This document shows positions 1 through 64,000 of a DNA stretch of 64,000 nucleotides, piece after piece. The DNA comes from Hippea alviniae EP5-r (lineage in GTDB: Bacteria; Campylobacterota_A; Desulfurellia; Desulfurellales; Hippeaceae). Made by a program: the position numbers and the translations under genes. Position 1 is the first letter of the stretch. Each line of letters starts with the position of its first letter. The stretch is from the NCBI RefSeq assembly GCF_000420385.1, contig NZ_ATUV01000001.1:372001-436000 (forward strand). Reading direction: 5' to 3'. The notes beneath the pieces are model-generated. The model made no database searches. It worked only from the letters and a program-made list of their open reading frames with translations, and was not told where the DNA came from.

Positions 1-1
1 A

Positions 2-1009
2 ATATTCAAACCGGGCTTTTCAACAGCAGAAAGGGTTACGAACATATCAGGTCGTGGCGTTGGAATGGATGTCGTAAAGACAAATGTTGAAAAACTCAAC
101 GGTATTATAGAAGTTAAGTCTGAACTCGGCAAAGGAACAACGATAATTTTAAAGATTCCATTGACACTTGCAATTATTCAAGCTCTGCTTGTTAAAGTTA
201 CGAAAGAGTATTATGCAATACCGCTTGTTAGTGTTGTTGAGACTGTAAGGATTACAAAAGACGATATAGATAAGGTTGAGAACAAAGATGTTTTGAGACT
301 GAGAGATAATATTATTCCGCTTGTATATCTTGGCGATACACTCGGAATAGGCAACAATAAGAGAACCCTTGATGGAAAAGAGATATATGTTGTCGTTGTT
401 GCCGTTGCAGAAAAGAGAATCGGCCTTATAGTTGATGAGTTGATAGGCAGGGAAGAGATTGTCATAAAATCGCTGGGTAATTACCTAACAAATATCAAAG
501 GTATATCTGGTGCGACAATAATGGGTGATGGTTCGGTTACCCTAATACTTGATGTTGCAAATGTTGTAAACGAAGCTGCCATTATATCGACCAATATTGA
601 AGACCATCTTATAGAGCTGTATGAGAAGGATAAGCCTATAGCTTTGATAGCTGCAAGAAAAGAAGAGATAAGAGAACAGCTTGCTCCGCAGCTTGAAGAG
701 AAGGGTTATAAGGTGATTTTTGCTCATACGGATAAAGAAGCACTTGATGTTGCATGCGAACATATAGCGGATTTGGTGTTTGTTGATTTGGGTATTTACA
801 TAAATGATGGATACAATCTTGCAAAAGCTTTAAGAAGTATGCCTGCGTATAAGACTGTTCCTATAATAGGTATATCGACTGACGGAACATTTGATAGAGA
901 AAAAATCAAGGAAGCAAGAATAAGCAAGGTTGTGTTTGCTCCGATTGAAGAAGAAGAGCTCAATCAAGCGCTTGAAGCGGCATCAAAGAAAAATATATTG
1001 GTTGCTTAA
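2..1009 (+). CDS. cheA: CheA histidine kinase, 3' part, with C-terminal receiver domain (partial)
   Basis: The reading frame is open from base 2, so the gene starts upstream of the window; 335 residues are visible. The first visible residues carry the end of the GHKL ATPase domain with the G-box GRGVGMD (residues about 17-23). A CheW-like P5 coupling domain follows (about 50-190), then a receiver-like domain (about 215-335). CheA autophosphorylates and passes phosphate to CheY, and P5 docks it to CheW and receptors. The receiver keeps an Asp at FVDL, but the usual beta5 Lys-Pro appears as Ala-Pro (VVFAPI), so its phosphorylation may be altered. It is followed after 10 bases by cheW. CheA-receiver hybrids are known in delta/epsilon-type chemotaxis systems. 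Confidence 0.95.
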   Translation: MFKPGFSTAERVTNISGRGVGMDVVKTNVEKLNGIIEVKSELGKGTTIILKIPLTLAIIQALLVKVTKEYYAIPLVSVVETVRITKDDIDKVENKDVLRLRDNIIPLVYLGDTLGIGNNKRTLDGKEIYVVVVAVAEKRIGLIVDELIGREEIVIKSLGNYLTNIKGISGATIMGDGSVTLILDVANVVNEAAIISTNIEDHLIELYEKDKPIALIAARKEEIREQLAPQLEEKGYKVIFAHTDKEALDVACEHIADLVFVDLGIYINDGYNLAKALRSMPAYKTVPIIGISTDGTFDREKIKEARISKVVFAPIEEEELNQALEAASKKNILVA

Positions 1010-1019
1010 GGGGGTGTAA

Positions 1020-1601
1020 ATGAACGCAAAAGATGTTGACCTGTTTGATAAAAGCTTGGCTTTAAACGAAGAGTTAGAAGAAGAGCTTGCCAAAAAGGGT
1101 AAAAAGACCGGCACCATAATAATGAAAGACGAGTATGAGCAAGTTGTGGGTTTTATTTTAAACAAGGAGCTTTATGGCATAGACATACTGGATGTTGAAG
1201 AGATAATAAAGCCTGTTGATTACACTTATGTTCCGAATACCCGTCCGTATGTTATGGGTGTTATAAACCTAAGAGGTAAGGTTATACCCGTTGTTGATTT
1301 GAGGGTTAAGTTTGGCTTTGTTGCAAAACCCATAACAGAGCAGACAAGAATTGTCATAATAAACCACGATGAGTTTAATGTTGGCTTTTTAGTTGATAAA
1401 ATAGAGAAGGTTTACTATGTTGAGAAGAAGAATATAGAACCCACGCCGCCCAATATTCCAGCAAACATAGAGAAGTATGTAAAAGGTGTTGGAAAAATGC
1501 CGAAGAAAATTATAACATTGCTTAACATCGAAGAGCTGCTTAAAGAGGGTGGCAGTCTCTATTCAAAAAGCGGTTCGACGGAGGTAGCCAAGAATGAGTG
1601 A
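1020..1601 (+). CDS. cheW: CheW chemotaxis coupling protein
   Basis: A 193-residue protein with one CheW domain (about residues 38-180). It includes the conserved GVINLRGKVIPVVDLR segment that builds the double beta-barrel interface. CheW links methyl-accepting receptors to CheA on the cytoplasmic face of the membrane. A charged N-terminal extension of about 35 residues (rich in Glu, Leu and Lys) precedes the domain and is longer than in minimal CheW. A GGGGTG Shine-Dalgarno lies just before the ATG. The 3' end overlaps cheV by 8 bases, which indicates translational coupling. Confidence 0.96.
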   Translation: MNAKDVDLFDKSLALNEELEEELAKKGKKTGTIIMKDEYEQVVGFILNKELYGIDILDVEEIIKPVDYTYVPNTRPYVMGVINLRGKVIPVVDLRVKFGFVAKPITEQTRIVIINHDEFNVGFLVDKIEKVYYVEKKNIEPTPPNIPANIEKYVKGVGKMPKKIITLLNIEELLKEGGSLYSKSGSTEVAKNE

Positions 1602-2550
1602 GAGAAACGAAGATAAGATTGATATACTCCAAGTCGGCACCAACCAGATGGAGCTGGTTGATTTCAGGATGTATGAGCTTAGGGAAGATGGCAAGATTTA
1701 TGAAGGTATTTACGGAATAAATATTGCAAAGGTAAAGGAAATAATAAAATATCCTAACTTAATAAAGATTCCATCAAAGGATTCGCTAATCGAGGGTATT
1801 TACAATTTGAGAGGAGAGGTAATACCAATCGTAAGCCTTGCCAAGTGGCTTGGCATCAATGAGCCACCAGATATCAAAACAAAAAAGGTTATTATTACAA
1901 TTTTTAACAACATAACTGTTGGTTTTATTGTTCATGATGCTAAAAGAATTAGAAGGGTATCTTGGCGTTTTGTTAAGCCACCAAGTGAAGTACTTGTGCA
2001 TCAGTATGGAAATAAGATAGTCGGCACTATTAACTTGGATGAAGAGCATGTAATGATTATACTTGACTTTGAGAGCATCTGCGAAGAGCTTGGTATATTC
2101 TCAGAAGATGATGTAAAAAGAATTAGGGATGTTGCTCTTCAAGGCGCAAAAGAGAAACCTAAGAAGGCTAAGATTCTTATTGCCGATGACTCTGCGACAG
2201 CAAGAAAGATAATAAAAGCAGCAGTTGAGCCGTTGGCTGAAAAAATTATAGAAGCAAAAGACGGTCAGGAAGCTTGGGATCTTCTCAATAAGCTTTATGA
2301 AGATTCTGGTGGTGATATAAGTAAAGTGCTCGACATAATTATTACCGATGTTGAGATGCCTAATATGGATGGATATAGGTTTACCAAGCTTGTGAAAGAA
2401 GACGATAGATTTAGGAAAATACCTGTGATAATGAATACATCCCTGTCTGGAAATGCAAACCTACAAAAGGCAAAAGAAGTTGGAGTTGACGATTTCTGCA
2501 CCAAGTTTGTTGCTGAAGAGTTTACTCAGGCTGTTTTAAGACATCTCTAA
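1594..2550 (+). CDS. cheV: CheV, CheW-receiver fusion
   Basis: A 318-residue fusion: an N-terminal CheW-like domain (about residues 20-170, with GIYNLRGEVIPIVSL) and a C-terminal receiver (about 192-318). The receiver has the acidic pair IADDS, the phospho-acceptor Asp in IITDVEMPNMDG, and the conserved Lys in CTKF, so it should be phosphorylatable. CheV proteins act as alternative couplers or phosphate sinks for CheA. With CheW beside it, the operon has two different couplers. The start ATG lies inside the end of cheW. Confidence 0.94.
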   Translation: MSERNEDKIDILQVGTNQMELVDFRMYELREDGKIYEGIYGINIAKVKEIIKYPNLIKIPSKDSLIEGIYNLRGEVIPIVSLAKWLGINEPPDIKTKKVIITIFNNITVGFIVHDAKRIRRVSWRFVKPPSEVLVHQYGNKIVGTINLDEEHVMIILDFESICEELGIFSEDDVKRIRDVALQGAKEKPKKAKILIADDSATARKIIKAAVEPLAEKIIEAKDGQEAWDLLNKLYEDSGGDISKVLDIIITDVEMPNMDGYRFTKLVKEDDRFRKIPVIMNTSLSGNANLQKAKEVGVDDFCTKFVAEEFTQAVLRHL

Positions 2551-2567
2551 ATGAAAGGAGCTTTGCG

Positions 2568-3056
2568 ATGGCTGCGAAGTTAAGCGTTGAGTGGATAAAT
2601 CCGTTTATAGAAGCAACCGAGGAGATACTTTCAACCGTTGCTTTTATTACACCAAAAAGAGGGCAACTTGCCCTAAAGAAGGATAATTCTGTTGAATATG
2701 ATGTTAGCGGTGTTATAGGAATTACAGGAGAAGCTATTGGTTCTATAGCTTTATCCTTTCCCAGAAAGGTTGCTATAAAAATAGTTAGCAACTTTACGGG
2801 AGAAGAAGTTGTGGGGATTGATGCCGATACGGCGGATGCTATAGGTGAGCTTACGAACATGATTGCTGGAAGAGCAAAGAAGATATTCTCAGACAAGGGT
2901 ATAAAACTTAAAATCTCTGTTCCTAATGTTGTTATAGGCAAAAACCATACGATATCTTCACCTAAGGGAACACCTACGATAATAATACCGTTTGAGTCGG
3001 AAGAGGGTAATTTTGCAATTCAGGTCTCTTTAGTTCCAAATCCGTCGGAGGAGTAA
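2568..3056 (+). CDS. cheX: CheX-like CheY-P phosphatase (CheC/CheX family)
   Basis: A 162-residue protein of the CheC/FliY/CheX fold. A phosphatase-type helix is visible at about residues 87-98 as DAIGELTNMIAG, giving the E-x-x-N pair that acts on phospho-CheY in this family. The single motif suggests CheX rather than CheC, which has two. Its role would be to dephosphorylate CheY-P. An AAAGGAG site precedes the ATG. It sits directly before a CheZ-type gene, so the operon encodes two unrelated CheY-P phosphatases. Confidence 0.85.
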   Translation: MAAKLSVEWINPFIEATEEILSTVAFITPKRGQLALKKDNSVEYDVSGVIGITGEAIGSIALSFPRKVAIKIVSNFTGEEVVGIDADTADAIGELTNMIAGRAKKIFSDKGIKLKISVPNVVIGKNHTISSPKGTPTIIIPFESEEGNFAIQVSLVPNPSEE

Positions 3057-3059
3057 AAT

Positions 3060-3779
3060 ATGGGTTCTCCACAGAGTGAGATTGATGCATTAATAGCTGA
3101 TTTCCAAAAGAGTGATAAGAACGAGGTTGACTCTCTGATAGACGATTTTGCGCAGCAGGAAGGCGAGAAGATAGAACTTGAGAAAAAGAAAGAAGTAAAA
3201 ACAGAGAAGAGTGTGGAAGATGTTGAAGGAGAGAAGCTGAAAGGTGTAAGACTACCGCCACAAGAACACAGGGTAATTGATAAGTTAGACGAGATAAATA
3301 AAGAGAGTGAAGAGAAGGTAAACAGACTGTTTGAGAAGCTTGAGTCAATCTCAGCGGAAGTTGACGAGATAGAGAGTTTAATAGAAAATATCAAGCCGTT
3401 TGTTAAAAAGCATAAGGAGTTTATGGACTTTTTTGTAGAGCATTTCCCAAAGACTTCCATAAAGAACAACTATGAGTATTTTAAAAACATAATGAACATA
3501 CTTGACGATATAGAGAATAAGGTTAACAGTGTAAGAGACAATACATTTGAGGCTATGGAGATTTTACAGTTTCAAGATATCACACGCCAGAAAATTGAGC
3601 GTGTGATAAGTGTGATTCAGGCTTTAAGGGATTATCTAAATAACTGGTTTGCGTCATCTTACGACAATGTGCCACGGGCAAGGGTGGCGCATACAATTGT
3701 TGATGAGAAAGAGAAGGAAAAAGTTGATAAAGAAGTTGAGGAAATAATAAAGCAAATGCAAAGAGGTGAGGTGAAATGA
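3060..3779 (+). CDS. cheZ: CheZ-type CheY-P phosphatase
   Basis: A 239-residue, highly charged, mostly helical protein. The C-terminal half has the CheZ signature LQFQDITRQKIERV (about residues 177-190). In CheZ, the Gln of the QDxTxQ motif orients the attacking water that removes phosphate from CheY-P. The long helical hairpin before it (about 80-170) fits the CheZ four-helix dimer. The acidic N-terminal part (about 1-70) is low-complexity and not recognised. ATG follows a GGAGGAG site after three bases spanning the cheX stop. The last 4 bases overlap cheY (ATGA). Confidence 0.85.
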   Translation: MGSPQSEIDALIADFQKSDKNEVDSLIDDFAQQEGEKIELEKKKEVKTEKSVEDVEGEKLKGVRLPPQEHRVIDKLDEINKESEEKVNRLFEKLESISAEVDEIESLIENIKPFVKKHKEFMDFFVEHFPKTSIKNNYEYFKNIMNILDDIENKVNSVRDNTFEAMEILQFQDITRQKIERVISVIQALRDYLNNWFASSYDNVPRARVAHTIVDEKEKEKVDKEVEEIIKQMQRGEVK

Positions 3780-4150
3780 AAATAATTACTATCGACGATT
3801 CTTCTACAATGAGAAGGATTATTAAGAATACACTTAAAAGAATAGGTTATGGCGATGAGATATTAGAAGCAGAAAACGGCAAGGAAGCATTAGAGATATT
3901 AGAAAATAACCCGGTTGATTTGATTATAACAGACTGGAATATGCCGGTTATGGACGGTTTGACATTTGTTAAAAAGATTAGGTCAGACTCTAAATATGAC
4001 GATGTGCCGATAATTATGGTCACAACTGAAGCGGCAAAAGAAGATATTATCACAGCTTTAAAAGCTGGAGTTAATAACTATATAGTGAAACCATTTACGC
4101 CACAGGTTTTAAAAGAGAAGATAGAGCAGGTATTGGGTTTGAAGGATTGA
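3776..4150 (+). CDS. cheY: CheY response regulator
   Basis: A 124-residue stand-alone receiver. All active-site residues are visible: the acidic pair in ITIDDSS, the phospho-acceptor Asp in IITDWNMPVMDG, the Thr in MVTTEAA and the Lys in NYIVKPF. Phosphorylated CheY binds the flagellar switch and changes rotation. It overlaps cheZ by 4 bases upstream, and its stop codon overlaps the TTG start of the next gene. Confidence 0.96.
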   Translation: MKIITIDDSSTMRRIIKNTLKRIGYGDEILEAENGKEALEILENNPVDLIITDWNMPVMDGLTFVKKIRSDSKYDDVPIIMVTTEAAKEDIITALKAGVNNYIVKPFTPQVLKEKIEQVLGLKD

Positions 4151-5010
4151 TAAGGCTTGAGAGTGTAAGCAAAAGATACAAAAAGGGCTCGTTTTTTGGG
4201 CGAGAGTTTGTCAATGTTTTAAAAAATGTATCACTTAAAATAGAAAAAGGCGAACATGTTGGAATAATAGGTGAGTCTGGTGCGGGCAAGTCAACTTTAT
4301 GCAGGATTTTGAGCTTACTTGAGCTTCCCGATAGTGGCTCTGTTTTCTTAGAAGATGAAAAAATCACAAAGAAAAACATAAAAGCAAAAAGAGGGATGGT
4401 TGGCATGGTTTTTCAAGACCCTGCCACATCCCTTGACCCTTTGATGAGTATAAGGGATACTTTAAGAGAAGCGAAAAAGCTTGATAATGATGAGCTTAAG
4501 GTGTGGCTTGAGAAGGTTGGACTTGATGAGAGTGTTTTAAAGAGAAGGCCATCTGAGTTGAGTGGCGGTCAGCAGCAGAGAGTTGCCATAGCAAGGACTC
4601 TTATCTCAGGTGCTGAGTATGTTGTGTTTGATGAGTTTACAAGTGCCTTAGATGTTTCAACCCAAGCCAAAATAGTTAATATGATTTGTGATTTGAATAG
4701 GGATAAGGATTTTGCATTTATCTTTGTATCACATGATGTAAAGCTGATTGGTTATCTCTCAGATAGGATTTATGTGATATATAAGGGCGAGATTGTTGAA
4801 AAGCTTGTAAGTCTAAAAGAGTCAAAGCATCCATACACGAAGGCTTTACTTGAGAGCAGAGTTAGTGAATCAAAGGTTGGTGATGTATCTTATGATGGTT
4901 GCAGTTTTTATCCTTTTTGTCCTTATAGAATGGATAAATGCAAGGATAAGAAGCCACAGTTGTATAGATTATCTGAGAATTCATGCGTAAGGTGTTTTCT
5001 ATATGATTGA
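4147..5010 (+). CDS. ABC transporter ATP-binding protein, oligopeptide/nickel type, orphan
   Basis: A 287-residue ATPase. It has Walker A (GESGAGKST), the signature LSGGQQQRVAIAR, Walker B (YVVFDEF) and the H-loop (VSHD). The C-terminal end carries four to five cysteines (YDGCSFYPFCPYRMDKC), as in the C-terminal domain of DppD/OppF-type ATPases. Such subunits energise uptake of peptides, nickel or related solutes. No permease or binding protein lies nearby, so its partner must be elsewhere. The start is a TTG overlapping the cheY stop (TTGA), and the 3' end overlaps rlmN by 8 bases. It is therefore co-transcribed with chemotaxis genes. Confidence 0.88.
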   Translation: MIRLESVSKRYKKGSFFGREFVNVLKNVSLKIEKGEHVGIIGESGAGKSTLCRILSLLELPDSGSVFLEDEKITKKNIKAKRGMVGMVFQDPATSLDPLMSIRDTLREAKKLDNDELKVWLEKVGLDESVLKRRPSELSGGQQQRVAIARTLISGAEYVVFDEFTSALDVSTQAKIVNMICDLNRDKDFAFIFVSHDVKLIGYLSDRIYVIYKGEIVEKLVSLKESKHPYTKALLESRVSESKVGDVSYDGCSFYPFCPYRMDKCKDKKPQLYRLSENSCVRCFLYD

Positions 5011-6031
5011 TATACTCTCTTTGGATTATGAAGAGTTAAGAGATAAACTCGTTGAGCTTGGATATGAGAGATATAGGGCTGAGCAGATATTCAACTTTCT
5101 TTATAAGCATAGAATAGAAGATTTTTCGGAAATTACCGTTTTAAAGAAGGGTGTAAGGGAGCAGCTAAAGAAAGAGTTTTTCATCTATAAATTTAAATCT
5201 GCAAGAAGTGTTGAAGCCGAAGATGGAACGAAGAAGTATCTATTTGAGCTTGACGATGGGTTGTTTGTTGAGAGTGTGCTTATTCCTATGGAGCGTGATA
5301 GGTTTACAATCTGTGTGTCAACTCAGGTTGGCTGTAGAATGGGATGTAAGTTTTGTGCAACTGGCAGGATGGGTTTTAAAAGGGATTTGGCTGTGTCAGA
5401 AATAGTAAATCAAGTTAGATATATCTTAAAGGATAATAATCTAAAGACGGCCAATGTTGTGTATATGGGAATGGGAGAGCCGCTCGATAATTATGAAAAC
5501 TCTATTAAATCGATAAGGATTCTGATTGATGATAGGGCATTTGCCATCTCGAAAAGGAGAATAACACTTTCTACATGTGGAATAACGCCGATGATAGAGA
5601 GATTGAAGAAGGATTTACCTTATATAAACCTTGCCATCTCGCTGCATAGTGCTATATCTGACAAAAGAACTCTTATTATGCCTGTAAACGAGAAATATCC
5701 AATAGACGAAGTGCTTAAAAGTTTAAAGGATTTCCCGCTGCCAAGAAGAAAGAGAATAACATTTGAGTATGTGATGATTAAAGGTATCAACGACTCTAAA
5801 GCCGATGCAAAAGCCCTTCTTAGGGTTATGTCCAATTTTAAGAGTAAATTGAATATTATACCTTTAAATAAGCATGACCTTTTAGGAACAAAGTTTGAAC
5901 CAACACCTATGGACAAAATTGAAAAGTTTGCCGATTATTTGAGAAATAAGGGAATGTTTGTCACTATAAGAAAGTCCAAGGGTTCGAATATTAATGCTGC
6001 CTGTGGCATGCTCGCCACAAAAGTTTCATAA
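5003..6031 (+). CDS. rlmN: RlmN, dual-specificity 23S rRNA/tRNA adenine-C2 methyltransferase
   Basis: A 342-residue radical SAM enzyme that methylates C2 of A2503 in 23S rRNA, and A37 in some tRNAs. The CxxxCxxC cluster motif is seen as CRMGCKFC at about residues 111-118. Its last Cys corresponds to one of the two catalytic methyl-carrying cysteines; the C-terminal one is in NAACGML near residue 335. The SAM motif is GMGEPLDN. Length is normal. It converges on ruvC, the two stop regions overlapping by 6 bases. Confidence 0.96.
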   Translation: MIDILSLDYEELRDKLVELGYERYRAEQIFNFLYKHRIEDFSEITVLKKGVREQLKKEFFIYKFKSARSVEAEDGTKKYLFELDDGLFVESVLIPMERDRFTICVSTQVGCRMGCKFCATGRMGFKRDLAVSEIVNQVRYILKDNNLKTANVVYMGMGEPLDNYENSIKSIRILIDDRAFAISKRRITLSTCGITPMIERLKKDLPYINLAISLHSAISDKRTLIMPVNEKYPIDEVLKSLKDFPLPRRKRITFEYVMIKGINDSKADAKALLRVMSNFKSKLNIIPLNKHDLLGTKFEPTPMDKIEKFADYLRNKGMFVTIRKSKGSNINAACGMLATKVS

Positions 6032-6490
6032 GTTATGCGTGTATATGTGTGTTAAAGCCAAAGCCAAAGCATCGGAGACATCTAATAACTCATCTTTTAG
6101 GGATACCTTGAGAGTTTTTTCAACGACAAATTTTATCTGATTTTTATCTGCTGCACCATATCCGCAGATTGCCTGCTTTACTTCTCGTGGTGAGTATTGA
6201 TATACATTTATGTTTTTAAATTTTGCAGCGACGATTACAGCTGCCTTTATCTCGCTTAGTATCATGGCGGATTTTATATTGACCGAGTGAAATGGAGATT
6301 CTACGGCTAACTCTTCTGGTTTATATTTTTCTATTACTTTTAGGATAAACTCGAATACTTCGAATATTTTATCGGTTTGCTTTAATCTGTTGTTTATTTT
6401 TTTTATTTCCCAAAAGGAGTGTTTTGTAGATGAGTCTATTAGACCGCAGGCAGTTATTTTACTACCCGGATCTACCCCTAATATAAGCAT
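6026..6490 (-). CDS. ruvC: RuvC Holliday junction resolvase
   Basis: A 154-residue endonuclease that cuts Holliday junctions with RuvAB. Acidic catalytic residues are visible: Asp7 (LGVDPGS), Glu in AVESPFHS and the C-terminal Asp in DVSDALALALTH. Length is typical. Its 5' end overlaps the 3' end of the upstream LysM/P60 gene by 29 bases, so both are probably read from one transcript. ruvA and ruvB are not in the window. Confidence 0.95.
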   Translation of the reverse strand: MLILGVDPGSKITACGLIDSSTKHSFWEIKKINNRLKQTDKIFEVFEFILKVIEKYKPEELAVESPFHSVNIKSAMILSEIKAAVIVAAKFKNINVYQYSPREVKQAICGYGAADKNQIKFVVEKTLKVSLKDELLDVSDALALALTHIYTHNL

Positions 6491-7721
6491 ACTGGGTATT
6501 TACACCAAGAACCCTTTTTGCACCGACAAACCTTTTCCAGTAATACTTCGTGAATCTTGATATTTTAACGCCACTTTTTCTGCCTGCTGCATGGATAAAC
6601 TTGCCATTTCCTATGTAAATTGCAACATGAGTTACCCTTGCATAGTTCATTGTGTGAAAGAAGAGTAAATCACCCGGCTGCAAATGTTTTACAGAAACAG
6701 GCACACCAGCTGCCAAATACTGCTCTTCTGCCGTTCTTGGAAGATTGATGTGGAATTTTTTGTATATCTTTTGAACAAAGCCAGAGCAGTCTATACCATG
6801 CTTTAGACTATCGCCACCAAATTTATACGGAACACCAATGAACCTTTCTGCGTATTTTACGAGTGCATGTCTCTCTTCGTTTAATATTGAGTATCTGAGT
6901 TTTAATCTTTCACTTTCTTTTAGATTTAGATTTGGCACAAATATGATTTGACCAACTCTTATATTGTTGCCAGATATATCATTTAATGTTCTTAGAACCC
7001 CAATATCTGTTTTAAATTTTTTGGCTATTTTCCACAAACTATCGCCTTTTTTTACCTTGTATATAGTGGAATAGAGCAAATACTTTGGTGGTATGAACAA
7101 ATTTTCTTCTCTGCTTATTTTTATCTTTTCTGTTAAATCTTTAGGCAACACTATTAAGTCGCCAGGATGGATAACCTCTTTTAAGTTAGGGTTTAGTTCT
7201 CTTAATTTCTGAAGAGTTAAGCCAAATCTTTTTGCTATGGTTCTTAAGGTATCACCCTTTGCTACTATATAATAGCCATCACCTATATCTCCTGGTTTTG
7301 GCCTGTTTTGTGCTTTTGCATGCTCTTTTGGTAAAATAATTTTTTGTCCTGGTCTTATCCTTAACCAATCTATATTTGGATTCGCGTTTTTTAGTTGTTC
7401 ATAGGTGTAGTTGAGCTTTTTTGCTATTTTTATGAGAGTATCGCCTTTTTTTACTATGTAAACATTTGCTGTTTTTGTATTGTTTTGTGTTTTTTTGGCT
7501 GTTTTTGTTCGCGTGTCAGGTATTTTTATTTTGTCTTTTGGTTTTATTTTTAGCCAGTCAATATTTGGATTGATTTTTTTTATAGATTCTGGTTTTATGC
7601 CGAACTTATGGGCTATTTTTATAAGTGTATCACCCTTTTTGACAGTGTAAATCTGATAAGCTTTAGCAGAAAGCGAAAAAGTGAGTAAGCTTAAAACCAA
7701 TAAAAACCTTAGTACGAGCAT
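6462..7721 (-). CDS. Secreted peptidoglycan hydrolase: four LysM domains plus NlpC/P60
   Basis: A 419-residue exported protein. The chosen start (ATG at 7721) gives a clear signal peptide (MLVLRFLLVLSLLTFSLSA). An upstream in-frame extension would bury it. Four LysM repeats follow, each beginning with KKGDTL, AKGDTL or KKGDSL, for peptidoglycan binding. The C-terminal NlpC/P60 domain has the catalytic Cys in GIDCSGF and His in THVAIYIG and FIHAAG. It probably cleaves peptide stems (D-Glu-diaminopimelate endopeptidase type) in the periplasm. No Shine-Dalgarno precedes the ATG, and a sigma70-like promoter sits so close that the mRNA should be leaderless. Confidence 0.92.
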   Translation of the reverse strand: MLVLRFLLVLSLLTFSLSAKAYQIYTVKKGDTLIKIAHKFGIKPESIKKINPNIDWLKIKPKDKIKIPDTRTKTAKKTQNNTKTANVYIVKKGDTLIKIAKKLNYTYEQLKNANPNIDWLRIRPGQKIILPKEHAKAQNRPKPGDIGDGYYIVAKGDTLRTIAKRFGLTLQKLRELNPNLKEVIHPGDLIVLPKDLTEKIKISREENLFIPPKYLLYSTIYKVKKGDSLWKIAKKFKTDIGVLRTLNDISGNNIRVGQIIFVPNLNLKESERLKLRYSILNEERHALVKYAERFIGVPYKFGGDSLKHGIDCSGFVQKIYKKFHINLPRTAEEQYLAAGVPVSVKHLQPGDLLFFHTMNYARVTHVAIYIGNGKFIHAAGRKSGVKISRFTKYYWKRFVGAKRVLGVNTQYAYIRGRSG

Positions 7722-7730
7722 GATGTAAAA

Positions 7731-7759
7731 TTTATACAAAAAGAAGTTATGTTTTTCAA
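7731..7759 (-). promoter_or_regulatory. Promoter of the LysM/P60 gene (predicted leaderless)
   Basis: On the minus strand TTGAAA (7759-7754) and TATAAA (7736-7731) are separated by 17 bases. Only 9 bases lie between the -10 box and the ATG at 7721, so transcription should begin within about 3 bases of the start codon. Confidence 0.6.
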
Positions 7760-7809
7760 GACAAAAACTAATTTTGGATATATAAGTATTTGACATAAAC
7801 AATCTATTC

Positions 7810-9084
7810 ATGGTAAATGTTAATAAAATAAATGGAGAAAATTTAGCGTTTTTAAAAGGTGTGGATGTGAATAAGCGTGATTTTATCTGGTCATTGGGTT
7901 TGTTTGGGACGGCTATAGGTGCTGGAATTCTATTTTTACCCATAAGTGCTGGTGTTGGTGGCGTTGCTGGGATTCTGTTTATGTTTGTTCTTGCTTTTCC
8001 TATGACCTATTTTTCACACAAAGGCCTTGCAATGTTTGTATATGAAGGTTCAGACGATAAAGATATAACGGCTGTTGCTGATGAATTTTTTGGTAAGGGT
8101 TTGGGATTTTTAGTTACTTTTCTGTATTTTTTTGCTTTTTTGTCTATATTACTTGTTTATGCAGTTACTCTAACCAATACTGTTGAAGCTTTTATTGTTT
8201 CAACACTGAATATATCTGTACCTTCTCGTGTTGTGCTTTCTGGATTGCTTATGCTTATACTTATGGTTGTTGCTCAATATGGCGAAGAGCTCGTTGTTAA
8301 GGTTATGAGTTTTTTAGTTTTTCCTTTTATAGCTTCTATTCTTTTACTTGGTTTGTATCTTATACCGAAGTGGAGCGGCGGCGTTTTTATGACGCATCAA
8401 GGCGACATATTCAAAATGATTAAATCAATGTTTTTTATTATTCCAGTTATGGTTTTTGCTTTTAACCATTCGCCGATTATATCTTCAATGGTTGTTGCAC
8501 AAAAGAAGACTTACAAAGAAGATGCAAAAAATCACATTTCAAAAATTTTGCTTTTTGCCCATGTGTTGATGGTAGCAGTTGTCGTATTTTTTGTTTTTAG
8601 CTGTGCCATGACATTTACGCCACTTGATTTTGTGAAGGCTCAAAAAGCCAATTATACAATACTCTCATACATAGAAGAGAGTTTTAATGCGGTTATGTTT
8701 AGAGATATTGCACCAATAATTGCCATCATAGCTATAACAAAATCATTTTTCGGCCATTATCTTGGAACAAAGGAAGGGCTTGTTGGTATAGTAAGGAGAA
8801 TTCCGGCTTTAGCCAATACATCAAAAAGAAAGCTTGATTTTATAGCTTTGATGTCCATAGGTTTGATAAGTTGGCTTGTTGCCATTTTTGACCCTAATGT
8901 TTTGAGTATGATAGAGCTTTTAATAGGACCTATTATAGCTTTGATTTTGTTTATCATGCCTGCTGTCTCTGTATTTAAAATTCCAGCATTGGAGAAGTAT
9001 AGGTCTTTTTCTACATACTTCATTCTTGTTTTTGGAATCCTTGCCTTAAGTGCCATAGTTGTTGAGATAATAAGAGAACTGTAA
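7810..9084 (+). CDS. Amino acid permease of the HAAAP (SdaC/TdcC-like) family, probable serine transporter
   Basis: A hydrophobic protein of up to 424 residues with about 11 membrane segments. The first is the glycine-rich GLFGTAIGAGILFLP typical of hydroxy/aromatic amino acid permeases. Such proteins import amino acids with H+ or Na+. Ten bases after its stop begins an L-serine dehydratase, which makes serine the likely substrate (inference). The start is uncertain. ATG 7810 lacks a ribosome-binding site, and a TTGACA box at 7790-7795 would place the start inside a promoter spacer. A GTG at 7867 has AAAAGG 7 bases upstream and would give 405 residues with the conserved family start. Confidence 0.88.
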   Translation: MVNVNKINGENLAFLKGVDVNKRDFIWSLGLFGTAIGAGILFLPISAGVGGVAGILFMFVLAFPMTYFSHKGLAMFVYEGSDDKDITAVADEFFGKGLGFLVTFLYFFAFLSILLVYAVTLTNTVEAFIVSTLNISVPSRVVLSGLLMLILMVVAQYGEELVVKVMSFLVFPFIASILLLGLYLIPKWSGGVFMTHQGDIFKMIKSMFFIIPVMVFAFNHSPIISSMVVAQKKTYKEDAKNHISKILLFAHVLMVAVVVFFVFSCAMTFTPLDFVKAQKANYTILSYIEESFNAVMFRDIAPIIAIIAITKSFFGHYLGTKEGLVGIVRRIPALANTSKRKLDFIALMSIGLISWLVAIFDPNVLSMIELLIGPIIALILFIMPAVSVFKIPALEKYRSFSTYFILVFGILALSAIVVEIIREL

Positions 9085-9094
9085 GGTGACGGTT

Positions 9095-10441
9095 ATGTAT
9101 TTTGGAATAGCTGATATGTATAAGATTGGCATAGGCCCTTCAAGTTCCCATACCTTTGGGCCTATGGTGGCAGCGGGTAGATTTATAGACGAGCTAAAAA
9201 GATTGGACCTGTTGAGCGCTGTAAAAGAGATAAGGGTTGAACTGCATGGCTCTTTGAGTCTTACGGGTAAAGGCCATCTTACGGATTATGCCGTTATTTT
9301 AGGTTTAAGTGGGTATAATCCTGAAAGTGTGCCTGTTGATGAGATTGAAAGCATTGTGTCTAAAGCAAAAGAGAGCAAGAAAATAGAATACAACGATTTA
9401 TCTTTTAAATTTAAAATCGAGTTTATAGACGAGAAACTTCCGCTGCATGAGAATGGCATAGTATTTACTGCTTTTTCTGGCTCGAAGGAGCTTCTAAACA
9501 AGGTGTATTACTCTGTTGGCGGTGGGTTTGTAAAGAGTCAAGAAGAGTTTGAAAAACCAGCTATTGAAGATAGACATGTTCCCTATGAATTTAAGAATGC
9601 TGATGATTTGCTAAAACTTTGCTCTGATAAACGCATAAGTGAATTGCTTATTGAAAATGAGATTGCCGTTCACGGTAGTATTGATAACCTTAAAAGGTAT
9701 GTTCTAAAAGTATGGAATACAATGAGAGACACAGTTGAGCGTGGCATGAACAGGGAAGGTTATCTGCCAAAACCTACAGCGGTTAAAAGAAGGGCAAAGC
9801 GTCTGTATTCTTTTCTTAAGGATAGCGATAAACTCAATCAAGAGATAGCGATGATAAAGATGAACTGGGTCAATCTTTTTGCCATAAGCACGGCAGAAGA
9901 GAATGCAGCAGGCGGAAGGGTTGTTACAGCACCAACAAACGGCTCATGTGGTGTTGTGCCTGCTGTTTTGCTTTATTACGATAAATTTATAAAAAAGTTG
10001 ACTGACGATGATTTAGTTCATTTCTTTGTCATATCATCTGCCATCGGTTCTTTGTTTAAAATGAATGCTTCAATTGCCGGTGCTGAAGTTGGATGTCAGG
10101 GAGAGATAGGTGTTGCAAGCTCTATGGCTGCAGCGGGCTTGACAGAGCTTTTTAATGCAAGCAATGAGCATATCTTGATAGCTGCAGAGATAGCTATGGA
10201 GCATCATTTAGGTTTGACATGCGACCCGGTAAATGGACAGGTGCAAATTCCCTGCATCGAAAGAAACGCTATAGCTGCAGTAACTGCAATAAACTCAACG
10301 GCTATGGCATTGGTTAGAGACCCTGCCAATGCCAAGGTTTCCTTAGATGAAGTAATAGAAGCAATGAAGTTAACAGGTAAAGACATGGACCCAAAATACA
10401 GGGAAACATCCTGCGGCGGTTTGGCTGTTGTTGTGTTGTGA
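9095..10441 (+). CDS. sdaA: L-serine dehydratase (ammonia-lyase), iron-sulfur type, single chain
   Basis: A 448-residue enzyme converting L-serine to pyruvate and ammonia. The N-terminal beta domain begins with [13 protein letters not shown]. The C-terminal alpha domain carries the three cysteines expected to bind a [4Fe-4S] cluster (VGCQGE, LTCDPV, IPCIER) and the GSCGVVPAV segment. Both domains are in one chain, as in E. coli SdaA. ATG at 9095 is preferred over the upstream GTG at 9086 because AAGG lies 8 bases before it. It follows the permease by 10 bases, forming a serine uptake and catabolism operon. Confidence 0.95.
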
Positions 10442-10483
10442 TGAAGTTTACGGTTAGTTTGGTTTGAGTGATTGGATGAATAA

Positions 10484-10495
10484 AAAATGGCTCCC
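10484..10495 (+). repeat. Direct repeat, distal copy (attL-like)
   Basis: AAAATGGCTCCC, identical to 13803-13814 where it forms the 3' end of tRNA-Asn (including CCA) plus four A residues. Probable distal attachment-site or target-duplication copy. Confidence 0.7.
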
Positions 10496-10652
10496 TTAAT
10501 AGACAGCTGTTTCAAACTCATTTAAAGTGTCCTTCCGCCTTGTCCTCACAAGGAAGAAAGCAGGAAAGATCAAACTCTCTCTTTTTTTCCTATTCTGGAT
10601 TGACAATGAAGCCACCCATTCCGTCCAGAAAGAAAGATTTTTGAAAATGGAT

Positions 10653-10682
10653 TTGACTTTTTGCTTTTCTTTGATATATATC
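10653..10682 (+). promoter_or_regulatory. Promoter of the HTH gene (inside left arm)
   Basis: TTGACT at 10653-10658 and an overlapping TATATA/TATATC -10 region at 10675-10682, spacer 16 to 18 bases. An inverted repeat ATCAT-TAT-ATGAT (10680-10692) overlaps the 3' edge of the -10 box. An identical copy in the right arm drives the methyltransferase operon. Confidence 0.65.
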
Positions 10683-10701
10683 ATTATATGATGTTAAACG
10701 A

Positions 10702-10716
10702 TGCCAAATTTTGGCA
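10702..10716. promoter_or_regulatory. 15-bp palindrome, candidate operator
   Basis: TGCCAAATTTTGGCA, a perfect palindrome about one central base, between the -10 region and the ribosome-binding site. An identical site is at 13588-13602. Its position over the early transcript and its presence before both transcription units suggest the binding site of the island's HTH protein (inference). Confidence 0.55.
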
Positions 10717-10737
10717 GGCTCAAAAGGAGTTAAACCT

Positions 10738-10944
10738 ATGATAGAAGGTTTTGGAGAAATAATGACCCTTGAGGAGACCGCAAAATATTTAAAAATAGGA
10801 AAATCTACTCTTTATAAAATGGCAAGGGAAGGAAAAATCCCCGCCGTGAAAATTGCTAATCAATGGAGATTTAGAAAAGAAGAGATTGATAAGTGGCTTC
10901 AGGAGATAAGAAATAAAGAAATTCTCTCCAATGAAGAAAAATAA
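10738..10944 (+). CDS. Small excisionase/MerR-type helix-turn-helix DNA-binding protein
   Basis: A 68-residue protein of the excisionase-like HTH family. Residues about 9-32 form the helix-turn-helix (LEETAKYLKIGKSTLYKMA). Residues about 33-57 give the wing and last helix, including NQWRFRKEEIDKWL. ATG at 10738 is chosen because AAAGGAG lies 8 bases upstream; an earlier in-frame TTG lacks a site. The first 40 codons lie in the inverted repeat and the remainder is unique. It converges on the endonuclease gene, 95 bases away. It likely regulates its own promoter and the identical promoter of the methyltransferase operon, replacing the usual Xre-type C protein. Excision function is also possible, but no integrase is present. 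Confidence 0.82.
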   Translation: MIEGFGEIMTLEETAKYLKIGKSTLYKMAREGKIPAVKIANQWRFRKEEIDKWLQEIRNKEILSNEEK

Positions 10945-11039
10945 AATTAGTTTTGTCCTCTTTCTTCCTTCTTTAAAAGCCGAAAGTTTGAGGGCTGGGA
11001 ACTTTTTGGTATTTATGAAGATGCGGGCTTCTCCGCCGC

Positions 11040-12008
11040 TTAAATTTTATTTTTTAATAGATCTTTAAAAATTTCTTTAAGTCCAGCTGTATTAACAAAG
11101 AGATTGTTAGGATTATCTTTTAAATATTTTTCAATATCTTCCTTTTGCCTGTTTACTTTTGTGTTGTTCTCGAGTGGAGTCCAAATGAAATTATTAAAAT
11201 AGACACCGTCCATAAATGAAAGATAATGAATAAATTTTGAATTTTCTGAATATCTTATAAACTCTATCGTCTCAACAATTTGCTTATCCTGAGCTCCTCC
11301 AGATTCTTTAATATGCTTTGCTTCTATTATGAAGAAATGATCACCTATTTTCAAAACAATGTCTGGTTCTTTCCCTTGATGATCCTTTCCAAATTGATAA
11401 ACAATATTGAATCTTTTACAAAATAGCTTAAAAAGTCTTTTATCCCCTTTATCAGGTGAAAAATATCCCCTATTGCAGGTTTCAACTTCTTTAATAGTTT
11501 TTAAATGTTCATCTTTCTTTAAACTAAGTATTTTGCTTGCCAAATCTAATACTTTTATTATTCCAGCTGTCCCCTTCTTTCTGGAAGCTCCACTATCATA
11601 TAAAGCTTGAACCGTAACATTTGAATAACCCAATTTATCATATAATTGTCTCCTGCGTGAGCAATACTTTTCTAACAATTCAGCCAAAATAAGTTTCTGG
11701 TTTGGTAATTTCTTAAATACAGAAAATGACATGTCTAAAGCTTTCCAGAATGCAATAAATTCTGTATATTGTATTTTATCAATTGATGTTATGATCTCAT
11801 AAATTTCATCAAGTATTTTTTCTGCGGCTTTTTTGTCTTTATCAAGCATTACACGGTAACTTATGATCAGTTCTCTTAATCTTTCTACTTTCCGAATCAA
11901 TTCTTTATCTTCAATAATTACTTCATCAAATATGTAATACTCGTCTGCTGCTGGCTCAGGATTTTTAAGAGATATTTGCCAATATTCTATATTTCTTTTT
12001 AACGCCAT
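11040..12008 (-). CDS. Type II restriction endonuclease, PD-(D/E)XK fold
   Basis: A 322-residue protein whose C-terminal part (about residues 215-240) shows the nuclease core. PDIVLKIGDHFFIIEAK gives the Asp and the E-x-K residues expected to bind Mg2+ and cut DNA. The N-terminal two-thirds is helical and charged and is not recognised; it may bind target DNA. The gene overlaps the end of the methyltransferase gene by 10 bases and has an AAAGGGG ribosome-binding site within that gene. Methylase is therefore translated first, as suits a restriction-modification pair. The recognition sequence cannot be read from the sequence alone. Confidence 0.82.
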   Translation of the reverse strand: MALKRNIEYWQISLKNPEPAADEYYIFDEVIIEDKELIRKVERLRELIISYRVMLDKDKKAAEKILDEIYEIITSIDKIQYTEFIAFWKALDMSFSVFKKLPNQKLILAELLEKYCSRRRQLYDKLGYSNVTVQALYDSGASRKKGTAGIIKVLDLASKILSLKKDEHLKTIKEVETCNRGYFSPDKGDKRLFKLFCKRFNIVYQFGKDHQGKEPDIVLKIGDHFFIIEAKHIKESGGAQDKQIVETIEFIRYSENSKFIHYLSFMDGVYFNNFIWTPLENNTKVNRQKEDIEKYLKDNPNNLFVNTAGLKEIFKDLLKNKI

Positions 12009-13429
12009 AGTGATAACCCCTTTAATTGATTAAAAGATTTAACAAAAGAAATTATACCCTTAACATCCTTTTTCTCAATTAAATCTTTAAATTCGTCTTG
12101 TTCATTCTCTTTTAGAGCCAAAATTGGGAAAGTTTCTATTAGTTCTTTCGTCTGTGTAAGTCCTAAATACTTTCTTGTGTATTCGCTATTTGAATATTTA
12201 TAAGTTGTCATGAATTCACTATCGGTTTTCTCTCTAAAATATTCCAAGACTAAGTTGAAATACTCTTTTAACAATACTTGATCATTTTTTGATATTTGAG
12301 GATTTAAAAATATCTGGATCGGGTGTGTTCTATATCTTGATTTTGAAACCAAAATCCCATCTACCCCAAAAGCTTCTTTGATTAAATATAATCCTACTCT
12401 TCCGTCAAAACTCCCTGTGTCAACAGTTCTAACAAAGAGGATATTTGACTTGATTTTCTCATAAAGATTGGTGTTAACATATATTACTTTTTTCTCATAC
12501 TCTTTTCCATTAAAAGCATTAGCATCTATAACCGCAATTTTGTTATTTCCTTTATTTTTCTCAACTTCTTCTATTGTTAAGTAATAAGAGACTTTTAATG
12601 GTTTAAGAGCTTTATAGTGTTTGACAAATCCTTCAAATTCATTTCCTGCTCTAAAATGATTCTTAGGATCAAGGATATAGACCTTTTTTTGAATTTCTTT
12701 GTTTATCTTCGTCCCTTCGAAAATTATCTTTTCTTTTTTGGGAAATTCTTTTCTTTCAAAAAAGCAAATGATAACATTAGTCCCTGTGAATTCAAAAATC
12801 TTTTTTTCAAAAATAAATGCTTTTTTAATGTTGTAATACTGAAGAAAATCATCTCTAATTTTATTTGATACTGAAAATCCGAAAAGAAAATTAGAGGGTA
12901 TAATATAAACCATCTTTTTGATGCCATTGCGAAGATCATTTATTGAAGCCAATTGATATAAATCCTGGTATCCTTCATTTGGTCCTTGAAAATACTCTAA
13001 ATGCTTTTGTGTCTCTTTATGTTTTACAATATAGCCTATATAAAGATAAGGTGGATTAGTGATATGATAGACCGGTAAATCACTATCCAAAATAAAAGTG
13101 GGGTAATTTTTAATAGTGTCTCTTTGGATAATATTTCTTTGGGCTATTTCTTTAGGAATTCCATATTTAAGAGCATTTAAGATTGACTTTTCTACTAATT
13201 CTTTTTGAATATCAAAAAGGAATATATGTTTTTTAAAAAATTCAATTCTCTTATCTTCATGCACTAACTCTAATATTGGTAAAATAAGATTACCTTCACC
13301 ACAAAAGAGATCCACCCATCGGTATTTGTAAATTTCTTTTTCTATCTCAGGTAAAATAAACTTTTTAAATATGCTAATGGAAGTTAAATGTTCTCCGTAT
13401 GTTCTTCGCTTGTTTTTTAAAGCTTCCAT
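11999..13429 (-). CDS. Type II N6-adenine DNA methyltransferase
   Basis: A 476-residue methyltransferase. Motif X-like YGEHLTSISIFKKFILPEI is near the N-terminus, motif I (SAM binding) is WVDLFCGEGN at about residues 38-47, and motif IV is TNPPYLY at about 129-135, the catalytic signature for adenine-N6 methylation. The order X-I-IV with a long C-terminal part, presumably target recognition, fits the gamma class. The gene protects host DNA from the adjacent endonuclease. Its ATG has only a weak ribosome-binding site and lies inside the end of a truncated HTH reading frame, so stop-restart coupling is likely. Confidence 0.9.
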   Translation of the reverse strand: MEALKNKRRTYGEHLTSISIFKKFILPEIEKEIYKYRWVDLFCGEGNLILPILELVHEDKRIEFFKKHIFLFDIQKELVEKSILNALKYGIPKEIAQRNIIQRDTIKNYPTFILDSDLPVYHITNPPYLYIGYIVKHKETQKHLEYFQGPNEGYQDLYQLASINDLRNGIKKMVYIIPSNFLFGFSVSNKIRDDFLQYYNIKKAFIFEKKIFEFTGTNVIICFFERKEFPKKEKIIFEGTKINKEIQKKVYILDPKNHFRAGNEFEGFVKHYKALKPLKVSYYLTIEEVEKNKGNNKIAVIDANAFNGKEYEKKVIYVNTNLYEKIKSNILFVRTVDTGSFDGRVGLYLIKEAFGVDGILVSKSRYRTHPIQIFLNPQISKNDQVLLKEYFNLVLEYFREKTDSEFMTTYKYSNSEYTRKYLGLTQTKELIETFPILALKENEQDEFKDLIEKKDVKGIISFVKSFNQLKGLSLWR

Positions 13430-13566
13430 AGTATCTTCTCTTTTATAGCAATTTTCACGGCGGGGATTTTTCCTTCCCTTGCCATTTTATAAAGAGTAGA
13501 TTTTCCTATTTTTAAATATTTTGCGGTCTCCTCAAGGGTCATTATTTCTCCAAAACCTTCTATCAT
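13417..13566 (-). pseudogene. Truncated copy of the HTH gene, leader frame overlapping the methyltransferase start
   Basis: The right inverted-repeat arm repeats the promoter, AAAGGAG site and first 40 codons of the HTH gene. At the arm's end the frame runs into unique sequence and adds nine residues (IKEKILWKL) before a stop, giving 49 residues. It keeps the helix-turn-helix but loses the wing and final helix. It overlaps the methyltransferase ATG by 13 bases. It could act as a translated leader that couples initiation of the methyltransferase, as a competing short DNA-binding protein, or simply be a remnant. The reading frame and signals are certain; function is not. Confidence 0.75.
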
Positions 13567-13587
13567 AGGTTTAACTCCTTTTGAGCC

Positions 13588-13602
13588 TGCCAAAATTTGG
13601 CA
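13588..13602. promoter_or_regulatory. 15-bp palindrome, right-arm copy
   Basis: Identical copy of the candidate operator at 10702-10716, here between the promoter and the leader frame of the methyltransferase operon. Confidence 0.55.
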
Positions 13603-13621
13603 TCGTTTAACATCATATAAT

Positions 13622-13651
13622 GATATATATCAAAGAAAAGCAAAAAGTCAA
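13622..13651 (-). promoter_or_regulatory. Promoter of the methyltransferase-endonuclease operon (right arm)
   Basis: Mirror copy of the promoter at 10653-10682: TTGACT at 13651-13646 and the TATATA/TATATC -10 region at 13629-13622. Nothing else resembling a promoter is seen directly before the methyltransferase. Confidence 0.65.
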
Positions 13652-13806
13652 ATCCATTTTCAAAAATCTTTCTTTCTGGACGGAATGGGTGGCTTCATTG
13701 TCAATCCAGAATAGGAAAAAAAGAGAGAGTTTGATCTTTCCTGCTTTCTTCCTTGTGAGGACAAGGCGGAAGGACACTTTAAATGAGTTTGAAACAGCCA
13801 TCAAAA

Positions 13807-13882
<76 letters not shown>

Positions 13883-13900
13883 GCAACACTTGCGGGATTA

Positions 13901-13928
13901 AGTATATAAAAAGCTCGTGATTTGTCAA
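13901..13928 (-). promoter_or_regulatory. Promoter of tRNA-Asn
   Basis: TTGACA (13928-13923), 16-base spacer, TATACT (13906-13901) on the minus strand, ending 18 bases before the tRNA. Confidence 0.7.
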
Positions 13929-13944
13929 ATATTTTTTATTTGCT

Positions 13945-13973
13945 TTGACAACTCCATTATTTGTTGAGATAAT
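13945..13973 (+). promoter_or_regulatory. Promoter of the mltB-like gene (predicted leaderless)
   Basis: TTGACA (13945-13950), exact 17-base spacer, GATAAT (13968-13973). Only 7 bases separate the -10 box from the ATG at 13981, so the mRNA should start at or next to the start codon. Confidence 0.7.
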
Positions 13974-13980
13974 GAGTTTT

Positions 13981-14871
13981 ATGAAAAAGGTTAGTGGTTT
14001 TGTCGGGCTAATTGTTTTGTTTTTTTCTTGTTCTTTTTCTTTATCTTTTGCTTTTGATTTGCAGAGATTGGCTAATGATATTCATAAAAAGTATAATGTT
14101 CCTAAGGAGTATGCTTTAAATGTTCTAAAAAGAGCAAAGACGCTTCCTGATGTTAAAGCCTTTGTGAATCGTGTTGCCAACTCTCCTGAAAAGGTTTTTA
14201 CTTTTGATAAGTTTGTCGTTCTTTTTGTAAATCAGGAAAGGGTGAGAGATGGAGTATCTTTTATTAAAGAACACAAAAAGCTTTGCAGGATGATTTATGA
14301 AAAATACGGTGTTAAGCCTTCTATTATTGCTGCTATCTTGAGCATAGAGACAAACTTTGGAAAGGTAAAACTAAAAACGGATGCACTTGATGCACTCTAT
14401 ACGCTTGCTCAATTCTCAAGAAGAAAGAATTATTTTTTGTATGAGCTTGAGAATTTTATAGCATACACATACAGGCATAAGATAGACCCGTTTTCGGTTA
14501 AAGGTTCCATCACTGGCGCTTTGGGTTTGCCGCAGTTTATGCCTTCAAACATAGACAAATACGGCGTTGATTTTAATAATAATGGTTTAAATCTTGATGA
14601 AGTTGAAGATGCCTGCGCAAGTATATCGAATTATCTTGTTCATTTTGGGTATAAAAAAGATAAACCCATTGCTGAGTTTGTAAAGATGGATAAAAAGCCG
14701 TGTAAAAGTAGCAGGCGTATAGCGTGTTTTAAATTCTCAGATGGCAGATGTGCTTATTATCGAGTGTATAGCAGTTTCTGGGCGTTGGTTAGATACAATG
14801 GCACGAAGAATTACGCTTTGGCTGCATACCTCCTTTCAAAAGAGATAGATAAGAAATTATCTTCTAATTAG
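13981..14871 (+). CDS. mltB: Lytic murein transglycosylase B-type
   Basis: A 296-residue exported enzyme that cleaves the MurNAc-GlcNAc bond of peptidoglycan to give 1,6-anhydro ends. The N-terminus MKKVSGFVGLIVLFFSC is a signal peptide, possibly lipidated at the Cys of FFSCS. The catalytic Glu is in ILSIETNFG, and the family motif GALGLPQFMPSN follows. ATG 13981 is chosen over 13972 and over the TTG at 13945. The latter overlaps a near-consensus promoter whose start would fall on 13981. No Shine-Dalgarno is seen, in keeping with leaderless initiation. Confidence 0.9.
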   Translation: MKKVSGFVGLIVLFFSCSFSLSFAFDLQRLANDIHKKYNVPKEYALNVLKRAKTLPDVKAFVNRVANSPEKVFTFDKFVVLFVNQERVRDGVSFIKEHKKLCRMIYEKYGVKPSIIAAILSIETNFGKVKLKTDALDALYTLAQFSRRKNYFLYELENFIAYTYRHKIDPFSVKGSITGALGLPQFMPSNIDKYGVDFNNNGLNLDEVEDACASISNYLVHFGYKKDKPIAEFVKMDKKPCKSSRRIACFKFSDGRCAYYRVYSSFWALVRYNGTKNYALAAYLLSKEIDKKLSSN

Positions 14872-14875
14872 ATGC

Positions 14876-16381
14876 TTATATTTCTCCGTTTTTTATCATC
14901 TCTTTGACTTTTTTAAGAACAACCTTGCCCATTGTGTTTTTTGGTATCTCATCGACAATGTAAACCCTTTTAGGGCATTTGTAGTGAGCTATCTTGTCCT
15001 TGCAGAACTTTATTATCTCATCTGCTTTGGCACACTCTTTCTCTTTTAGTTTTACTAATGCTTCGACCCTTTCGCCAAAGTCTTCATCTTCCATACCAAA
15101 TACAAACGACTCAACCACGCAGGGATGCTCTTCTAAAGCATATTCAACTTCCTTTGGGTAAACATTGTATCCGCCGCTTATTATCATGTTTTTTGAGCGT
15201 CCAACGAGAAACAGCCTGCCTGTTTCGTCCATATATCCCATATCGCCAGTTATAAACCATCCGTCCTTGAATGACTCTTCTGTTTTTTGTGGCATTCTCC
15301 AATAGCCTTTAAACACATTGTTGCCTTTGATATAGACTTCTCCAACTTCGTTTGGCTTTGCTTCTTTGCCGTTCTTTACAATCTTTATCGAGCAGCCTTC
15401 CAAGGCATAACCAACGCTTTTTGGAACTCTTTTGTCTTCTTCGTATGGGTTTGATGCTATCATACCGGCTTCTGTCATGCCGTATCGCTCAAGGATTCTG
15501 TGTCCTGTTAGCTTCTCAAACTCATAGAAGAGTCTTTCTGAAAGCGGTGCAGAGCCAGAGATAAATACACGCATCGAACTTATATTCGGCTTTTTCTTTA
15601 ATGTTTTATAGCTTTCTATCAATCTGTAATAGAGCGTTGGAACGCCCATAAACATTGTTATCTTCTCTTTTTCTATGGTTTGCCAGACTCTGATTGGGTC
15701 AAACTTTTTGTGCATTATGATTTTACTTTTTGCATTCAACGCGCCATGCAAGGCAACGCAGAGTCCGTGAAAGTGAAAAAGCGGCAATACATGAAGAAGG
15801 ATATCGTTTTGAGTCCATCTCCAAGCCTTTTTCAATGCTTCCATATTTAAAACGAGATTATTGTGTGTTATCATTGCGCCTTTGCTTCTTCCTGTTGTGC
15901 CAGATGTGTATCCGATTATAGCCGTATCGTCTCCTTTTGCTTTATATTCGCCTTCAAACGGTTTTAGTTTTTCAATCTTTTGCATTACATCTTCTGCCAG
16001 AATTGTCTCTGTTTTTAGGGAGTTGAGCATATTTTTTAGTTTTTCGTATTTTTCTGGATAGCTGATGAATAGAGAGCTTTCTGAATCTTCAAGGAAGTAT
16101 TCAATCTCTTCTTCTGAGTATTCTGTGTTGAGTGGCAGTGTGATTGCACCGATTGTCAGGTTTGCAAGGTGAAAATAGACAAACTCCATCGATTTAGGAA
16201 GCTGTATAGCCACTCTGTCGCCTTTTTTAATGCCTAAATCAACCAGAAATGTTGCTGTTTTTCTTATCATCTCATCAACTTCTAAAAATGTATAAACCTT
16301 ATCTTCAAAGATAAGCTCTTTGTCTGGTGATGATATCATTGAATTGTGCAGCTTTTCTGCAAGGTTAAACTGCTCTTTCAT
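14876..16381 (-). CDS. AMP-forming acyl-CoA synthetase
   Basis: A 501-residue member of the ANL superfamily. It shows the ATP-binding P-loop GYTSGTTGRSKGAM, the adenylation motif ERYGMTEAG, TGDMGYMDETG, the hinge LVGRSKNMIISGG and the C-terminal catalytic Lys in KNTMGKVVLKK. It activates a carboxylic acid to acyl-CoA with ATP. Chain length cannot be read, though length and motifs resemble fatty-acyl or malonyl-CoA synthetases. It has a GGGAG site before the ATG and lies divergent from the methylmalonyl-CoA mutase gene. That placement may link it to propionate or branched-acid metabolism (inference). Confidence 0.88.
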   Translation of the reverse strand: MKEQFNLAEKLHNSMISSPDKELIFEDKVYTFLEVDEMIRKTATFLVDLGIKKGDRVAIQLPKSMEFVYFHLANLTIGAITLPLNTEYSEEEIEYFLEDSESSLFISYPEKYEKLKNMLNSLKTETILAEDVMQKIEKLKPFEGEYKAKGDDTAIIGYTSGTTGRSKGAMITHNNLVLNMEALKKAWRWTQNDILLHVLPLFHFHGLCVALHGALNAKSKIIMHKKFDPIRVWQTIEKEKITMFMGVPTLYYRLIESYKTLKKKPNISSMRVFISGSAPLSERLFYEFEKLTGHRILERYGMTEAGMIASNPYEEDKRVPKSVGYALEGCSIKIVKNGKEAKPNEVGEVYIKGNNVFKGYWRMPQKTEESFKDGWFITGDMGYMDETGRLFLVGRSKNMIISGGYNVYPKEVEYALEEHPCVVESFVFGMEDEDFGERVEALVKLKEKECAKADEIIKFCKDKIAHYKCPKRVYIVDEIPKNTMGKVVLKKVKEMIKNGEI

Positions 16382-16490
16382 TTTTTATCTCCCTTCTTTG
16401 TTTTTGCTAATTTTACAATCGATTTCTAATTTTGTCTATTGTTGAGTTGAATAGTAAGTTAATACATATCTAAACAAGTTTAATTTAAGG

Positions 16491-16519
16491 TTGTAATTTA
16501 CTCCTTTTTTTGTTAAATA
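16491..16519 (+). promoter_or_regulatory. Possible promoter of the methylmalonyl-CoA mutase operon
   Basis: TTGTAA (16491-16496), 17-base spacer, TAAATA (16514-16519). A weak match and the best one seen in the 190-base divergent intergenic stretch; nothing else was recognised there. Confidence 0.35.
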
Positions 16520-16574
16520 CAAATAGTGGGTTAAACATTTAAATAAAAGTGGGGTGGAAGTAAGGAGGATTGCC

Positions 16575-18746
16575 ATGAAGTTTAAGGAAGTTTCAAGGTC
16601 AGATTGGGAAAAGCTTGCAGAAAAGGAACTAAAGGGAAAACCATTATCAAGCTTAACTTGGGAATCACCAGAAGGAATACCTATTTCGCCACTCTATACG
16701 GCTGAAGATTTGGAGAAGCTTGAATACTTAAACACCTTTCCTGGTTTTCCACCGTTTATCCGTGGCCCAAGGGCAACAATGTATACGGTTAAACCGTGGA
16801 CAATAAGGCAGTATGCTGGATTTTCGACTGCTGAAGAATCAAACGCATTTTACAAGAAGGCTTTGGCTTTGGGTCAGCAGGGTTTATCTGTTGCATTTGA
16901 CCTTGCAACACACAGGGGCTATGATTCTGACCATCCACGAGTTGTTGGTGATGTCGGTAAGGCTGGAGTTGCAATCGATACTGTTGAAGATATGAAGATT
17001 CTTTTTGACGGCATTCCGCTTGATAAGGTTTCTGTTTCCATGACGATGAACGGTGCTGTTATTCCTGTTATGGCATTCTATATCGTTGCGGCAGAAGAGC
17101 AGGGTGTAAAGCAAGAGCAACTCTCAGGAACGATTCAGAACGATATTTTGAAAGAATTTATGGTAAGGAACACCTATATCTATCCACCACAGCCGTCAAT
17201 GAGAATTGTTGCAGATATTATTGAATATACAAGCAAATACATGCCAAAATTCAACTCAATCAGTATAAGCGGCTATCACATTCAGGAAGCTGGAGCAAAC
17301 GCCGTTTTGGAACTTGCATTTACTTTGGCTGATGGTCTTGAGTATGTTAAAACGGCTTTGGCACGTGGTCTTGATATAGACGCATTTGCTCCAAGGCTTT
17401 CGTTCTTCTTTGGAATTGGTATGAACTTCTTTATGGAGATAGCAAAACTCAGAGCTGCAAGATTCTTGTGGGCTGAACTTATGAGCCAGTTCAATCCTAA
17501 GAACCCACGCTCGATGGCTTTAAGAACTCACTGTCAGACTTCTGGATGGAGTTTGACCGCTCAGCAGCCTTACAACAATATTATCAGAACAACAATTGAA
17601 GCAATGGCTGCTGTTTTGGGTGGAACTCAATCCTTACATACAAACGCCTTAGATGAAGCTATTGCATTGCCGACGGAGTTTTCTGCGCGCATCGCAAGAA
17701 ACACGCAGATAATCATTCAGGAAGAGACAAATGTATGCAAAACTGTTGATCCGCTTGCAGGTTCTTACTTTATAGAGTCTCTTACGCATGCTCTAATAAG
17801 GGAAGCACGAAGGATTATCGATGAAATAGAAGAGATGGGCGGAATGACAAAGGCTATAGAGACAGGTATGCCGAAGCTAAGAATTGAAGAGTCTGCAGCA
17901 AAGAGACAGGCATTGATTGATACGGGTGAATTTGTTATAGTGGGTGTCAATAAATACACAATACCCGAAGAAGAAGACGAACCGGTTGAAGTGCTTGATA
18001 TAGACAATACAGCCGTTAGAGAGAAGCAGATTCAAAGAATTAAAAAAATTAAGGAGACAAGAGATAACGATAAGGTGCAAAAAGCGTTAGATAAAATAAC
18101 AAAGATTGCAGAAGAAGGAGGCAATCTGCTTGAAGCTGCCGTTGAAGCTGCAAGATTAAGGGCAACGTTGGGTGAAATATCTTATGCGATGGAGAAGGTA
18201 TTTGGCAGATATCAGCCAGAGATAAGGCTTGTAAGTGGAGCTTATGGCGGATTGGTTGAAAATGAAGAAGAGTTCAAAGAGATTCAGAAAGAGATTGAAG
18301 AGTTTGAGAAGGAAGAAGGAAGAAGACCAAGGATTTTAATAGTGAAGATGGGTCAAGATGGACACGATAGGGGAGCAAAGGTCGTAGCATCGGCATATGC
18401 GGATATGGGATTTGATGTTGATGTAGGGCCAATGTTCCAAACGCCAGATGAAGCTGCAAAGATGGCAGTTGAAAACGATGTTCATGCGATAGGTGCATCG
18501 AGTCTTGCGGCAGGTCATAATACCTTGGTGCCACAGCTTATTGAAGAGTTGAAGAAGCTCGATGCGGATGATGATATTGTTGTTACAGTAGGCGGTGTTA
18601 TACCAAAGAAGGATTATGATTTCTTGTATAAGCACGGCGTTGCAGCAATATTTGGACCTGGAACATCGCTTCTTAAATCTGCCAAAGAGCTTCTGAAGGC
18701 TATAAAGGAGAAAAGAACGCCAAGAAGGATATTGAGTGGTGAGTAG
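16575..18746 (+). CDS. Methylmalonyl-CoA mutase, fused catalytic and B12-binding domains
   Basis: A 723-residue adenosylcobalamin enzyme interconverting methylmalonyl-CoA and succinyl-CoA. Residues about 1-560 form the substrate-binding barrel (for example [16 protein letters not shown] and [13 protein letters not shown]). The C-terminal domain (about 590-715) carries the cobalamin motif D-x-H-x-x-G as [11 protein letters not shown]. Start ATG 16575 has AAGGAGG 6 bases upstream, which rules out the earlier in-frame start. The downstream order MeaB, lipoprotein, epimerase indicates a propionate/succinate interconversion operon. The 3' end overlaps the MeaB gene. Confidence 0.96.
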
Positions 18747-19752
18747 AGTGGATGTTGATAAGTTAGCAGAAGATTTGCTCAAAGGTAAAAGAAAGGCTCT
18801 TGCTAAGGCTATAACGCTGATAGAAAGTAAGAATAAGAAACACGAAGAAGAAGCCAAAAAGCTGCTTGAGATGATTTTGCCACATACGGGCAACTCTGTA
18901 AGGATAGGCATTAGTGGTGTTCCCGGTGTTGGTAAGAGCACATTTATTGAAGCATTTGGCCTTTATCTGATAGAGAATGGGCATAAGGTTGCTGTTTTGG
19001 CTATCGACCCGAGCTCTCAGATAACAGGTGGCTCTATTTTGGGTGATAAGACTCGAATGGAAGAGTTGTCCCGAAGGGAAGAAGCCTTTATTAGGCCTTC
19101 TCCTTCGGGCAGTTCTTTGGGTGGTGTTGCAAGAAGGACGAGAGAGAGTATTTTTTTGTGTGAAGCCAATGGGTATGATGTTATAATTGTTGAAACCGTT
19201 GGAGTTGGGCAGTCGGAAGTTAAAGTTGCTGGTATGGTTGACTTTTTTCTTTTGATGCAGCTGCCCAATGCTGGTGATGAACTGCAGGGTATAAAGCGTG
19301 GCGTTATGGAAGTTGCGAATGCTATAGTAATAAACAAGGCTGATGGCGATAATTTAGAAAAGGCAAAGTTAGCCAAGAAGCAGCTTGAAAACGCTCTGAG
19401 TATATTCATGCGAGTTGACGAAGATTGGAAGGTTCCCGTTTTGCTTGTTAGTGCTTTGAAAAAGAAAGGGATGGAAGATGTATGGAAAACAATTTCTGAT
19501 TACATAGAGATAAAAAAGAAAAACGGTAAATTTTTAAAGAATAGACAGAGACAAGAGATAGATTGGATGTGGTCTGTTGTTATGGAAGGTTTGAAGAGTA
19601 TGCTTGAGAATAATCAGAAGGTTGCAGCATTATCAAAAGATATGGAGAAGGCTGTGATAAACAGGTTAACAACGCCATCGCTTGCTGCTGAGTATATACT
19701 TGAAGGATTTAGAAAATCTTTATGTAAGGGGGATGCCCCATGGATAGATTAA
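18736..19752 (+). CDS. meaB: MeaB/ArgK-type G-protein chaperone of methylmalonyl-CoA mutase
   Basis: A 338-residue GTPase of the G3E family that loads and protects the B12 cofactor of methylmalonyl-CoA mutase. Walker A is GVPGVGKST at about residues 60-68, the G3-like region is [11 protein letters not shown], and the base-recognition motif is VINKADG. The start is a GTG with AAGGA 6 bases upstream, inside the mutase gene; GTG 18739 or 18748 are alternatives. It overlaps the following lipoprotein gene by 13 bases. Confidence 0.94.
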
Positions 19753-20186
19753 AGGTGTTGGTTGTGGGTCTTATTCTTACAGTTTTTTTGGGTTTTAGCG
19801 TTACTTCATGCACAACAGAGAGTGAAAATGTTGCTTTGGGAACGGCAGTTGGTGCTGGGATAGGTGCAGCAGTAACGAAAAATAAGTGGAAAGGTGTGGT
19901 TATAGGTGGAATCTTGGGTGCTGTAGCTGGAGAAGCTATGTATCAGATTCAGCAAAGGGCGATAAACGAAGCGGTAGCTCAGCAGAAGCCCGTTGCTTAT
20001 CAAAGAACAACACCAAATGGTGGTTGGGAAAGGGTTGAGGCAGAGCCTGTTGGTCAGCCTACAGTTAATCCAAACGAGCATACAAAGTGCCAGAAGGTTC
20101 ATGTAAGGGAGATTAGAAACGGTAAGGTTATAAAAGATGAGATTAAAGAAGTATGTAAAGGATACAAAGAGACCAATACCTATTAA
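19740..20186 (+). CDS. Glycine-zipper lipoprotein, function unknown
   Basis: A 148-residue exported protein. The hydrophobic N-terminus ends in a lipobox-like FSVTSC, so the mature protein is probably lipidated at Cys24. Two Gly/Ala-rich segments (about residues 33-66, [14 protein letters not shown] and [15 protein letters not shown]) form a glycine-zipper hairpin that inserts in membranes, as in SlyB- and OmpA-leader-type proteins. The C-terminal part has two cysteines. It is embedded between meaB and the epimerase gene without an obvious metabolic reason. Confidence 0.7.
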
Positions 20187-20198
20187 AAGGAGAGAGCG

Positions 20199-20600
20199 AT
20201 GATAAAGAGAATAGACCATATAGGTGTTGCAGTTAGAGATTTAGATAAAACTATTGAGCTTTATAAAGATGTGTTTGGTTTTGAGCTGCTTGAGATAGAA
20301 GATGTCCCGTCTCAAAAGGTAAGGGTGGCAAAATTTGATGTTAATGGTGTGCATATTGAGTTTTTAGAGCCAACAAGTGAAGATAGTCCAATTTACAAGT
20401 ACATAGAAAAAAAGGGCGAAGGTATGCATCATATTGCCTATTTTACCGACGATATAGAAGGTGAGTTGGAAAAATTTAAAGAGAAAGGGATAAAGTTGAT
20501 AAACGAAGAGCCTGTTAAAGGTTCGTCAGGTACTTACATAGCATTTGTTCATCCGAAATCTTCTATTATTTTGACTGAGCTCGTCTCAAAGGGGGAGTAG
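20199..20600 (+). CDS. mce: Methylmalonyl-CoA epimerase
   Basis: A 133-residue vicinal-oxygen-chelate protein interconverting (R)- and (S)-methylmalonyl-CoA. The start IDHIGVAVRDLDKTI carries the first metal-binding His, and GMHHIAYFTDDI and the C-terminal SSIILTELV supply further ligands. Length is typical. A GGAGAG site precedes the ATG. Its place after mutase and MeaB completes the methylmalonyl-CoA branch. Confidence 0.94.
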   Translation: MIKRIDHIGVAVRDLDKTIELYKDVFGFELLEIEDVPSQKVRVAKFDVNGVHIEFLEPTSEDSPIYKYIEKKGEGMHHIAYFTDDIEGELEKFKEKGIKLINEEPVKGSSGTYIAFVHPKSSIILTELVSKGE

Positions 20601-20606
20601 TCTAAA

Positions 20607-21953
20607 ATGGAATTGCCTATAAAGGTTGTGGTTATTGGCGGTGATGCGGCAGGTATGAGTGCTGCAAGTCAAATAAAAAGAAGGATAAAGTCGGCCGAAG
20701 TTGTTGTTTTGGAGAAAGGTATTGATGTCTCTTACGGTGCTTGTGGAATGCCTTACAATATAGGGTATAAGGGTGATATAGATGACCTTGTTGTTCTAAC
20801 AGCTGAAGATTTTAAAACAAAAAGAGGCATAGATGTAAGACTTTTGAGTGAGGCTGTTGGTGTTGATACGAAGAGTAAGAAGGTCTTTGTAAAGAGTTTA
20901 TCGAGTGATAGAGAGTATGAGTTAAAATACGATAAGCTCTTTATAGGCAGTGGTGCAAGCGCTTCTGTTCCACCGATTGAAGGTGTTGACAGGGAAGGTG
21001 TATTTACACTTAAAATCTTAGATGATGCACGAAAGATAAAGCAGTTTATCGAAGAGAAGAAGCCTAAAAAAGCCGTCTTGATAGGCGGTGGGTTTATAAA
21101 CCTTGAGCTTGCAGAGAATTTTAAAAGATTGGGCATGGATGTTGTTATATTAGAAAAGCTTGATGATGTACTGTTAAATTTTGATGAAGGCGTATCTGAG
21201 CTTGTCAAAGAAGAGCTTAAGAGAAATGGCGTTGAAATTATCTGTGGTGTCAATATAGAGAAGATAGAAGATGGGCTAATAGTAGAAACCGATAAAGGTG
21301 ATTTTGAAGCTGATTTGGTTAATATAGCTGCAGGTGTGAAGCCTAATACCGAGTTTTTGAAAGATGGAGAAATAGAGCTTGAAAAGGGCGCAATAGTTGT
21401 TGATAGGTATTTTAAGACGAATGTTGAAGATGTGTATGCAGGCGGCGATTGTGCCCTGATTTATCATAGAATACTTGATAAAAATGTTTACATGCCTCTT
21501 GGAACAAATGCAAATAAGGCCGGTAGAATAGCCGGTGCCAATATGGCAGGCGCAAGAGAAAAATTTGCCGGCATTGTTGGAACGATAATCTTTAAGGTAT
21601 TTGAGAAGGGTATAGCAAAAACCGGCTTATCTTTGAAGGAAGCTGTAGATAACAGTTTTGATGCGTTTGAGACGACGATTGAAGCACCTATTACAGCTCA
21701 TGGTTTTCATCATCAGGGTAAAGTTTCAGTAAGACTCGTTGCTGAACATGGTTCTGGAAGGCTGCTTGGAGCTCAGATATTTGGCGATGCAGAAGCTGTC
21801 TGGAGAATTGATGTTGTTGCAGCTGTATTATATGCGAATTTGACAATCAAAGATGTGCAAGGACTTGATTTGGCTTATTCTCCACCGTTTGCACCGGTGT
21901 GGGACCCAATTCTTGTTTGTGCCAATCAGGCTATTAAAAAGGTGAAAAAATGA
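20607..21953 (+). CDS. FAD-dependent disulfide reductase, CoA-disulfide/polysulfide reductase type
   Basis: A 448-residue flavoprotein with an N-terminal FAD motif (VIGGDAAGMSAAS), an NAD(P)H-binding motif near residue 155 (AVLIGGGFINLELAE) and a second FAD motif (VYAGGDCA). It has the single redox Cys46 in SYGACGMPYNIGY. This is the arrangement of CoA-disulfide reductases and NADH-dependent sulfur or polysulfide reductases, which use a Cys-S-S-CoA intermediate. In a sulfur-reducing organism it could reduce polysulfide or recycle CoA disulfide. No rhodanese domain is fused. It overlaps thrC by 4 bases. Confidence 0.88.
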   Translation: MELPIKVVVIGGDAAGMSAASQIKRRIKSAEVVVLEKGIDVSYGACGMPYNIGYKGDIDDLVVLTAEDFKTKRGIDVRLLSEAVGVDTKSKKVFVKSLSSDREYELKYDKLFIGSGASASVPPIEGVDREGVFTLKILDDARKIKQFIEEKKPKKAVLIGGGFINLELAENFKRLGMDVVILEKLDDVLLNFDEGVSELVKEELKRNGVEIICGVNIEKIEDGLIVETDKGDFEADLVNIAAGVKPNTEFLKDGEIELEKGAIVVDRYFKTNVEDVYAGGDCALIYHRILDKNVYMPLGTNANKAGRIAGANMAGAREKFAGIVGTIIFKVFEKGIAKTGLSLKEAVDNSFDAFETTIEAPITAHGFHHQGKVSVRLVAEHGSGRLLGAQIFGDAEAVWRIDVVAAVLYANLTIKDVQGLDLAYSPPFAPVWDPILVCANQAIKKVKK

Positions 21954-23317
21954 GATACAGAAGCAGTCGTGGTGGCGTTGAAGGTTTAAGTTTTATTGAC
22001 GCCTTTCTGATGGGTCTTGCTGATGATGGCGGCCTTATAGTGCCAGAAGAGATACCGAGTGTTGAGCTTGATAAACTTCAATCTCTATCTTACACAGAGC
22101 TTGCATTTGAGATTTTTAAGCTATTTATAGATGATATACCAGAAGACGATTTAAAGAAGCTTGTTGAGAAGAGTTATTCCACATTCGATACAGAAAAGAT
22201 AACACCTGTTGTTAAAAAAGATGGTGTATTTATACTTGAACTATTCCATGGGCCAACATTTGCATTTAAAGATGTAGCGCTTCAGTTTTTGGGTAATTTA
22301 TTCGAATATGTGCTCGATAAAAAAGATAGCTATGTCAATGTGCTTGGTGCAACAAGTGGGGATACGGGCTCTGCCGCAATTTACGGGCTTAAAGGCAAAA
22401 AGAATATAAACATATTTATACTTCATCCTTATGGCAAGGTCAGTAGGGTTCAAGAGCTTCAGATGACGACAGTTGAAGACAAGAATGTGTTTAATATAGC
22501 TATAAAAGGCACATTTGACGATTGTCAGGCTATCGTAAAGGCGATATTCAATGACCTTGACTTTAAGGAGAAGCATAGGCTTGGTGCTGTCAATTCCATA
22601 AACTGGGCAAGGATTTTAGCCCAGATTGTCTATTATTTCTATGCATATTTTAAGGCTAAACCTGAAAAACTCTATTTTAGTGTTCCAACGGGCAATTTTG
22701 GAGATATATTTGCAGGCTATATGGCAAAACTTATGGGCTTGCCTATAGAGAAGCTGATACTTGCAACAAACTCAAACGACATCCTGTATCGCTTTGTCAA
22801 TCAAGGTGATTACTCTGTTGGAGAAGTTGTAAAGACGCTGTCTCCATCAATGGATATTCAGGTTGCGAGCAATTTTGAAAGGTATCTTTACTATCTGTTT
22901 GGCGAAGATACACAGAAAGTTAAAAGCTTGATGGAAGAGTTTGCCGCAAATAGACGCTTAAAGTTTGATGGTGATGTTCTCAAAAAGGTTCAGTCTGAGT
23001 TTGACTCATTTAGGGTAAGCATTAAAGATACGCTGAATACGATTAGGGAGTTTTACAAAAAGACAGGGTATATAATTGACCCGCATACGGCAGCTGGCAT
23101 ATATGCTGCATGGCAGAGTGGCTATAATGATGTAATCTGTCTTGCAACTGCACACCCTGCGAAGTTTCCAGAAGCTATCGTTGATGCAATAGGAAAAGAG
23201 CCAGAAAAACCTAAAGCGATAGCCGAACTTGAAAGTAAAGAAAAAAGAGTCAGCATACTTGACAATTCCGTCTCTGAAGTTAAGAAATTTATTGAAGAAA
23301 AGTTGACGAATGATTAA
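21950..23317 (+). CDS. thrC: Threonine synthase
   Basis: A 455-residue PLP enzyme converting O-phosphohomoserine to threonine and phosphate. The N-terminus (MRYRSSRGGVEGLSF) is that of the fungal/E. coli-type threonine synthase. The PLP Lys is in GPTFAFKDVALQF, and the phosphate-binding loop is VLGATSGDTGSAA. Length fits the class. It overlaps the flavoprotein gene upstream and ends just before a tRNA promoter. Confidence 0.95.
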   Translation: MRYRSSRGGVEGLSFIDAFLMGLADDGGLIVPEEIPSVELDKLQSLSYTELAFEIFKLFIDDIPEDDLKKLVEKSYSTFDTEKITPVVKKDGVFILELFHGPTFAFKDVALQFLGNLFEYVLDKKDSYVNVLGATSGDTGSAAIYGLKGKKNINIFILHPYGKVSRVQELQMTTVEDKNVFNIAIKGTFDDCQAIVKAIFNDLDFKEKHRLGAVNSINWARILAQIVYYFYAYFKAKPEKLYFSVPTGNFGDIFAGYMAKLMGLPIEKLILATNSNDILYRFVNQGDYSVGEVVKTLSPSMDIQVASNFERYLYYLFGEDTQKVKSLMEEFAANRRLKFDGDVLKKVQSEFDSFRVSIKDTLNTIREFYKKTGYIIDPHTAAGIYAAWQSGYNDVICLATAHPAKFPEAIVDAIGKEPEKPKAIAELESKEKRVSILDNSVSEVKKFIEEKLTND

Positions 23318-23325
23318 ATTTTTTG

Positions 23326-23354
23326 TTGACAAGTTAGGGTCAAATGTGTAATAT
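23326..23354 (+). promoter_or_regulatory. Promoter of the tRNA-HU cluster
   Basis: TTGACA (23326-23331), 17-base spacer, TAATAT (23349-23354), followed by GC-rich sequence leading into tRNA-Lys. Confidence 0.7.
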
Positions 23355-23387
23355 CACTTTCGCCCGAGCGATACGGGCATGGTCGGT

Positions 23388-23463
23388 GGGCCGTTAGCTC
23401 AGTCGGTAGAGCAGTAGCCTTTTAAGCTATTGGCCGCAGGTTCGATTCCTGCACGGCCCACCA
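23388..23463 (+). tRNA. tRNA-Lys (TTT)
   Basis: 76 bases with encoded CCA. The acceptor GGGCCGT pairs with ACGGCCC, the anticodon loop is CTTTTAA and the T-arm is GCAGGTTCGATTCCTGC. Confidence 0.96.
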
Positions 23464-23473
23464 TGATTTGAGT

Positions 23474-23551
23474 GTCCCCATCGTCTAGCCTGGCCAAGGA
23501 CATCGCCCTTTCACGGCGAAAACGTGGGTTCGAATCCCGCTGGGGACGCCA
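23474..23551 (+). tRNA. tRNA-Glu (TTC)
   Basis: 78 bases with encoded CCA. The acceptor GTCCCCA pairs with TGGGGAC, the anticodon loop is CTTTCAC, and the D-loop is slightly long. Begins 10 bases after tRNA-Lys. Confidence 0.95.
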
Positions 23552-23576
23552 TCTTTTTTAAAGTGGAGGTAGTTTT

Positions 23577-23852
23577 ATGACAAAGGCTGAGTTAATAGAG
23601 AAGGTTGCACAGAAGACTGGAGCAACAAAGACTCAGACAAAGAAGATTATTGACGCAACAATTGAAACTATCATGGAAGCCGTGGCTGAGGGCGAGAAGG
23701 TTGGTTTTGCAGGCTTTGGAACATTCTATATAAGCAAAAGGTCTGCAAGAATGGGTAGAAACCCAAGAACTGGTGAGAAGCTGAAGATTGAAGCATTCAA
23801 CTTGCCGAGCTTTAAGTGCGGAAGAATCTTTAAAGAAAAGGTCAACAAGTAG
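23577..23852 (+). CDS. hup: HU-type nucleoid protein
   Basis: A 91-residue HU/IHF-family protein that bends and compacts DNA as a dimer. Typical segments are MTKAELIEKVAQKTG, GFGTFYISKRSARMGRNP (beta arm) and FKCGRIFKEKV at the end. Unusual is a Cys in the last helix region. GGAGG precedes the ATG. It is placed between two tRNA pairs, 25 bases after tRNA-Glu and 13 bases before tRNA-Val, so it is probably cut out of a common transcript by tRNA-processing RNases. Confidence 0.95.
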   Translation: MTKAELIEKVAQKTGATKTQTKKIIDATIETIMEAVAEGEKVGFAGFGTFYISKRSARMGRNPRTGEKLKIEAFNLPSFKCGRIFKEKVNK

Positions 23853-23865
23853 TAGCTGAAGAATA

Positions 23866-23941
23866 GGGCGCATAGCTCAGCTGGAAGAGCACCTGCCTTA
23901 CAAGCAGGGGGTCGTAGGTTCAAGTCCTGCTGCGCCCACCA
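23866..23941 (+). tRNA. tRNA-Val (TAC)
   Basis: 76 bases with encoded CCA. The acceptor GGGCGCA pairs with TGCGCCC, the anticodon loop is CTTACAA and the T-arm is GTAGGTTCAAGTCCTGC. Confidence 0.96.
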
Positions 23942-23952
23942 TTGATGCAAGC

Positions 23953-24029
23953 GGAGCCGTAGTTCAGCTGGTTAGAACGCTGGCCTGTCACGCCAGAGGT
24001 CGCGAGTTCAAGTCTCGTCGGCTCCGCCA
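23953..24029 (+). tRNA. tRNA-Asp (GTC)
   Basis: 77 bases with encoded CCA. The acceptor GGAGCCG pairs with CGGCTCC, and the anticodon loop is CTGTCAC. Confidence 0.96.
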
Positions 24030-24044
24030 TTTTTTATTTTAAAA

Positions 24045-24824
24045 ATGTTAAAGAGTGCGGTTATATCGGTTGGGAAAGAGATAGTTGGTGGTATTACTTT
24101 AGATACTAACTCTTTTTTTATTGCAGGCTATCTTCTGCGTCTTGGTTTCAATAATCGTCATATCATAGCTGTTGATGATGAGAAGGAAGAGATAATAGAG
24201 ACGATCAACTTTTTGCTTAATAAGGTTGATGTTATAATAACGACGGGTGGACTTGGTCCTACATTTGATGATAAGACAATGGAGTCTGTGGCTGCTGCTT
24301 TGAAGCTAAATCTCTATCTTGATGCAGATGCGCTGAAATTTATAGATGAATTTTATACGAAGCTATACAATCAGGGAAGGATAGATGAACCTGGGTTGAA
24401 TGAGAAAAGAAGAAAAATGGCGTATCTTATTGAAGGATGCAAGCCTTTAAAAAACAGTGTAGGTGCAGCTTATGGCTGTTATATCAAATATCAAGGTAAG
24501 CATATCTTTGTTTTGCCTGGTGTTCCAAAAGAGATGAAACCGATGTTTGAGAACGAAGTTGTGCCTATTTTGAAAGAGATAAGTGATGGTGTTATTGTTG
24601 CTTTGGAGTTTGAGTTTAAGATAAACGATGAGAGCGTGCTTGGAGAGTTGATTGATAAAGTGATGAGAAAGAGTGAAGTGTATATCAAGTCGCTACCTGT
24701 TGGGTTTGAAAGTGATAGCATGGGCGTAAGGTTTACGGCTTACGGTGAGAGTGAATCTAAGGCAAAAGAGAAAATTTTAAGGGCAAAAGAAGAGTTGGAA
24801 AATCTATTAAAATCTAAAGTATAA
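24045..24824 (+). CDS. CinA-type molybdopterin-binding-domain protein
   Basis: A 259-residue protein matching the N-terminal MoaB/Mog-like domain of CinA, with VGKEIVGGITLDTNSFFI, IITTGGLGPTFDDKTME and LPGVPKEMKPMF. In CinA this domain is linked to ADP-ribose or FAD pyrophosphatase activity. The C-terminal nicotinamide-nucleotide amidase domain is absent here. The ATG is only 15 bases after tRNA-Asp, with a T/A-rich leader and no ribosome-binding site. Translation may follow tRNA processing and leaderless-type initiation. Confidence 0.85.
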   Translation: MLKSAVISVGKEIVGGITLDTNSFFIAGYLLRLGFNNRHIIAVDDEKEEIIETINFLLNKVDVIITTGGLGPTFDDKTMESVAAALKLNLYLDADALKFIDEFYTKLYNQGRIDEPGLNEKRRKMAYLIEGCKPLKNSVGAAYGCYIKYQGKHIFVLPGVPKEMKPMFENEVVPILKEISDGVIVALEFEFKINDESVLGELIDKVMRKSEVYIKSLPVGFESDSMGVRFTAYGESESKAKEKILRAKEELENLLKSKV

Positions 24825-24921
24825 TTTTATTGTTCTTTTTGAGTTAACTATTCGCATTTTTGTAGTTCCCTAATTTGTATAAAAGCTATAGAGTTATAAC
24901 CACCCAAGTTAACAATCGGTA

Positions 24922-24950
24922 TTGATTATTTTTCCTTTCTGTTGTATAGT
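24922..24950 (+). promoter_or_regulatory. Promoter of the thiC operon
   Basis: TTGATT (24922-24927), 17-base spacer, TATAGT (24945-24950). The predicted leader is under 30 bases, so there is no room for a TPP riboswitch, and no THI-box sequence was found between 24825 and 24984. Confidence 0.55.
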
Positions 24951-24984
24951 TTGCAAGTAGATTTTGGTAGAAAGGGGAAATAGG

Positions 24985-26271
24985 ATGACTCAGATAGAAG
25001 CTGCACGGGCAGGCAAGATTACGCCTGAGATGGAACAGGTGGCAAAAAAGGAGAACAGGCCTGTTGAGTTTATAATGGAAGGTCTGAAAAAGGGCACCAT
25101 TGTAATACCGAAAAACAAGAATCACGATATAGAAGCCGTAGGTATAGGTGAAGGTTTAAAGACTAAGGTTAATGCAAACATAGGTACATCGTCTGATATT
25201 GCCCAGCTTGAGATGGAATTGAAAAAGCTTGATGCTGCTGTTGAAGCAAAGGCAGACTCTGTTATGGATTTGTCCACCGGCGGCGATTTGGATTACATAC
25301 GAAGAACAATACTTGAGCGTTCGCCTATTGTCGTTGGTAATGTGCCTATTTATCAGGCTGCCGTGGAAGCCGCAACAGAGAAGGGTTCAATTGTCTATAT
25401 GACGGAAGATGATATATTCAAAACAATAGAGAAACAGGCTAAAGATGGCATAGATTACATGACGCTTCACTGCGGTGTTACACTCGAAACATTGGAAAGA
25501 CTCATAAAGCAGGGCAGAGTGGAAGATATTGTCTCTCGTGGCGGTTCTTTCTTAAGCGTTTGGATGTTGCACAACAAAAAGCAGAATCCACTATTTGAGC
25601 ATTTTGACAGAGTCTTAGAGATAGCAAAGGAGTATGATGTAACCTTATCTTTGGGCGATGGTTTTAGGCCTGGTGCTATTGTTGATGCAACGGATAGAGC
25701 TCAGATTCATGAGTTGATTCTGCTGGGTGAGTTGCACAAAAGGGCTTTAGAAGCTGGTGTTCAATCGATGATAGAAGGGCCAGGTCATGTGCCGTTGAAT
25801 CAGGTTATAACGAATGCCCAGATTGAGAAGAGCTTGTGCGAAGGTGCTCCATTTTATGTACTTGGGCCTGTGGTTACAGACATTGCGCCGGGCTATGACC
25901 ATATAACAAGCGCTATTGGTGGAGCTTTGATGGCAGCATACGGTGCTGATTTCTTATGTTATGTTACAAGGGCCGAACATGTAAGACTGCCGACACCGGA
26001 AGATGTTAGGGAAGGTGTTATTGTTACAAGAATTGCTGCACATGCTGCGGATATAGCCAAAGGTATCCCGAATGCTATTGAGTGGGACCTTGAGATGAGC
26101 AAGGCAAGGAAGGCTCTAAATTGGAAGAGGATGATAGAGCTTGCCATAGACCCGGAATTGGTTAAAAAGGAGAGAGAGTCTTCTCTACCTGAGGAGAGTG
26201 ATGTTTGCACGATGTGCGGGAAATTCTGTGCAATAAAACTCCTAAATAAAGCATTAAGGAAGGGGCTATGA
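24985..26271 (+). CDS. thiC: ThiC, phosphomethylpyrimidine synthase
   Basis: A 428-residue radical SAM enzyme making the pyrimidine of thiamine (HMP-P) from aminoimidazole ribotide. The family core is clear (GTIVIPKNKNH, DLSTGGDLDYIRR, IEGPGHVPLN). The C-terminal cluster motif CxxCxxxxC appears as CTMCGKFC with further residues. At 428 residues it is the shorter thermophile/anaerobe type lacking the N-terminal extension of E. coli ThiC. ATG 24985 follows a GGGGAAATAGG site. It overlaps birA (ATGA). Confidence 0.95.
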   Translation: MTQIEAARAGKITPEMEQVAKKENRPVEFIMEGLKKGTIVIPKNKNHDIEAVGIGEGLKTKVNANIGTSSDIAQLEMELKKLDAAVEAKADSVMDLSTGGDLDYIRRTILERSPIVVGNVPIYQAAVEAATEKGSIVYMTEDDIFKTIEKQAKDGIDYMTLHCGVTLETLERLIKQGRVEDIVSRGGSFLSVWMLHNKKQNPLFEHFDRVLEIAKEYDVTLSLGDGFRPGAIVDATDRAQIHELILLGELHKRALEAGVQSMIEGPGHVPLNQVITNAQIEKSLCEGAPFYVLGPVVTDIAPGYDHITSAIGGALMAAYGADFLCYVTRAEHVRLPTPEDVREGVIVTRIAAHAADIAKGIPNAIEWDLEMSKARKALNWKRMIELAIDPELVKKERESSLPEESDVCTMCGKFCAIKLLNKALRKGL

Positions 26272-27254
26272 ACGAAGTAATATTGGATGAGCTGTATAGG
26301 AATTTGGGGAAGTATGTAACGAGTGAGGTAATGTGTAAAAAGCTTGGTGTAAGCCGGATAGCCATCTGGAACAAAATAAAAAACCTTCAAAAATTGGGGT
26401 ATGAGATAGAAGGAAAGAGAAGTGTGGGTTATATGCTTAAAAGCGAGGCTAAAGATATCTTAATACCTTATGAAATAAAAAGAAGACTTAGTACGGAGAT
26501 ATTTGGTAAGAGAATAGAGTATTTTAGACTTACATCATCAACAATGGACGAAGCTGAGTATTTACTTGAGAGGGAGTCGGATGCAAATGGAACTATTATC
26601 GTAGCAGAAGAGCAAACAAGTGGTAGGGGGAGACAGAAAAGAAGTTGGCTTTCACCAAGAGGAAAAAATATCTATGTTTCTCTAATATATGCACCAAAGA
26701 ATATGAATGTCGCAGACTCTATTGCTTTAATGTTTGCTACATCAATTGCTATAAGGGAAGCTTTAAGCGACTATGGCATAGAAGATGCAAAGATAAAGTG
26801 GCCCAACGATGTTATGGTAAAAGACAAGAAAATAGCCGGTGTACTGCTTGAGACTAAGAGCGAATCAGGTATTTTAACTCATGCGATAATTGGGTTTGGC
26901 ATAAATGTGAATATGGAGAGTATGCCCGATGAGTTGAAGGATAAAGCCACAAGTATGATGATAGAAACGGGTATGAGTGTAGATAGGGCAACTCTGTTGT
27001 GTAATATTCTTTACTATTTGGAGAATTTAATAAATATATTTAATAAGAACGGTAAAAGTGCCATATTTGATTTGTGGAAAAAATACAATAATACACTCGG
27101 GAGAAAGGTGAGAATAATAACAGATGAAGGTGAGTTCGAAGGTATTGCAAAGGATATAGATAAGGATGGATTTTTGCTTGTTGACACAGGGGATGATGTG
27201 AAAAAGGTTATAACAGCCGACAGTGTGAGGTTTTTAAATGGCAATGAAGAATGA
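26268..27254 (+). CDS. birA: BirA: biotin-protein ligase with N-terminal HTH repressor domain
   Basis: A 328-residue bifunctional protein. Residues about 1-60 form a winged helix (VTSEVMCKKLGVSRIAIWNKI). The ligase domain follows, with the biotinyl-AMP loop SGRGRQKRSWLSP and the catalytic region KWPNDVMVKDKKIAGVL. The C-terminal SH3-like domain ends near residue 325. It attaches biotin to carboxylase carrier proteins and can repress biotin genes. It overlaps thiC by 4 and the GGDEF gene by 17 bases. Confidence 0.94.
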   Translation: MNEVILDELYRNLGKYVTSEVMCKKLGVSRIAIWNKIKNLQKLGYEIEGKRSVGYMLKSEAKDILIPYEIKRRLSTEIFGKRIEYFRLTSSTMDEAEYLLERESDANGTIIVAEEQTSGRGRQKRSWLSPRGKNIYVSLIYAPKNMNVADSIALMFATSIAIREALSDYGIEDAKIKWPNDVMVKDKKIAGVLLETKSESGILTHAIIGFGINVNMESMPDELKDKATSMMIETGMSVDRATLLCNILYYLENLINIFNKNGKSAIFDLWKKYNNTLGRKVRIITDEGEFEGIAKDIDKDGFLLVDTGDDVKKVITADSVRFLNGNEE

Positions 27255-28200
27255 GTCTGATAAGATATCCGCAATAATAAAGGAAGCACTTTACAGAGCA
27301 ACAAAAAGGGATTTGATTCTTACGCCGTTTAACTATTATAAAGTCTTTACGGAAGTCGCTTTAGAGTATGGTTTAAGTGAATCTGAATTGCATAAATTGT
27401 TATACGGCAACATAGATGTTGACAACGAAGAACTCGAAGAGCTTAAAAAGAAGATTTTAGAAGTGGCGACGAATGTCAAAGATGTCACGCTTGATGTTGA
27501 GAAAACACTGGTTGAGAGTTCAACAAAATACGACAGCACGCTTAAAAATATATCGATTTATGGTTCAAGAATAGACGATAGTTTGATGGAAGAGCTTGAA
27601 AAGATTAAATATATTAACTCTTCTTTGAAGAGTGAGCTTGAAGCCGCAAGAAGGGTATTAGAGAAACAGAGAAAGGCTATAGAGAGCATCAGAGAGCTAT
27701 CAAAGAAAGACCATCTTACAGGTCTCTATTTAAGACGCCATATGAACGAGGTTTTGCAGAATTGTCTGTATAATTTCAATAGGTATAAAAAGGTTTTTAG
27801 CATCATAATGATGGACCTTGATGATTTTAAAAAGATAAACGATACATACGGTCATTTAGCTGGCGATGAAGTTTTGAAGGCTGTTGGTGCTATTTTGATG
27901 AGAAATACTCGCCAAACCGATGTTCCTGTGAGATATGGTGGAGATGAATTTATAGTGATTCTTCCAGAGACAAAACTTGAAGATGCGATTGTTGTGGCGA
28001 GGAAGCTAAGAGATAAACTCGCTTCTATAACATTTAAGAAGGGTAATGTTGAGTTTAAGTGCACCGCATCCATAGGAGTTACACAAGTTAGAGATGGAGA
28101 TACACTCGAAAGTTTGCTTGAAAGGGTTGATAAAGCTCTGTATGAGACAAAGAAGACAAAAAAGGGTGAAATTAGCGTTCTTGAAGGAGAAGATAAATGA
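27238..28200 (+). CDS. Diguanylate cyclase (GGDEF domain)
   Basis: A 320-residue protein. Residues about 1-150 are helical and coiled-coil-like and probably sensory or dimerising. The C-terminal GGDEF domain (about 158-315) has the intact active-site RYGGDEF and MDLDDFKKIND. It makes cyclic di-GMP from two GTP. No RxxD inhibitory site is obvious five residues before GGDEF. The N-terminus has no membrane segment, so the protein is cytoplasmic. It overlaps birA and hisC (4 bases). Confidence 0.92.
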   Translation: MAMKNESDKISAIIKEALYRATKRDLILTPFNYYKVFTEVALEYGLSESELHKLLYGNIDVDNEELEELKKKILEVATNVKDVTLDVEKTLVESSTKYDSTLKNISIYGSRIDDSLMEELEKIKYINSSLKSELEAARRVLEKQRKAIESIRELSKKDHLTGLYLRRHMNEVLQNCLYNFNRYKKVFSIIMMDLDDFKKINDTYGHLAGDEVLKAVGAILMRNTRQTDVPVRYGGDEFIVILPETKLEDAIVVARKLRDKLASITFKKGNVEFKCTASIGVTQVRDGDTLESLLERVDKALYETKKTKKGEISVLEGEDK

Positions 28201-29288
28201 GAGTGGCAGATTATATAGAGAAGCTAAAACCGTATGAAGGTGGAAAACCGATTGAAGAGCTAAAAAGGGAGCTTGGCATAGAAGGTGATATTATTAAGCT
28301 TGCATCAAATGAGAATCCACTTGGTCCTTCAGAAAAGGCTGTTGATGCAATAAGAGAGATAGCAGATAAGGTAAACTTCTATCCAGATGGTGATGCCTAT
28401 TATCTTAAAGAGAAATTAGCTAAAAAGTTGGGCGTGTCAAGGGATAATCTTATATTCGGCAACGGTTCGGATGAGTTGATTGAGCTCATCTATAGGACAT
28501 TTGCAACGGATACTAACGATGAGATTGTTTACTGTTATCCAACATTTATTGAGTATAAGATAATAGGTATGGCTTTTAATAAAAGACTTGTTGAGTTGCC
28601 GCTTAAAGATTTTGCCTATGATATTGATGCGATTATTGATGCGGTTAATCCAAAAACGCGCATTGTCTTTTTGAATACACCGAATAATCCAACAGGAACG
28701 GCGATAAAAAGAAAGGATTTAGAAAGGGTTATTGAAGGCGTAAGCGATGATGTGCTTGTTGTTATAGATGAAGCATATTATGAGTATGCAAAGGCTGAAG
28801 ATGATTACGATGAGATTTTAGACCTTTACAAAAAGGGCAATGTAATTGTTTTAAGGACATTTTCAAAGGCTTATGGGCTTGCGGGTTTAAGGATTGGATA
28901 CGGTATTGCATCAAAAGAGATAGTGGACTATTTGAATAGAACGAGACCGCCGTTCAATGTGAATATAGTTGCTCAGCATGCGGCTTTGGCTGCTTTGGAT
29001 GATGATGAGCATATCAAAAATACAGTTGAGAACAATCAGAAGGGCAAAGAGTATTTATACTCTGAATTTGAGAAGCTTGGTTTAAAGTATATAAAAACTT
29101 ATGCGAACTTTATTCTATTTGATGTAGGTGATGATGCTGATAGGATTTATAATGAGCTTTTGAAGAAGGGTGTGATTGTTCGCTCTATGTCTGGATACGG
29201 TTATAAGACATTTTTGCGTGTTAGCATTGGGACGCCACATGAGAATGAGGTTTTTATAACCAAGCTAAAAGAAATTTTGAATGTTTAA
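28197..29288 (+). CDS. hisC: Histidinol-phosphate aminotransferase
   Basis: A 363-residue class I/II PLP aminotransferase. It shows KLASNENPLGPS near the start, NTPNNPTGT, VIDEAYYEY and the PLP Lys in RTFSKAYGLAGLRIGYG. The usual role is transamination in histidine synthesis. HisC-type enzymes also act on aromatic substrates, and the next gene is tyrA, so tyrosine or phenylalanine synthesis is an alternative or second role (inference). It overlaps tyrA by 8 bases. Confidence 0.9.
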   Translation: MRVADYIEKLKPYEGGKPIEELKRELGIEGDIIKLASNENPLGPSEKAVDAIREIADKVNFYPDGDAYYLKEKLAKKLGVSRDNLIFGNGSDELIELIYRTFATDTNDEIVYCYPTFIEYKIIGMAFNKRLVELPLKDFAYDIDAIIDAVNPKTRIVFLNTPNNPTGTAIKRKDLERVIEGVSDDVLVVIDEAYYEYAKAEDDYDEILDLYKKGNVIVLRTFSKAYGLAGLRIGYGIASKEIVDYLNRTRPPFNVNIVAQHAALAALDDDEHIKNTVENNQKGKEYLYSEFEKLGLKYIKTYANFILFDVGDDADRIYNELLKKGVIVRSMSGYGYKTFLRVSIGTPHENEVFITKLKEILNV

Positions 29289-30114
29289 AAGGATAGGTAT
29301 AATAGGCGTAGGGCTTATTGGTGGCTCAATAGCCTTAGATACCCGCCGTTTTGGTTTAGCTTTGAAGATAATTGGATATGATGCTAATAGAGATAATTTA
29401 AATAAGGCTTATTCTATTGGCATTATAGATAAGGTAGCTAATAGTATAGATGAGCTTTTGGATTGTGATTTGGTTGTTATTGCCGTGCCGGTAAGTTATG
29501 TCTGCGATATTTTAGAGAAACTCTATTTTGCAGGATACGATGGCTTAATTAGTGATGTTGGAAGTATAAAAGGCAAGATAGTGAAAAAAGCACTGAAGTT
29601 GAAGCTTTATAATTTTATTCCTGCTCATCCGATTGCAGGGACGGAGAACTTTGGGCCTGAAGCAGCAAAAACCGGCTTATTTGAAAACGCTTTCTGTATT
29701 ATTACGCCGTTTGATGGCGTTGATTCTGAGACTTTAAGTATGGTTGAGAAGTTTTACAAAAGTATTGGTATGAGAATTGTGAAGCTTTCTGCTGATGAGC
29801 ACGATAGGATTTTTGCTTTTATAAGCCATATGCCGCATGCAGTTGCTTATGAGCTTGTTGAACTTGCAGCGTCTAAGGGTGAAAACTTTAAGTTTATAGG
29901 CGGCGGTTTTAGAGATTTTACGCGCATAGCTGCATCAAGTGAAGAGATGTGGAGTGATATATTTGTTATGAATAAGGATAATGTTGTCTCTGCCATTGAT
30001 GAGTTTATTAAGTATATGAGAAGCCTTAGGGATTTAATTGAAAAAGGAGATAAAAACACCTTAAAAGAGAAGCTTGGAAACATAAGAAGAATGAAAAGGG
30101 AGCTGTATGGATAG
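29281..30114 (+). CDS. tyrA: Prephenate (or arogenate) dehydrogenase
   Basis: A 277-residue NAD(P)-dependent enzyme for tyrosine synthesis. The Rossmann motif is IIGVGLIGGSIALD, followed by ISDVGSIKGKIV, the substrate-binding AHPIAGTENFGPEAA and FISHMPHAVAY. There is no fused chorismate mutase and no ACT domain, so feedback inhibition by that domain is not expected. It overlaps hisC upstream and cmk downstream (8 bases). Confidence 0.93.
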   Translation: MFKRIGIIGVGLIGGSIALDTRRFGLALKIIGYDANRDNLNKAYSIGIIDKVANSIDELLDCDLVVIAVPVSYVCDILEKLYFAGYDGLISDVGSIKGKIVKKALKLKLYNFIPAHPIAGTENFGPEAAKTGLFENAFCIITPFDGVDSETLSMVEKFYKSIGMRIVKLSADEHDRIFAFISHMPHAVAYELVELAASKGENFKFIGGGFRDFTRIAASSEEMWSDIFVMNKDNVVSAIDEFIKYMRSLRDLIEKGDKNTLKEKLGNIRRMKRELYG

Positions 30115-30739
30115 ATTTGTCTTGACGATTGATGGGCCAGCAGGTAGCGGCAAAAGCACAATAGCAAAGCTCTTGAGTAGAAGAGAAGGTTTTATTCATA
30201 TAAATAGCGGTATGTTTTATAGGGCTATTGCCTTTATTTTTGGTGAAGATGTATCAGAAGAGAAACTTTTGAACTTGAAGTTCTCTTTTGATGTTAAAGA
30301 TGGTGAGATGGTGCTTGTTTATAATGGCAAACTGTTGAATGAGAAGCTTCAAAGGGAAGAAGTTGGTAAGATAGCATCGAAGATAGCAAAGAAAAGCTTT
30401 GTGAGAGATTTTGTAAATAAGCTTATAAGGGATACAGCTAAGAGTGGAAGGTTTGTTATAGATGGAAGGGATTGCGGCAGTGTTATATTTCCCGATGCAC
30501 AGGTTAAGGTTTTCCTTGATGCGTCGTTGGAAGAGAGAGCAAAAAGGAGAGCTACTCAAACCAATGAAGATTTGGATAGGATAAAAGAAGAGATAAGAAA
30601 AAGGGATGAGCAGGATAAAAACAGAGATATAGCGCCACTTATTGTGCCTGATGGAGCAGAAGTAATCGATACAACGGATTTGAGCATAGAAGATGTTTAT
30701 AAAAGGATAGTTCAACTGTTGGAGGGGTTTAAAGAATGA
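30107..30739 (+). CDS. cmk: Cytidylate kinase
   Basis: A 210-residue P-loop kinase phosphorylating CMP and dCMP. Walker A is DGPAGSGKST at residues 8-17, followed by INSGMFYRA and IDGRDCGSVIFPDA, and the lid region has arginines (EERAKRRATQ). It is slightly shorter than E. coli Cmk. It overlaps ispH by 4 bases; the cmk-ispH pairing is common in bacteria. Confidence 0.95.
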   Translation: MDRFVLTIDGPAGSGKSTIAKLLSRREGFIHINSGMFYRAIAFIFGEDVSEEKLLNLKFSFDVKDGEMVLVYNGKLLNEKLQREEVGKIASKIAKKSFVRDFVNKLIRDTAKSGRFVIDGRDCGSVIFPDAQVKVFLDASLEERAKRRATQTNEDLDRIKEEIRKRDEQDKNRDIAPLIVPDGAEVIDTTDLSIEDVYKRIVQLLEGFKE

Positions 30740-31563
30740 TAATAGAGATAGCTGAAAATGCAGGTTTCTGTTATGGCGTTATGCGTGCTATTGAGATAGT
30801 CGATGAAGCTTTGAAAAAGTATAAAACGATATACTCTTTTGGGCCTATAATACATAATCCGCAGGTTGTTGAAGAGTATGAGAAGAAGGGTCTTAAGGTG
30901 ATAGAGAGTTTAGATGAAGCAGACGGGCCTGTTTTGATTAGATCTCACGGTGTTCCACCACATGTGTATGAAGAGATAAAAAAGAAGGGTTTGACATACA
31001 TAGATGCAACATGTCCGTTTGTTAAGGAAGCCCAAAAGTTTGCAAAACAGCTATACGAAGATGGTTATAAGGTTGTGATATTTGGTGATAAGAAGCATCC
31101 AGAAGTAAAAGCCCACTTGGGATATACGAATTATAAAGCAGATGTTATAGACTCACCTGAGCTTGCCAGAAGTATAAAAGCTACAAGGGTTGGTGTTATA
31201 TCACAGACAACCCAATCTGTTGAAAGGTTTGGATTGACGATTGGTGAGCTTGCAAAGAGAATAAGGGAGCTTAAGGTTTTTAATACGATATGTGATGCAA
31301 CAGAAAAAAGACAGAAGGCAGCAAGAGAGCTTGCAAGAAGGTCAGATGTGATGATTATTATAGGTGGTAAAAACTCTGCAAATACAAGAAAACTGTATGA
31401 AATCTGCTTGACGGAGACAAAAAATGCCTATCATATAGAAACAGAAAAAGAGATAAACCCAGAGTGGTTTAAAGATGCTGAGAAGGTTGGTATTACAGCT
31501 GGTGCATCGACGCCTTCTTACATTATTGAGCGGGTTTATAATTACATAAAGGGTTTAGGATGA
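30736..31563 (+). CDS. ispH: IspH, 4-hydroxy-3-methylbut-2-enyl diphosphate reductase
   Basis: A 275-residue iron-sulfur enzyme, the last step of the MEP isoprenoid pathway. Its three cluster cysteines are seen in NAGFCYGVMRA, DATCPFV and NTICDATEKRQ. The substrate-binding histidines are in RSHGVPP and KKHPEVKAHLG. The pathway's first enzyme, Dxs, is also in this window. No S1 protein domain is fused. It overlaps its neighbours by 4 bases on both sides. Confidence 0.96.
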   Translation: MIIEIAENAGFCYGVMRAIEIVDEALKKYKTIYSFGPIIHNPQVVEEYEKKGLKVIESLDEADGPVLIRSHGVPPHVYEEIKKKGLTYIDATCPFVKEAQKFAKQLYEDGYKVVIFGDKKHPEVKAHLGYTNYKADVIDSPELARSIKATRVGVISQTTQSVERFGLTIGELAKRIRELKVFNTICDATEKRQKAARELARRSDVMIIIGGKNSANTRKLYEICLTETKNAYHIETEKEINPEWFKDAEKVGITAGASTPSYIIERVYNYIKGLG

Positions 31564-32351
31564 GAGAGATAGTTGAGTCTTTAAAAGAGATAGCAAAAGA
31601 GATACACAAGAATACAATAGACATAATCGGCTCGAAAAAGGCAAAAGAGATAATAGGCAAGGGTGAGTTTGGTGATAACACTGTATATATAGACAAGATA
31701 TCTGAAGATATGATTCTTGAAGGCTTGCAGAAAATAGGTAAATGCTGTGTATTAACCGAAGAGAAGGGCGTTGTTGATTTTGGCGCTGATTATCCGAAGT
31801 TTATAGTTGACCCGATAGATGGTAGTCTAAACGCAAAAAGGGGCATTCCATATTATTCAATATCTATTGGTGTTGCCTTTGGCGAAGGGATAAAGGATAT
31901 AAAGTGTGGCTATGTTGTTAATCTTGCAACGATGGATGAGTTTTGGGCTATCGAAGGTGAAGGTGCGTTTTTTAACGGTTTAAGGATAAAGCCTGATGTT
32001 AAAGATGTGAAAGTTGTTGCCGTTGAAGGATTAAAAAGAGAAACGCCTAAGGATTTGGTTGCTGATATATTTAGGAAGTTTTACAGGGTTAGACAGGTTG
32101 GCTCAACGGCACTTGACATGTGCTATACGGCACTTGGCGCCTTTGATGCGTTTCTGCATTTGGATAAGGCTCGAATAATTGATTATGCTGCTGCAAAGGT
32201 GATTATAGAAGAGTCCGGTGGTGGACTGTTTGAGTGGTTGGAAGATAGAGAGTTTAGCGACTCTATATCGTTAAACAAGAGTAAGAGTTTTATAGCTGTG
32301 CCGGATAAAAGGTTGATAGATAAGGTTATTAAGGTGTTGAAAAATGATTAG
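31560..32351 (+). CDS. Inositol monophosphatase-family phosphatase (possibly FBPase class IV)
   Basis: A 263-residue Mg2+-dependent sugar phosphatase. The metal site is IVDPIDGSLNAKRG, with EEKG before it and IDYAAAKVIIEESGG as the C-terminal ligand region. The family includes SuhB, CysQ and archaeal fructose-1,6-bisphosphatase/inositol phosphatase. The SLNAKRGIPYYSISI segment resembles the archaeal bifunctional type. Substrate is uncertain. It overlaps ispH by 4 and the binding-protein gene by 8 bases. Confidence 0.85.
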   Translation: MREIVESLKEIAKEIHKNTIDIIGSKKAKEIIGKGEFGDNTVYIDKISEDMILEGLQKIGKCCVLTEEKGVVDFGADYPKFIVDPIDGSLNAKRGIPYYSISIGVAFGEGIKDIKCGYVVNLATMDEFWAIEGEGAFFNGLRIKPDVKDVKVVAVEGLKRETPKDLVADIFRKFYRVRQVGSTALDMCYTALGAFDAFLHLDKARIIDYAAAKVIIEESGGGLFEWLEDREFSDSISLNKSKSFIAVPDKRLIDKVIKVLKND

Positions 32352-33186
32352 AAGGGCTGTTTTTGTCTTTCTATTTATTTTAATCTTTGGTATATCGAGC
32401 TGGGCGAAAGGATTAAGCGTGTCAACGAGCATATTTATACTCTCAACGGTTGTTAAGGATATAGGAAAAGATAAGGTTAAAGTCTCTTATGTTATTCCTA
32501 CTTCTGCCAATCCGCATATATTCTCTCCAACGCCTAAGGATTTATTGAGTTTCTCAAAAGCAGACCTGTTTATTGGTGTGGGTTATGATTTTGAGTTCTG
32601 GTTTAATAGAGTAAGGTTTATGAGAAAGGAAAAGCCTGTTCTATTTCTGTCTGAGTTTTACAAAAATCCTATTGGAAGCAAAAGAAGATTTAATCCACAT
32701 ATCTGGCTTGATGCTGCGTTTATGGAAAATGTTGGGATTGACAAGATAACAGAGAAGATGTGCAAGATTGACAAAAACGATTGTGAATATTTTAAGAAAA
32801 ATGCAGAAAGACTAAAAAACAGACTTAAAGATTTAATAGGCAGATATAAGGATTTAGCAGAGAAAGATTACTGCATCGTAGATGTCAAGCCAGCGTTTGA
32901 GTATTTTCTTAGAAGCTTTAATCTAAAGAGCTGTGATGTTGTTATAAAAGAAGGTTCTGCTATGCCGTCTATTAAGGATTTAAGAGGAGTGATTAACAAA
33001 TGTAAGTGTAAAAAGGGTGTGGTAATTTATATAAACAATGTAAATGTTGCAAAAAGCGTTGCCGAAGCTAAAGGTTATAAAACCATTCAGTTGAATCCTT
33101 TGGGTAATCCATCTAATAAAAAAGAGAATGAGTATGTGAAGCTGTTAGAGTATAACCTTCAAAAACTTCAAGAAGCACTCAGATGA
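32344..33186 (+). CDS. Metal ABC transporter substrate-binding protein (ZnuA-like)
   Basis: A 280-residue exported protein with signal peptide MIRRAVFVFLFILIFGIS. It matches the ZnuA/TroA cluster A-1 family. The first two metal ligands are NPHIFSP and NPHIWLD. The third ligand His, normally in an HxAFxYF-like segment, is replaced by Lys (VDVKPAFEYF), and no His-rich loop is present. The metal, zinc or manganese or other, is therefore uncertain. It is followed by ATPase and permease genes in one operon. Confidence 0.88.
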   Translation: MIRRAVFVFLFILIFGISSWAKGLSVSTSIFILSTVVKDIGKDKVKVSYVIPTSANPHIFSPTPKDLLSFSKADLFIGVGYDFEFWFNRVRFMRKEKPVLFLSEFYKNPIGSKRRFNPHIWLDAAFMENVGIDKITEKMCKIDKNDCEYFKKNAERLKNRLKDLIGRYKDLAEKDYCIVDVKPAFEYFLRSFNLKSCDVVIKEGSAMPSIKDLRGVINKCKCKKGVVIYINNVNVAKSVAEAKGYKTIQLNPLGNPSNKKENEYVKLLEYNLQKLQEALR

Positions 33187-33956
33187 TAAAGATAAAGGAT
33201 TTAACGATAAGAAAGGGCAATAAGGTTGTTCTTGATAGCATAAATATGTCCGTTGATAAAGGTGAGTTTGTTGCAATAGTAGGACCAAATGGTGCAGGTA
33301 AGACAACGCTGATAAGGGCTGTTTTGGGACTTGAAAAGCCTTATGTCGGCAGTATTGAGATAAACGGACATAAGCCAGAAGATGTGATATTGAATAAAAT
33401 TTTGAAGATTAGCTATCTGCCGCAAAAGGCTATAGTGAATTGGGATATGCCGCTTAAGGTTATAGATGTGGTTTTGATTGAAGATTTGAGATTTTTTGGC
33501 TTATTTAGGAAGTATTCCGACGAAGATATAAAAAAAGCCAAATATTGGCTTGAAGTGTTTGGTATAGAAGATAGGATGAACTCGTATATCAAAGATTTAA
33601 GCGGTGGTCAACAGCAAAGGGTATCTCTTGCTCGTTGTATGGTAAAAGAACCGGATATTCTGATTTTGGATGAGCCTAATACGGCCGTTGATGCCGTGTA
33701 TAACTTTAAAATGTATGAGACATTGAAGAAGTTATCAAAGGAGAAAAATCTTACCATTATTATGGTTTCTCATGATATTGGCGCTGTTACGACTTATGTT
33801 GATAAGATTATGTGCTTAAATGTTAGGTTGTATTGTCATGGGAGTCCGTCAAGTATCAATTATTCTGAGATGCTAAAGAATGTATATGGGGAAAGTGTTG
33901 AAATACTTATGCATGGTGAACAGTGCAAAAACTGTCCTATGGGTGGGAGCAGATGA
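33183..33956 (+). CDS. Metal ABC transporter ATP-binding protein (ZnuC-like)
   Basis: A 257-residue ATPase with Walker A GPNGAGKTT, signature LSGGQQQRVSLAR, Walker B ILILDEPN and H-loop VSHD. It energises the adjacent membrane permease. The C-terminus has an unusual CKNCP cysteine pair that could bind metal or iron-sulfur. It overlaps the binding-protein gene by 4 bases and the permease ATG by 4 bases. Confidence 0.93.
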   Translation: MIKIKDLTIRKGNKVVLDSINMSVDKGEFVAIVGPNGAGKTTLIRAVLGLEKPYVGSIEINGHKPEDVILNKILKISYLPQKAIVNWDMPLKVIDVVLIEDLRFFGLFRKYSDEDIKKAKYWLEVFGIEDRMNSYIKDLSGGQQQRVSLARCMVKEPDILILDEPNTAVDAVYNFKMYETLKKLSKEKNLTIIMVSHDIGAVTTYVDKIMCLNVRLYCHGSPSSINYSEMLKNVYGESVEILMHGEQCKNCPMGGSR

Positions 33957-34738
33957 TTGAAGGATTGCTTCTAAAGGCTATTGTTGCTGGTGTTCTTGTG
34001 GCTATACCGTTATCCTTTATGTCATACTTCGTTGTAATGAGAAAGATGACATTTTCTGGCGTTGGAATAGCGCATTCTGCTTTTGGTGGTATTGCGCTTG
34101 GCGTTCTGCTTGGTATTGATAGTTTTCTGTTTCCTGTTGTTTTTTGTCTGTTTGCTTCCTTATTTATAGGTTTTATGTTCAAAAAGGGTGGATTTTCTGA
34201 AGATAGCATAATAGATGTAATATTTGTCTTTTCTATGGCGCTTGGGATTTTTATTTTGAGCATATCAAGGGAGTATTATGCTGGTATTCTTGGAATACTG
34301 TTTGGGGATATTCTGGCAATAGCTTCGTCTGACTTAGCCGCAGTGTTTTTTGTTTTTTTGATAGGTAGCGGGTTTGTCTGGTTTTTCTTTGACCATCTTA
34401 ATCTAATTACTTACAACGAAGAACTTGCAAAGATAAACGGAATAAAAACAGATATTTTGTATTATGTGTTTTGGGCTGTTTTGTCTGTTGTTATAGTTTT
34501 CTCTATAAAACTTATAGGAATTATACTTGTTAATGCTTTTTTGGTTTTGCCAACCCTCGTGGGTTTGAATCTTTCTAAGAGCTATAAGGGCGTTTTATCA
34601 ATTGGTGTTATCTCTTCTACAATGAGCATAATAGCGGGTGTATTTTTGTCTTACTTTTTGAATACACCCGCTGGTGCAACAATTGTTCTATTCTTTGTTG
34701 CTTTGTGGATTTTAAGTTTTGCTTTTAGAAGGAATTAG
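33953..34738 (+). CDS. Metal ABC transporter permease (ZnuB-like)
   Basis: A 261-residue membrane protein with about eight hydrophobic segments. It has the family features of ABC-3 permeases, such as GVGIAHSAFGGIALG and LIGIILVNAFLVLP. ATG 33953 follows GGGTGGGAG and overlaps the ATPase stop, which excludes the earlier in-frame start. It converges with trxB, whose stop region overlaps by 4 bases. A 12-bp stem hairpin is encoded near its 3' end. Confidence 0.93.
   Translation: MIEGLLLKAIVAGVLVAIPLSFMSYFVVMRKMTFSGVGIAHSAFGGIALGVLLGIDSFLFPVVFCLFASLFIGFMFKKGGFSEDSIIDVIFVFSMALGIFILSISREYYAGILGILFGDILAIASSDLAAVFFVFLIGSGFVWFFFDHLNLITYNEELAKINGIKTDILYYVFWAVLSVVIVFSIKLIGIILVNAFLVLPTLVGLNLSKSYKGVLSIGVISSTMSIIAGVFLSYFLNTPAGATIVLFFVALWILSFAFRRN
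34633..34672. repeat. Inverted repeat within the 3' end of the permease gene
   Basis: Perfect 12-base arms AGCGGGTGTATT (34633-34644) and AATACACCCGCT (34661-34672) with a 16-base loop, inside coding sequence. No T-tract follows, so it is not a typical terminator. It may form an mRNA 3' structure. Confidence 0.6.
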
Positions 34739-35652
34739 CAGTTCATCTCTATGTATTTTTGAGCACAGCTTGCAGCTATGGCTCCATCTGCTGCAGCAGT
34801 TAAAACCTGCCTTAATGGTGTAACTCTGATATCTCCTGCTGCAAAAATGCCGGGTATGTTTGTCTCCATTCTTTCGTTTGTTATTATATAACCTTCTTCA
34901 TCAAGTTTTATTAAATCTTCTACAAACTTTGTGTTTGGTGTTAATCCTACATATATAAATACACCATCAACCTGTAATCTTGTGCACTCTTTTGTGTTTA
35001 CATTCTCTATTAATATGCCATTTACAAACTTATCACCTTGAATTTCCTTTACCACATGATTGAAGATAAACTCTATCTTTTTGTTTGCAAATGCCCTATC
35101 TTGTAGAATCTTAACAGCTCTTAGTTGGTCTCTTCTGTGGATTATATAGACTTTGCTTGCTAGATTTGCAAGATAAAGAGCTTCTTCTAAGGCTGAGTCT
35201 CCACCACCTATTACAGCAACGGTTCTATTCCTAAAAAAGGCACCATCGCATGTTGCACAGTAGGAGACGCCCTTTCCTGTAAACTTCTTCTCACCCGGAC
35301 AGTCCAACTTGTTTGGTGATGCACCTGCCGCAATTATAATGGTTTTTGTTGTGAGTTTTGTGCCGTTTGACAAGATTACATTTTTTGTTTTGCCTTCATC
35401 TTCTATACTCTTTACGCCGTCATAGTTCATCTCTACATCAAACTTTTCTGCCTGTTTGATAAAATTATCCATTAAGTCCATTCCACTGATGCCTTTTGGA
35501 AATCCAGGGTAGTTTTCAACTTCATAAGACATAACAATTTGACCACCAAACACCTTCTCTTCGCATATAATTGTTTTTAGACCGCCCCTTGCTGCATAAA
35601 TTCCAGCGGCAAGCCCTGCTGGACCGCCACCTATTATTACAACATCATACAT
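34735..35652 (-). CDS. trxB: Thioredoxin reductase
   Basis: A 305-residue FAD/NADPH flavoenzyme that reduces thioredoxin. The FAD motif is IIGGGPAGLAAGIYAA, the redox CxxC is YCATCDG, the nucleotide motif is AVIGGGDSALEEA and the second FAD motif is GIFAAGDIR. Length is normal. It lies 27 bases after trxA on the minus strand and is probably co-transcribed with it. Confidence 0.96.
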   Translation of the reverse strand: MYDVVIIGGGPAGLAAGIYAARGGLKTIICEEKVFGGQIVMSYEVENYPGFPKGISGMDLMDNFIKQAEKFDVEMNYDGVKSIEDEGKTKNVILSNGTKLTTKTIIIAAGASPNKLDCPGEKKFTGKGVSYCATCDGAFFRNRTVAVIGGGDSALEEALYLANLASKVYIIHRRDQLRAVKILQDRAFANKKIEFIFNHVVKEIQGDKFVNGILIENVNTKECTRLQVDGVFIYVGLTPNTKFVEDLIKLDEEGYIITNERMETNIPGIFAAGDIRVTPLRQVLTAAADGAIAASCAQKYIEMNC

Positions 35653-35679
35653 TTATCGTATCCCTCCTGATTGGACTGG

Positions 35680-36000
35680 TTAGAGAATCTGTTCTAATTT
35701 CTCTGTGATATACTCCTTTGGAACTGCGCCGATTATCTGGTCAACAACTTCACCGTCTTTAAATATCATTAAAGTTGGAATGCTCATGATTCCATATCTT
35801 ACGGCTATTTCTGGCTCTTCGTCTGTGTTGAGTTTGCCAACCTTTAATTTACCTGCGTATTCTTCGGCTATCTCTGCAACAACAGGTGCAACCATTCTGC
35901 ATGGACCACACCATGGAGCCCAGAAGTCTACCAGAACAGGAATATCGCTGTTTAGAACTTCATCTTCCCAATTGCTTTGGGTTAATTGGATCTCTGCCAT
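35680..36000 (-). CDS. trxA: Thioredoxin
   Basis: A 106-residue thioredoxin with the classic active site APWCGPCRM at about residues 28-36, the cis-Pro segment SIPTLMIF and the C-terminal GAVPKEYI. It reduces protein disulfides in the cytoplasm with electrons from trxB downstream. AGGAGGG precedes the ATG, and a strong promoter lies upstream. Confidence 0.97.
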
Positions 36001-36032
36001 TTTACCCTCCTATTTTTTTAATTGCGTGGTAA

Positions 36033-36061
36033 ATAATAGGTGTCAATAGGGGTTTTGTCAA
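36033..36061 (-). promoter_or_regulatory. Promoter of trxA-trxB
   Basis: TTGACA (36061-36056), 17-base spacer, TATTAT (36038-36033) on the minus strand. Confidence 0.7.
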
Positions 36062-36154
36062 GAGTTATAAAATAACAGATTTTATTTTGCAATCTTTCTG
36101 AGAAAGGTATCCGAAGTAAGGTAAGTTTTTAATATAACACATTTCATTTTTTTC

Positions 36155-36182
36155 TTGACTATCTAAATAATAAAGGTATATT
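36155..36182 (+). promoter_or_regulatory. Promoter of the pseudo-receiver/GTPase operon
   Basis: TTGACT (36155-36160), 16-base spacer, TATATT (36177-36182). About 33 bases of leader follow before the ATG at 36222. Confidence 0.55.
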
Positions 36183-36221
36183 AATGTTTAAAATTAGAGA
36201 AGTTAAGAAAGATGGAGTAAA

Positions 36222-37229
36222 ATGGAAAAGAAAAAAGCCCTTATCGTGTGCGAAGAGGTTATTATTAATGAGCTTGTTGAGTTTATGCTGGAAAAACTAT
36301 CATATGATGCAGAAGTAGTGGATAATCCAAAAGATGCAGTTTCAAAAATTGAATCAGAAAAATACGATGTTGTTATTGTAGGTAAAAATAAAGGCACAAT
36401 TGTTAAGCCTAAGCTTGCAGATATTTTATACACAAAAGCCATCTCTAAGCCATACATTATTATTTACAAGGAGCCTGGGGAAATTATACCCCAAGAGCCT
36501 TATCTTGCTATTTTGCCAAAACCTACATTCCATCAAGATTTGATAGATGCTTTGGATAAAGCAGGGCTTAAACCGTCTCTTCCCCTTCAGGCAACTAAAA
36601 TAGATATTAATGATTTTGTTAAATCTAACGCTTACTACTTAAAACCTATCCATGAATTTTTTAGAGGATTAAAGGGAAACATAAAGTTCTCCATAAAGAC
36701 CGGTGATTTGAAAGTTGTTGGTTTTACGATGGGAACGGACTTTTATCTTATTTATTCTGACTTGGAGAATCCTTATTCCCTGCTTTCCATAGGGACTGTT
36801 AATGTGGCAACAGAACCCTTAAACTTAAATGAATTTCTTAATTTTCCTATAGATAGTAATACTTTTAAAATAAACATAAGAGATTTTATAGTTAAATCAA
36901 TAGAGAATATAGATGATAGAGCAAAGCTTTTATCTTTTCTGCCAGAAGAGAGCGCTGTTATTGTTGTAAAAGCACCAGCTTACATATTAAAACAGATTGA
37001 GTTGATAGATAAGAACATAGATGTAGATGAATTAATAGAAAGAAATAAGGATATAACTTTTGGTGATATTTTATCAGATAAAAACGATACAGCAAAAATA
37101 AGAGCTGTTGCTTGTATGTATTTGCTTAACATGATTGATGGTGATATAAGTATATCCAAGAAGAAATATGATGTTAAAATAAAAAAGAGTTTTCTTAAGA
37201 AAATAATCGAAAAGATAAGGGGTTTGTGA
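36222..37229 (+). CDS. Pseudo-receiver domain protein of unknown function
   Basis: A 335-residue protein. Residues about 1-115 follow the receiver pattern, with a KKALIVCEEV start and a beta5 Lys-Pro (AILPKPTF). The phospho-acceptor Asp position reads VVIVGKNKG, with Gly in place of Asp, and the acidic pair is Cys-Glu. It therefore should not be phosphorylated in the usual way. Residues 120-335 are not recognised and have alternating hydrophobic strands and helices and a basic C-terminus. The stop overlaps the ATG of a small GTPase gene. The pair may form a switch comparable to MglA/partner systems (inference). Confidence 0.65.
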   Translation: MEKKKALIVCEEVIINELVEFMLEKLSYDAEVVDNPKDAVSKIESEKYDVVIVGKNKGTIVKPKLADILYTKAISKPYIIIYKEPGEIIPQEPYLAILPKPTFHQDLIDALDKAGLKPSLPLQATKIDINDFVKSNAYYLKPIHEFFRGLKGNIKFSIKTGDLKVVGFTMGTDFYLIYSDLENPYSLLSIGTVNVATEPLNLNEFLNFPIDSNTFKINIRDFIVKSIENIDDRAKLLSFLPEESAVIVVKAPAYILKQIELIDKNIDVDELIERNKDITFGDILSDKNDTAKIRAVACMYLLNMIDGDISISKKKYDVKIKKSFLKKIIEKIRGL

Positions 37230-37777
37230 TGGTATTTAAGATAATCATTACAGGGAGTTTTAATGCTGGTAAGACGGAGTTTATAAAACAGATTAGTGAG
37301 ATTGAGCCTATAACAACAGATAAACCTGTATCAGAAAAAGAGCTCAAGGAGATAAAGGCATTTACAACCGTTGCAATGGATTTTGGAAGATTAACCGTTG
37401 ATGAAGATATAGTAATTCATCTGTATGCAACGCCAGGGCAGGAGAGATTTGATTTTGTCTATCCGTTGCTAATAAAGAATGCATTGGCTCTTATCATACT
37501 TGCGGATATAACAGATGAGAAGTCTATTAGAGCCGTTCCAACTTACTATAAAAAGTTTCACAGCATAAAGAGACTTCCGACGGTAATAGCTTTGACAAAG
37601 GTTGACTTAGGTAGTGCCGTTGATGATGCCTTGATAGATGAAGTGTTTAAAGAGTTACCTAAGGATGTTCCTGTTCTAAGGATTAATGCAACTAATAAGG
37701 AAGATGTGAAGAGAGCCGTGCTTTTTGCGCTTGAACAGCTTGAGGAAGATGAAGATGAAGGCAGAGAGATAGTTTAA
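37229..37777 (+). CDS. Small Ras-like GTPase (MglA/COG2229-type)
   Basis: A 182-residue GTPase. G1 is GSFNAGKTEF, the switch I Thr is in FTTVAMDFG, G3 is ATPGQERF (Ala where Ras has Asp, as in this prokaryotic subfamily), G4 is ALTKVD and G5-like is INATNKE. Such proteins act as polarity or signalling switches with partner proteins. ATG 37229 overlaps the upstream stop (TGATG). It converges with the ferredoxin-like gene, overlapping by 4 bases. The acidic C-terminal tail is EEDEDEGRE. Confidence 0.85.
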   Translation: MVFKIIITGSFNAGKTEFIKQISEIEPITTDKPVSEKELKEIKAFTTVAMDFGRLTVDEDIVIHLYATPGQERFDFVYPLLIKNALALIILADITDEKSIRAVPTYYKKFHSIKRLPTVIALTKVDLGSAVDDALIDEVFKELPKDVPVLRINATNKEDVKRAVLFALEQLEEDEDEGREIV

Positions 37778-38766
37778 ATATTTTTTATAAAGTCTATTAA
37801 GCTTTTTTTCTTTTGCTCTCTTGATTTACAGGCAGGACATAATCTATCGTTTGAAGTTGAATAGAACGGTTTTTTACACGATTCACATATTTTCTGTTTT
37901 ATCTCAATCAGTATAAGCGGCTTCAAGGTAAGACTCTTTGTGGTTGCAGGCTTAATCTTAATTGCATCGTAAAGGCAAGCTTCAGTACACTCCTTACAAC
38001 CTATGCACAGCTTTGGGTTGAAAAGCACTCTTCCAATCTCTTTCTTCTCTATGAGTATTGCTTCTTGGGGACATACATGCTCGCATATGCCGCATAAATT
38101 ACAGCTGCTTCCAATTGAGATTGTTGCTATTTCTGGATATCCTAAGTCTTTTTTTAACTCTTTTTCTTTTATTTGTGTTAAGATTACCTCTCTTTTTGAT
38201 TTTTTCTTGCTTTTTGATGTTATTCTTAGCAAGTCCCTTCTTGATACGGATAAAGTTGGTATAAATTTTTTATCTGATGTGGCTGTTTTTATTTTTAGAT
38301 TGATTTCTATACCGAATGATTTTGCCAATATAACAGCTTTTTTTAGGTTATAAAAGAATAGCTTTTTTGTTTTTTTGAATTTACACGATTTGCAGTTGCC
38401 CTTGTTTATGGTGATGGTTTTTTTGTTCATCATCCAAGAAAGGAGTAGAGATTCTGTTATTCTGCTTATGCACGACACCTTTATATCTGATTGAGCAAAA
38501 ATGCAGCCAATCTCAATTTTGTTTAGCTCTTTGGTGTGGCTTAGTATATAGCTATCGTCTTTGTTTAATGTTATAGCAGGAAACTTGCAGGCAGAATAAC
38601 ATATGCCACACTCTATGCATTTTAAGTTGTCAATAGAAAGATGCGGAAAAAACGATATTGCATCCAAAGGACAGATTTTACAATCTTCACAGTTGCTTTT
38701 TTGAAATCTTTCTCTTATGCACAGGTTTGAGTCTATGCTTACTGATGATACGATGAAATCATGCAT
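37774..38766 (-). CDS. Multi-ferredoxin iron-sulfur protein with C-terminal zinc ribbon
   Basis: A 330-residue cytoplasmic protein without signal peptide. It has two N-terminal cysteine groups (CEDCKICP and [11 protein letters not shown]), a middle CKSC pair, and two regular C-terminal [4Fe-4S] motifs ([12 protein letters not shown] and [11 protein letters not shown]). The end is zinc-ribbon-like (CESC...CPAC). A basic linker ([11 protein letters not shown]) joins the halves. It likely passes electrons between redox partners, but the partner enzyme is not in the window. It is not one of the named ferredoxin-oxidoreductase subunits I recognise. Confidence 0.8.
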
Positions 38767-38812
38767 CAGACAATTTTACATTAGTTTTGGGCTTCTATGC
38801 AAGGTGTATTTA

Positions 38813-38841
38813 TTGACTTTTTTGCTTAAGATAATTACACT
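38813..38841 (+). promoter_or_regulatory. Promoter of tatA
   Basis: TTGACT (38813-38818), 17-base spacer, TACACT (38836-38841). Confidence 0.6.
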
Positions 38842-38866
38842 GTGGCAAAAGAGTGGAGGTGATGAA

Positions 38867-39097
38867 ATGTTGCCAAGCATGCAGGAGATGTTGCCTATTT
38901 TGGTACTACTTCTAATAATCTTCGGCGCAAGAAAGTTGCCAGAAATAGGTGCAGGTTTGGGTAAGGGTATAAAGGAGTTTAAAAAGTCTATGAAAGATAT
39001 TGATGAGGAAGATGATAAAAAAATACCAGTAGAACATAAAAAAGAAGAAGTTGATATGGAAACAAAAGAGAAAACAACGGATAAAGAAGAGGTGTAA
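38867..39097 (+). CDS. tatA: TatA/E twin-arginine translocase subunit
   Basis: A 76-residue protein with one N-terminal membrane helix ([19 protein letters not shown]), the conserved [10 protein letters not shown] hinge, an amphipathic helix ([13 protein letters not shown]) and a charged tail. It forms the pore of the Tat pathway that exports folded proteins. ATG 38867 follows GGAGGTG. An upstream in-frame extension reaches across the promoter and is not used. tatC is not adjacent. Confidence 0.92.
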
Positions 39098-39105
39098 AGC
39101 CCATC

Positions 39106-40725
39106 ATGAAAGAGAAAATTTCTCAAATACTTGATGATTTTTTGAGAAATAAAGGTGTGAAAGTAGAATATGTTGTGGAGTATCCCAAGTCTGAAAAGTT
39201 TGGCGACTACGCGACAAATATAGCTATGGCTTTGGCTTCTGTTTTTAAGAAAAATCCAAAAAATATAGCAAAAGAGATAATAGATTTTATCGGTTGTAAT
39301 GAGCTGTTTGAGAAGATAGAGATAGCAGGTGCTGGCTTTATAAACTTTTTTATAAATAGAGACGCATTTTTGAAAGAGTTGAAGGTAATATACGAGAAAA
39401 GAGATGATTATTTTAGGCCTTCTGTAGAAAAAAGATATGTTCAGGTTGAGTTTGTAAGTGCCAATCCAACAGGCCCTTTACATATAGGACACGGTAGAGG
39501 AGCAGCCATAGGCGATTCTATCGCAAGAATACTTAAATTTTCCAATCACAGAGTTGAGAAGGAGTATTACATAAACGATGCTGGACTTCAGATGCATCTG
39601 CTCGGGCTTTCGACCTTTGTAAGATATAAACAACTTCTTGGTTATGATGAACCTTTGCCCGAAGATGGTTATAAGGGTGAGTATCTAATTGATATAGCTA
39701 AGGATTTGATGGTTCAGTATGGAGATTCTCTGTTGTTTAAGGATGAAGATGAAGCTATTGAGATATGCAAAGAGAAGGCAGCAGATGTTATACTTAAAGA
39801 CATAATGGCTGTTCTTGATAAGTTTAGGGTTAAGTTTGATAAGATATTCAACGAATCCAAACTCTATAAACAGGAGATGGAAGAGAGTCTTGATTACCTG
39901 AAAGAAAAAGGTCTTATTTATGAAAAAGATGGTGCGTTGTGGTTTAAAAGCACCCAGTTTGGTGATGAGAAGGATAGGGTGGTGAGAAGGAGCAATGGTG
40001 CCTTTACATATTTTGCAAGCGATATAGCTTATCATAGAAATAAGTTTTTAAAGAGAAAATTTGATAAAGTTATAGATGTGTGGGGAGCAGACCACCATGG
40101 GTATGTAAAAAGGGTTAAATCGGCTATTGAAGCATTTGGTGTAAATCCCGACAGATTAAGGGTTGTTCTTGTCCAGATAGTTAACCTTCTAAGGGATGGT
40201 AAAAAGGTTTCCATGTCAACAAGAAAAGCCGAGTTTGTAGAGCTTGAAGATGTAATTGACGAAGTGGGTGTTGATGCAGCAAGGTTTATGTTTATCTCAA
40301 GAAGCGTGGATTCCCATCTTGATTTTGACCTTGAGCTTGTAAAAAAGGAGAGCAGTGAAAACCCTGTTTATTATGTTCAGTATGCTTATGCAAGGATAAA
40401 TAGTATATTCTCACAACTTGATGATTTTGATTTAAGCTCTTTGGAAGAGCTTAAGCTTAACGAGAAGGAAGAGATAGATTTAATCAAAAGTCTTATTATG
40501 TTTAAGGAGCTGATAAGAAAGGCACATGATGAGATAGAGCCCTATTTTGTGGTAAAGGGAGTGCTAAATATTGCCGAGAAACTGCACAAATTTTACAACA
40601 AGCATAGAGTTATAGGCTCTGAAGAAAAGATAATGCTCTCTCGCCTATTTTTGCTTGAGTCTGTAAAAACTGCCTTAAAGCTTGGCTTTGATTTAATAGG
40701 TGTAGAAGCCAAAAAAAGAATGTAG
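39106..40725 (+). CDS. argS: Arginyl-tRNA synthetase
   Basis: A 539-residue class I synthetase. The N-terminal Arg-specific domain is at about 1-90. The HIGH motif is seen as GPLHIGHGRGAAIGD, and the KMSKS-like loop is GKKVSMSTRKAEF. The C-terminal DALR anticodon-binding domain ends VKTALKLGFDLIGV. It charges tRNA-Arg. It begins 8 bases after tatA. Confidence 0.96.
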   Translation: MKEKISQILDDFLRNKGVKVEYVVEYPKSEKFGDYATNIAMALASVFKKNPKNIAKEIIDFIGCNELFEKIEIAGAGFINFFINRDAFLKELKVIYEKRDDYFRPSVEKRYVQVEFVSANPTGPLHIGHGRGAAIGDSIARILKFSNHRVEKEYYINDAGLQMHLLGLSTFVRYKQLLGYDEPLPEDGYKGEYLIDIAKDLMVQYGDSLLFKDEDEAIEICKEKAADVILKDIMAVLDKFRVKFDKIFNESKLYKQEMEESLDYLKEKGLIYEKDGALWFKSTQFGDEKDRVVRRSNGAFTYFASDIAYHRNKFLKRKFDKVIDVWGADHHGYVKRVKSAIEAFGVNPDRLRVVLVQIVNLLRDGKKVSMSTRKAEFVELEDVIDEVGVDAARFMFISRSVDSHLDFDLELVKKESSENPVYYVQYAYARINSIFSQLDDFDLSSLEELKLNEKEEIDLIKSLIMFKELIRKAHDEIEPYFVVKGVLNIAEKLHKFYNKHRVIGSEEKIMLSRLFLLESVKTALKLGFDLIGVEAKKRM

Positions 40726-40736
40726 GAGGTAAAAAA

Positions 40737-41528
40737 ATGGCTGACAATGATAAGGACAAAATAAAGGAAATTTTAGAAGGGCATAGTAAGAAATTTACTG
40801 CTGTCGAGCTGATTGTTGGTATTGTTGTTGTGCTGCTTGTTGGTGCTGGTATTGGATATGCTATTTTTAAGCTTCTTGCGCCGCCATCTGTTCCGCCTGT
40901 TGAATACCAAGCGCCAAGCAGCGAGGTTGTCCAGCCTAATCCAATAAAAGAAACTCCACCACCGCAACCCGTTGTTCCACAGGCAACACAAAACGAGCAG
41001 GCTCAGAAGGAGAGCAATCTGTCTGAAACAACTCAAACACCTAATACTCAAGAGAGCAACGAGTATGCAGTTCAAAGCGAGTCTCAACAACCAGCTGGCC
41101 CGCAGATTATAACTCCAAAAAAGCAGTCAGAGGCAACCCAAAAAGAGACAATTCCAACTGTGCAAAAGAAAGAAAAAAAGCAACCAAAACACACAGTTGC
41201 AGTAGCTAAACCAAAGCCGAAAAAAGAGATAAAACACAAGATAACAAAGCCAAAGAGTCATAAGAGCTATGCTTCTCTGAAGAAGTATGTGATATGGGTA
41301 TCATCAAACGAGAATAGAAAATTTGCCCTTGTAACAGTTTTAAAACTTAGAAAGTGCGGCCATAATGCATTCTCTAAGGAAGTAAATATAAAGGGCAAGA
41401 CATACACAAGGGTCTATGTTGGACCTATAAAGGGCTATGAAGCTGCAAAAACAGAAGCTAAAGAGATAAAGAAGCAGCTTAAACTCTCGTATATGCCGAT
41501 AATAAAAAGGTATGATAAAATACCCTGA
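40737..41528 (+). CDS. SPOR-domain inner-membrane protein
   Basis: A 263-residue protein with a short cytoplasmic start, one membrane helix (about residues 22-46), a long Pro/Gln/Lys-rich periplasmic linker (about 50-180) and a C-terminal SPOR domain (about 185-260, with RVYVGPIKGYEAAK). SPOR domains bind glycan strands lacking stem peptides at division sites, as in FtsN. FtsN-like function is plausible given the downstream lgt-mur-fts operon, though sequence alone does not prove it. It overlaps lgt by 17 bases. Confidence 0.85.
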   Translation: MADNDKDKIKEILEGHSKKFTAVELIVGIVVVLLVGAGIGYAIFKLLAPPSVPPVEYQAPSSEVVQPNPIKETPPPQPVVPQATQNEQAQKESNLSETTQTPNTQESNEYAVQSESQQPAGPQIITPKKQSEATQKETIPTVQKKEKKQPKHTVAVAKPKPKKEIKHKITKPKSHKSYASLKKYVIWVSSNENRKFALVTVLKLRKCGHNAFSKEVNIKGKTYTRVYVGPIKGYEAAKTEAKEIKKQLKLSYMPIIKRYDKIP

Positions 41529-42291
41529 GATAAATCCTAACATATTCAGCTATAAGGGAATTCATCTTAGGTGGTATGGATTAGCTTATGCAATAGGGTT
41601 TACTGTAGGCTATCTCTATCTTTCAAAAAGACTTAAAAGATTTAACATAAAGGGTCTTGCAGATGATTTATTTTTGTATGCAATTTTGGGCGTTATTTTG
41701 GGCGGAAGGATAGGGTATGTGTTAATTTACAATTTTCACTATTACATTCAGCATCCGTTGGAAGCCCTTTATATCTGGAAGGGTGGGATGAGTTTTCACG
41801 GTGGGCTTGTGGGCGTTATAATTGCTGGTGTTTTGCTTGCAAAGAAGTATGGTCTGAGTTTTTATGACCTTGCGGATGAAGCTGTGGTTATTGTGCCTGT
41901 CGGTCTGTTTTTTGGAAGAGTAGCGAACTTTATAAATGATGAACTGTGGGGAAGGGTTACAAACCTACCTTGGGCTGTTGCTTTTCCTAACGGTGGTTAT
42001 CTTCCAAGACACCCATCTCAGTTGTATGAAGCACTGTTTGAAGGTCTTATACTTTTTATCACTCTTTTTGTTTTGAGAGATAGGTTTATTAATAGAAAGG
42101 GTTTGCTATTTTGGATGTTTGTGTTTTTGTATGGTTTTTTTAGGTTTTTTATAGAGTTTACGAGGGAACCAGATATACAATTGGGCTTTATATATGGGTT
42201 AACAATGGGTCAATGGCTCTGCCTTGCGATGATGATTATAGGTGGTATAGAAATCTATTTAAGGTGGGGAAGATATGGAGATAAAGATTAA
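41512..42291 (+). CDS. lgt: Prolipoprotein diacylglyceryl transferase
   Basis: A 259-residue inner-membrane enzyme with about seven segments that adds diacylglycerol to the lipobox Cys of prolipoproteins. Signature segments are IHLRWYGLAYAIGF, GGRIGYVLIYN, MSFHGGLVG and the essential GRVANFINDELWGR. Lipoproteins it could serve include the two Pal copies. It overlaps both neighbours. Confidence 0.95.
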   Translation: MIKYPEINPNIFSYKGIHLRWYGLAYAIGFTVGYLYLSKRLKRFNIKGLADDLFLYAILGVILGGRIGYVLIYNFHYYIQHPLEALYIWKGGMSFHGGLVGVIIAGVLLAKKYGLSFYDLADEAVVIVPVGLFFGRVANFINDELWGRVTNLPWAVAFPNGGYLPRHPSQLYEALFEGLILFITLFVLRDRFINRKGLLFWMFVFLYGFFRFFIEFTREPDIQLGFIYGLTMGQWLCLAMMIIGGIEIYLRWGRYGDKD

Positions 42292-42844
42292 GAAAGATTT
42301 AATAAAGAGAAGAAAGAACGAAGTGCCACCGCATGTGTTGGAGATGGGTCTTAACATGCTTTTTGTTGAGCCTAACGATGCGGCTGAGTTTTTCAAAAAG
42401 AGTGGCGTTGTATTGCCTGTTGATATAGAAGAACTCAACGAGAAGGAGTTTGAGAGCGTTCTTTTGGATTTGACGGATATGCCGTATGATGAGAGATTGG
42501 ATAGTATCGGATTTGCAAAGCAGAACAACACATCAATGATAACAGTGTTTAAGGATTTGGTACTGGATGAGTATCAGATTTACATGTACAGGATATACGG
42601 TGCTGATGCCATTCTATTTCCTGTAAAACCAATAACATCAAAACTTACAGAGAAGGTTATTTTTATCTGTGAATCTATGGGTATGCTTCCCATACCGCTT
42701 GTTGAAGATGAAGAAGATTTAAGCAAGATAACAAGTTGGGAGTTTGTAAGAGCTATTGCAGTTAAAGATAATATAGGGATAGATAAAGATGTCTTGTTGC
42801 TTGAATATGAAGAAGGGAGTTCTCTTAAATGCTTGAGCAGATAA
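42275..42844 (+). CDS. Degenerate TrpC-like (indole-3-glycerol phosphate synthase fold) protein
   Basis: A 189-residue protein resembling a shortened indole-3-glycerol-phosphate synthase. The segment VFKDLVLDEYQIYMYRIYGADAILF (written here as two parts: VFKDLVLDEYQIY, then MYRIYGADAILF) matches the TrpC beta4/alpha4 region and keeps one Lys. The conserved ECKKASPSKG-type start, the second catalytic Glu and the NNRDL segment are missing, and the barrel is incomplete. It is unlikely to be a tryptophan enzyme. It is overlapped with lgt (17 bases) and murC (16 bases) in a cell-envelope operon, which suggests a recruited structural or regulatory role (inference). Confidence 0.65.
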   Translation: MEIKIKKDLIKRRKNEVPPHVLEMGLNMLFVEPNDAAEFFKKSGVVLPVDIEELNEKEFESVLLDLTDMPYDERLDSIGFAKQNNTSMITVFKDLVLDEYQIYMYRIYGADAILFPVKPITSKLTEKVIFICESMGMLPIPLVEDEEDLSKITSWEFVRAIAVKDNIGIDKDVLLLEYEEGSSLKCLSR

Positions 42845-44211
42845 TACAGAAGGGTTCAAAGATACATTTTATCGGTATTGGCGGTGTTGGTATGAGCTCA
42901 CTTGCCCAATACCTGCTGAGTAAAGGGTATAGGATAACGGGTTCGGATTTAAAGCCCAATGCTTACATTGAAAAACTAAAGTCCATGGGTGTTGAAGTTT
43001 ATATAGGCCACTCTATCGAAAATATAGAAGATGATGTTGCTCTTGTTGTCTCATCATCTGCCGTAAAAAGCGACAATGTGGAAGTTGTGCATGCAGAAAA
43101 GCGCAATATACAGCATATAAAAAGATATCAACTGCTTGCATACATAGTCAATGAAGAGAAGTCTATAGCTGTTGCTGGTTCTCACGGAAAAACAACGACA
43201 ACATCAATCTGTGCTTCCTTGTTGAGTAATGCAGGTTTTGATCCAACAGCCATAATAGGCGGTAAATTGAGAAATATAAATAATAATGTTATTGTTGGTA
43301 AGAGTGATTATTTTATTGTTGAAGCTGATGAGAGTGATGGTGGCTTTCTGCTTTTGAGTCCCTATATAGGTGTCGTTACAAATATTGATAATGACCATTT
43401 GGGTTTTTATGGAAATTTTGAGAATGAGAAGGTTGCCTTCTATGATTTTATGGAGAACAGCAGTTTTAAAATTTTGAATTACGATGATGCTATTATAAGA
43501 CAGTGGAGTGGTTTGGGTAAAAGTGACAGTATCTTAACATACAGTTTGAAGACAAAGAAGGCAGACATATACGCATACGATATGGTTTTGAGTGAAGAAG
43601 GCAGCATATTTAGTGTCAAAACACCAACAAGAAGGATAGAAGATTTGAAAATAAAGATAATAGGCATGCATAACATATCAAACGCTTTGGCTGTTGTTGG
43701 TATAGCTGAGATTTTGAATATAAGCGAAGAGATAATAAGAAAAACCTTGCTTGAATTTGAAGGCGTCGATAGACGCTTTACATACATAGGAAATTATAAT
43801 TCGCTTAAGGTGTATGACGATTATGCCCATCATCCAACAGAGATAAAGGCAACCCTATCTGCTGCAAGACTTCTAAGCGATAATGTGTATGCGGTTTTTC
43901 AACCACATAGATTTTCAAGAACTGCTTACCTAATGGACGATTTTGCAAAGAGTTTTAAGAATGTAAGACGTGTGTTTATTTTGGATATTTATCCTGCAAG
44001 TGAAAAGCCAATAGAAGGCATAGACTCATTAACACTTGCTGAAAAGATAAACAGGGTATCTTCAAATGCCATATATGTAAACGAGATTGAGCAGTTAAAG
44101 AAGCATTTAAATCAGATAGAAGATGAAGGTGTGCTTGTGGCTTTGGGTGCAGGAAGCGTTAGTTCGATTATTAGAAAAGTGGTAGATGATTACAAAAACA
44201 GTGCCGCTTAA
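42829..44211 (+). CDS. murC: UDP-N-acetylmuramate-L-alanine ligase
   Basis: A 460-residue Mur ligase adding L-Ala to UDP-MurNAc. The N-terminal UDP-binding motif is FIGIGGVGMSSLAQ, the ATP loop is AGSHGKTTTTS, and the central metal/carbamate region is VEADESDGGFL, with VYDDYAHHPTE later. Full length. The order murC-murB-ddl-ftsQ-ftsA-ftsZ is that of the division and cell-wall cluster. Confidence 0.97.
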   Translation: MLEQIIQKGSKIHFIGIGGVGMSSLAQYLLSKGYRITGSDLKPNAYIEKLKSMGVEVYIGHSIENIEDDVALVVSSSAVKSDNVEVVHAEKRNIQHIKRYQLLAYIVNEEKSIAVAGSHGKTTTTSICASLLSNAGFDPTAIIGGKLRNINNNVIVGKSDYFIVEADESDGGFLLLSPYIGVVTNIDNDHLGFYGNFENEKVAFYDFMENSSFKILNYDDAIIRQWSGLGKSDSILTYSLKTKKADIYAYDMVLSEEGSIFSVKTPTRRIEDLKIKIIGMHNISNALAVVGIAEILNISEEIIRKTLLEFEGVDRRFTYIGNYNSLKVYDDYAHHPTEIKATLSAARLLSDNVYAVFQPHRFSRTAYLMDDFAKSFKNVRRVFILDIYPASEKPIEGIDSLTLAEKINRVSSNAIYVNEIEQLKKHLNQIEDEGVLVALGAGSVSSIIRKVVDDYKNSAA

Positions 44212-44980
44212 AAGGTTAACGAGCATAAGACAAACTGGCGAAGTAGAAGTTGTATTTATAGAAAGCGTAGAAGAACTTGAAGGTGTTGATTTTGTTATAG
44301 GTAATGGGAGCAATTTACTTGTAAAGAACAGAAAAAAGTTATATAAATTGTCGGATAACTTTAGTTTTATAGAAAAAGAGAGTGGTTTGATTAGAGTTGG
44401 TGCTGCGACATCAATAAGGAATTTGATAAAATTTTGTATTGATAATGGTTTTGGTTGCGTTGAATTTTTGGGTGGAGTGCCTGCAAGTGTAGGTGGTGCT
44501 GTTTATATGAATGCAGGTGCGTTTGGAGAAGATATGTCTAAGATTGTTGAGTATGTGCTTTTTGTTGAAGATGGTAAGCTAAAAAGGACAGATGCTAAAG
44601 GTTTCTCGTATAGAGACTCTGGTATAAAAGGTATAATTATCGAAGCTGCACTCAAATGTAGAGACTATAAAATTGAAAGCTTAAAAAAGAAGTTAAAGGA
44701 TTTTGTGAATAGAAGGGTCAAAAACGCCCACATTAAAAACACATTTGGCAGCGTGTTTAAAAATCCTTCAAATGATAAAACAGCAGGATGGCTTTTAGAA
44801 GGGGTAGGGCTTAAAGGCTATACATATGGAAGTGTAAGATTCTCTGAAAAACATGCAAACTACATAGTATCAAACGGTAATGCTTCTGCTGATGATGTGC
44901 TGTTTCTGATAGAGAAGGCAAAAGATAGGGTGTTAAAAACTTTTGGCATTGAGCTTGAAGAAGAGGTGGTAATCATATGA
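44186..44980 (+). CDS. murB: UDP-N-acetylenolpyruvoylglucosamine reductase
   Basis: A 264-residue FAD enzyme reducing UDP-GlcNAc-enolpyruvate to UDP-MurNAc. The FAD-binding segments GNGSNLLV and EFLGGVPASVGGAVYMNAGAFG are clear. The catalytic Ser region is NTFGSVFKNP, and the C-terminal Glu is in the last part. It is short, as in type IIb MurB proteins. It overlaps murC by 26 and ddl by 4 bases. Confidence 0.94.
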   Translation: MITKTVPLKRLTSIRQTGEVEVVFIESVEELEGVDFVIGNGSNLLVKNRKKLYKLSDNFSFIEKESGLIRVGAATSIRNLIKFCIDNGFGCVEFLGGVPASVGGAVYMNAGAFGEDMSKIVEYVLFVEDGKLKRTDAKGFSYRDSGIKGIIIEAALKCRDYKIESLKKKLKDFVNRRVKNAHIKNTFGSVFKNPSNDKTAGWLLEGVGLKGYTYGSVRFSEKHANYIVSNGNASADDVLFLIEKAKDRVLKTFGIELEEEVVII

Positions 44981-45864
44981 AAGTAGCTATTGTCTGTGGT
45001 GGTGATTCAAGTGAAAGGGAAGTCTCTTTATCAACCGGTCATGCCGTATTTGAAGCGGCAAAGAAAAGTTTCGATGATGTTGTTTGTATTGAGTGTAATG
45101 ATAGCAAGGATTGTTTAAATAAAATTATAGAGTCGAAAGCTGATGTTGTGTTTATTGCTTTGCACGGTGGATTTGGTGAAAATGGCCAGATTCAGGCAGC
45201 ATTGGAGATATTTGGCATAAAGCATACAGGCTGCACATTTTCACCAAGCAACATAACGATGAATAAGTTTTTAACTAAGATGCTTCTTAAGGCTAATAAT
45301 ATACCAACTGCCGAAGCTGTGCTTATAAGGGATAAAAACGATTTGAATAGAATAGATTTTGCTCCTGTCTGTATAAAGCCCAATAATGAAGGCTCATCTG
45401 TTGGCGTAAGTTTTGCAGATAGTATTGAAGATGCCAAAAGGATTGCTGAAGCGATGCTCAAAGATTATAGAGAAGTCCTTGTTGAGAAAAGGCTAAAAGG
45501 CAAAGAGCTTACCGTCGGTGTTCTGTTTGGCAAAGCATTGCCCGTTATTCACATAAAACCAAAGAGCGGTTTTTACGATTATAAGAACAAATACACAAAG
45601 GGAGCAACGGAGTATATTGTTCCGGCAGATATTGATAATGAAATAGCAGAGCTTGTTAAACAGGTTGCAACAGAAGCCTATAAAGCTGTTGGATGTGATA
45701 GTTATGCTCGAGTTGACCTTATTCTTGAGAATAACATACCGTATGTTCTTGAGATAAACTCTATACCGGGTATGACAGCAACAAGTCTTCTTCCCAAGGC
45801 TGCAGCAGCAGACGGCATGAGTTTTGAAGAACTCGTTAGACTTCTAATAGAGAAAGCATGTTAG
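44977..45864 (+). CDS. ddl: D-alanine-D-alanine ligase
   Basis: A 295-residue ATP-grasp enzyme that joins two D-Ala residues. The N-terminal VAIVCGGDSSEREVSL carries the first substrate Glu. ATP-grasp features include IKPNNEGSSVGVS, and the metal/substrate end is VLEINSIPGMTATSL. Length is typical of the shorter Ddl group. It overlaps ftsQ by 7 bases. Confidence 0.96.
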   Translation: MKVAIVCGGDSSEREVSLSTGHAVFEAAKKSFDDVVCIECNDSKDCLNKIIESKADVVFIALHGGFGENGQIQAALEIFGIKHTGCTFSPSNITMNKFLTKMLLKANNIPTAEAVLIRDKNDLNRIDFAPVCIKPNNEGSSVGVSFADSIEDAKRIAEAMLKDYREVLVEKRLKGKELTVGVLFGKALPVIHIKPKSGFYDYKNKYTKGATEYIVPADIDNEIAELVKQVATEAYKAVGCDSYARVDLILENNIPYVLEINSIPGMTATSLLPKAAAADGMSFEELVRLLIEKAC

Positions 45865-46634
45865 ATTACAAACAGGTATCGGGTGATAAGAAAAAGAGAA
45901 AACTGCCAGACATAATTGTTGAGATAGCCAAACTTATCTTTGCAAGCTCTATTGTTGGAGTTGTTGCTTTCTTCCTTATATATGGATACACTCAATTCTC
46001 ACATAGATTTGCAGTTTTGAAGAATGTTTATGTAAATGGGAATAGTGTTCTTTCTGCCAAATATTTAGCAAGTGTTGGGATAGGCAAGTTTTATAAACCC
46101 TTAAGCAGCTATAGTGAAAGCAGGATTTACGCCAATCTTATGTCTGTTGCCTGGATTAAAAAGGCAAGTGTAGCAAAGGTTTATCCAGACTCTATTGTTA
46201 TAAATGTTGTTGAAAAAAGCCCAAAGGCGCTTGTTTATCTAAACAAAAGCATTTTTGTTGTTGATAAAAATGGAGATATTATAGGTAGGTATTCAAGCTT
46301 TTTAAAACTGCCCGGTTTAGCAAAGATATATATCAATAACAAAACTTTTCTTGATGATAAAAAGTTAGTAAAATCAGTTATTGCTTTTTATGAAAAATTA
46401 GACAAAATTGCAAAAATAAATTATATTGAGATTGTGTCAGATAGTTATCAGATTGCTTATTTGGTAAATGGCTTAAAGGTTGGTATAAATAGTTTTGGAT
46501 GTCCTGATGTTGCGCTTGTTAACTTTAAAAGAAAGCTGCCTTACTTACTGAGTATGAAGAAGAGACTTGAGAGTGTAAGTATATGTTTTAGCAATAAATT
46601 TGTTTTGAAATGGAAAAAAGGAGTTAAAAAGTGA
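45858..46634 (+). CDS. ftsQ: FtsQ division protein
   Basis: A 258-residue bitopic membrane protein with one membrane helix (about residues 26-47), a POTRA domain beginning FAVLKNVYVNGNSVL and the beta domain with VAWIKKASVAKVYPDSIVINVVEK. It links the cytoplasmic and periplasmic parts of the divisome. It lies between ddl and ftsA as in the canonical cluster, overlapping ftsA by 4 bases. Confidence 0.92.
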   Translation: MLDYKQVSGDKKKRKLPDIIVEIAKLIFASSIVGVVAFFLIYGYTQFSHRFAVLKNVYVNGNSVLSAKYLASVGIGKFYKPLSSYSESRIYANLMSVAWIKKASVAKVYPDSIVINVVEKSPKALVYLNKSIFVVDKNGDIIGRYSSFLKLPGLAKIYINNKTFLDDKKLVKSVIAFYEKLDKIAKINYIEIVSDSYQIAYLVNGLKVGINSFGCPDVALVNFKRKLPYLLSMKKRLESVSICFSNKFVLKWKKGVKK

Positions 46635-47887
46635 GTGAGGTAATGAACGAAGATATTGTTGTAGGGTTAGACATAGGAACGACTAAGGTTTGTGCCATTG
46701 TTGGTAAGAAGACACCAGAAGGTCAGATAAAGATAATTGGTATTGGTCAGGCACAATCCAAAGGTCTGAAAAAAGGTGTTGTCATTGATATGGATGATGC
46801 TGTCTCATCTATAAAGAAAGCTGTCATATTGGCAGAAAGGATGAGCGGCATCAAGATTGACAGCGTCTATACGGGTATTGCGGGTGGTCATATACGCTCT
46901 TATAACTCAAATGGTGTCGTTGCTATTAGAAACCTTGAAGTTTCAGAGTCTGATATTAGACGAGTTATTGATGCAGCCAAAGCCGTTGTTATACCACCAG
47001 ATAGAGAGATTATTCACATAATTCCACAGGAGTTTATTGTTGATGACCAGGGTGGCATAAAAGACCCGCGTGGAATGAACGGCACGAGGCTCGAAGTAAA
47101 GGTTCATATTGTTACAGGTTCTGTTACAAATGTTCAGAATATAGTGAAGTGCTGCAACAGGAGTGGACTTAAGGTTAAAAATATCGTACTTCAGCCTATA
47201 GCTTCAAGTTACTCGATTCTGTTGCCAGAAGAGAAGGATTTGGGTGTTGGTTTGATAGATATAGGTGGTGGAACGACGGATGTCGCCGTTTTTGCTAATA
47301 ATGCTATAAAACATACAGCCGTTATAGCCATAGGTGGCGACCATGTAACAAATGATATAGCCATAGGTTTAAGAACGCCATTTAACGAAGCGGAAGAGAT
47401 AAAGAAAAAGTATGGATGTGCTATATCCGATATGGTTGAAGAAGATGAAGTTATACAGATTCCAGCAGTAGGTGATAGAAAAACACGAGAGATACCAAGA
47501 AGGCTTTTAAGTGAGATAATAGAACCGAGAATGGAAGAGATATACTCGCTTGTAAGGGATGATTTTGAGAAGATGGGATTGATGCCACTTTTGGCTGGTG
47601 GCATTGTTATAACGGGTGGTTCTGCATTGATGAAGGGTGCGTTGGAACTTGCAGAGAAGCAGTTTGACCTTCCCGTTAGAATAGGAAAACCGCAGGGTAT
47701 TATTGGGCTTAAAGATGCCGTTGATAATCCTATGTATGCAACAGGCGTTGGTCTGGTTCTGTATGGCTTTGGCAGGGCAAAGGATGAAGGAGACTTAAAC
47801 CTTGACTCAAGCACAGTCAAGGATGACGATAATCTCTTTTCTGTCATCTTAAAAAAGATGAAGAGTTGGGTTAAAGAAATGTTTTAA
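46631..47887 (+). CDS. ftsA: FtsA division protein
   Basis: A 418-residue actin-like ATPase that anchors FtsZ to the membrane. The phosphate-1 motif is [16 protein letters not shown] and the phosphate-2 motif is [17 protein letters not shown]. The C-terminal amphipathic membrane-targeting helix is visible as [12 protein letters not shown]. The GTG start at 46631 has GGAG 8 bases upstream; an in-frame ATG at 46643 is an alternative. One base overlap with the region preceding ftsZ. Confidence 0.96.
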
Positions 47888-47901
47888 TGGAGGACTTACT
47901 A

Positions 47902-49038
47902 ATGAATAAGCAAGAGAAGAATGATTATTCGGTTGGTGCTATAATAAAAGTTGTGGGTGTTGGTGGTGGCGGTGGAAATGCCGTCAACAATATGATTTCA
48001 TATGGTATAAAGAATGTTGAGTTTATAAGTGCAAATACAGATGCTCAGGCTTTGAACATATCGCTTGCACATACAAAACTTCAGTTGGGTAAAAAGTTGA
48101 CAAAGGGGCTTGGTGCCGGAAGCGACCCAGAGAAAGGTAAAAAAGCTGCAGAAGAGAGTATAGAAGAGATTGAAGCAGCTTTGAGTGGTGCCGATATGGT
48201 ATTTATCACTGCAGGTATGGGCGGTGGAACAGGAACGGGCGCATCTCCTGTAATAGCAAAAGTTGCAAAGGATTTGGGCGCTTTGACAATAGGTGTCGTT
48301 ACAAAGCCTTTCGATGTTGAAGGCAAGATAAAAAAGGATATAGCTGTTAAGGGCATAAATGAGCTTAAGGAGAATGTTGACAGTATAATTGTTATACCTA
48401 ATCAAAGGCTGCTTGATATTTATAAGAATCTTACATTTATAGAAGCTTTGAAGAAGGCAGATGATATATTAAGACAGGCAGTTCAGAGTATCGTTGAGTT
48501 AATATATAAACAACCAAACTCTCAGGTTATTATGAATATAGACTTTGCTGATGTTGTCTCTGTAATGAAAGAGAAGGGTGTTGCTTTAATGGGTGTTGGA
48601 GAAGCATCTGCAGAAGGTGGAGAGAATAGGGTAAAGAGAGCAACAGAGATGGCTATCTCTAACCCACTGCTTGAGAATGCATCAATTAAAGGTGCAAAGG
48701 GTATATTGATGAATATTACTGCAGGTAAAAACTTTGGCCTTGATGAGTTTAATGAAGCAACATCCATTATTGAGAAGAATATGAACGAGAAGGCGCTGTT
48801 TAAACATGGGTTTGTGCTTGATGACTCGATGGGCGATAGGGTGCGCATAACGATCATAGCAACAGGATTTACAGACAATTACAAGAGTGAATCGTCGAAG
48901 AGATTGATAAACAGGCCAGAATACAGAAAATTGGATGCAAACACAATAAAGGAGATAAAGAAGCAGACTGCAATACCTATAGAAGATGAGCGAGATATAC
49001 CCGCATACATCAGAAGAAGGAGAGGGGAGGAAAATTAG
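47902..49038 (+). CDS. ftsZ: FtsZ division tubulin homologue
   Basis: A 378-residue GTPase that polymerises into the division ring. The tubulin signature [12 protein letters not shown], the N-terminal [15 protein letters not shown] and the C-terminal peptide DIPAYIRRR, which binds FtsA, are all visible. ATG 47902 is chosen because GGAGG lies 8 bases upstream; an in-frame ATG at 47887 sits before that site. Confidence 0.97.
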
Positions 49039-49623
49039 TTGCTGCCATACATCGTGGCTGCAGTTGGCTCTTTTCTGTTAGGCAGCATTCCCTTTGGCTG
49101 GTTGATAGCAAAGTTTAAAGGCATAGACATCAAAAAACAGGGCAGTGGTAATATAGGTGCCACAAATGTTTATAGGGTTATAGGAAAAAAGGAAGGTGCC
49201 TTAACTCTTCTTTTAGACCTTCTAAAAGGCAGTTTTGCTGTTGCGCTTTTCTCTTTTATTTATAGAGATGTTCATCTTGTAAATATTGTCAGTGCTTTAG
49301 CTGTTGTGTTAGGGCATGATTATAGCGTATTTTTGCTGTTTAAGGGTGGAAAGGGCGTTGCAACGAGCTATGGTTCAACGCTTGTTATATACCCATTGGC
49401 TGCCTTGTCGGGTATGTTTATCTGGATTCTTATTCTGCTTACGACGAAATACTCTTCACTTGCCGCTTTGCTCTCTTTTTTGATTGCGACACTTATAGCC
49501 TTGTCGAGCAACGATTACTATGTAAGAATTCTGTTTTTAATTTTGTATATTTTGATGATTTATAAACACAGAGAGAATATAAGGCGTCTATTTAGGAAAG
49601 AAGAGAGTAGGGTAAAAATTTGA
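49039..49623 (+). CDS. plsY: Acyl-phosphate glycerol-3-phosphate acyltransferase
   Basis: A 194-residue membrane protein with about five segments, making lysophosphatidic acid from acyl-phosphate. Family motifs are GSIPFGWLIAKFKGIDI, KQGSGNIGATNVYRVIGKK, LGHDYSVFLLFKGGKGVATSYG. The start is a TTG directly after the ftsZ stop, with GGGGAGG 8 bases before it. Confidence 0.95.
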   Translation: MLPYIVAAVGSFLLGSIPFGWLIAKFKGIDIKKQGSGNIGATNVYRVIGKKEGALTLLLDLLKGSFAVALFSFIYRDVHLVNIVSALAVVLGHDYSVFLLFKGGKGVATSYGSTLVIYPLAALSGMFIWILILLTTKYSSLAALLSFLIATLIALSSNDYYVRILFLILYILMIYKHRENIRRLFRKEESRVKI

Positions 49624-49659
49624 GTTTTGTAAATTAATTGTGTATAAAGGGGCTTGGTT

Positions 49660-49941
49660 ATGGCGCTAAGGAAAAGGGAAGTTGAACTGTTAGCCGATAA
49701 AATCTCCGTAAACCTTATAAGAAGTGGCAATATAAAACTCAATAAGGATGTATCTATTTTAAAGAGTATTGTCAAAGATGTGCTTGAAGAAGATGTTCAA
49801 AAAGAGAGAGAGATAGATATAAAGACAAAAGAGCTTCTCAAACAGTTCTCCAACGAGATAGAAAAAGAAGGTGCCGATAGCTCTAAGCTATTTATTATGG
49901 CGAAGAAAAAAGTGGCGAAGAAGGAAGGTTTTTTGCTATGA
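49660..49941 (+). CDS. DUF507-family protein, first copy
   Basis: A 93-residue charged, helical protein. It and the next gene share the length and the ...RxVxxLAxxI... start of DUF507 proteins, which occur as adjacent pairs in Aquificae and related deep-branching bacteria. Function unknown. ATG 49660 follows AAAGGGG; an in-frame TTG at 49654 is less likely. It overlaps the second copy by 4 bases. Confidence 0.7.
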   Translation: MALRKREVELLADKISVNLIRSGNIKLNKDVSILKSIVKDVLEEDVQKEREIDIKTKELLKQFSNEIEKEGADSSKLFIMAKKKVAKKEGFLL

Positions 49942-50216
49942 GATATAGCAGCGCAAGAATAAGGTATTTGGCAAGGCAGATATTCAAAAGGGCAACAGAA
50001 GAAGGTGTATTTGATGTTATCAGTAGTGAGAGAGCCGTGATTAACGAGATAATTGAGACAATGGAGAAGTATTTTTCATTAGAAGATGAAGTGTATGAGA
50101 AGGTGATGGAGAGTTTGCAGAAGAGAAGTAAAAAGCTTATTCCCGGCTCTATGGAGTGGGAAATAGCCTTTAATAAAGCGTTTGAAGAAGAGATGAGTAA
50201 AAGGTTGCTGAAATGA
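49938..50216 (+). CDS. DUF507-family protein, second copy
   Basis: A 92-residue helical protein starting MRYSSARIRYLARQIFKRA, a DUF507-type start. It has the conserved C-terminal EWEIAFNKAFEEEM segment. The two copies probably form a hetero-oligomer (inference from adjacency and 4-base overlap). Function unknown. It overlaps carA by 4 bases. Confidence 0.72.
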   Translation: MRYSSARIRYLARQIFKRATEEGVFDVISSERAVINEIIETMEKYFSLEDEVYEKVMESLQKRSKKLIPGSMEWEIAFNKAFEEEMSKRLLK

Positions 50217-51337
50217 AAAAGGCTGTTCTTGTTTTGGAGAATGGAGAGATATTTGAAGGGTTTGCACTTGGGACTATAGGCACTGCTGTTGGAGAAGTTG
50301 TATTTAACACGGCAATGAGCGGGTATCAGGAGATTTTAACTGACCCATCTTACAAAGGGCAAATCGTCACGATGACATACACGCAAATAGGTAATTATGG
50401 GCTTAATAGAGACGATGAAGAGTCAGATAAGCCGTATGTTGAAGGCTTTGTCGTTAAGGAAGGAAGTGTTATAACTTCCAATTTCAGGTCTGAAGAGAGC
50501 TTGGATGAGTATTTAAAGAGACACAACATAGTGGCAATAGAAGGCATAGATACAAGAAAATTAACAAAGATGCTAAGGGTTAAGGGCTCTCTAATTGGTG
50601 CTATAAGCTCAACAGAGACAATTGATGAGCTAAAGAGAAGGGTAAGCTCATTTGAGATAGTCGGAAAAGATATGGTCAAGTTTGTGAGCACAAAACAGCC
50701 TTATAGATTTGATGATGGCATATTCAGGTTTGGCTATGAGATAAGAAAGATAAAAAGGGTGCTCGATAAACCCAAAAAGGTTGTTGTTATAGATTTTGGC
50801 GTAAAGAAGAATATTTTAAGGTATCTTGTTGAAGTTGGTTTTGATGTGTATGTTGTTGGAGCCTATACAAGTTATGATGAAGTTAAAGGTTTAAATCCAG
50901 ATGCACTGTTTTTTTCAAATGGGCCTGGAGATCCAAGGGGAATTGATGAAAAATGGATAAAAGAGTACAGAAAGATGGCAGAGAATTTTGTCTGTTTTGG
51001 CATCTGTTTTGGTCATCAGATAATAGCAAGGGCGTTCGATGTGAAGATATACAAGATGAAGTTTGGCCATCATGGTGGTAATCACCCGGTTAAGGATTTA
51101 GACAGTGATAAGATATTTGTCACAGCTCAAAATCATAATTATGCCGTTGATGATAAAGATTTAGTTGAAAAAGGTTTCAAAATAACATATATAAATCTAA
51201 ATGATGGCAGTGTGGAAGGTATGATGCATAAAGAACTGCCGCTTATGAGTGTTCAGTATCATCCAGAAGCATCACCAGGTCCACACGATGCTGAGTATCT
51301 GTTTGAGAGATTTGCCTTGATGGTAAAAGAAAATTAG
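50213..51337 (+). CDS. carA: Carbamoyl-phosphate synthase small subunit
   Basis: A 374-residue glutamine amidotransferase that supplies ammonia to CarB for arginine and pyrimidine synthesis. The N-terminal domain begins KKAVLVLENGEIFEGFALG. The class I amidotransferase triad is Cys in CFGICFGHQ, with His and Glu in QYHPEASPGPHD. carB is not in the window, so the subunits are encoded apart. Confidence 0.96.
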   Translation: MKKAVLVLENGEIFEGFALGTIGTAVGEVVFNTAMSGYQEILTDPSYKGQIVTMTYTQIGNYGLNRDDEESDKPYVEGFVVKEGSVITSNFRSEESLDEYLKRHNIVAIEGIDTRKLTKMLRVKGSLIGAISSTETIDELKRRVSSFEIVGKDMVKFVSTKQPYRFDDGIFRFGYEIRKIKRVLDKPKKVVVIDFGVKKNILRYLVEVGFDVYVVGAYTSYDEVKGLNPDALFFSNGPGDPRGIDEKWIKEYRKMAENFVCFGICFGHQIIARAFDVKIYKMKFGHHGGNHPVKDLDSDKIFVTAQNHNYAVDDKDLVEKGFKITYINLNDGSVEGMMHKELPLMSVQYHPEASPGPHDAEYLFERFALMVKEN

Positions 51338-51349
51338 AAGGGGTGTATA

Positions 51350-52252
51350 ATGAGAAGACAGAGAACCCTAAAAGAGCCGATAGAAGCGACAGGTATAGGT
51401 TTGCATACAGGCAGAAAGGTTGAGATAAGACTTGAGCCAGCAGAAGAGAATAGCGGAGTTGTTTTCTATAGAGAAGATGCCGATACGCTTATAGAAGTTA
51501 AGCAGGAAAATGTGGTTGATACAACACTTGCAACAACCATAGGCAAAAATGGTGTTGTTGTTAAAACTGTCGAGCATCTGCTTGCGAGTCTGTTTGGTTT
51601 GGGTATAGATAATGTATTTGTAAGGTTATGGGGCGATGAAGTGCCCATAATGGACGGTTCTGCTGCTCCGTGGGTTTACCTTATAAAAACAGCTGGGATT
51701 AGAGAGCAGAAGGCATTTAAAAAGGAAATAATCATAAAGAAACCTGTAAAGATAAAGGAGAATGGCAAGTTTGTTGCACTTTTGCCTTCAAGAAACTTCG
51801 AAATTCATTATTCTATACATTTTGATAATGCGTTTATAGGCAGACAGAGGTATAGTTTCATTCTGAATGAGATAACATTTGTTAAAGAGATAAGCAAAGC
51901 AAGGACATTTGGTTTGCTGAAAGATATAGAGTATTTGCAGTCAAACAATTTGGCTTTGGGTGGAAGTCTCGATAATGCCATCGTTGTCGATGAGTATGGC
52001 ATAGTAAACGAAGACCCGCTAAGGTATGAGAATGAGTTTGTAAGGCATAAGATTTTGGATGCTATAGGCGACCTTTCTATTTTGGGATATGATATAAAAG
52101 CGAAGTATTTGGCTTATAAATCTGGACATGACTTAAACAGCAAGCTGCTTAAAAAACTCATAGAAGATAAAGATGCATACGAGATAGTGGGTAATCCACA
52201 AAGAGAAAGTGTTGTCGGTTCTTTGGTTTGGGCGGCTACAGAAGGTATTTAG
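51350..52252 (+). CDS. lpxC: UDP-3-O-acyl-N-acetylglucosamine deacetylase
   Basis: A 300-residue zinc deacetylase, the committed step of lipid A synthesis and evidence for a lipopolysaccharide outer membrane. Zinc ligands are visible: His in TVEHLLASLFGLGIDN, and His and Asp in RHKILDAIGDLSILG. The catalytic His is in SGHDLNSKL. It follows carA by 12 bases with a GGGGTG site. Confidence 0.96.
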   Translation: MRRQRTLKEPIEATGIGLHTGRKVEIRLEPAEENSGVVFYREDADTLIEVKQENVVDTTLATTIGKNGVVVKTVEHLLASLFGLGIDNVFVRLWGDEVPIMDGSAAPWVYLIKTAGIREQKAFKKEIIIKKPVKIKENGKFVALLPSRNFEIHYSIHFDNAFIGRQRYSFILNEITFVKEISKARTFGLLKDIEYLQSNNLALGGSLDNAIVVDEYGIVNEDPLRYENEFVRHKILDAIGDLSILGYDIKAKYLAYKSGHDLNSKLLKKLIEDKDAYEIVGNPQRESVVGSLVWAATEGI

Positions 52253-52320
52253 TTTGGGATTATCTAAAAGTTTACATAATGAAACTTATCGGAACCAAAA
52301 TTAATTGGTCTAATTAGAAG

Positions 52321-52980
52321 TTGGAATTAGAGCTTCACCAATTCTCTACCTTTAAGATATATCAACCCAAAGATGGATATAGGTTTGCAATAGAGCCGTT
52401 TGTTTTGGCTTATAATCTTAAAGGGCTTAAGTCTAAGGTTTTCGTTGATTTTGGAAGTGGCTGTGGTATTGTCGCTGTTCTTCTTGCAAAGAACAATCCA
52501 GAAAGCAGAATTATAGCTATTGAAAAAAATCAAAATATGATTGAAGTTATAAAAAAGAACATACAAATTAACGGCCTTTGCAATGTTTCTGTTTTAGAGA
52601 TTGAAGATGTGTTAACCAATAGTGTTGATTTTTTCATTTCAAATCCACCGTATTTTAAAAAGGGAGCTTATAGAATCTCTAAGTTTATAGACGAAAAGTT
52701 TGAAGAAGATGGTTTTTTGGATTTTATGATAAAAAGTGCAAGAAGGGTTTTGAAGAACAAAGGGATTTTAAAGGTATCCTATCATCCCACACGCTTTGTT
52801 GAGCTTTTGGAAGTTTTAAGAAAAAGTGGTTTTGGTATAAAATCTATACTTCCTGTTTATGGTAATGATAAAAGTAAAGCTTCCTTTCTGGTTGTAAATG
52901 CTATGTTGTCTGGTAAGGATTATGTTGAGTTTTTGCCTGCACTGTTTTTAAATAGGGATTCAAGCTGGCTTATTATGTAA
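52321..52980 (+). CDS. TrmN6-like tRNA adenine-N6 methyltransferase
   Basis: A 219-residue class I methyltransferase. Motif I is VDFGSGCGIVAVLLA and the catalytic NPPY is SNPPYFKKGA, with the substrate segment YQPKDGYRFAIEPFVLA as in the YfiC/TrmN6 family that modifies A37 of tRNA-Val. It starts with TTG. The 68 bases before it hold no promoter I can support. Its 3' end overlaps the end of dxs by 61 bases on the opposite strand. Confidence 0.82.
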   Translation: MELELHQFSTFKIYQPKDGYRFAIEPFVLAYNLKGLKSKVFVDFGSGCGIVAVLLAKNNPESRIIAIEKNQNMIEVIKKNIQINGLCNVSVLEIEDVLTNSVDFFISNPPYFKKGAYRISKFIDEKFEEDGFLDFMIKSARRVLKNKGILKVSYHPTRFVELLEVLRKSGFGIKSILPVYGNDKSKASFLVVNAMLSGKDYVEFLPALFLNRDSSWLIM

Positions 52981-54809
52981 TCTATTCCAAGTCCATATTT
53001 TTCTCGTAATGTTGGCTGGTCTCCATGCTCTATAAAAGTATCTGGAAGAGCAAATATCTTTATCGGCACATTGATGCCGTTTTCTATCATGTATGATGCT
53101 ACAGCTTCGCCAAATCCACCATTTTTTACATTCTCTTCAATAGTTGCGACAAGCTTAAATCTTTTAAGGGATGCTAAATATTCGTAATCCAATGGTTTTA
53201 TAAACAGGCTGTTTACAACTTCGGCATTTATTCCAAGGCTTTTTAAATTTTTTGCCACTTCTAAGGCTGTTTTTACGCAGTTTCCAACGGATAATATAGC
53301 AATTTCGGGATTATCTTGACTTTTTAGAACCTGCCATTTGCCTATTTTTATCTCGTTTAGTGTGTATTGTTCTTCTAATTCTGGACAGCTTCCTCTTGGG
53401 TATCTTATAGCAAAAGGACCATTATTATAATCAATTGCAAACTCAAGCAGTTTATTCAATTCATACCCGTCCTTTGGAGCAGTTATAACCATATTTGGGA
53501 TAGCTCTTAAATAGGATATGTCGAATACGCCCTGGTGCGTCTCTCCATCATCTCCCACAATGCCTGCCCTATCAATGGCAAAGACAACAGGCAGTTTCTG
53601 AAGGGCTATGTCGTGTATTATCTGGTCGTATGCCCTTTGAAGAAAGGTTGAGTATATTGCGACTATCGGTTTATATCCACGCATTGCAAGGCCGCCAGCC
53701 ATCGTAACTGCATGTTGTTCTGCTATACCGACATCAAATACCCTTTCTGGTATCTCGTCTTTTACCTTTTGAAGCCCTGTTCCTATAAGCATGGCAGCGG
53801 TTATAGAGACAACCTTCTCGTTTCTTTTCATAATCTCTAAAACCTTATCGCCAAAAACGGATGAGCAGCTTTTTGGTGATTTAGACTTTATAGGAGTTCC
53901 TGTCTCTATGTTAAATTTACCTATTCCATGGAATAGGGAAGGATTTTCTTCTGCCGGTTTATAGCCCTTTCCTTTTGTTGTTACAACATGGACAACTATT
54001 GGTCCGTGAAGGTTCTTTACATTCTCAAATATTTTTATCAAGTCTGGGATTTTGTGTCCGTTTAGTGGACCAAAATATTTAAATCCCAACTCTTCAAAGA
54101 GAAGGCCAGGTGAAAAAAACTTTAACGACTCTTCAAGTTTTCTTGCCAACTTCAGGGCAGGTTCCTTAGGCAAAGGAAGGGATTTTATTAGTTTTTCTAT
54201 CTCGTCTCTTATTTTGTTATAGACAGGGCCACTCATCTTTTTTGATAAATAGGCAGAAAGAGAACCTAAGGATGGAGAGATGGACATGTTGTTATCGTTT
54301 ACAACGACTATTAAATCAGTGTCTATGTATCCTGCATTATCTAAGCCTTCGTATGCTATGCCACAAGAGAGAGAGCCATCACCGATAATGGCTACAACCT
54401 TCTCATCACTTCCGGCAAGGTCTCTGGCTAAAGCCATACCTAAGGCTGCAGAGATTGATGTTCCTGCATGTCCTACATTGAAGGTATCATATTCGCTCTC
54501 TTCGATTTTAGGAAATCCACTTAAACCGCCGAATTGTCGCAGTGTTGGAAACTTATCCCTTCTTCCTGTGATAATCTTATGTGCGTATGTTTGGTGTCCT
54601 ACATCCCATACGAGCTTATCTTTTGGTGTGTTAAAGGCATAATGCAATGCAAGTGTGAGCTCAACAGCACCCAAGGAGGAGGCAAGATGCCCCCCCGTTT
54701 TGGAAACTGTTGATATTATAAACTCCCTAATTTCTCCTGCTAATTTTTCTAACTCTTCTAACTTTAATTTGCGTATATCTTCGGGTGAATTTATCTGTTT
54801 CAGCAACAA
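52920..54809 (-). CDS. dxs: 1-deoxy-D-xylulose-5-phosphate synthase
   Basis: A 629-residue thiamine-diphosphate enzyme opening the MEP isoprenoid pathway from pyruvate and glyceraldehyde phosphate. The cofactor site is AIIGDGSLSCGIAYEGLDNAG followed by VVNDNNMSIS, and the central catalytic region is DGETHQGVFD. The C-terminal transketolase domain is complete. It starts with TTG after a GAAGGG site, 3 bases beyond the cpoB stop, and is probably the last gene of the atp-tol transcript. Confidence 0.95.
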   Translation of the reverse strand: MLLKQINSPEDIRKLKLEELEKLAGEIREFIISTVSKTGGHLASSLGAVELTLALHYAFNTPKDKLVWDVGHQTYAHKIITGRRDKFPTLRQFGGLSGFPKIEESEYDTFNVGHAGTSISAALGMALARDLAGSDEKVVAIIGDGSLSCGIAYEGLDNAGYIDTDLIVVVNDNNMSISPSLGSLSAYLSKKMSGPVYNKIRDEIEKLIKSLPLPKEPALKLARKLEESLKFFSPGLLFEELGFKYFGPLNGHKIPDLIKIFENVKNLHGPIVVHVVTTKGKGYKPAEENPSLFHGIGKFNIETGTPIKSKSPKSCSSVFGDKVLEIMKRNEKVVSITAAMLIGTGLQKVKDEIPERVFDVGIAEQHAVTMAGGLAMRGYKPIVAIYSTFLQRAYDQIIHDIALQKLPVVFAIDRAGIVGDDGETHQGVFDISYLRAIPNMVITAPKDGYELNKLLEFAIDYNNGPFAIRYPRGSCPELEEQYTLNEIKIGKWQVLKSQDNPEIAILSVGNCVKTALEVAKNLKSLGINAEVVNSLFIKPLDYEYLASLKRFKLVATIEENVKNGGFGEAVASYMIENGINVPIKIFALPDTFIEHGDQPTLREKYGLGIDYIISQLESLFKNSAGKNST

Positions 54810-54812
54810 TTT

Positions 54813-55607
54813 TTAGCCCTTCCCTTTTAGAATTTTCTTTGCTCTTGCAGCTTCTTTTGTGTTTGGGTATTTCTTTATAACTTTCTGGAGCAGATAGTTC
54901 CCGTCAACCTTATCGCCCATCTTAATAAACGAGATACCTTCTTTTAATATGGCTTCTGCAACTTTTGGGTTGTTTGGATAAGTGTTTGAGAAGTAGTCGT
55001 AGTTTATAATGGCTTTGTCATATTCGCCTTTATTGTAATAGCACTCTGCCGTGTAAAATATGGCATCTGCTTTTAATGGAGAGTCTTTGTATTTATTCAT
55101 AAAGTTTTTGAATGCTTCTATAGCTTGTGTGTATTTTTTCTGTTTATAAAGATTTAATGCGATATCAAATGCCTTTTTGTCTGCAGGAACTGGCTGAACC
55201 TTTGGTTGTTGCGGGGCTACGTTGTTTGTTGGTTTTTGGCTTGGAGCTGGCTTTTCTATTTTTGGGACAACAGGACTGCTCTCTGCTTGTGGTATTGATG
55301 AAGTTGGTTTAGCTATTGGTCGGAGTTTCTGCTGCTGCAATAGTTGATTTATCTGTTGCTGGAGTATATCAAGCCTATGGTTTAAAGAGTCAAGTTCACC
55401 TTTAATCTCACCATACTTTACAAGCAGATTGTCTATCTTTAAGAATAACTGAGCCTGTTGTTGCTGAAGCAGTTTTAACTGCTGTTGGTTTTGAATGACC
55501 TGAGTCTGCAAAGCATAAGGGTTCTCCTGCGCTTTGGCAGGCAGAAACCCTATCATAATCCACACCAAACCTATTAATACAGATACAAATATATATGCTC
55601 TTTTCAT
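54813..55607 (-). CDS. cpoB: Tol-Pal system protein CpoB/YbgF
   Basis: A 264-residue periplasmic protein. A signal peptide (MKRAYIFVSVLIGLVWIMIGF) precedes a Gln/Leu-rich coiled coil (about residues 30-95). A Pro-rich linker and TPR repeats (about 145-260, for example YTQAIEAFKNFMNKYKDSP) follow. It links Tol-Pal constriction with peptidoglycan synthesis. It ends the tol gene run. Confidence 0.92.
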   Translation of the reverse strand: MKRAYIFVSVLIGLVWIMIGFLPAKAQENPYALQTQVIQNQQQLKLLQQQQAQLFLKIDNLLVKYGEIKGELDSLNHRLDILQQQINQLLQQQKLRPIAKPTSSIPQAESSPVVPKIEKPAPSQKPTNNVAPQQPKVQPVPADKKAFDIALNLYKQKKYTQAIEAFKNFMNKYKDSPLKADAIFYTAECYYNKGEYDKAIINYDYFSNTYPNNPKVAEAILKEGISFIKMGDKVDGNYLLQKVIKKYPNTKEAARAKKILKGKG

Positions 55608-55638
55608 ATGGTTGCCCTACCCTCTTATTTTGTTAAGA

Positions 55639-56163
55639 TTACTTGCTTATAATAACAAAATGGTCCCTTCTATTCTTTGCCCAAGCATACTCATTGTGAG
55701 CAGGGTCTAAGGGTCTGCTTTTGCCGTAAGATATGATTGTTATCCTGTCTGGACTTACGCCTTTTGATACCAAGTACTGCTTTGCTGCCAAGGCTCTCTT
55801 CTCACCCAAAGCAAGGTTATACTCAATGGTTCCACGCTCATCGCAGTTGCCTTCTATTCTGATTTTGATTTTTGGGTGTTTAAGCATATATTGTGCGATT
55901 CTATCAAGTACAGCGGGAACATTTTGTTTTATCCCCCATTTGTTTATATAGGTTAGGTTGTATTTGTCAAAGTTGAAGTGAATATCTTGGAAAATAGTTT
56001 TTAGGTTTTCTTTGTTTGCTTTGTTTGTTTGAACTGCCTGTTTTTCAACTACCGTTTTTTTTGATTCGGGTTTTGTTGTGTTTTTGTTCATACATACGCA
56101 TCCGCTTGCTACCAAAGCAATCGTCCCTATCGATGCCGCTACTATTCCTTTTTTGATACTCAT
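55639..56163 (-). CDS. pal: Pal lipoprotein, downstream copy
   Basis: A 174-residue OmpA-type lipoprotein. The signal peptide ends in a lipobox ASGC with a second Cys after it. The C-terminal OmpA domain (about residues 60-174) has the peptidoglycan-binding segment EGNCDERGTIEYN (with Asp and Arg residues) and ALGEKRALAAKQYL. It anchors the outer membrane to the wall and interacts with TolB. The last 78 codons are identical at DNA level to the upstream copy. GGAGGTG precedes the ATG. Confidence 0.93.
   Translation of the reverse strand: MSIKKGIVAASIGTIALVASGCVCMNKNTTKPESKKTVVEKQAVQTNKANKENLKTIFQDIHFNFDKYNLTYINKWGIKQNVPAVLDRIAQYMLKHPKIKIRIEGNCDERGTIEYNLALGEKRALAAKQYLVSKGVSPDRITIISYGKSRPLDPAHNEYAWAKNRRDHFVIISK
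55655..55888 (-). repeat. 234-bp direct repeat, in downstream pal
   Basis: By direct comparison identical to 56201-56434, covering the OmpA domain from the LKHPKIKIRIEG region to near the C-terminus. It lies at an offset of 546 bases. Confidence 0.95.
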
Positions 56164-56184
56164 TGGTTCACCTCCAAAATTTTA

Positions 56185-56748
56185 TTATTTTTCTATGAAT
56201 ACAAAATGGTCCCTTCTATTCTTTGCCCAAGCATACTCATTGTGAGCAGGGTCTAAGGGTCTGCTTTTGCCGTAAGATATGATTGTTATCCTGTCTGGAC
56301 TTACGCCTTTTGATACCAAGTACTGCTTTGCTGCCAAGGCTCTCTTCTCACCCAAAGCAAGGTTATACTCAATGGTTCCACGCTCATCGCAGTTGCCTTC
56401 TATTCTGATTTTGATTTTTGGGTGTTTAAGCATAAAATTAGCTATTTTATCAAGTATTTTGGTTGGATTTTCATTTATACCATATTCATGGATTGGAGTG
56501 AGTTCATAGCTATTGAATTTGAAGTGTATATCTTTGGCTATTGTTTCAAATTCTTTTTTTAAGATTTGAATATTTTTTCCGCTTTCTACATTTATTGACG
56601 GATATTTGAGCGTTGATGTCTTTATCTGTTGGTTTTCCATATTTGATTGATTTTGTGGTCGGGTGTTTTGTATGTATTTTGTTGATGAGCAGTTGTAAAG
56701 TGCCATTGATACTACAACGGCTATTACGACAACCAACAGGCGCTTCAT
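56185..56748 (-). CDS. Pal lipoprotein, upstream copy
   Basis: A 187-residue OmpA-type lipoprotein with signal peptide ending VSMALYNC as the lipobox. Its N-terminal half is unrelated in detail to the downstream copy, while the OmpA domain is identical over 234 bases. The only C-terminal difference is HFVFIEK against HFVIISK. Two Pal forms with different linkers may be made together. GGAGAA precedes the ATG. Confidence 0.93.
   Translation of the reverse strand: MKRLLVVVIAVVVSMALYNCSSTKYIQNTRPQNQSNMENQQIKTSTLKYPSINVESGKNIQILKKEFETIAKDIHFKFNSYELTPIHEYGINENPTKILDKIANFMLKHPKIKIRIEGNCDERGTIEYNLALGEKRALAAKQYLVSKGVSPDRITIISYGKSRPLDPAHNEYAWAKNRRDHFVFIEK
56201..56434 (-). repeat. 234-bp direct repeat, in upstream pal
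   Basis: Identical to 55655-55888. The lack of any silent difference points to very recent duplication or ongoing gene conversion. Confidence 0.95.
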
Positions 56749-56760
56749 TTTCTCCTCCTT

Positions 56761-58026
56761 CTATTCGATTTTAGAGCTCACACTCAAACCATTATATATC
56801 AACTTCGTTTTCTTTGCAATAAAGTATTGTTTATTGAGTGTGTTCACTATGTATATAACATTTTCATTTCCGAGTCTTCCTGTTAGGGCAATATATCGTG
56901 AATCGTAAGACCAGCTTGGAGAGTCAAGACTATCGCCTTTCATTATAACCGTATCATTGCTTCCATCTATATTCATAACCTTTAGGTATGTTGTACCGTT
57001 TTGAATAGATATATAAGCTATCTTTTTGCCATCTGGCGACACCGCAGGGCTTGAGTTGTATTTGCCGTCAAATGTTAATCTTTGAGCAGAACTAAATAGA
57101 GAGATGTTTTTTATGTAAATTTGTGGTGAGCCGTCCCTGTTCGATACAAATACCATCTGCGAGTAGTCTGGTGTGAATGATGGAGACACATTTATGCTCG
57201 GGTCATTTGTTAGTTGTCTTAAAACCCTACCATGCTGATTGATTACATAGATGTTTACACTGCCGTATCTGTTAAAAGGTATAGCAAAGTAGTTTTGGTA
57301 TCTAACGGCTGAAATACTTAGGTTTGATGCACTAAACAATTTTTTTAGGTTGCCGTTGAAGATGTTGTATAAAAATATGGCAGGTTTTCCGTATCTGTAG
57401 GATAAAAATGTTATTGAGTCTTGGCCTACCCACTTTGGCAGAATGTTAAATGTGTGCCAGTTTGTTATTCTTACGGTATTTTCTCCATTGAAGTCGCAGA
57501 TGTATATATCGCTTGTTTTTGTGTTGCCCATTGCAAACAGTATTTTGCTTTCAAACGGCCCATAAGCGCCCGTTATATACCCTATCAGTGTATCTATTAT
57601 CTTATTTGCCACCCAGTCGAGTGAGTATCTGTTTGCAACATAGGTTTTTTGAAGTATCACATAGTTCTTGAGTATATCAAGCACCATAACATTGACTATT
57701 ATGCTCTTGCCATTTCTTTCTGCATCTCCGTAAATCACATAATCCAATTTATCTAATTTTGCTATTCCAGATACGACCCTTTGCGGTGCTTCGTAAGAGA
57801 AGTGTTGTGTTAAATCGTATGAGAAAATTCCAGACAGCTCAAGGTCTAATTTTAATGTTTTTAACAGTCTTTTTGATATATCGGGTGGTGTATTTTTTAC
57901 AAACCCCCACAGACCCACATTTATTGGTTTGTATTGTGGGTTTGAGATATTCAGTTGGAATGTATCTGCCTGGGATGAAACTGTAAATAAAACGAGCATA
58001 AATAAAACGATTAAAACTTTTTTCAT
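56761..58026 (-). CDS. tolB: TolB periplasmic beta-propeller
   Basis: A 421-residue exported protein with a signal peptide (MKKVLIVLFMLVLFTVSSQA), an N-terminal alpha/beta domain (about 20-150) and a six-blade WD40-like propeller. The propeller repeats include SPSFTPDYSQMVFVSNRDG and SPAVSPDGKKIAYIS. It binds Pal and TolA in the Tol-Pal machine. It overlaps the tolA stop by 4 bases and is followed by the pal pair. Confidence 0.95.
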   Translation of the reverse strand: MKKVLIVLFMLVLFTVSSQADTFQLNISNPQYKPINVGLWGFVKNTPPDISKRLLKTLKLDLELSGIFSYDLTQHFSYEAPQRVVSGIAKLDKLDYVIYGDAERNGKSIIVNVMVLDILKNYVILQKTYVANRYSLDWVANKIIDTLIGYITGAYGPFESKILFAMGNTKTSDIYICDFNGENTVRITNWHTFNILPKWVGQDSITFLSYRYGKPAIFLYNIFNGNLKKLFSASNLSISAVRYQNYFAIPFNRYGSVNIYVINQHGRVLRQLTNDPSINVSPSFTPDYSQMVFVSNRDGSPQIYIKNISLFSSAQRLTFDGKYNSSPAVSPDGKKIAYISIQNGTTYLKVMNIDGSNDTVIMKGDSLDSPSWSYDSRYIALTGRLGNENVIYIVNTLNKQYFIAKKTKLIYNGLSVSSKIE

Positions 58027-58733
58027 TCTTTCTCCCTACTGTCAAATGTTATTATAAACTCAACCATACCAGATGTTAATATATCTTTTGGTGGTTTTGG
58101 AAATGGTTCGCTACTTTTTATTGCATCTATGACAGTTCCGTCGAAATAAGCATTGCCCGAACTTTTCACAATTCTTAGCTTAATTAAATTTCCCGAATAA
58201 TCAAGTTTTATTTCCACTTTGGTGATAAAGGTTTTATTTTTTATGATACTCTTTTCTACACCCCAATTACTGTATATCATGCCTTGAATAATATCTATAT
58301 AACTTCTTGCGAGTTTTTCTTTATATGCTTTTTCTATTGCTTCCTGCGTTAACACATGCTCTCTTAGGGCTTTAATCTTTTCACGCAACAGTCTCTCTTT
58401 TATGTTTTCTATTTTTACTTTTTCTCTAAGCAGTTGAATCTTTTTTTCTATATTTGGCTTTGGTTTTGGTTTAGGTTTTGGCTTAGGCTTGGGTTTTGGT
58501 TTTATTTTCTTTACAATCTTTTTCTTTGGTTTTTTTCTTTGAACTACTTGCTTTTTTTGAGATTTTACCTTTGCTTTTAAAGATTTTGGTTTCTCTTTTG
58601 GTATGGTTATTAAGCTTACCGTATAAACGGGCTTGCTTTTTATAGGAGTGCGAATCGGTTTAATTATGAGTATAAAAAGAAGGATGAAAACAAGATGAAG
58701 TAAAATAGAGAGAAAAAAACTAATTAACTTCAT
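58023..58733 (-). CDS. tolA: TolA/TonB-like energy-transducing protein
   Basis: A 236-residue protein with an N-terminal membrane helix (ISFFLSILLHLVFILLFILI). A basic region contains eight consecutive Lys-Pro dipeptides, followed by a charged helix (about 95-145) and a C-terminal TonB/TolA domain (about 150-236) including RSYIDIIQGMIYSNW. It spans the periplasm and transmits proton-motive force from TolQR to Pal and TolB. The Lys-Pro rod is more typical of TonB than TolA; gene order favours TolA. It overlaps tolR by 4 bases. Confidence 0.87.
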   Translation of the reverse strand: MKLISFFLSILLHLVFILLFILIIKPIRTPIKSKPVYTVSLITIPKEKPKSLKAKVKSQKKQVVQRKKPKKKIVKKIKPKPKPKPKPKPKPKPNIEKKIQLLREKVKIENIKERLLREKIKALREHVLTQEAIEKAYKEKLARSYIDIIQGMIYSNWGVEKSIIKNKTFITKVEIKLDYSGNLIKLRIVKSSGNAYFDGTVIDAIKSSEPFPKPPKDILTSGMVEFIITFDSREKE

Positions 58734-59119
58734 TTGCCAGGTTGAGTTGCAAGCCCTACCCTGCCAATACCTTCGGATTTTATTATGTCTATAAGATGGA
58801 CAACTGTACCGTATTCAACTGTTTTGTCTGATTTTATTATTACGCTTTTAAACTCTTGCTTATGTGCCTTTAGATAATCCTTTAAAGCTTCAAGTGTTGT
58901 TGGTGCTTTGTCTATAAAATAGTTGCCGTTTTTATCTATGGAGATAATTAAATCTTTCTTGCTAATCTTTGTTGTGCCTGAGTGTGTCTTTGGTAGGTTT
59001 ACCTTTATGCCTTTTACAAGCATAGGTGTTGTAACCATAAATATAACAAGTAAAACCAACATAACATCAACAAGTGGCGTTATGTTTATATCTGAGAATG
59101 TCTTTCTCTTTCTTCTCAT
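58730..59119 (-). CDS. tolR: TolR/ExbD-type protein
   Basis: A 129-residue protein with one membrane helix carrying the essential proton-path Asp (ITPLVDVMLVLLVIFMV), then a periplasmic domain. With TolQ it forms the proton-driven motor. It overlaps both tolQ and tolA by 4 bases. Confidence 0.94.
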   Translation of the reverse strand: MRRKRKTFSDINITPLVDVMLVLLVIFMVTTPMLVKGIKVNLPKTHSGTTKISKKDLIISIDKNGNYFIDKAPTTLEALKDYLKAHKQEFKSVIIKSDKTVEYGTVVHLIDIIKSEGIGRVGLATQPGK

Positions 59120-59688
59120 TTCTGGAGTGCTTCTAAAAATCCAGTTAACTCTTCGAAGACAGACTCAAGTTTTGTGTGCAGTATATTGTATCCTATAACG
59201 GCAGGAACAGCCACGAATATACCGGCAGCTGTTGTGACTAAAGCTTCTGAGATGCCCGGTGCGACAGTTGCTATTGTTACGCTCTGGACATTACCTATAT
59301 TGTTGAATGCGTTTATGATACCCCACACTGTTCCGAATAGTCCAACAAAAGGCGCCGTGGCTCCGATTGATGCGAGCCACGGAAAAGCGCCTTCTAACTC
59401 TTTATTTATCATCTCAAGAAATGTTCTGGCTGACGAGAAAGACTCTCTGTTTAAAAGATACAGATTGCCAGCTATAGACTCTGTTGCCTTTGCAAATGCT
59501 TCTAAGGATGATTTATCCTTTGTCTCTATGAATTTTTTTAAAAACACCCTGTTTTTGTTTGAGATTGACCTAATCTGCAACCATTTGTAAATCATAAAGC
59601 TCCAAGAGAACAGCGACATAACAGCTAGTATAGCCAATACAACAATTGCAATAGCACCTATATGAGAGAAACCAAAATAGCTATTCAC
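59116..59688 (-). CDS. tolQ: TolQ/ExbB-type proton channel
   Basis: A 190-residue protein with three membrane segments, one near the N-terminus (IVVLAILAVMSLFSWSFMIY) and two in the MotA/TolQ/ExbB domain (GATAPFVGLFGTVWGIINAF and AAGIFVAVPAVIGYNIL). It is shorter than E. coli TolQ. Its ATG overlaps the atpC stop (ATGA), tying it to the ATP synthase operon. Confidence 0.94.
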   Translation of the reverse strand: MNSYFGFSHIGAIAIVVLAILAVMSLFSWSFMIYKWLQIRSISNKNRVFLKKFIETKDKSSLEAFAKATESIAGNLYLLNRESFSSARTFLEMINKELEGAFPWLASIGATAPFVGLFGTVWGIINAFNNIGNVQSVTIATVAPGISEALVTTAAGIFVAVPAVIGYNILHTKLESVFEELTGFLEALQK

Positions 59689-60086
59689 GACGCAAGCTCC
59701 AACATCTTCTCGTATTTTTTGAGCTTTCTTTGGATTAGCTCATAATTTGCATCACCCACATTAAGGGATGAAAGTTCGCTTTTGTATTTCTGTATCTCTT
59801 CTTTTGTTTTGTCTATGTCTATTTCATCCTTAGAGATAACATCGTCTGCTATTACGAATATTTTGTCTTCACTTACTTCAAAGTATCCACCTACTATGAC
59901 GACTTTGAATTTCTCTTTTCCTGTTGGCTGTATCTCAACAATACCTACATCAAGCACGGTTACAAAGCTCTCATGTCCCGGCAAAACGCCAAACTCACCA
60001 ACCTTTCCTGGAGCAGATATATACTCAACTTTGCCTTCAAATATCTTCTTTGAAGGCGTTACAATACTGCAATCTAATTCAGGCAC
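59685..60086 (-). CDS. atpC: ATP synthase epsilon subunit
   Basis: A 133-residue F1 central-stalk subunit. The N-terminal beta sandwich (CSIVTPSKKIFEGKVEYISAPGKVGEFGVLPGHE) is typical, and the C-terminal helical hairpin is present. GTG start with a GGAGG site. It couples rotation and can inhibit hydrolysis. It overlaps tolQ by 4 bases. Confidence 0.95.
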   Translation of the reverse strand: MPELDCSIVTPSKKIFEGKVEYISAPGKVGEFGVLPGHESFVTVLDVGIVEIQPTGKEKFKVVIVGGYFEVSEDKIFVIADDVISKDEIDIDKTKEEIQKYKSELSSLNVGDANYELIQRKLKKYEKMLELAS

Positions 60087-60103
60087 AGCTGCCTCCTTCT
60101 ATT

Positions 60104-61513
<1,410 letters not shown>

Positions 61514-61537
61514 TTAACTCCCCTCTTTTTTGTTTTT

Positions 61538-62413
61538 TTATTGTTTCATAGCTTCTATACTTGTCGTTATCTCGATAAGCTCTTTCGTAATAGAAGCCTG
61601 TCTTGCTTTATTGAATTCGAGTGTTAATGTTTTAATCATCTCTGCTGCGTTGTTTGTTGCAGCATCCATTGCCGTCATTCTGGCTGCATATTCACCAGCC
61701 AAAGACTCAAGCATGCTGCCGTATAACTCCATTTTTACATATTTTGGCAAAAGCTCTTCTAAAACTGTCTCTTTATCTGGCTCAAAATCGAATTTTTCAA
61801 CCATTCCCTTCTCTGAAGGAACAGTATCACCTATGTAAATTGGAAGCACTTTCTTTATTGTTGGTTTTTGAACCAGAACATTTACAAACCTGTTGTAAAT
61901 AATATAGACTTCATCGCTTTTCTCATCCAAGAAGTCTGCTATAACCTTTTCCATTATATCACTTGCGGTTGAATATTCTGCCTTATCTTTTAAAACATCA
62001 GTGTATGTCTCTTTTGGCTTTATTCCTCTGAATTTAAAGTAATTGTAGGCAAATCTTCCTATTAATACAAGGTTTACATCTTTACCTTGCAGTTTGTTTT
62101 TTATGAAGTGCTCAGTCTCTTTTAGCACATTGTGGTTAAATGCTCCGCACAACCCCCTATCGGATGTAATTACGATTATATCAACGCTTTTTACATCTCT
62201 GAAAAGGAGCATTTTGTTATCTTGATGCGATGTTGAGCTTACCAACGATGCTATCATCTGCTCCAGTTTTGTTATATATGGCTTGAAAATAAGGGCAGCT
62301 TCTTGTGTTTTTCTTAGTTTTGCAGCAGCAACCATCTTCATTGCTTTGGTTATCTGCTGCGTCTTTTGAATACTGGTTATCTTTCTTTTAATATCTCGCA
62401 TGCTTACAGCCAT
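61538..62413 (-). CDS. atpG: ATP synthase gamma subunit
   Basis: A 291-residue F1 rotor shaft. The N-terminal helix MRDIKRKITSIQKTQQITKAMKMVAAAKLR (shown in parts: RDIKRKITSIQKT, ITKAMKMVAAAKL), the central ITSDRGLCGAFN and the C-terminal NNAAEMIKTLTLEFNKARQ segment are conserved. Confidence 0.97.
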   Translation of the reverse strand: MAVSMRDIKRKITSIQKTQQITKAMKMVAAAKLRKTQEAALIFKPYITKLEQMIASLVSSTSHQDNKMLLFRDVKSVDIIVITSDRGLCGAFNHNVLKETEHFIKNKLQGKDVNLVLIGRFAYNYFKFRGIKPKETYTDVLKDKAEYSTASDIMEKVIADFLDEKSDEVYIIYNRFVNVLVQKPTIKKVLPIYIGDTVPSEKGMVEKFDFEPDKETVLEELLPKYVKMELYGSMLESLAGEYAARMTAMDAATNNAAEMIKTLTLEFNKARQASITKELIEITTSIEAMKQ

Positions 62414-62433
62414 GACTCAAGCCCCTTTGCTTT

Positions 62434-63942
62434 TTAAGGTTTAAAGACTTTTTTGAACTCTTCTAACGCTTTATCCATCTTACTCTTCAGCTCGTCGTCA
62501 ATCTTTTTCTTCTCTTTTATCTCTGGGAGTATATCTGGGTATTTAGCTTCAACGAACTTGTAAAGCTCCTGCTCAAACTTCTGAACATGTTCAACAGCTA
62601 TATCGTCAAGATATCCATTGTTTCCTGCATAGATTATCAATATCTGTTTTTCAACTGGCAATGGAGCAAATGGTGGCTGTTTTAGGATTTCTGTTAGCCT
62701 TGCTCCTCTGTTTAACTGTTGCTGTGTTACCTTGTCAAGATCACTTCCGAACTGTGCAAATGCTGCAAGCTCCCTATACTGGGCTAAAGCAAGCCTGAGC
62801 ATTCCTGCAACCTGTTTCATTGCTTTGATTTGGGCTGCACCACCAACCCTTGATACTGAGATACCAGCGTTAACAGCTGGTCTGATACCTGCATAGAATA
62901 AGTCACTTTCAAGGTATATCTGACCATCTGTAATGGAGATAACATTTGTTGGGATGTATGCGGAGACATCGCCTGCCTGTGTTTCGATTATAGGTAATGC
63001 CGTTAAAGAACCCCCGCCCATCTCATCGGATAGTTTTGCGGCTCTTTCAAGCAGTCTTGAGTGCAGATAGAAAACATCGCCTGGGTATGCTTCTCTGCCT
63101 GGTGGCCTTCTTAGGAGCAGTGAAACCTGCCTGTAAGCCTGTGCGTGTTTTGTCAAGTCGTCGTATATAATTAATGCGTGCATACCGTTGTCTCTGAAGT
63201 ATTCGCCCATTGCAACGCCGGCATAAGGTGCAATATACTGAAGTGGTGCAGGGTCGGATGCCGTTGCTGCGACGATTGTTGTGTATTCCATTGCTCCTGC
63301 TTCTTCGAGCTGTTTCCATATCCTTGCGACTGTTGACCTTTTCTGTCCTATTGCGACGTAGATACAATAAACATCCGTATCTTTCTGGTTTATTATTGTA
63401 TCTAATGCAATCTGTGTTTTACCAATTTGCCTATCACCGATTATGAGCTCTCTTTGGCCTCTGCCGATAGGAATCATTGCATCGATTGCTTTAATTCCCG
63501 TCTGAAGCGGCTCTTTAACCGACTGTCTCTGGACGATACCTGGTGCTTTTATCTCGATTCTTCTGTAGTGTTCACTCTCGATAGGACCTTTACCATCTAT
63601 TGGTTCACCCAAAGCATTTACCACTCTTCCAACAAGTGCAGGACCTACTGGAACCTGGGAAATCCTTTTTGTTCTTTTTACCTTATCTCCTTCTTTGATG
63701 TCCTTATCATCACCAAGAACAACGACACCAACATTGTCTTCTTCTAAGTTTAGAGCCATTCCCATGACGCCGTTTTCAAACTGGACAAGCTCGTTTGCCA
63801 TAACCTTTGTCAAGCCATACACCCTTGCGATTCCATCGCCTACGCTTAAGACTGTTCCTGTTTCGCTTATATCGATAAATTCTTTGGCGTTTTCAATCTC
63901 TTTTTTTATGACTTCACTGACTTCGCTGGCTTTAATCTGCAT
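62434..63942 (-). CDS. atpA: ATP synthase alpha subunit
   Basis: A 502-residue non-catalytic nucleotide-binding F1 subunit. Walker A is GDRQIGKTQ, Walker B is [12 protein letters not shown], and the arginine-finger region is around [17 protein letters not shown] and [15 protein letters not shown]. Full length. AAAAGGAGG precedes the ATG. It follows atpH by 16 bases. Confidence 0.97.
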
Positions 63943-63958
63943 TTAACCACTCCTCCTT

Positions 63959-64000
63959 TTAAACTGAAAGTTTTAGTAATCTCTGTTCTAAGTTTGTTAA
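63959..64000 (-). CDS. atpH: ATP synthase delta subunit, last 13 codons (partial)
   Basis: The minus-strand frame entering from the right edge reads LTNLEQRLLKLSV and stops at 63959-63961. This fits the C-terminus of the F1 delta subunit, and the position directly before atpA is where atpH is expected. Only the end is visible. Confidence 0.7.
   Translation of the reverse strand, partial: LTNLEQRLLKLSV

Follow-up and report, generated by a model that had tools for sequence, protein, structure and literature searches.

A probable tRNA-Asn integrative element with its promoter-bearing end duplicated in inverted orientation around a restriction-modification pair in Hippea alviniae

Serine-integrase elements of the phiRv1 type insert site-specifically with a short core, have a recombinase gene that abuts the attachment (att) site, and encode a small excisionase-type protein. 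In phiRv1 that protein, the 73-aa Xis (Rv1584c), is the directionality factor of the serine integrase (PMC4111918). Restriction-modification (R-M) genes also travel in mobile units with inverted repeats at their ends, according to the account of Furuta, Abe and Kobayashi 2010 given where it is cited in PMC3874152, and they occur beside tRNA genes in tRNA-anchored defence islands such as the leuX hotspot (PMC12707154). In type II R-M systems governed by a C protein, a small helix-turn-helix (HTH) gene adjoins the methyltransferase (M) and endonuclease (R) genes; methylation-associated defence systems (MADS) likewise have an HTH protein, MAD1.

The locus described here, found in a window of 64,000 nucleotides from Hippea alviniae EP5-r, resembles each of these in part. 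It is like the phiRv1 type in having a recombinase gene that abuts att, a small excisionase-type protein, and site-specific insertion with a short core, but its target is the 3' end of tRNA-Asn, the recombinase has been lost in the window, R-M cargo is enclosed by inverted promoter ends, and related copies occur in several phyla. The R-M cargo, the end repeats and the position beside a tRNA gene recall mobile R-M units and defence islands; in contrast to both, the repeats are long, perfect and promoter-containing, and differing cargo families stand behind one promoter and leader ORF. As in C-protein systems, a small HTH gene adjoins M and R, yet it is of the HTH_17 rather than the Xre type, it is tied to a mobile platform, and no C-box has been shown. 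The HTH resembles MAD1 (73.6 bits), although under the 80-bit cut-off of that model, and the element lacks a MADS-like gene set; of the proteins of the window, only the HTH matched any mad model, so the locus is not assigned to MADS. A literature search returned nothing matching this element. It appears to be a known kind of element in a new variant, with the promoter end present twice and facing inward around an R-M pair. From sequence comparison we consider it very probable that a 15-bp palindrome, singled out in a preliminary description of this DNA, lies in the end module of an integrative element at tRNA-Asn, that this module is duplicated in inverted orientation around M and R, and that the HTH is its putative directionality factor. 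The features are as follows.

10484..10495, minus strand: attR-side copy of the tRNA-Asn 3' end, GGGAGCCATTTT, a 12-bp direct repeat of 13803-13814
10506..10858, plus strand: left arm, with promoter, ribosome-binding site (RBS) and first 40 HTH codons
10653..10680, plus strand: promoter from the alignment of 23 arms, -35 TTGACT (10653-10658), 16 bp, -10 TATATA (10675-10680)
10680..10692, plus strand: second dyad, ATCAT-TAT-ATGAT, of a chance-level kind
10690..10709, plus strand: tandem decamers GATGTTAAAC + GATGCCAAAT, alternative candidate operator; consensus GATGTTAAAC + GATGATAAAC
10702..10716, plus strand: reported 15-bp palindrome TGCCAAATTTTGGCA, exact match
10738..10944, plus strand: 68-aa HTH_17/excisionase-family protein (PF12728, 70 bits; TIGR01764, 61 bits)
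10966..11040, plus strand: large serine recombinase relic, residues 42-66, SRKFEGWELFGIYEDAGFSA (tblastn against the L083 recombinase, 88% over 25 aa)
11040..12008, minus strand: restriction endonuclease candidate (R), EAK motif (PF06300, Tsp45I, 19.5 bits, cut-off 25)
11999..13429, minus strand: N6-adenine methyltransferase (M), NPPY motif (PF02384, 34 bits)
13417..13566, minus strand: truncated second HTH copy (HTH'), 49 aa, first 40 codons identical, its 3' end overlapping the M start by 13 bases
13446..13798, minus strand: right arm, the inverted second copy
13588..13602, minus strand: second copy of the palindrome (reverse complement), exact match
13803..13815, minus strand: attL core GGGGAGCCATTTT, running into the tRNA-Asn 3' end
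13807..13882, minus strand: tRNA-Asn(GTT), the integration target (ARAGORN)

The order in the window is tRNA-Asn–attL–arm–HTH'(truncated)–M–R–recombinase fragment–HTH–arm–attR. The two arms form a perfect inverted repeat of 353 bp, 100% identical, with a spacing of 2587 bp. The left arm continues into the full HTH gene; M and R, which lie between the arms, are read from the right one, and being co-directional and overlapping are probably made as one transcript. Because the inverted second arm encloses M and R, one arm would drive the intact 68-aa HTH and the other HTH'-M-R. A third arm-like match (L003), of 30 bp inside a sulphate-activation (CysC-type) gene, was treated as chance.

The preliminary description proposed that identical promoters serve the two transcription units, each with the palindrome between its -10 box and its RBS and a second inverted repeat at its -10 region. 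These placements all hold: the promoters are both within the 353-bp repeat, the palindrome occupies the described position at each, and the second dyad, whose other copy is at 13612-13624, touches the -10 box just downstream. Across the 1.75-Mb genome, TGCCAAATTTTGGCA matches exactly at those two sites only, with no one-mismatch site; two-mismatch sites number six, against four matches in total for a control pattern. Perfect 7+1+7 dyads are uncommon, with eight in the 64-kb window, two of them the reported copies, and an expectation of about 0.0075 per 60-bp leader, while dyads of the second kind are common (89 in the window). The two palindrome copies are nevertheless not independent, since both fall at matching positions of one perfect inverted repeat, and their identity therefore needs no regulatory explanation. 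A larger repeat should be looked for before one palindrome in two promoters is taken as evidence of regulation.

Comparison with homologous arms (23 aligned, with base counts over 21) identifies the -35 and -10 boxes, the RBS and the tandem decamer as the conserved parts, and gives TGATAAACTYTGGCA as the leader consensus in the 21. Other arms keep the right half of the palindrome, but the two Cs that make it symmetrical are present in just 1/21 and 3/21. The symmetry is private to the Hippea alviniae genome, as is the second dyad, and this speaks against the palindrome as a conserved operator. The tandem decamer, with 8-9 of 10 positions matching in most intact copies, is rare in shuffled sequence; the window's own copy is weaker than most of these. 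Direct repeats are common binding sites of excisionase-type proteins, and for this reason the decamers are the preferred candidate operator.

Within the element a single HTH gene is intact; it encodes a protein of the PF12728/TIGR01764 type that also matches PHROG excisionase families and has no Xre-type domain above the Pfam cut-off, in agreement with the earlier statement that the sole regulator is of excisionase type. A PDB sequence search found no relative. The same statement made this protein a controller of the R-M pair; as a dedicated controller it would bind the palindrome in both promoters and time M and R, as would a C protein of another fold. The identical promoters, the restriction of the exact dyad to two sites in the genome, and MAD1 as the best NCBIfam match all speak for such a role, as does the intact state of the HTH, for which six of eight comparisons give a dN/dS of about 0.15-0.27, indicating purifying selection; the other two values are 0.80 for L084 and 0.39 for G008. 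We judge it unlikely all the same. The dyad symmetry is private, and the same arm and HTH start stand in other hosts before unrelated M genes, a tyrosine recombinase and defence-like genes, so that the HTH belongs to the mobile platform rather than to this R-M system. The closest M-R pair in the genus, at L035 (M 68% and R 52% identical), has neither HTH nor arm beside it. Moreover, with M and R on a probable single transcript, control at the promoter alone would not separate one from the other. The L035 pair (L035:7641-10054) sits among cobalamin-biosynthesis-like genes, with no adjoining tRNA.

Judged by its domain content, the HTH is not a C protein. It is most likely the excisionase or directionality factor of the element, a role made plausible by the small Xis of the phiRv1 serine integrase; the relic of a large serine recombinase directly behind its gene places this small HTH_17/Xis-family protein in an integrase's element. 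The purifying selection seen in most comparisons speaks for this reading as well, and the L084 value against it. It is perhaps also an autoregulator acting through the leader of the arm promoter, which would co-regulate M and R, the promoter copy being identical, and its control of the R-M pair would then be a by-product of the shared promoter at most.

The limits of the element are set by its target. The direct repeat AAAATGGCTCCC, found at 10484-10495 and 13803-13814, consists of the last bases of tRNA-Asn plus four beyond, so that the element is bounded by copies of a tRNA 3' end, as expected of a tRNA-targeted integrative element. The att core is GGGGAGCCAT, at which the element inserts into the tRNA-Asn 3' end, with attL read as tRNA-GGGGAGCCATTTTGATGGC; the conserved arm comprises att-flanking DNA, promoter, RBS and the start of the HTH_17 gene. 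On the attR side, GGGAGCCATTTT lies next to a recombinase-end-like flank, GTCTATTA. An empty site is seen in genome G003, where a terminator hairpin comes after tRNA-Asn with no arm between them; beyond the distal junction of the G008 island, GGGGAGCCATTTA precedes a hairpin similar to the G003 terminator, and the recurrence of this hairpin defines the insertion site. The arm lies directly 3' of tRNA-Asn in 12 loci: five in genomes of the genus (the window, G001, G005, G007 and G008) and seven in other taxa (L082, L083, L087, L095, L097, L138 and L139). In G002, tRNA-Asn is split near the anticodon by another element (L040:2150-2215), which has an integrase reading frame of its own close by.

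Of the integrase expected in an integrative element, the window retains a relic of 25 codons, and a Pfam search of its genome gave no match to the large serine recombinase domain (PF07508); the window copy therefore looks non-autonomous. Relatives do carry a serine recombinase adjoining att. Only in L083 is it nearly complete, with PF00239 (Resolvase), PF07508 (Recombinase) and PF13408 (zinc-ribbon) domains, broken by one frameshift and one further in-frame stop, and the 3' end of its gene lies at GGGGAGCCAT, running into AATTAGGGGAGCCAT. The attR sites of L083 and L087 join the recombinase 3' end, GTCAATTA/GTCAATAA, to GGGGAGCCAT; in L087, 5.3 kb separates the tRNA-side attL from the attR that adjoins the end of the recombinase gene. 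L083 and L079 also have attP-like junctions, in which the recombinase gene end is joined via GGGGAGCCAT to an arm. Since these junctions, together with attL and attR of L087, place the recombinase end at att, the ancestral order was probably tRNA-Asn, attL, arm, HTH, recombinase, attR, and the element would originally have been moved by a large serine recombinase for which the HTH most likely served as directionality factor. The adjacency of HTH and recombinase is one that we infer, because HTH-linked recombinase fragments lack residues 1-41 or so; no intact HTH-recombinase operon was found at any locus examined. The absence of about 41 N-terminal residues, seen in the window at 10945-10969, is common to these fragments and probably reflects one ancestral deletion. 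A conserved 65-bp segment behind the HTH, considered as an attC site or terminator, proved to be serine recombinase coding sequence. A PIN-like gene adjoins the recombinase in L083:3800-5103 and L087:8871-9901 and may belong to the core of the element.

Relatives of the element are widely scattered. Homologues that share 84-92% identity with most of the HTH occur in metagenome-assembled genomes (MAGs) titled Actinomycetota, Deferribacteres, Deltaproteobacteria, Omnitrophota and Desulfofervidaceae; Leptospiraceae and Hydrothermus match its first 38-39 residues at 95-97%. For the arm DNA, the best relatives from other phyla reach about 80-92% identity; the window arm matches an Omnitrophota copy at 92% over 262 bp and an Actinomycetota copy at 86% over 540 bp, against 75-79% for the arm of its congener G008. 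Horizontal transfer is indicated by this closer match to other phyla than to a congener. L079, a 4.5-kb MAG contig binned as Actinomycetota, carries a copy of the window R-M element itself whose DNA is 91% identical along 2.8 kb (M 93% and R 87% identical). Misbinning is possible for so short a contig, but those that bear L082, L087 and L095 measure 337-998 kb, and the one with L139 measures 2.54 Mb. Among 395 genomes drawn from one of the other phyla with relatives, nine have the arm. Related arms thus stand at tRNA-Asn genes in congeners, Omnitrophota, Desulfofervidaceae, Leptospiraceae and others. A phage or plasmid origin found no support: the arm-HTH segment matched none of 50,697 phage or 72,556 plasmid records, and the HTH had no match in IMG/VR.

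Cargo lies between inverted arms in the window, G008, L082, L083 and L139, which raises the question of a DNA-inversion switch that would flip the M-R/HTH block for phase variation. The 353-bp identical arms would permit it, and in G008 the block between the arms is oriented oppositely relative to tRNA-Asn. Homologous recombination could plausibly invert the block, but this would leave expression unchanged, as both arms supply the same promoter and start codons and M-R and HTH would be expressed alike either way; with the second arm of G008 decayed to about 68% identity as well, we consider a switch highly improbable.

What lies behind the arm differs by host and consists mostly of unrelated R-M or other defence-like genes. 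Within the genus there are other R-M pairs in G008, G001 and G005, remnants of Xer/IntI-like integrases in G005 and G007, and in G007 a gene matching the candidate phage-defence ATPase model PDC-S06. Elsewhere, N6_N4 methylases with Tsp45I and DUF4209 genes follow a truncated HTH start in L083, L087 has an Eco57I-family methylase pair, and L088, L095 and L082 have further methylase pairs. The inverted arms of L139 (4444-11968) enclose a six-gene, ATPase-rich operon with HerA/mad8-like, DrmC-like and ABC ATPase genes, possibly an undescribed defence system. In place of a presumed one-off R-M controller there is thus a traceable vehicle, in which one promoter stands before defence cargo that is mostly unrelated from host to host. 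It makes directly testable both how R-M systems move among distantly related thermophiles and how a ready-made promoter captures defence genes.

At many loci the cargo is joined close to HTH codon 39 on one side and recombinase residue 65 on the other, although L082, L095 and L097 have earlier HTH-side junctions. A tentative reading is that this tRNA-Asn platform, spread across thermophile phyla, swaps whole defence cassettes in the manner of an integron, without attC and under its own promoter and Xis-type regulator. Equally tentatively, the exchange may proceed at fixed junctions, HTH codon ~39-43 on one side and recombinase residue ~65 on the other, with inverted promoter-plus-leader modules enclosing the cargo.

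Some islands suggest a different enzyme. L138 (318-1160, minus strand) has a single 280-aa frame (PF12728+PF13495+PF00589) in which a HARP-like segment links the HTH start to an Xer/IntI-like tyrosine recombinase, and L096:2980-4200 and L089:2105-3106 contain such fusions, again with the HARP-like segment, broken by frameshifts. These count against a serine recombinase as mover, since the tyrosine recombinase could be the integrase instead. On that view the arm would supply promoter and N-terminus to an integron-type tyrosine recombinase fused to the HTH, and the R-M pair would be cargo of an integron-like platform. Several integrases or remnants are followed by a conserved site that ends in GTTAGGC, which also favours this view. 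We find this quite improbable, somewhat more so than a dedicated R-M controller, given that the att junctions of L083 and L087 adjoin a serine recombinase gene and that the integrase fragments score far under the IntI cut-off. Beside the window element there is neither an integrase nor an attI-like site, an attI-like match being absent from the whole window, and the locus is not classed as an integron. The preferred reading remains that of an element once moved by a large serine recombinase. Behind tyrosine integrases or their remnants there is a conserved double-palindrome site, often ending GGATATGAACGAGTTAGGC (GTTRRRY-like) and attI-like in look, after which cargo follows; it occurs at L036:5940-6030, L038:5560-5660 and L098:6410-6505, and in L092, L096 and L099.

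Follow-up and report, generated by a model that had tools for sequence, protein, structure and literature searches.

In plants, PDX1.2 is a non-catalytic pseudoenzyme described as a regulator of a biosynthetic pathway. Its fold, too, is a TIM barrel. In eudicots, TSB-like is a non-catalytic paralogue of a tryptophan-pathway enzyme that was retained as a pseudoenzyme, according to the excerpted text of PMC12727527. No report of a TrpC pseudoenzyme was found in the literature searched (CC-licensed PMC text). Here, we looked at X, an open reading frame between lgt and murC in a 64,000-nucleotide stretch of Hippea alviniae DNA (the window). The features of the locus are collected in Table 1.

Table 1. 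Features of X and of its gene neighbourhood (positions in the window).
Feature	Position	Strand	Evidence or remark
tatA-like, conserved upstream neighbour	38717..39097	+	label by eye
argS, conserved upstream neighbour	39106..40725	+	label by eye
SPOR-like membrane protein, conserved upstream neighbour	40737..41528	+	label by eye
lgt (prolipoprotein diacylglyceryl transferase)	41512..42291	+	PF01790 1.9e-74, window 41536-42249 (G000:C1:413536-414249)
X, putative dead TrpC-like protein, 189 aa	42275..42844	+	ATG start; ORF, PF00218, AlphaFold2, VIA-align, dN/dS
Upstream overlap, lgt end / X start, 17 bases	42275..42291	+	
X, N-terminal helical module, residues 3-32	42281..42370	+	X-family motif K..P..EMGLN.L..EP; predicted helices 3-16, 19-28
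X, residues 93-112 (strand 3 end, helix 3, strand 4 start)	42551..42610	+	K93 (K110 equivalent), D94, Y100, Q101, D111
Downstream overlap, X end / murC start, 16 bases	42829..42844	+	
murC	42829..44211	+	label by eye; synteny by tblastn
murB, ddl, ftsQ, ftsA, conserved downstream run	44186..47887	+	labels by eye

The Pfam model of indole-3-glycerol-phosphate synthase (IGPS, PF00218) matched X over residues 84-153 with an E-value of 3.7e-9 and 36.6 bits (cut-off 27), and 14 of the 15 members of X alignment A1 matched it at an E-value of 0.01 or better. When the profile of the 15 members was compared with solved structures, the best natural enzyme was TrpC from C. jejuni (6bma, 1.5e-13). Since this match spans positions 4-173, X is homologous to TrpC over most of its chain. 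The NCBIfam TrpC models gave 35.6 bits at best, with an equivalog cut-off of 260, and X fell below every TrpC cut-off. For the catalytic columns, 17 X proteins were aligned with 40 TrpCs, using the residue numbers of the Sulfolobus enzyme. In the window protein, the E51/K53/S56/P57 loop was lost, which agrees with the initial annotation that the N-terminal catalytic motif is missing, and so were E159, N180, R182 and E210/S211/G212. In the TrpCs of the set (5 lgt-linked, 15 second-copy and 18 others), these positions were intact without exception. More generally, E51, K53, S56, P57, E159, N180, R182, E210, S211, G212 and G233 are invariant or almost so in live TrpCs and are scattered or deleted in X. 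Within the X family (n = 17), Glu was kept in 4 proteins in the E51 column and in 2 in the E159 column, Lys in 5 in the K53 column and in 8 in the K110 column, Arg in none in the R182 column, and Ser in 0 in the S211 column; these counts depend on the alignment, and a second alignment yielded similar ones. The window protein retains D111, the YQ motif and K93, the equivalent of K110. The description of X as a dead TrpC thus stands as regards the loss of most catalytic residues and needs amending at K110, which is still a Lys in this protein. The Desulfurella-like members have the most TrpC-like sequences, with PF00218 scores up to 52.6 bits, and look intermediate. Judged from its sequence, X is related to TrpC but catalytically dead.

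The structure of X was predicted with AlphaFold2 from an alignment of 18 sequences, comprising 5 X proteins (that of the window included, and one truncated where its contig stops) plus 13 TrpCs of named genomes; these full TrpCs may bias the model toward a barrel. The model of the window protein had a mean pLDDT of 91.1, a pTM of 0.88 and eight strand segments. That of the D. acetivorans protein reached 84.7 and 0.84, its last ~20 residues being poor and its C-terminal end having a pLDDT below 50. VIA-align matched residues 1-187 of the X model to residues 9-239 of M. tuberculosis TrpC (3qja) with a Z of 18.0 over 180 residues at 2.5 A, and Foldseek agreed with this match. The structure prediction that had been proposed as a check of the annotation therefore gave a confident TrpC-like model, and X is predicted to be a compact TrpC-like (beta/alpha)8 barrel with N-terminal helices. 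X had also been said to lack the last barrel strands. This was not borne out by the model, in which they are predicted in short form at residues 160-163, 174-178 and 184-188; the last two, five residues apart, may form a hairpin instead of the classical parallel pair. X mainly lacks the beta1-alpha1 loop and the helix that goes with it, together with helices and phosphate-binding turns of its C-terminal half. Within the N-terminal helices, columns 13, 23, 25, 27, 29 and 32 are conserved in X and not in live TrpC, and on helix 3 L104 is a new hydrophobic position that is Glu or Gln in live TrpC. Since the active site and the phosphate turns are lost, contact with a protein is the likely mode of X, and the X-specific N-terminal columns and L104 may form an interface.

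The reading frame, the quoted TrpC segments (GADAILF among them) and both overlaps reported in the initial annotation were all recovered, the overlaps from the ORF coordinates, and corrections were needed at two points, the last strands and K110. A ribosome-binding-like stretch, aaggtggggaagat, lies just 5' of the X start. Near the C-terminus, a [KR]C pair shared within the genus was considered as a conserved Cys and rejected, as it arises from the murC start that overlaps X there. At the upstream end of the neighbourhood, the tatA-like ORF overlaps a divergent ferredoxin-like ORF (37774-38766) by 50 bases (38717-38766), and the tatA start is probably further downstream.

We then looked at X across the order, which we call Desulfurella/Hippea-like as D. 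acetivorans (CP007051) is a member, with order and families as described in the excerpted text of PMC5401914. X was present in 18 of the 19 genomes (G000-G018), and in all 18 it had lgt on one side and murC on the other; in G006 the locus is spread over two contigs. In the nineteenth, G015, which is 76% complete, neither X nor a PF00218 match nor lgt was detected. The lgt and X frames overlapped in 17/17 genomes with both ends measured (the lgt end of G010 was excluded, and start codons were chosen by us). X and murC overlapped in 10 of the 14 genomes measured, and touched or were at most 30 bases apart in the other 4. In G012, an lgt-like fragment with three stops (C9:3440-3625) may be a decayed second lgt or a chance match. 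G006, whose X is cut by the contig end, was left out of the full-length alignments and column counts.

X proteins share 28-47% identity, indicating a rapid divergence. Outside the overlaps, dN/dS was 0.10-0.15 in five pairs, amounting to four independent comparisons, with bootstrap upper limits of 0.20-0.31. The live, separate TrpC of the order gave 0.12-0.14 in five pairs, while lgt and murC were more constrained than X, with 0.01-0.06 where measurable. Despite its fast divergence, X is thus held, by this measure, about as strictly as working TrpC. Two outcomes named beforehand as refuting, namely homologues with complete active sites scattered in trp operons and decay into pseudogenes, were absent from the order: the 18 short copies all lay outside trp operons, and no inner stop was present in any of the 17 full-length X genes. 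This upholds the view that the operon of lgt, murC and the division genes carries a dead TrpC homologue as a fixed member, and the truncated form does recur beside lgt and murC in other species. As a homologue without catalytic residues under purifying selection, X qualifies as a pseudoenzyme, as far as sequences can tell.

To trace the position of X, we turned to the six other genomes of the class. In five of them, from two sister families, a full, motif-intact trpC stands right after lgt. In G019 and G023 the order is tatA-argS-SPOR-lgt-trpC-murC-murB-ddl-ftsQ-ftsA, so these two genomes have the operon of the window, only with a live trpC where X would be. In G020, G022 and G024 it is tatA-argS-SPOR-lgt-trpC-trpF. 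In the sixth genome, G021, lgt was not detected and the murC match was partial. Control loci came from a scan of a contig collection for relatives of X, in which a single-protein query returned 0 relatives and an alignment query 80 loci (4 short X, 76 TrpC). Among these 76 TrpC loci of other bacteria and archaea, murC was nearby in 0 and lgt in 1 (L161, Ornithinimicrobium), linkage being scored in the fetched flank with the window queries at 1e-10, which a distant lgt may escape. It is very unlikely that the lgt-linked position is shared by chance. The lgt match of Ornithinimicrobium (L161:13017-13664) lies ~3.4 kb downstream of trpC. In Actinobacteria, lgt is linked with trp genes.

Profile ranking pointed in the same direction. 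The X profile ranked the five lgt-linked TrpCs 2, 4, 5, 6 and 9 of 97, and the general TrpC profile ranked the same five 69, 70, 77, 78 and 79. Second-copy TrpCs ranked 60-95 with the X profile. The rank difference of the five against 75 others gave a Mann-Whitney p of 2e-4, for only two independent lineages. A tree of 57 proteins left X unplaced, and AU tests rejected neither X with lgt-linked TrpC (p 0.36) nor X with second-copy TrpC (p 0.66), so a duplicate of the second copy would also be compatible with the sequences. Since the trees do not settle the matter, descent in place rests on position and profile rank, which suggest that X is orthologous to the lgt-linked trpC.

Within the order, 16 of the 19 genomes proved to have a separate TrpC (that of G006 as a contig-cut piece); in G002, G007 and G015 none was found. 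The window genome does have a full trpC elsewhere, a point that had been left for checking; it lies in a trpE-G-D-C-F-B-like run, with trpC, trpF and trpB assigned by family models and the others by eye. Genes for tryptophan synthesis are present in most X-bearing genomes. In G007 (L033), which is 94% complete and carries X, a second TrpC, TrpF, TrpA and a TrpB above the cut-off were not found. This organism is possibly a tryptophan auxotroph; the genes not found there are neighbours in relatives, and the lack of a single contig could also account for the result. The second TrpC of the order (e.g. L051:6901-7638) has a short N-terminal helical region, and the Tyr of the YQ motif is found in 0/15. 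Two genomes of family f3 carry a further divergent TrpC of 228 aa (L092, G023:C35:1542-2225; L087, G021:C17:1647-2330) with a PRAI (trpF-like) match beside it, and in the tree these two do not group with the other copies.

Outside the X order, a profile search of 108 genomes gave TrpC frames that were all at least 246 aa long, except for a 198-aa frame in G065. The protein, of 196 aa (L177:8399-8989), is without the catalytic motifs and is encoded beside a glyS-like gene; the genome also has a 504-aa TrpC-TrpF fusion elsewhere (L178:742-2256). By eye, this fusion adjoins a TrpG-TrpD-like fusion. G065 belongs to a Campylobacterota-like order, this label and the labels Helicobacter-like and Campylobacter-like used below being inferred from genes. 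Its protein was searched against 149 genomes of the order, drawn evenly from the larger group, and 144 matched. Short frames of 188-230 aa were found in 13 genomes: 10 of the 12 of family f45, the other 2 being without match, and 3 of the 11 of family f97, all from genus g114, the other 8 being full length. One further short frame, of 151 aa in G241, lies at a contig edge. Context was fetched for the 12 other short forms and for 8 full ones, and neighbours were labelled by eye. In g114 (3/3), the short gene follows a gene of ~411 aa and precedes an 'APWR' HIT-like gene. The full trpC of the order has such an upstream gene (413-477 aa) in 8/8 cases and the HIT-like gene in 5/8. Among the f45 short genes, four follow the same kind of upstream gene and six follow glyS. 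By these shared neighbours, 7 of the 13 dead copies stand where relatives keep a live trpC.

In the alignment, the short proteins of f45 and g114 have lost the same parts. Their dN/dS was 0.09-0.22 in six of seven pairs, the seventh being saturated and the G138/G206 pair showing only four changes. Y100, Q101, D111 and G136 (window numbers) were identical in 30/30 dead TrpCs of the three groups, and the D94 equivalent was found in 23/30. From 54 columns near-invariant in 24 live TrpCs, only 4 are kept in at least 80% of the 30 dead proteins, so a shared interface, if any, would be small. K13 and I140, common to most dead proteins, were set aside as signal, since R-to-K and L-to-I changes may follow base composition. 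Tree tests did not reject a single origin, either for all dead proteins (X+H+C, p 0.41) or for the two other groups (H+C, p 0.52). The count of three origins rests, then, on gene position, the dead copies occupying places of live trpC that belong to different operons, and on the live trpC in other f97 genera.

Altogether, these results make it likely that X descends from TrpC in place and has been retained as a folded, non-catalytic barrel, most likely protein-binding. The order of events that we infer is as follows. The class ancestor would have had a working trpC behind lgt, and a second trpC, now in the trp operon, would have taken over catalysis. The old gene would then have lost its active-site loop, the C-terminal-half helices and most of the residues for catalysis and phosphate binding, and the small folded barrel would have been kept without catalysis, as a protein-binding (regulatory or adaptor) module acting via its N-terminal helices and its helix-3/strand-4 side. 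It is far less easy to see X as a gene in decay whose sole use is to bridge translation from lgt to murC: X overlaps both neighbours and diverges rapidly, but the dN/dS values and their bootstrap limits outside the overlaps, the lack of inner stops in the full-length copies and the confident predicted fold make this hardly credible. The initial annotation had instead proposed a recruitment of X to the synthesis of the cell envelope or to its regulation. X might then be a partner of a division protein, of Lgt or of MurC, for example, and throughout the order it does adjoin lgt and murC and overlap them in translation. However, the position is older than the catalytic loss, since an active trpC occupies the same slot in G019 and G023, and in the other order, dead TrpCs are found in different operons. 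The neighbourhood is not specific to X and, being inherited from an active trpC, it says nothing on an envelope role. Of that interpretation, the dead homologue fixed in the operon stands, and the recruitment, which we now regard as quite improbable, does not.

A function as a non-catalytic activator or regulator of tryptophan-pathway enzymes (the TrpC that took over, TrpF or TrpD) would suit the TrpC ancestry of X and the trp genes of most X genomes, and has a precedent in TSB-like and TSA of plants (excerpted text of PMC12727527). We nevertheless think it unlikely, as G007 keeps X without any of the four tryptophan proteins that went undetected there. There is also a slim chance that the remodelled barrel has a new small ligand, which X would bind or convert, for example with D65 (strand 2) and D94. 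Position 65, a Leu in live TrpC, is Asp in 14 of the 17 X proteins, and D94 is found in 17/17. Yet the phosphate-binding turns are gone, no new conserved catalytic set was seen in the X alignment, and the other dead groups have the region in common only loosely. For the recurrence of dead TrpCs, we prefer an explanation that lies in TrpC itself, because comparable proteins persist in two groups of another order: the job retained is probably an older second function of the native TrpC of these lineages, not specific to the envelope. That native TrpC has a second, non-catalytic job and, once catalysis had gone to another TrpC or disappeared, was stripped at least three separate times and kept for it is a tentative proposal, possible rather than probable. 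With the same reserve, the three strippings would be those of the Desulfurella/Hippea-like order, a Helicobacter-like family and a Campylobacter-like genus, and the job might be carried by the N-terminal helices and the helix-3/strand-4 side.

Pseudoenzymes are already known; here, what one metabolic enzyme has lost is its chemistry, a loss that apparently happened in place and on more than one occasion, and selection holds the rest of the protein about as tightly as it holds an active enzyme. Should the part that is kept be functional, TrpC, known from textbooks and popular as a scaffold in protein design, would turn out to have a hidden second role. The dead forms also supply natural shortened barrels. 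The locus also illustrates that gene neighbourhood can mislead, the cell-wall neighbours of X having been inherited from a live tryptophan gene.

A lead to a counterpart in H. pylori comes from gene order. In G193 and G180 (L219:7246-7566, L220), the gene for the dead TrpC has an 83-aa ferredoxin-like ORF after it and, further on, gppA/rfaC-like genes (by eye), and a figure legend for H. pylori 26695 places addB, HP0276, gppA and rfaC around a ferredoxin gene (PMC2984482). HP0276 may thus be the counterpart of the dead TrpC, but a simple match is made less likely by the finding that neither G193 nor G180 showed addB next to its dead copy. In its excerpted text, PMC7558524 has HP0276 among its targets and states that all selected targets are essential proteins. 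If both the identity and this listing are true, a dead TrpC would be listed as essential.

Compared with TrpC (PF00218; PDB 3qja, 6bma), X is homologous, has the same predicted barrel with N-terminal helices, and retains the helix 3 motif YQ, the D of GAD and the G of LGM. Unlike TrpC, it is without the E51-K53-SP loop, E159, N180, R182 and E210-S211-G212, and the dead forms measure 183-240 aa against ~260 aa for TrpC. PDX1.2 belongs to another family and another pathway. TSB-like is of the TrpB family, with two key residues changed and a known partner, TSA, and in contrast to X no large deletions are reported for it in the excerpted text of PMC12727527. On that same account, X and TSB-like are alike in that both are non-catalytic paralogues of tryptophan enzymes kept as pseudoenzymes.
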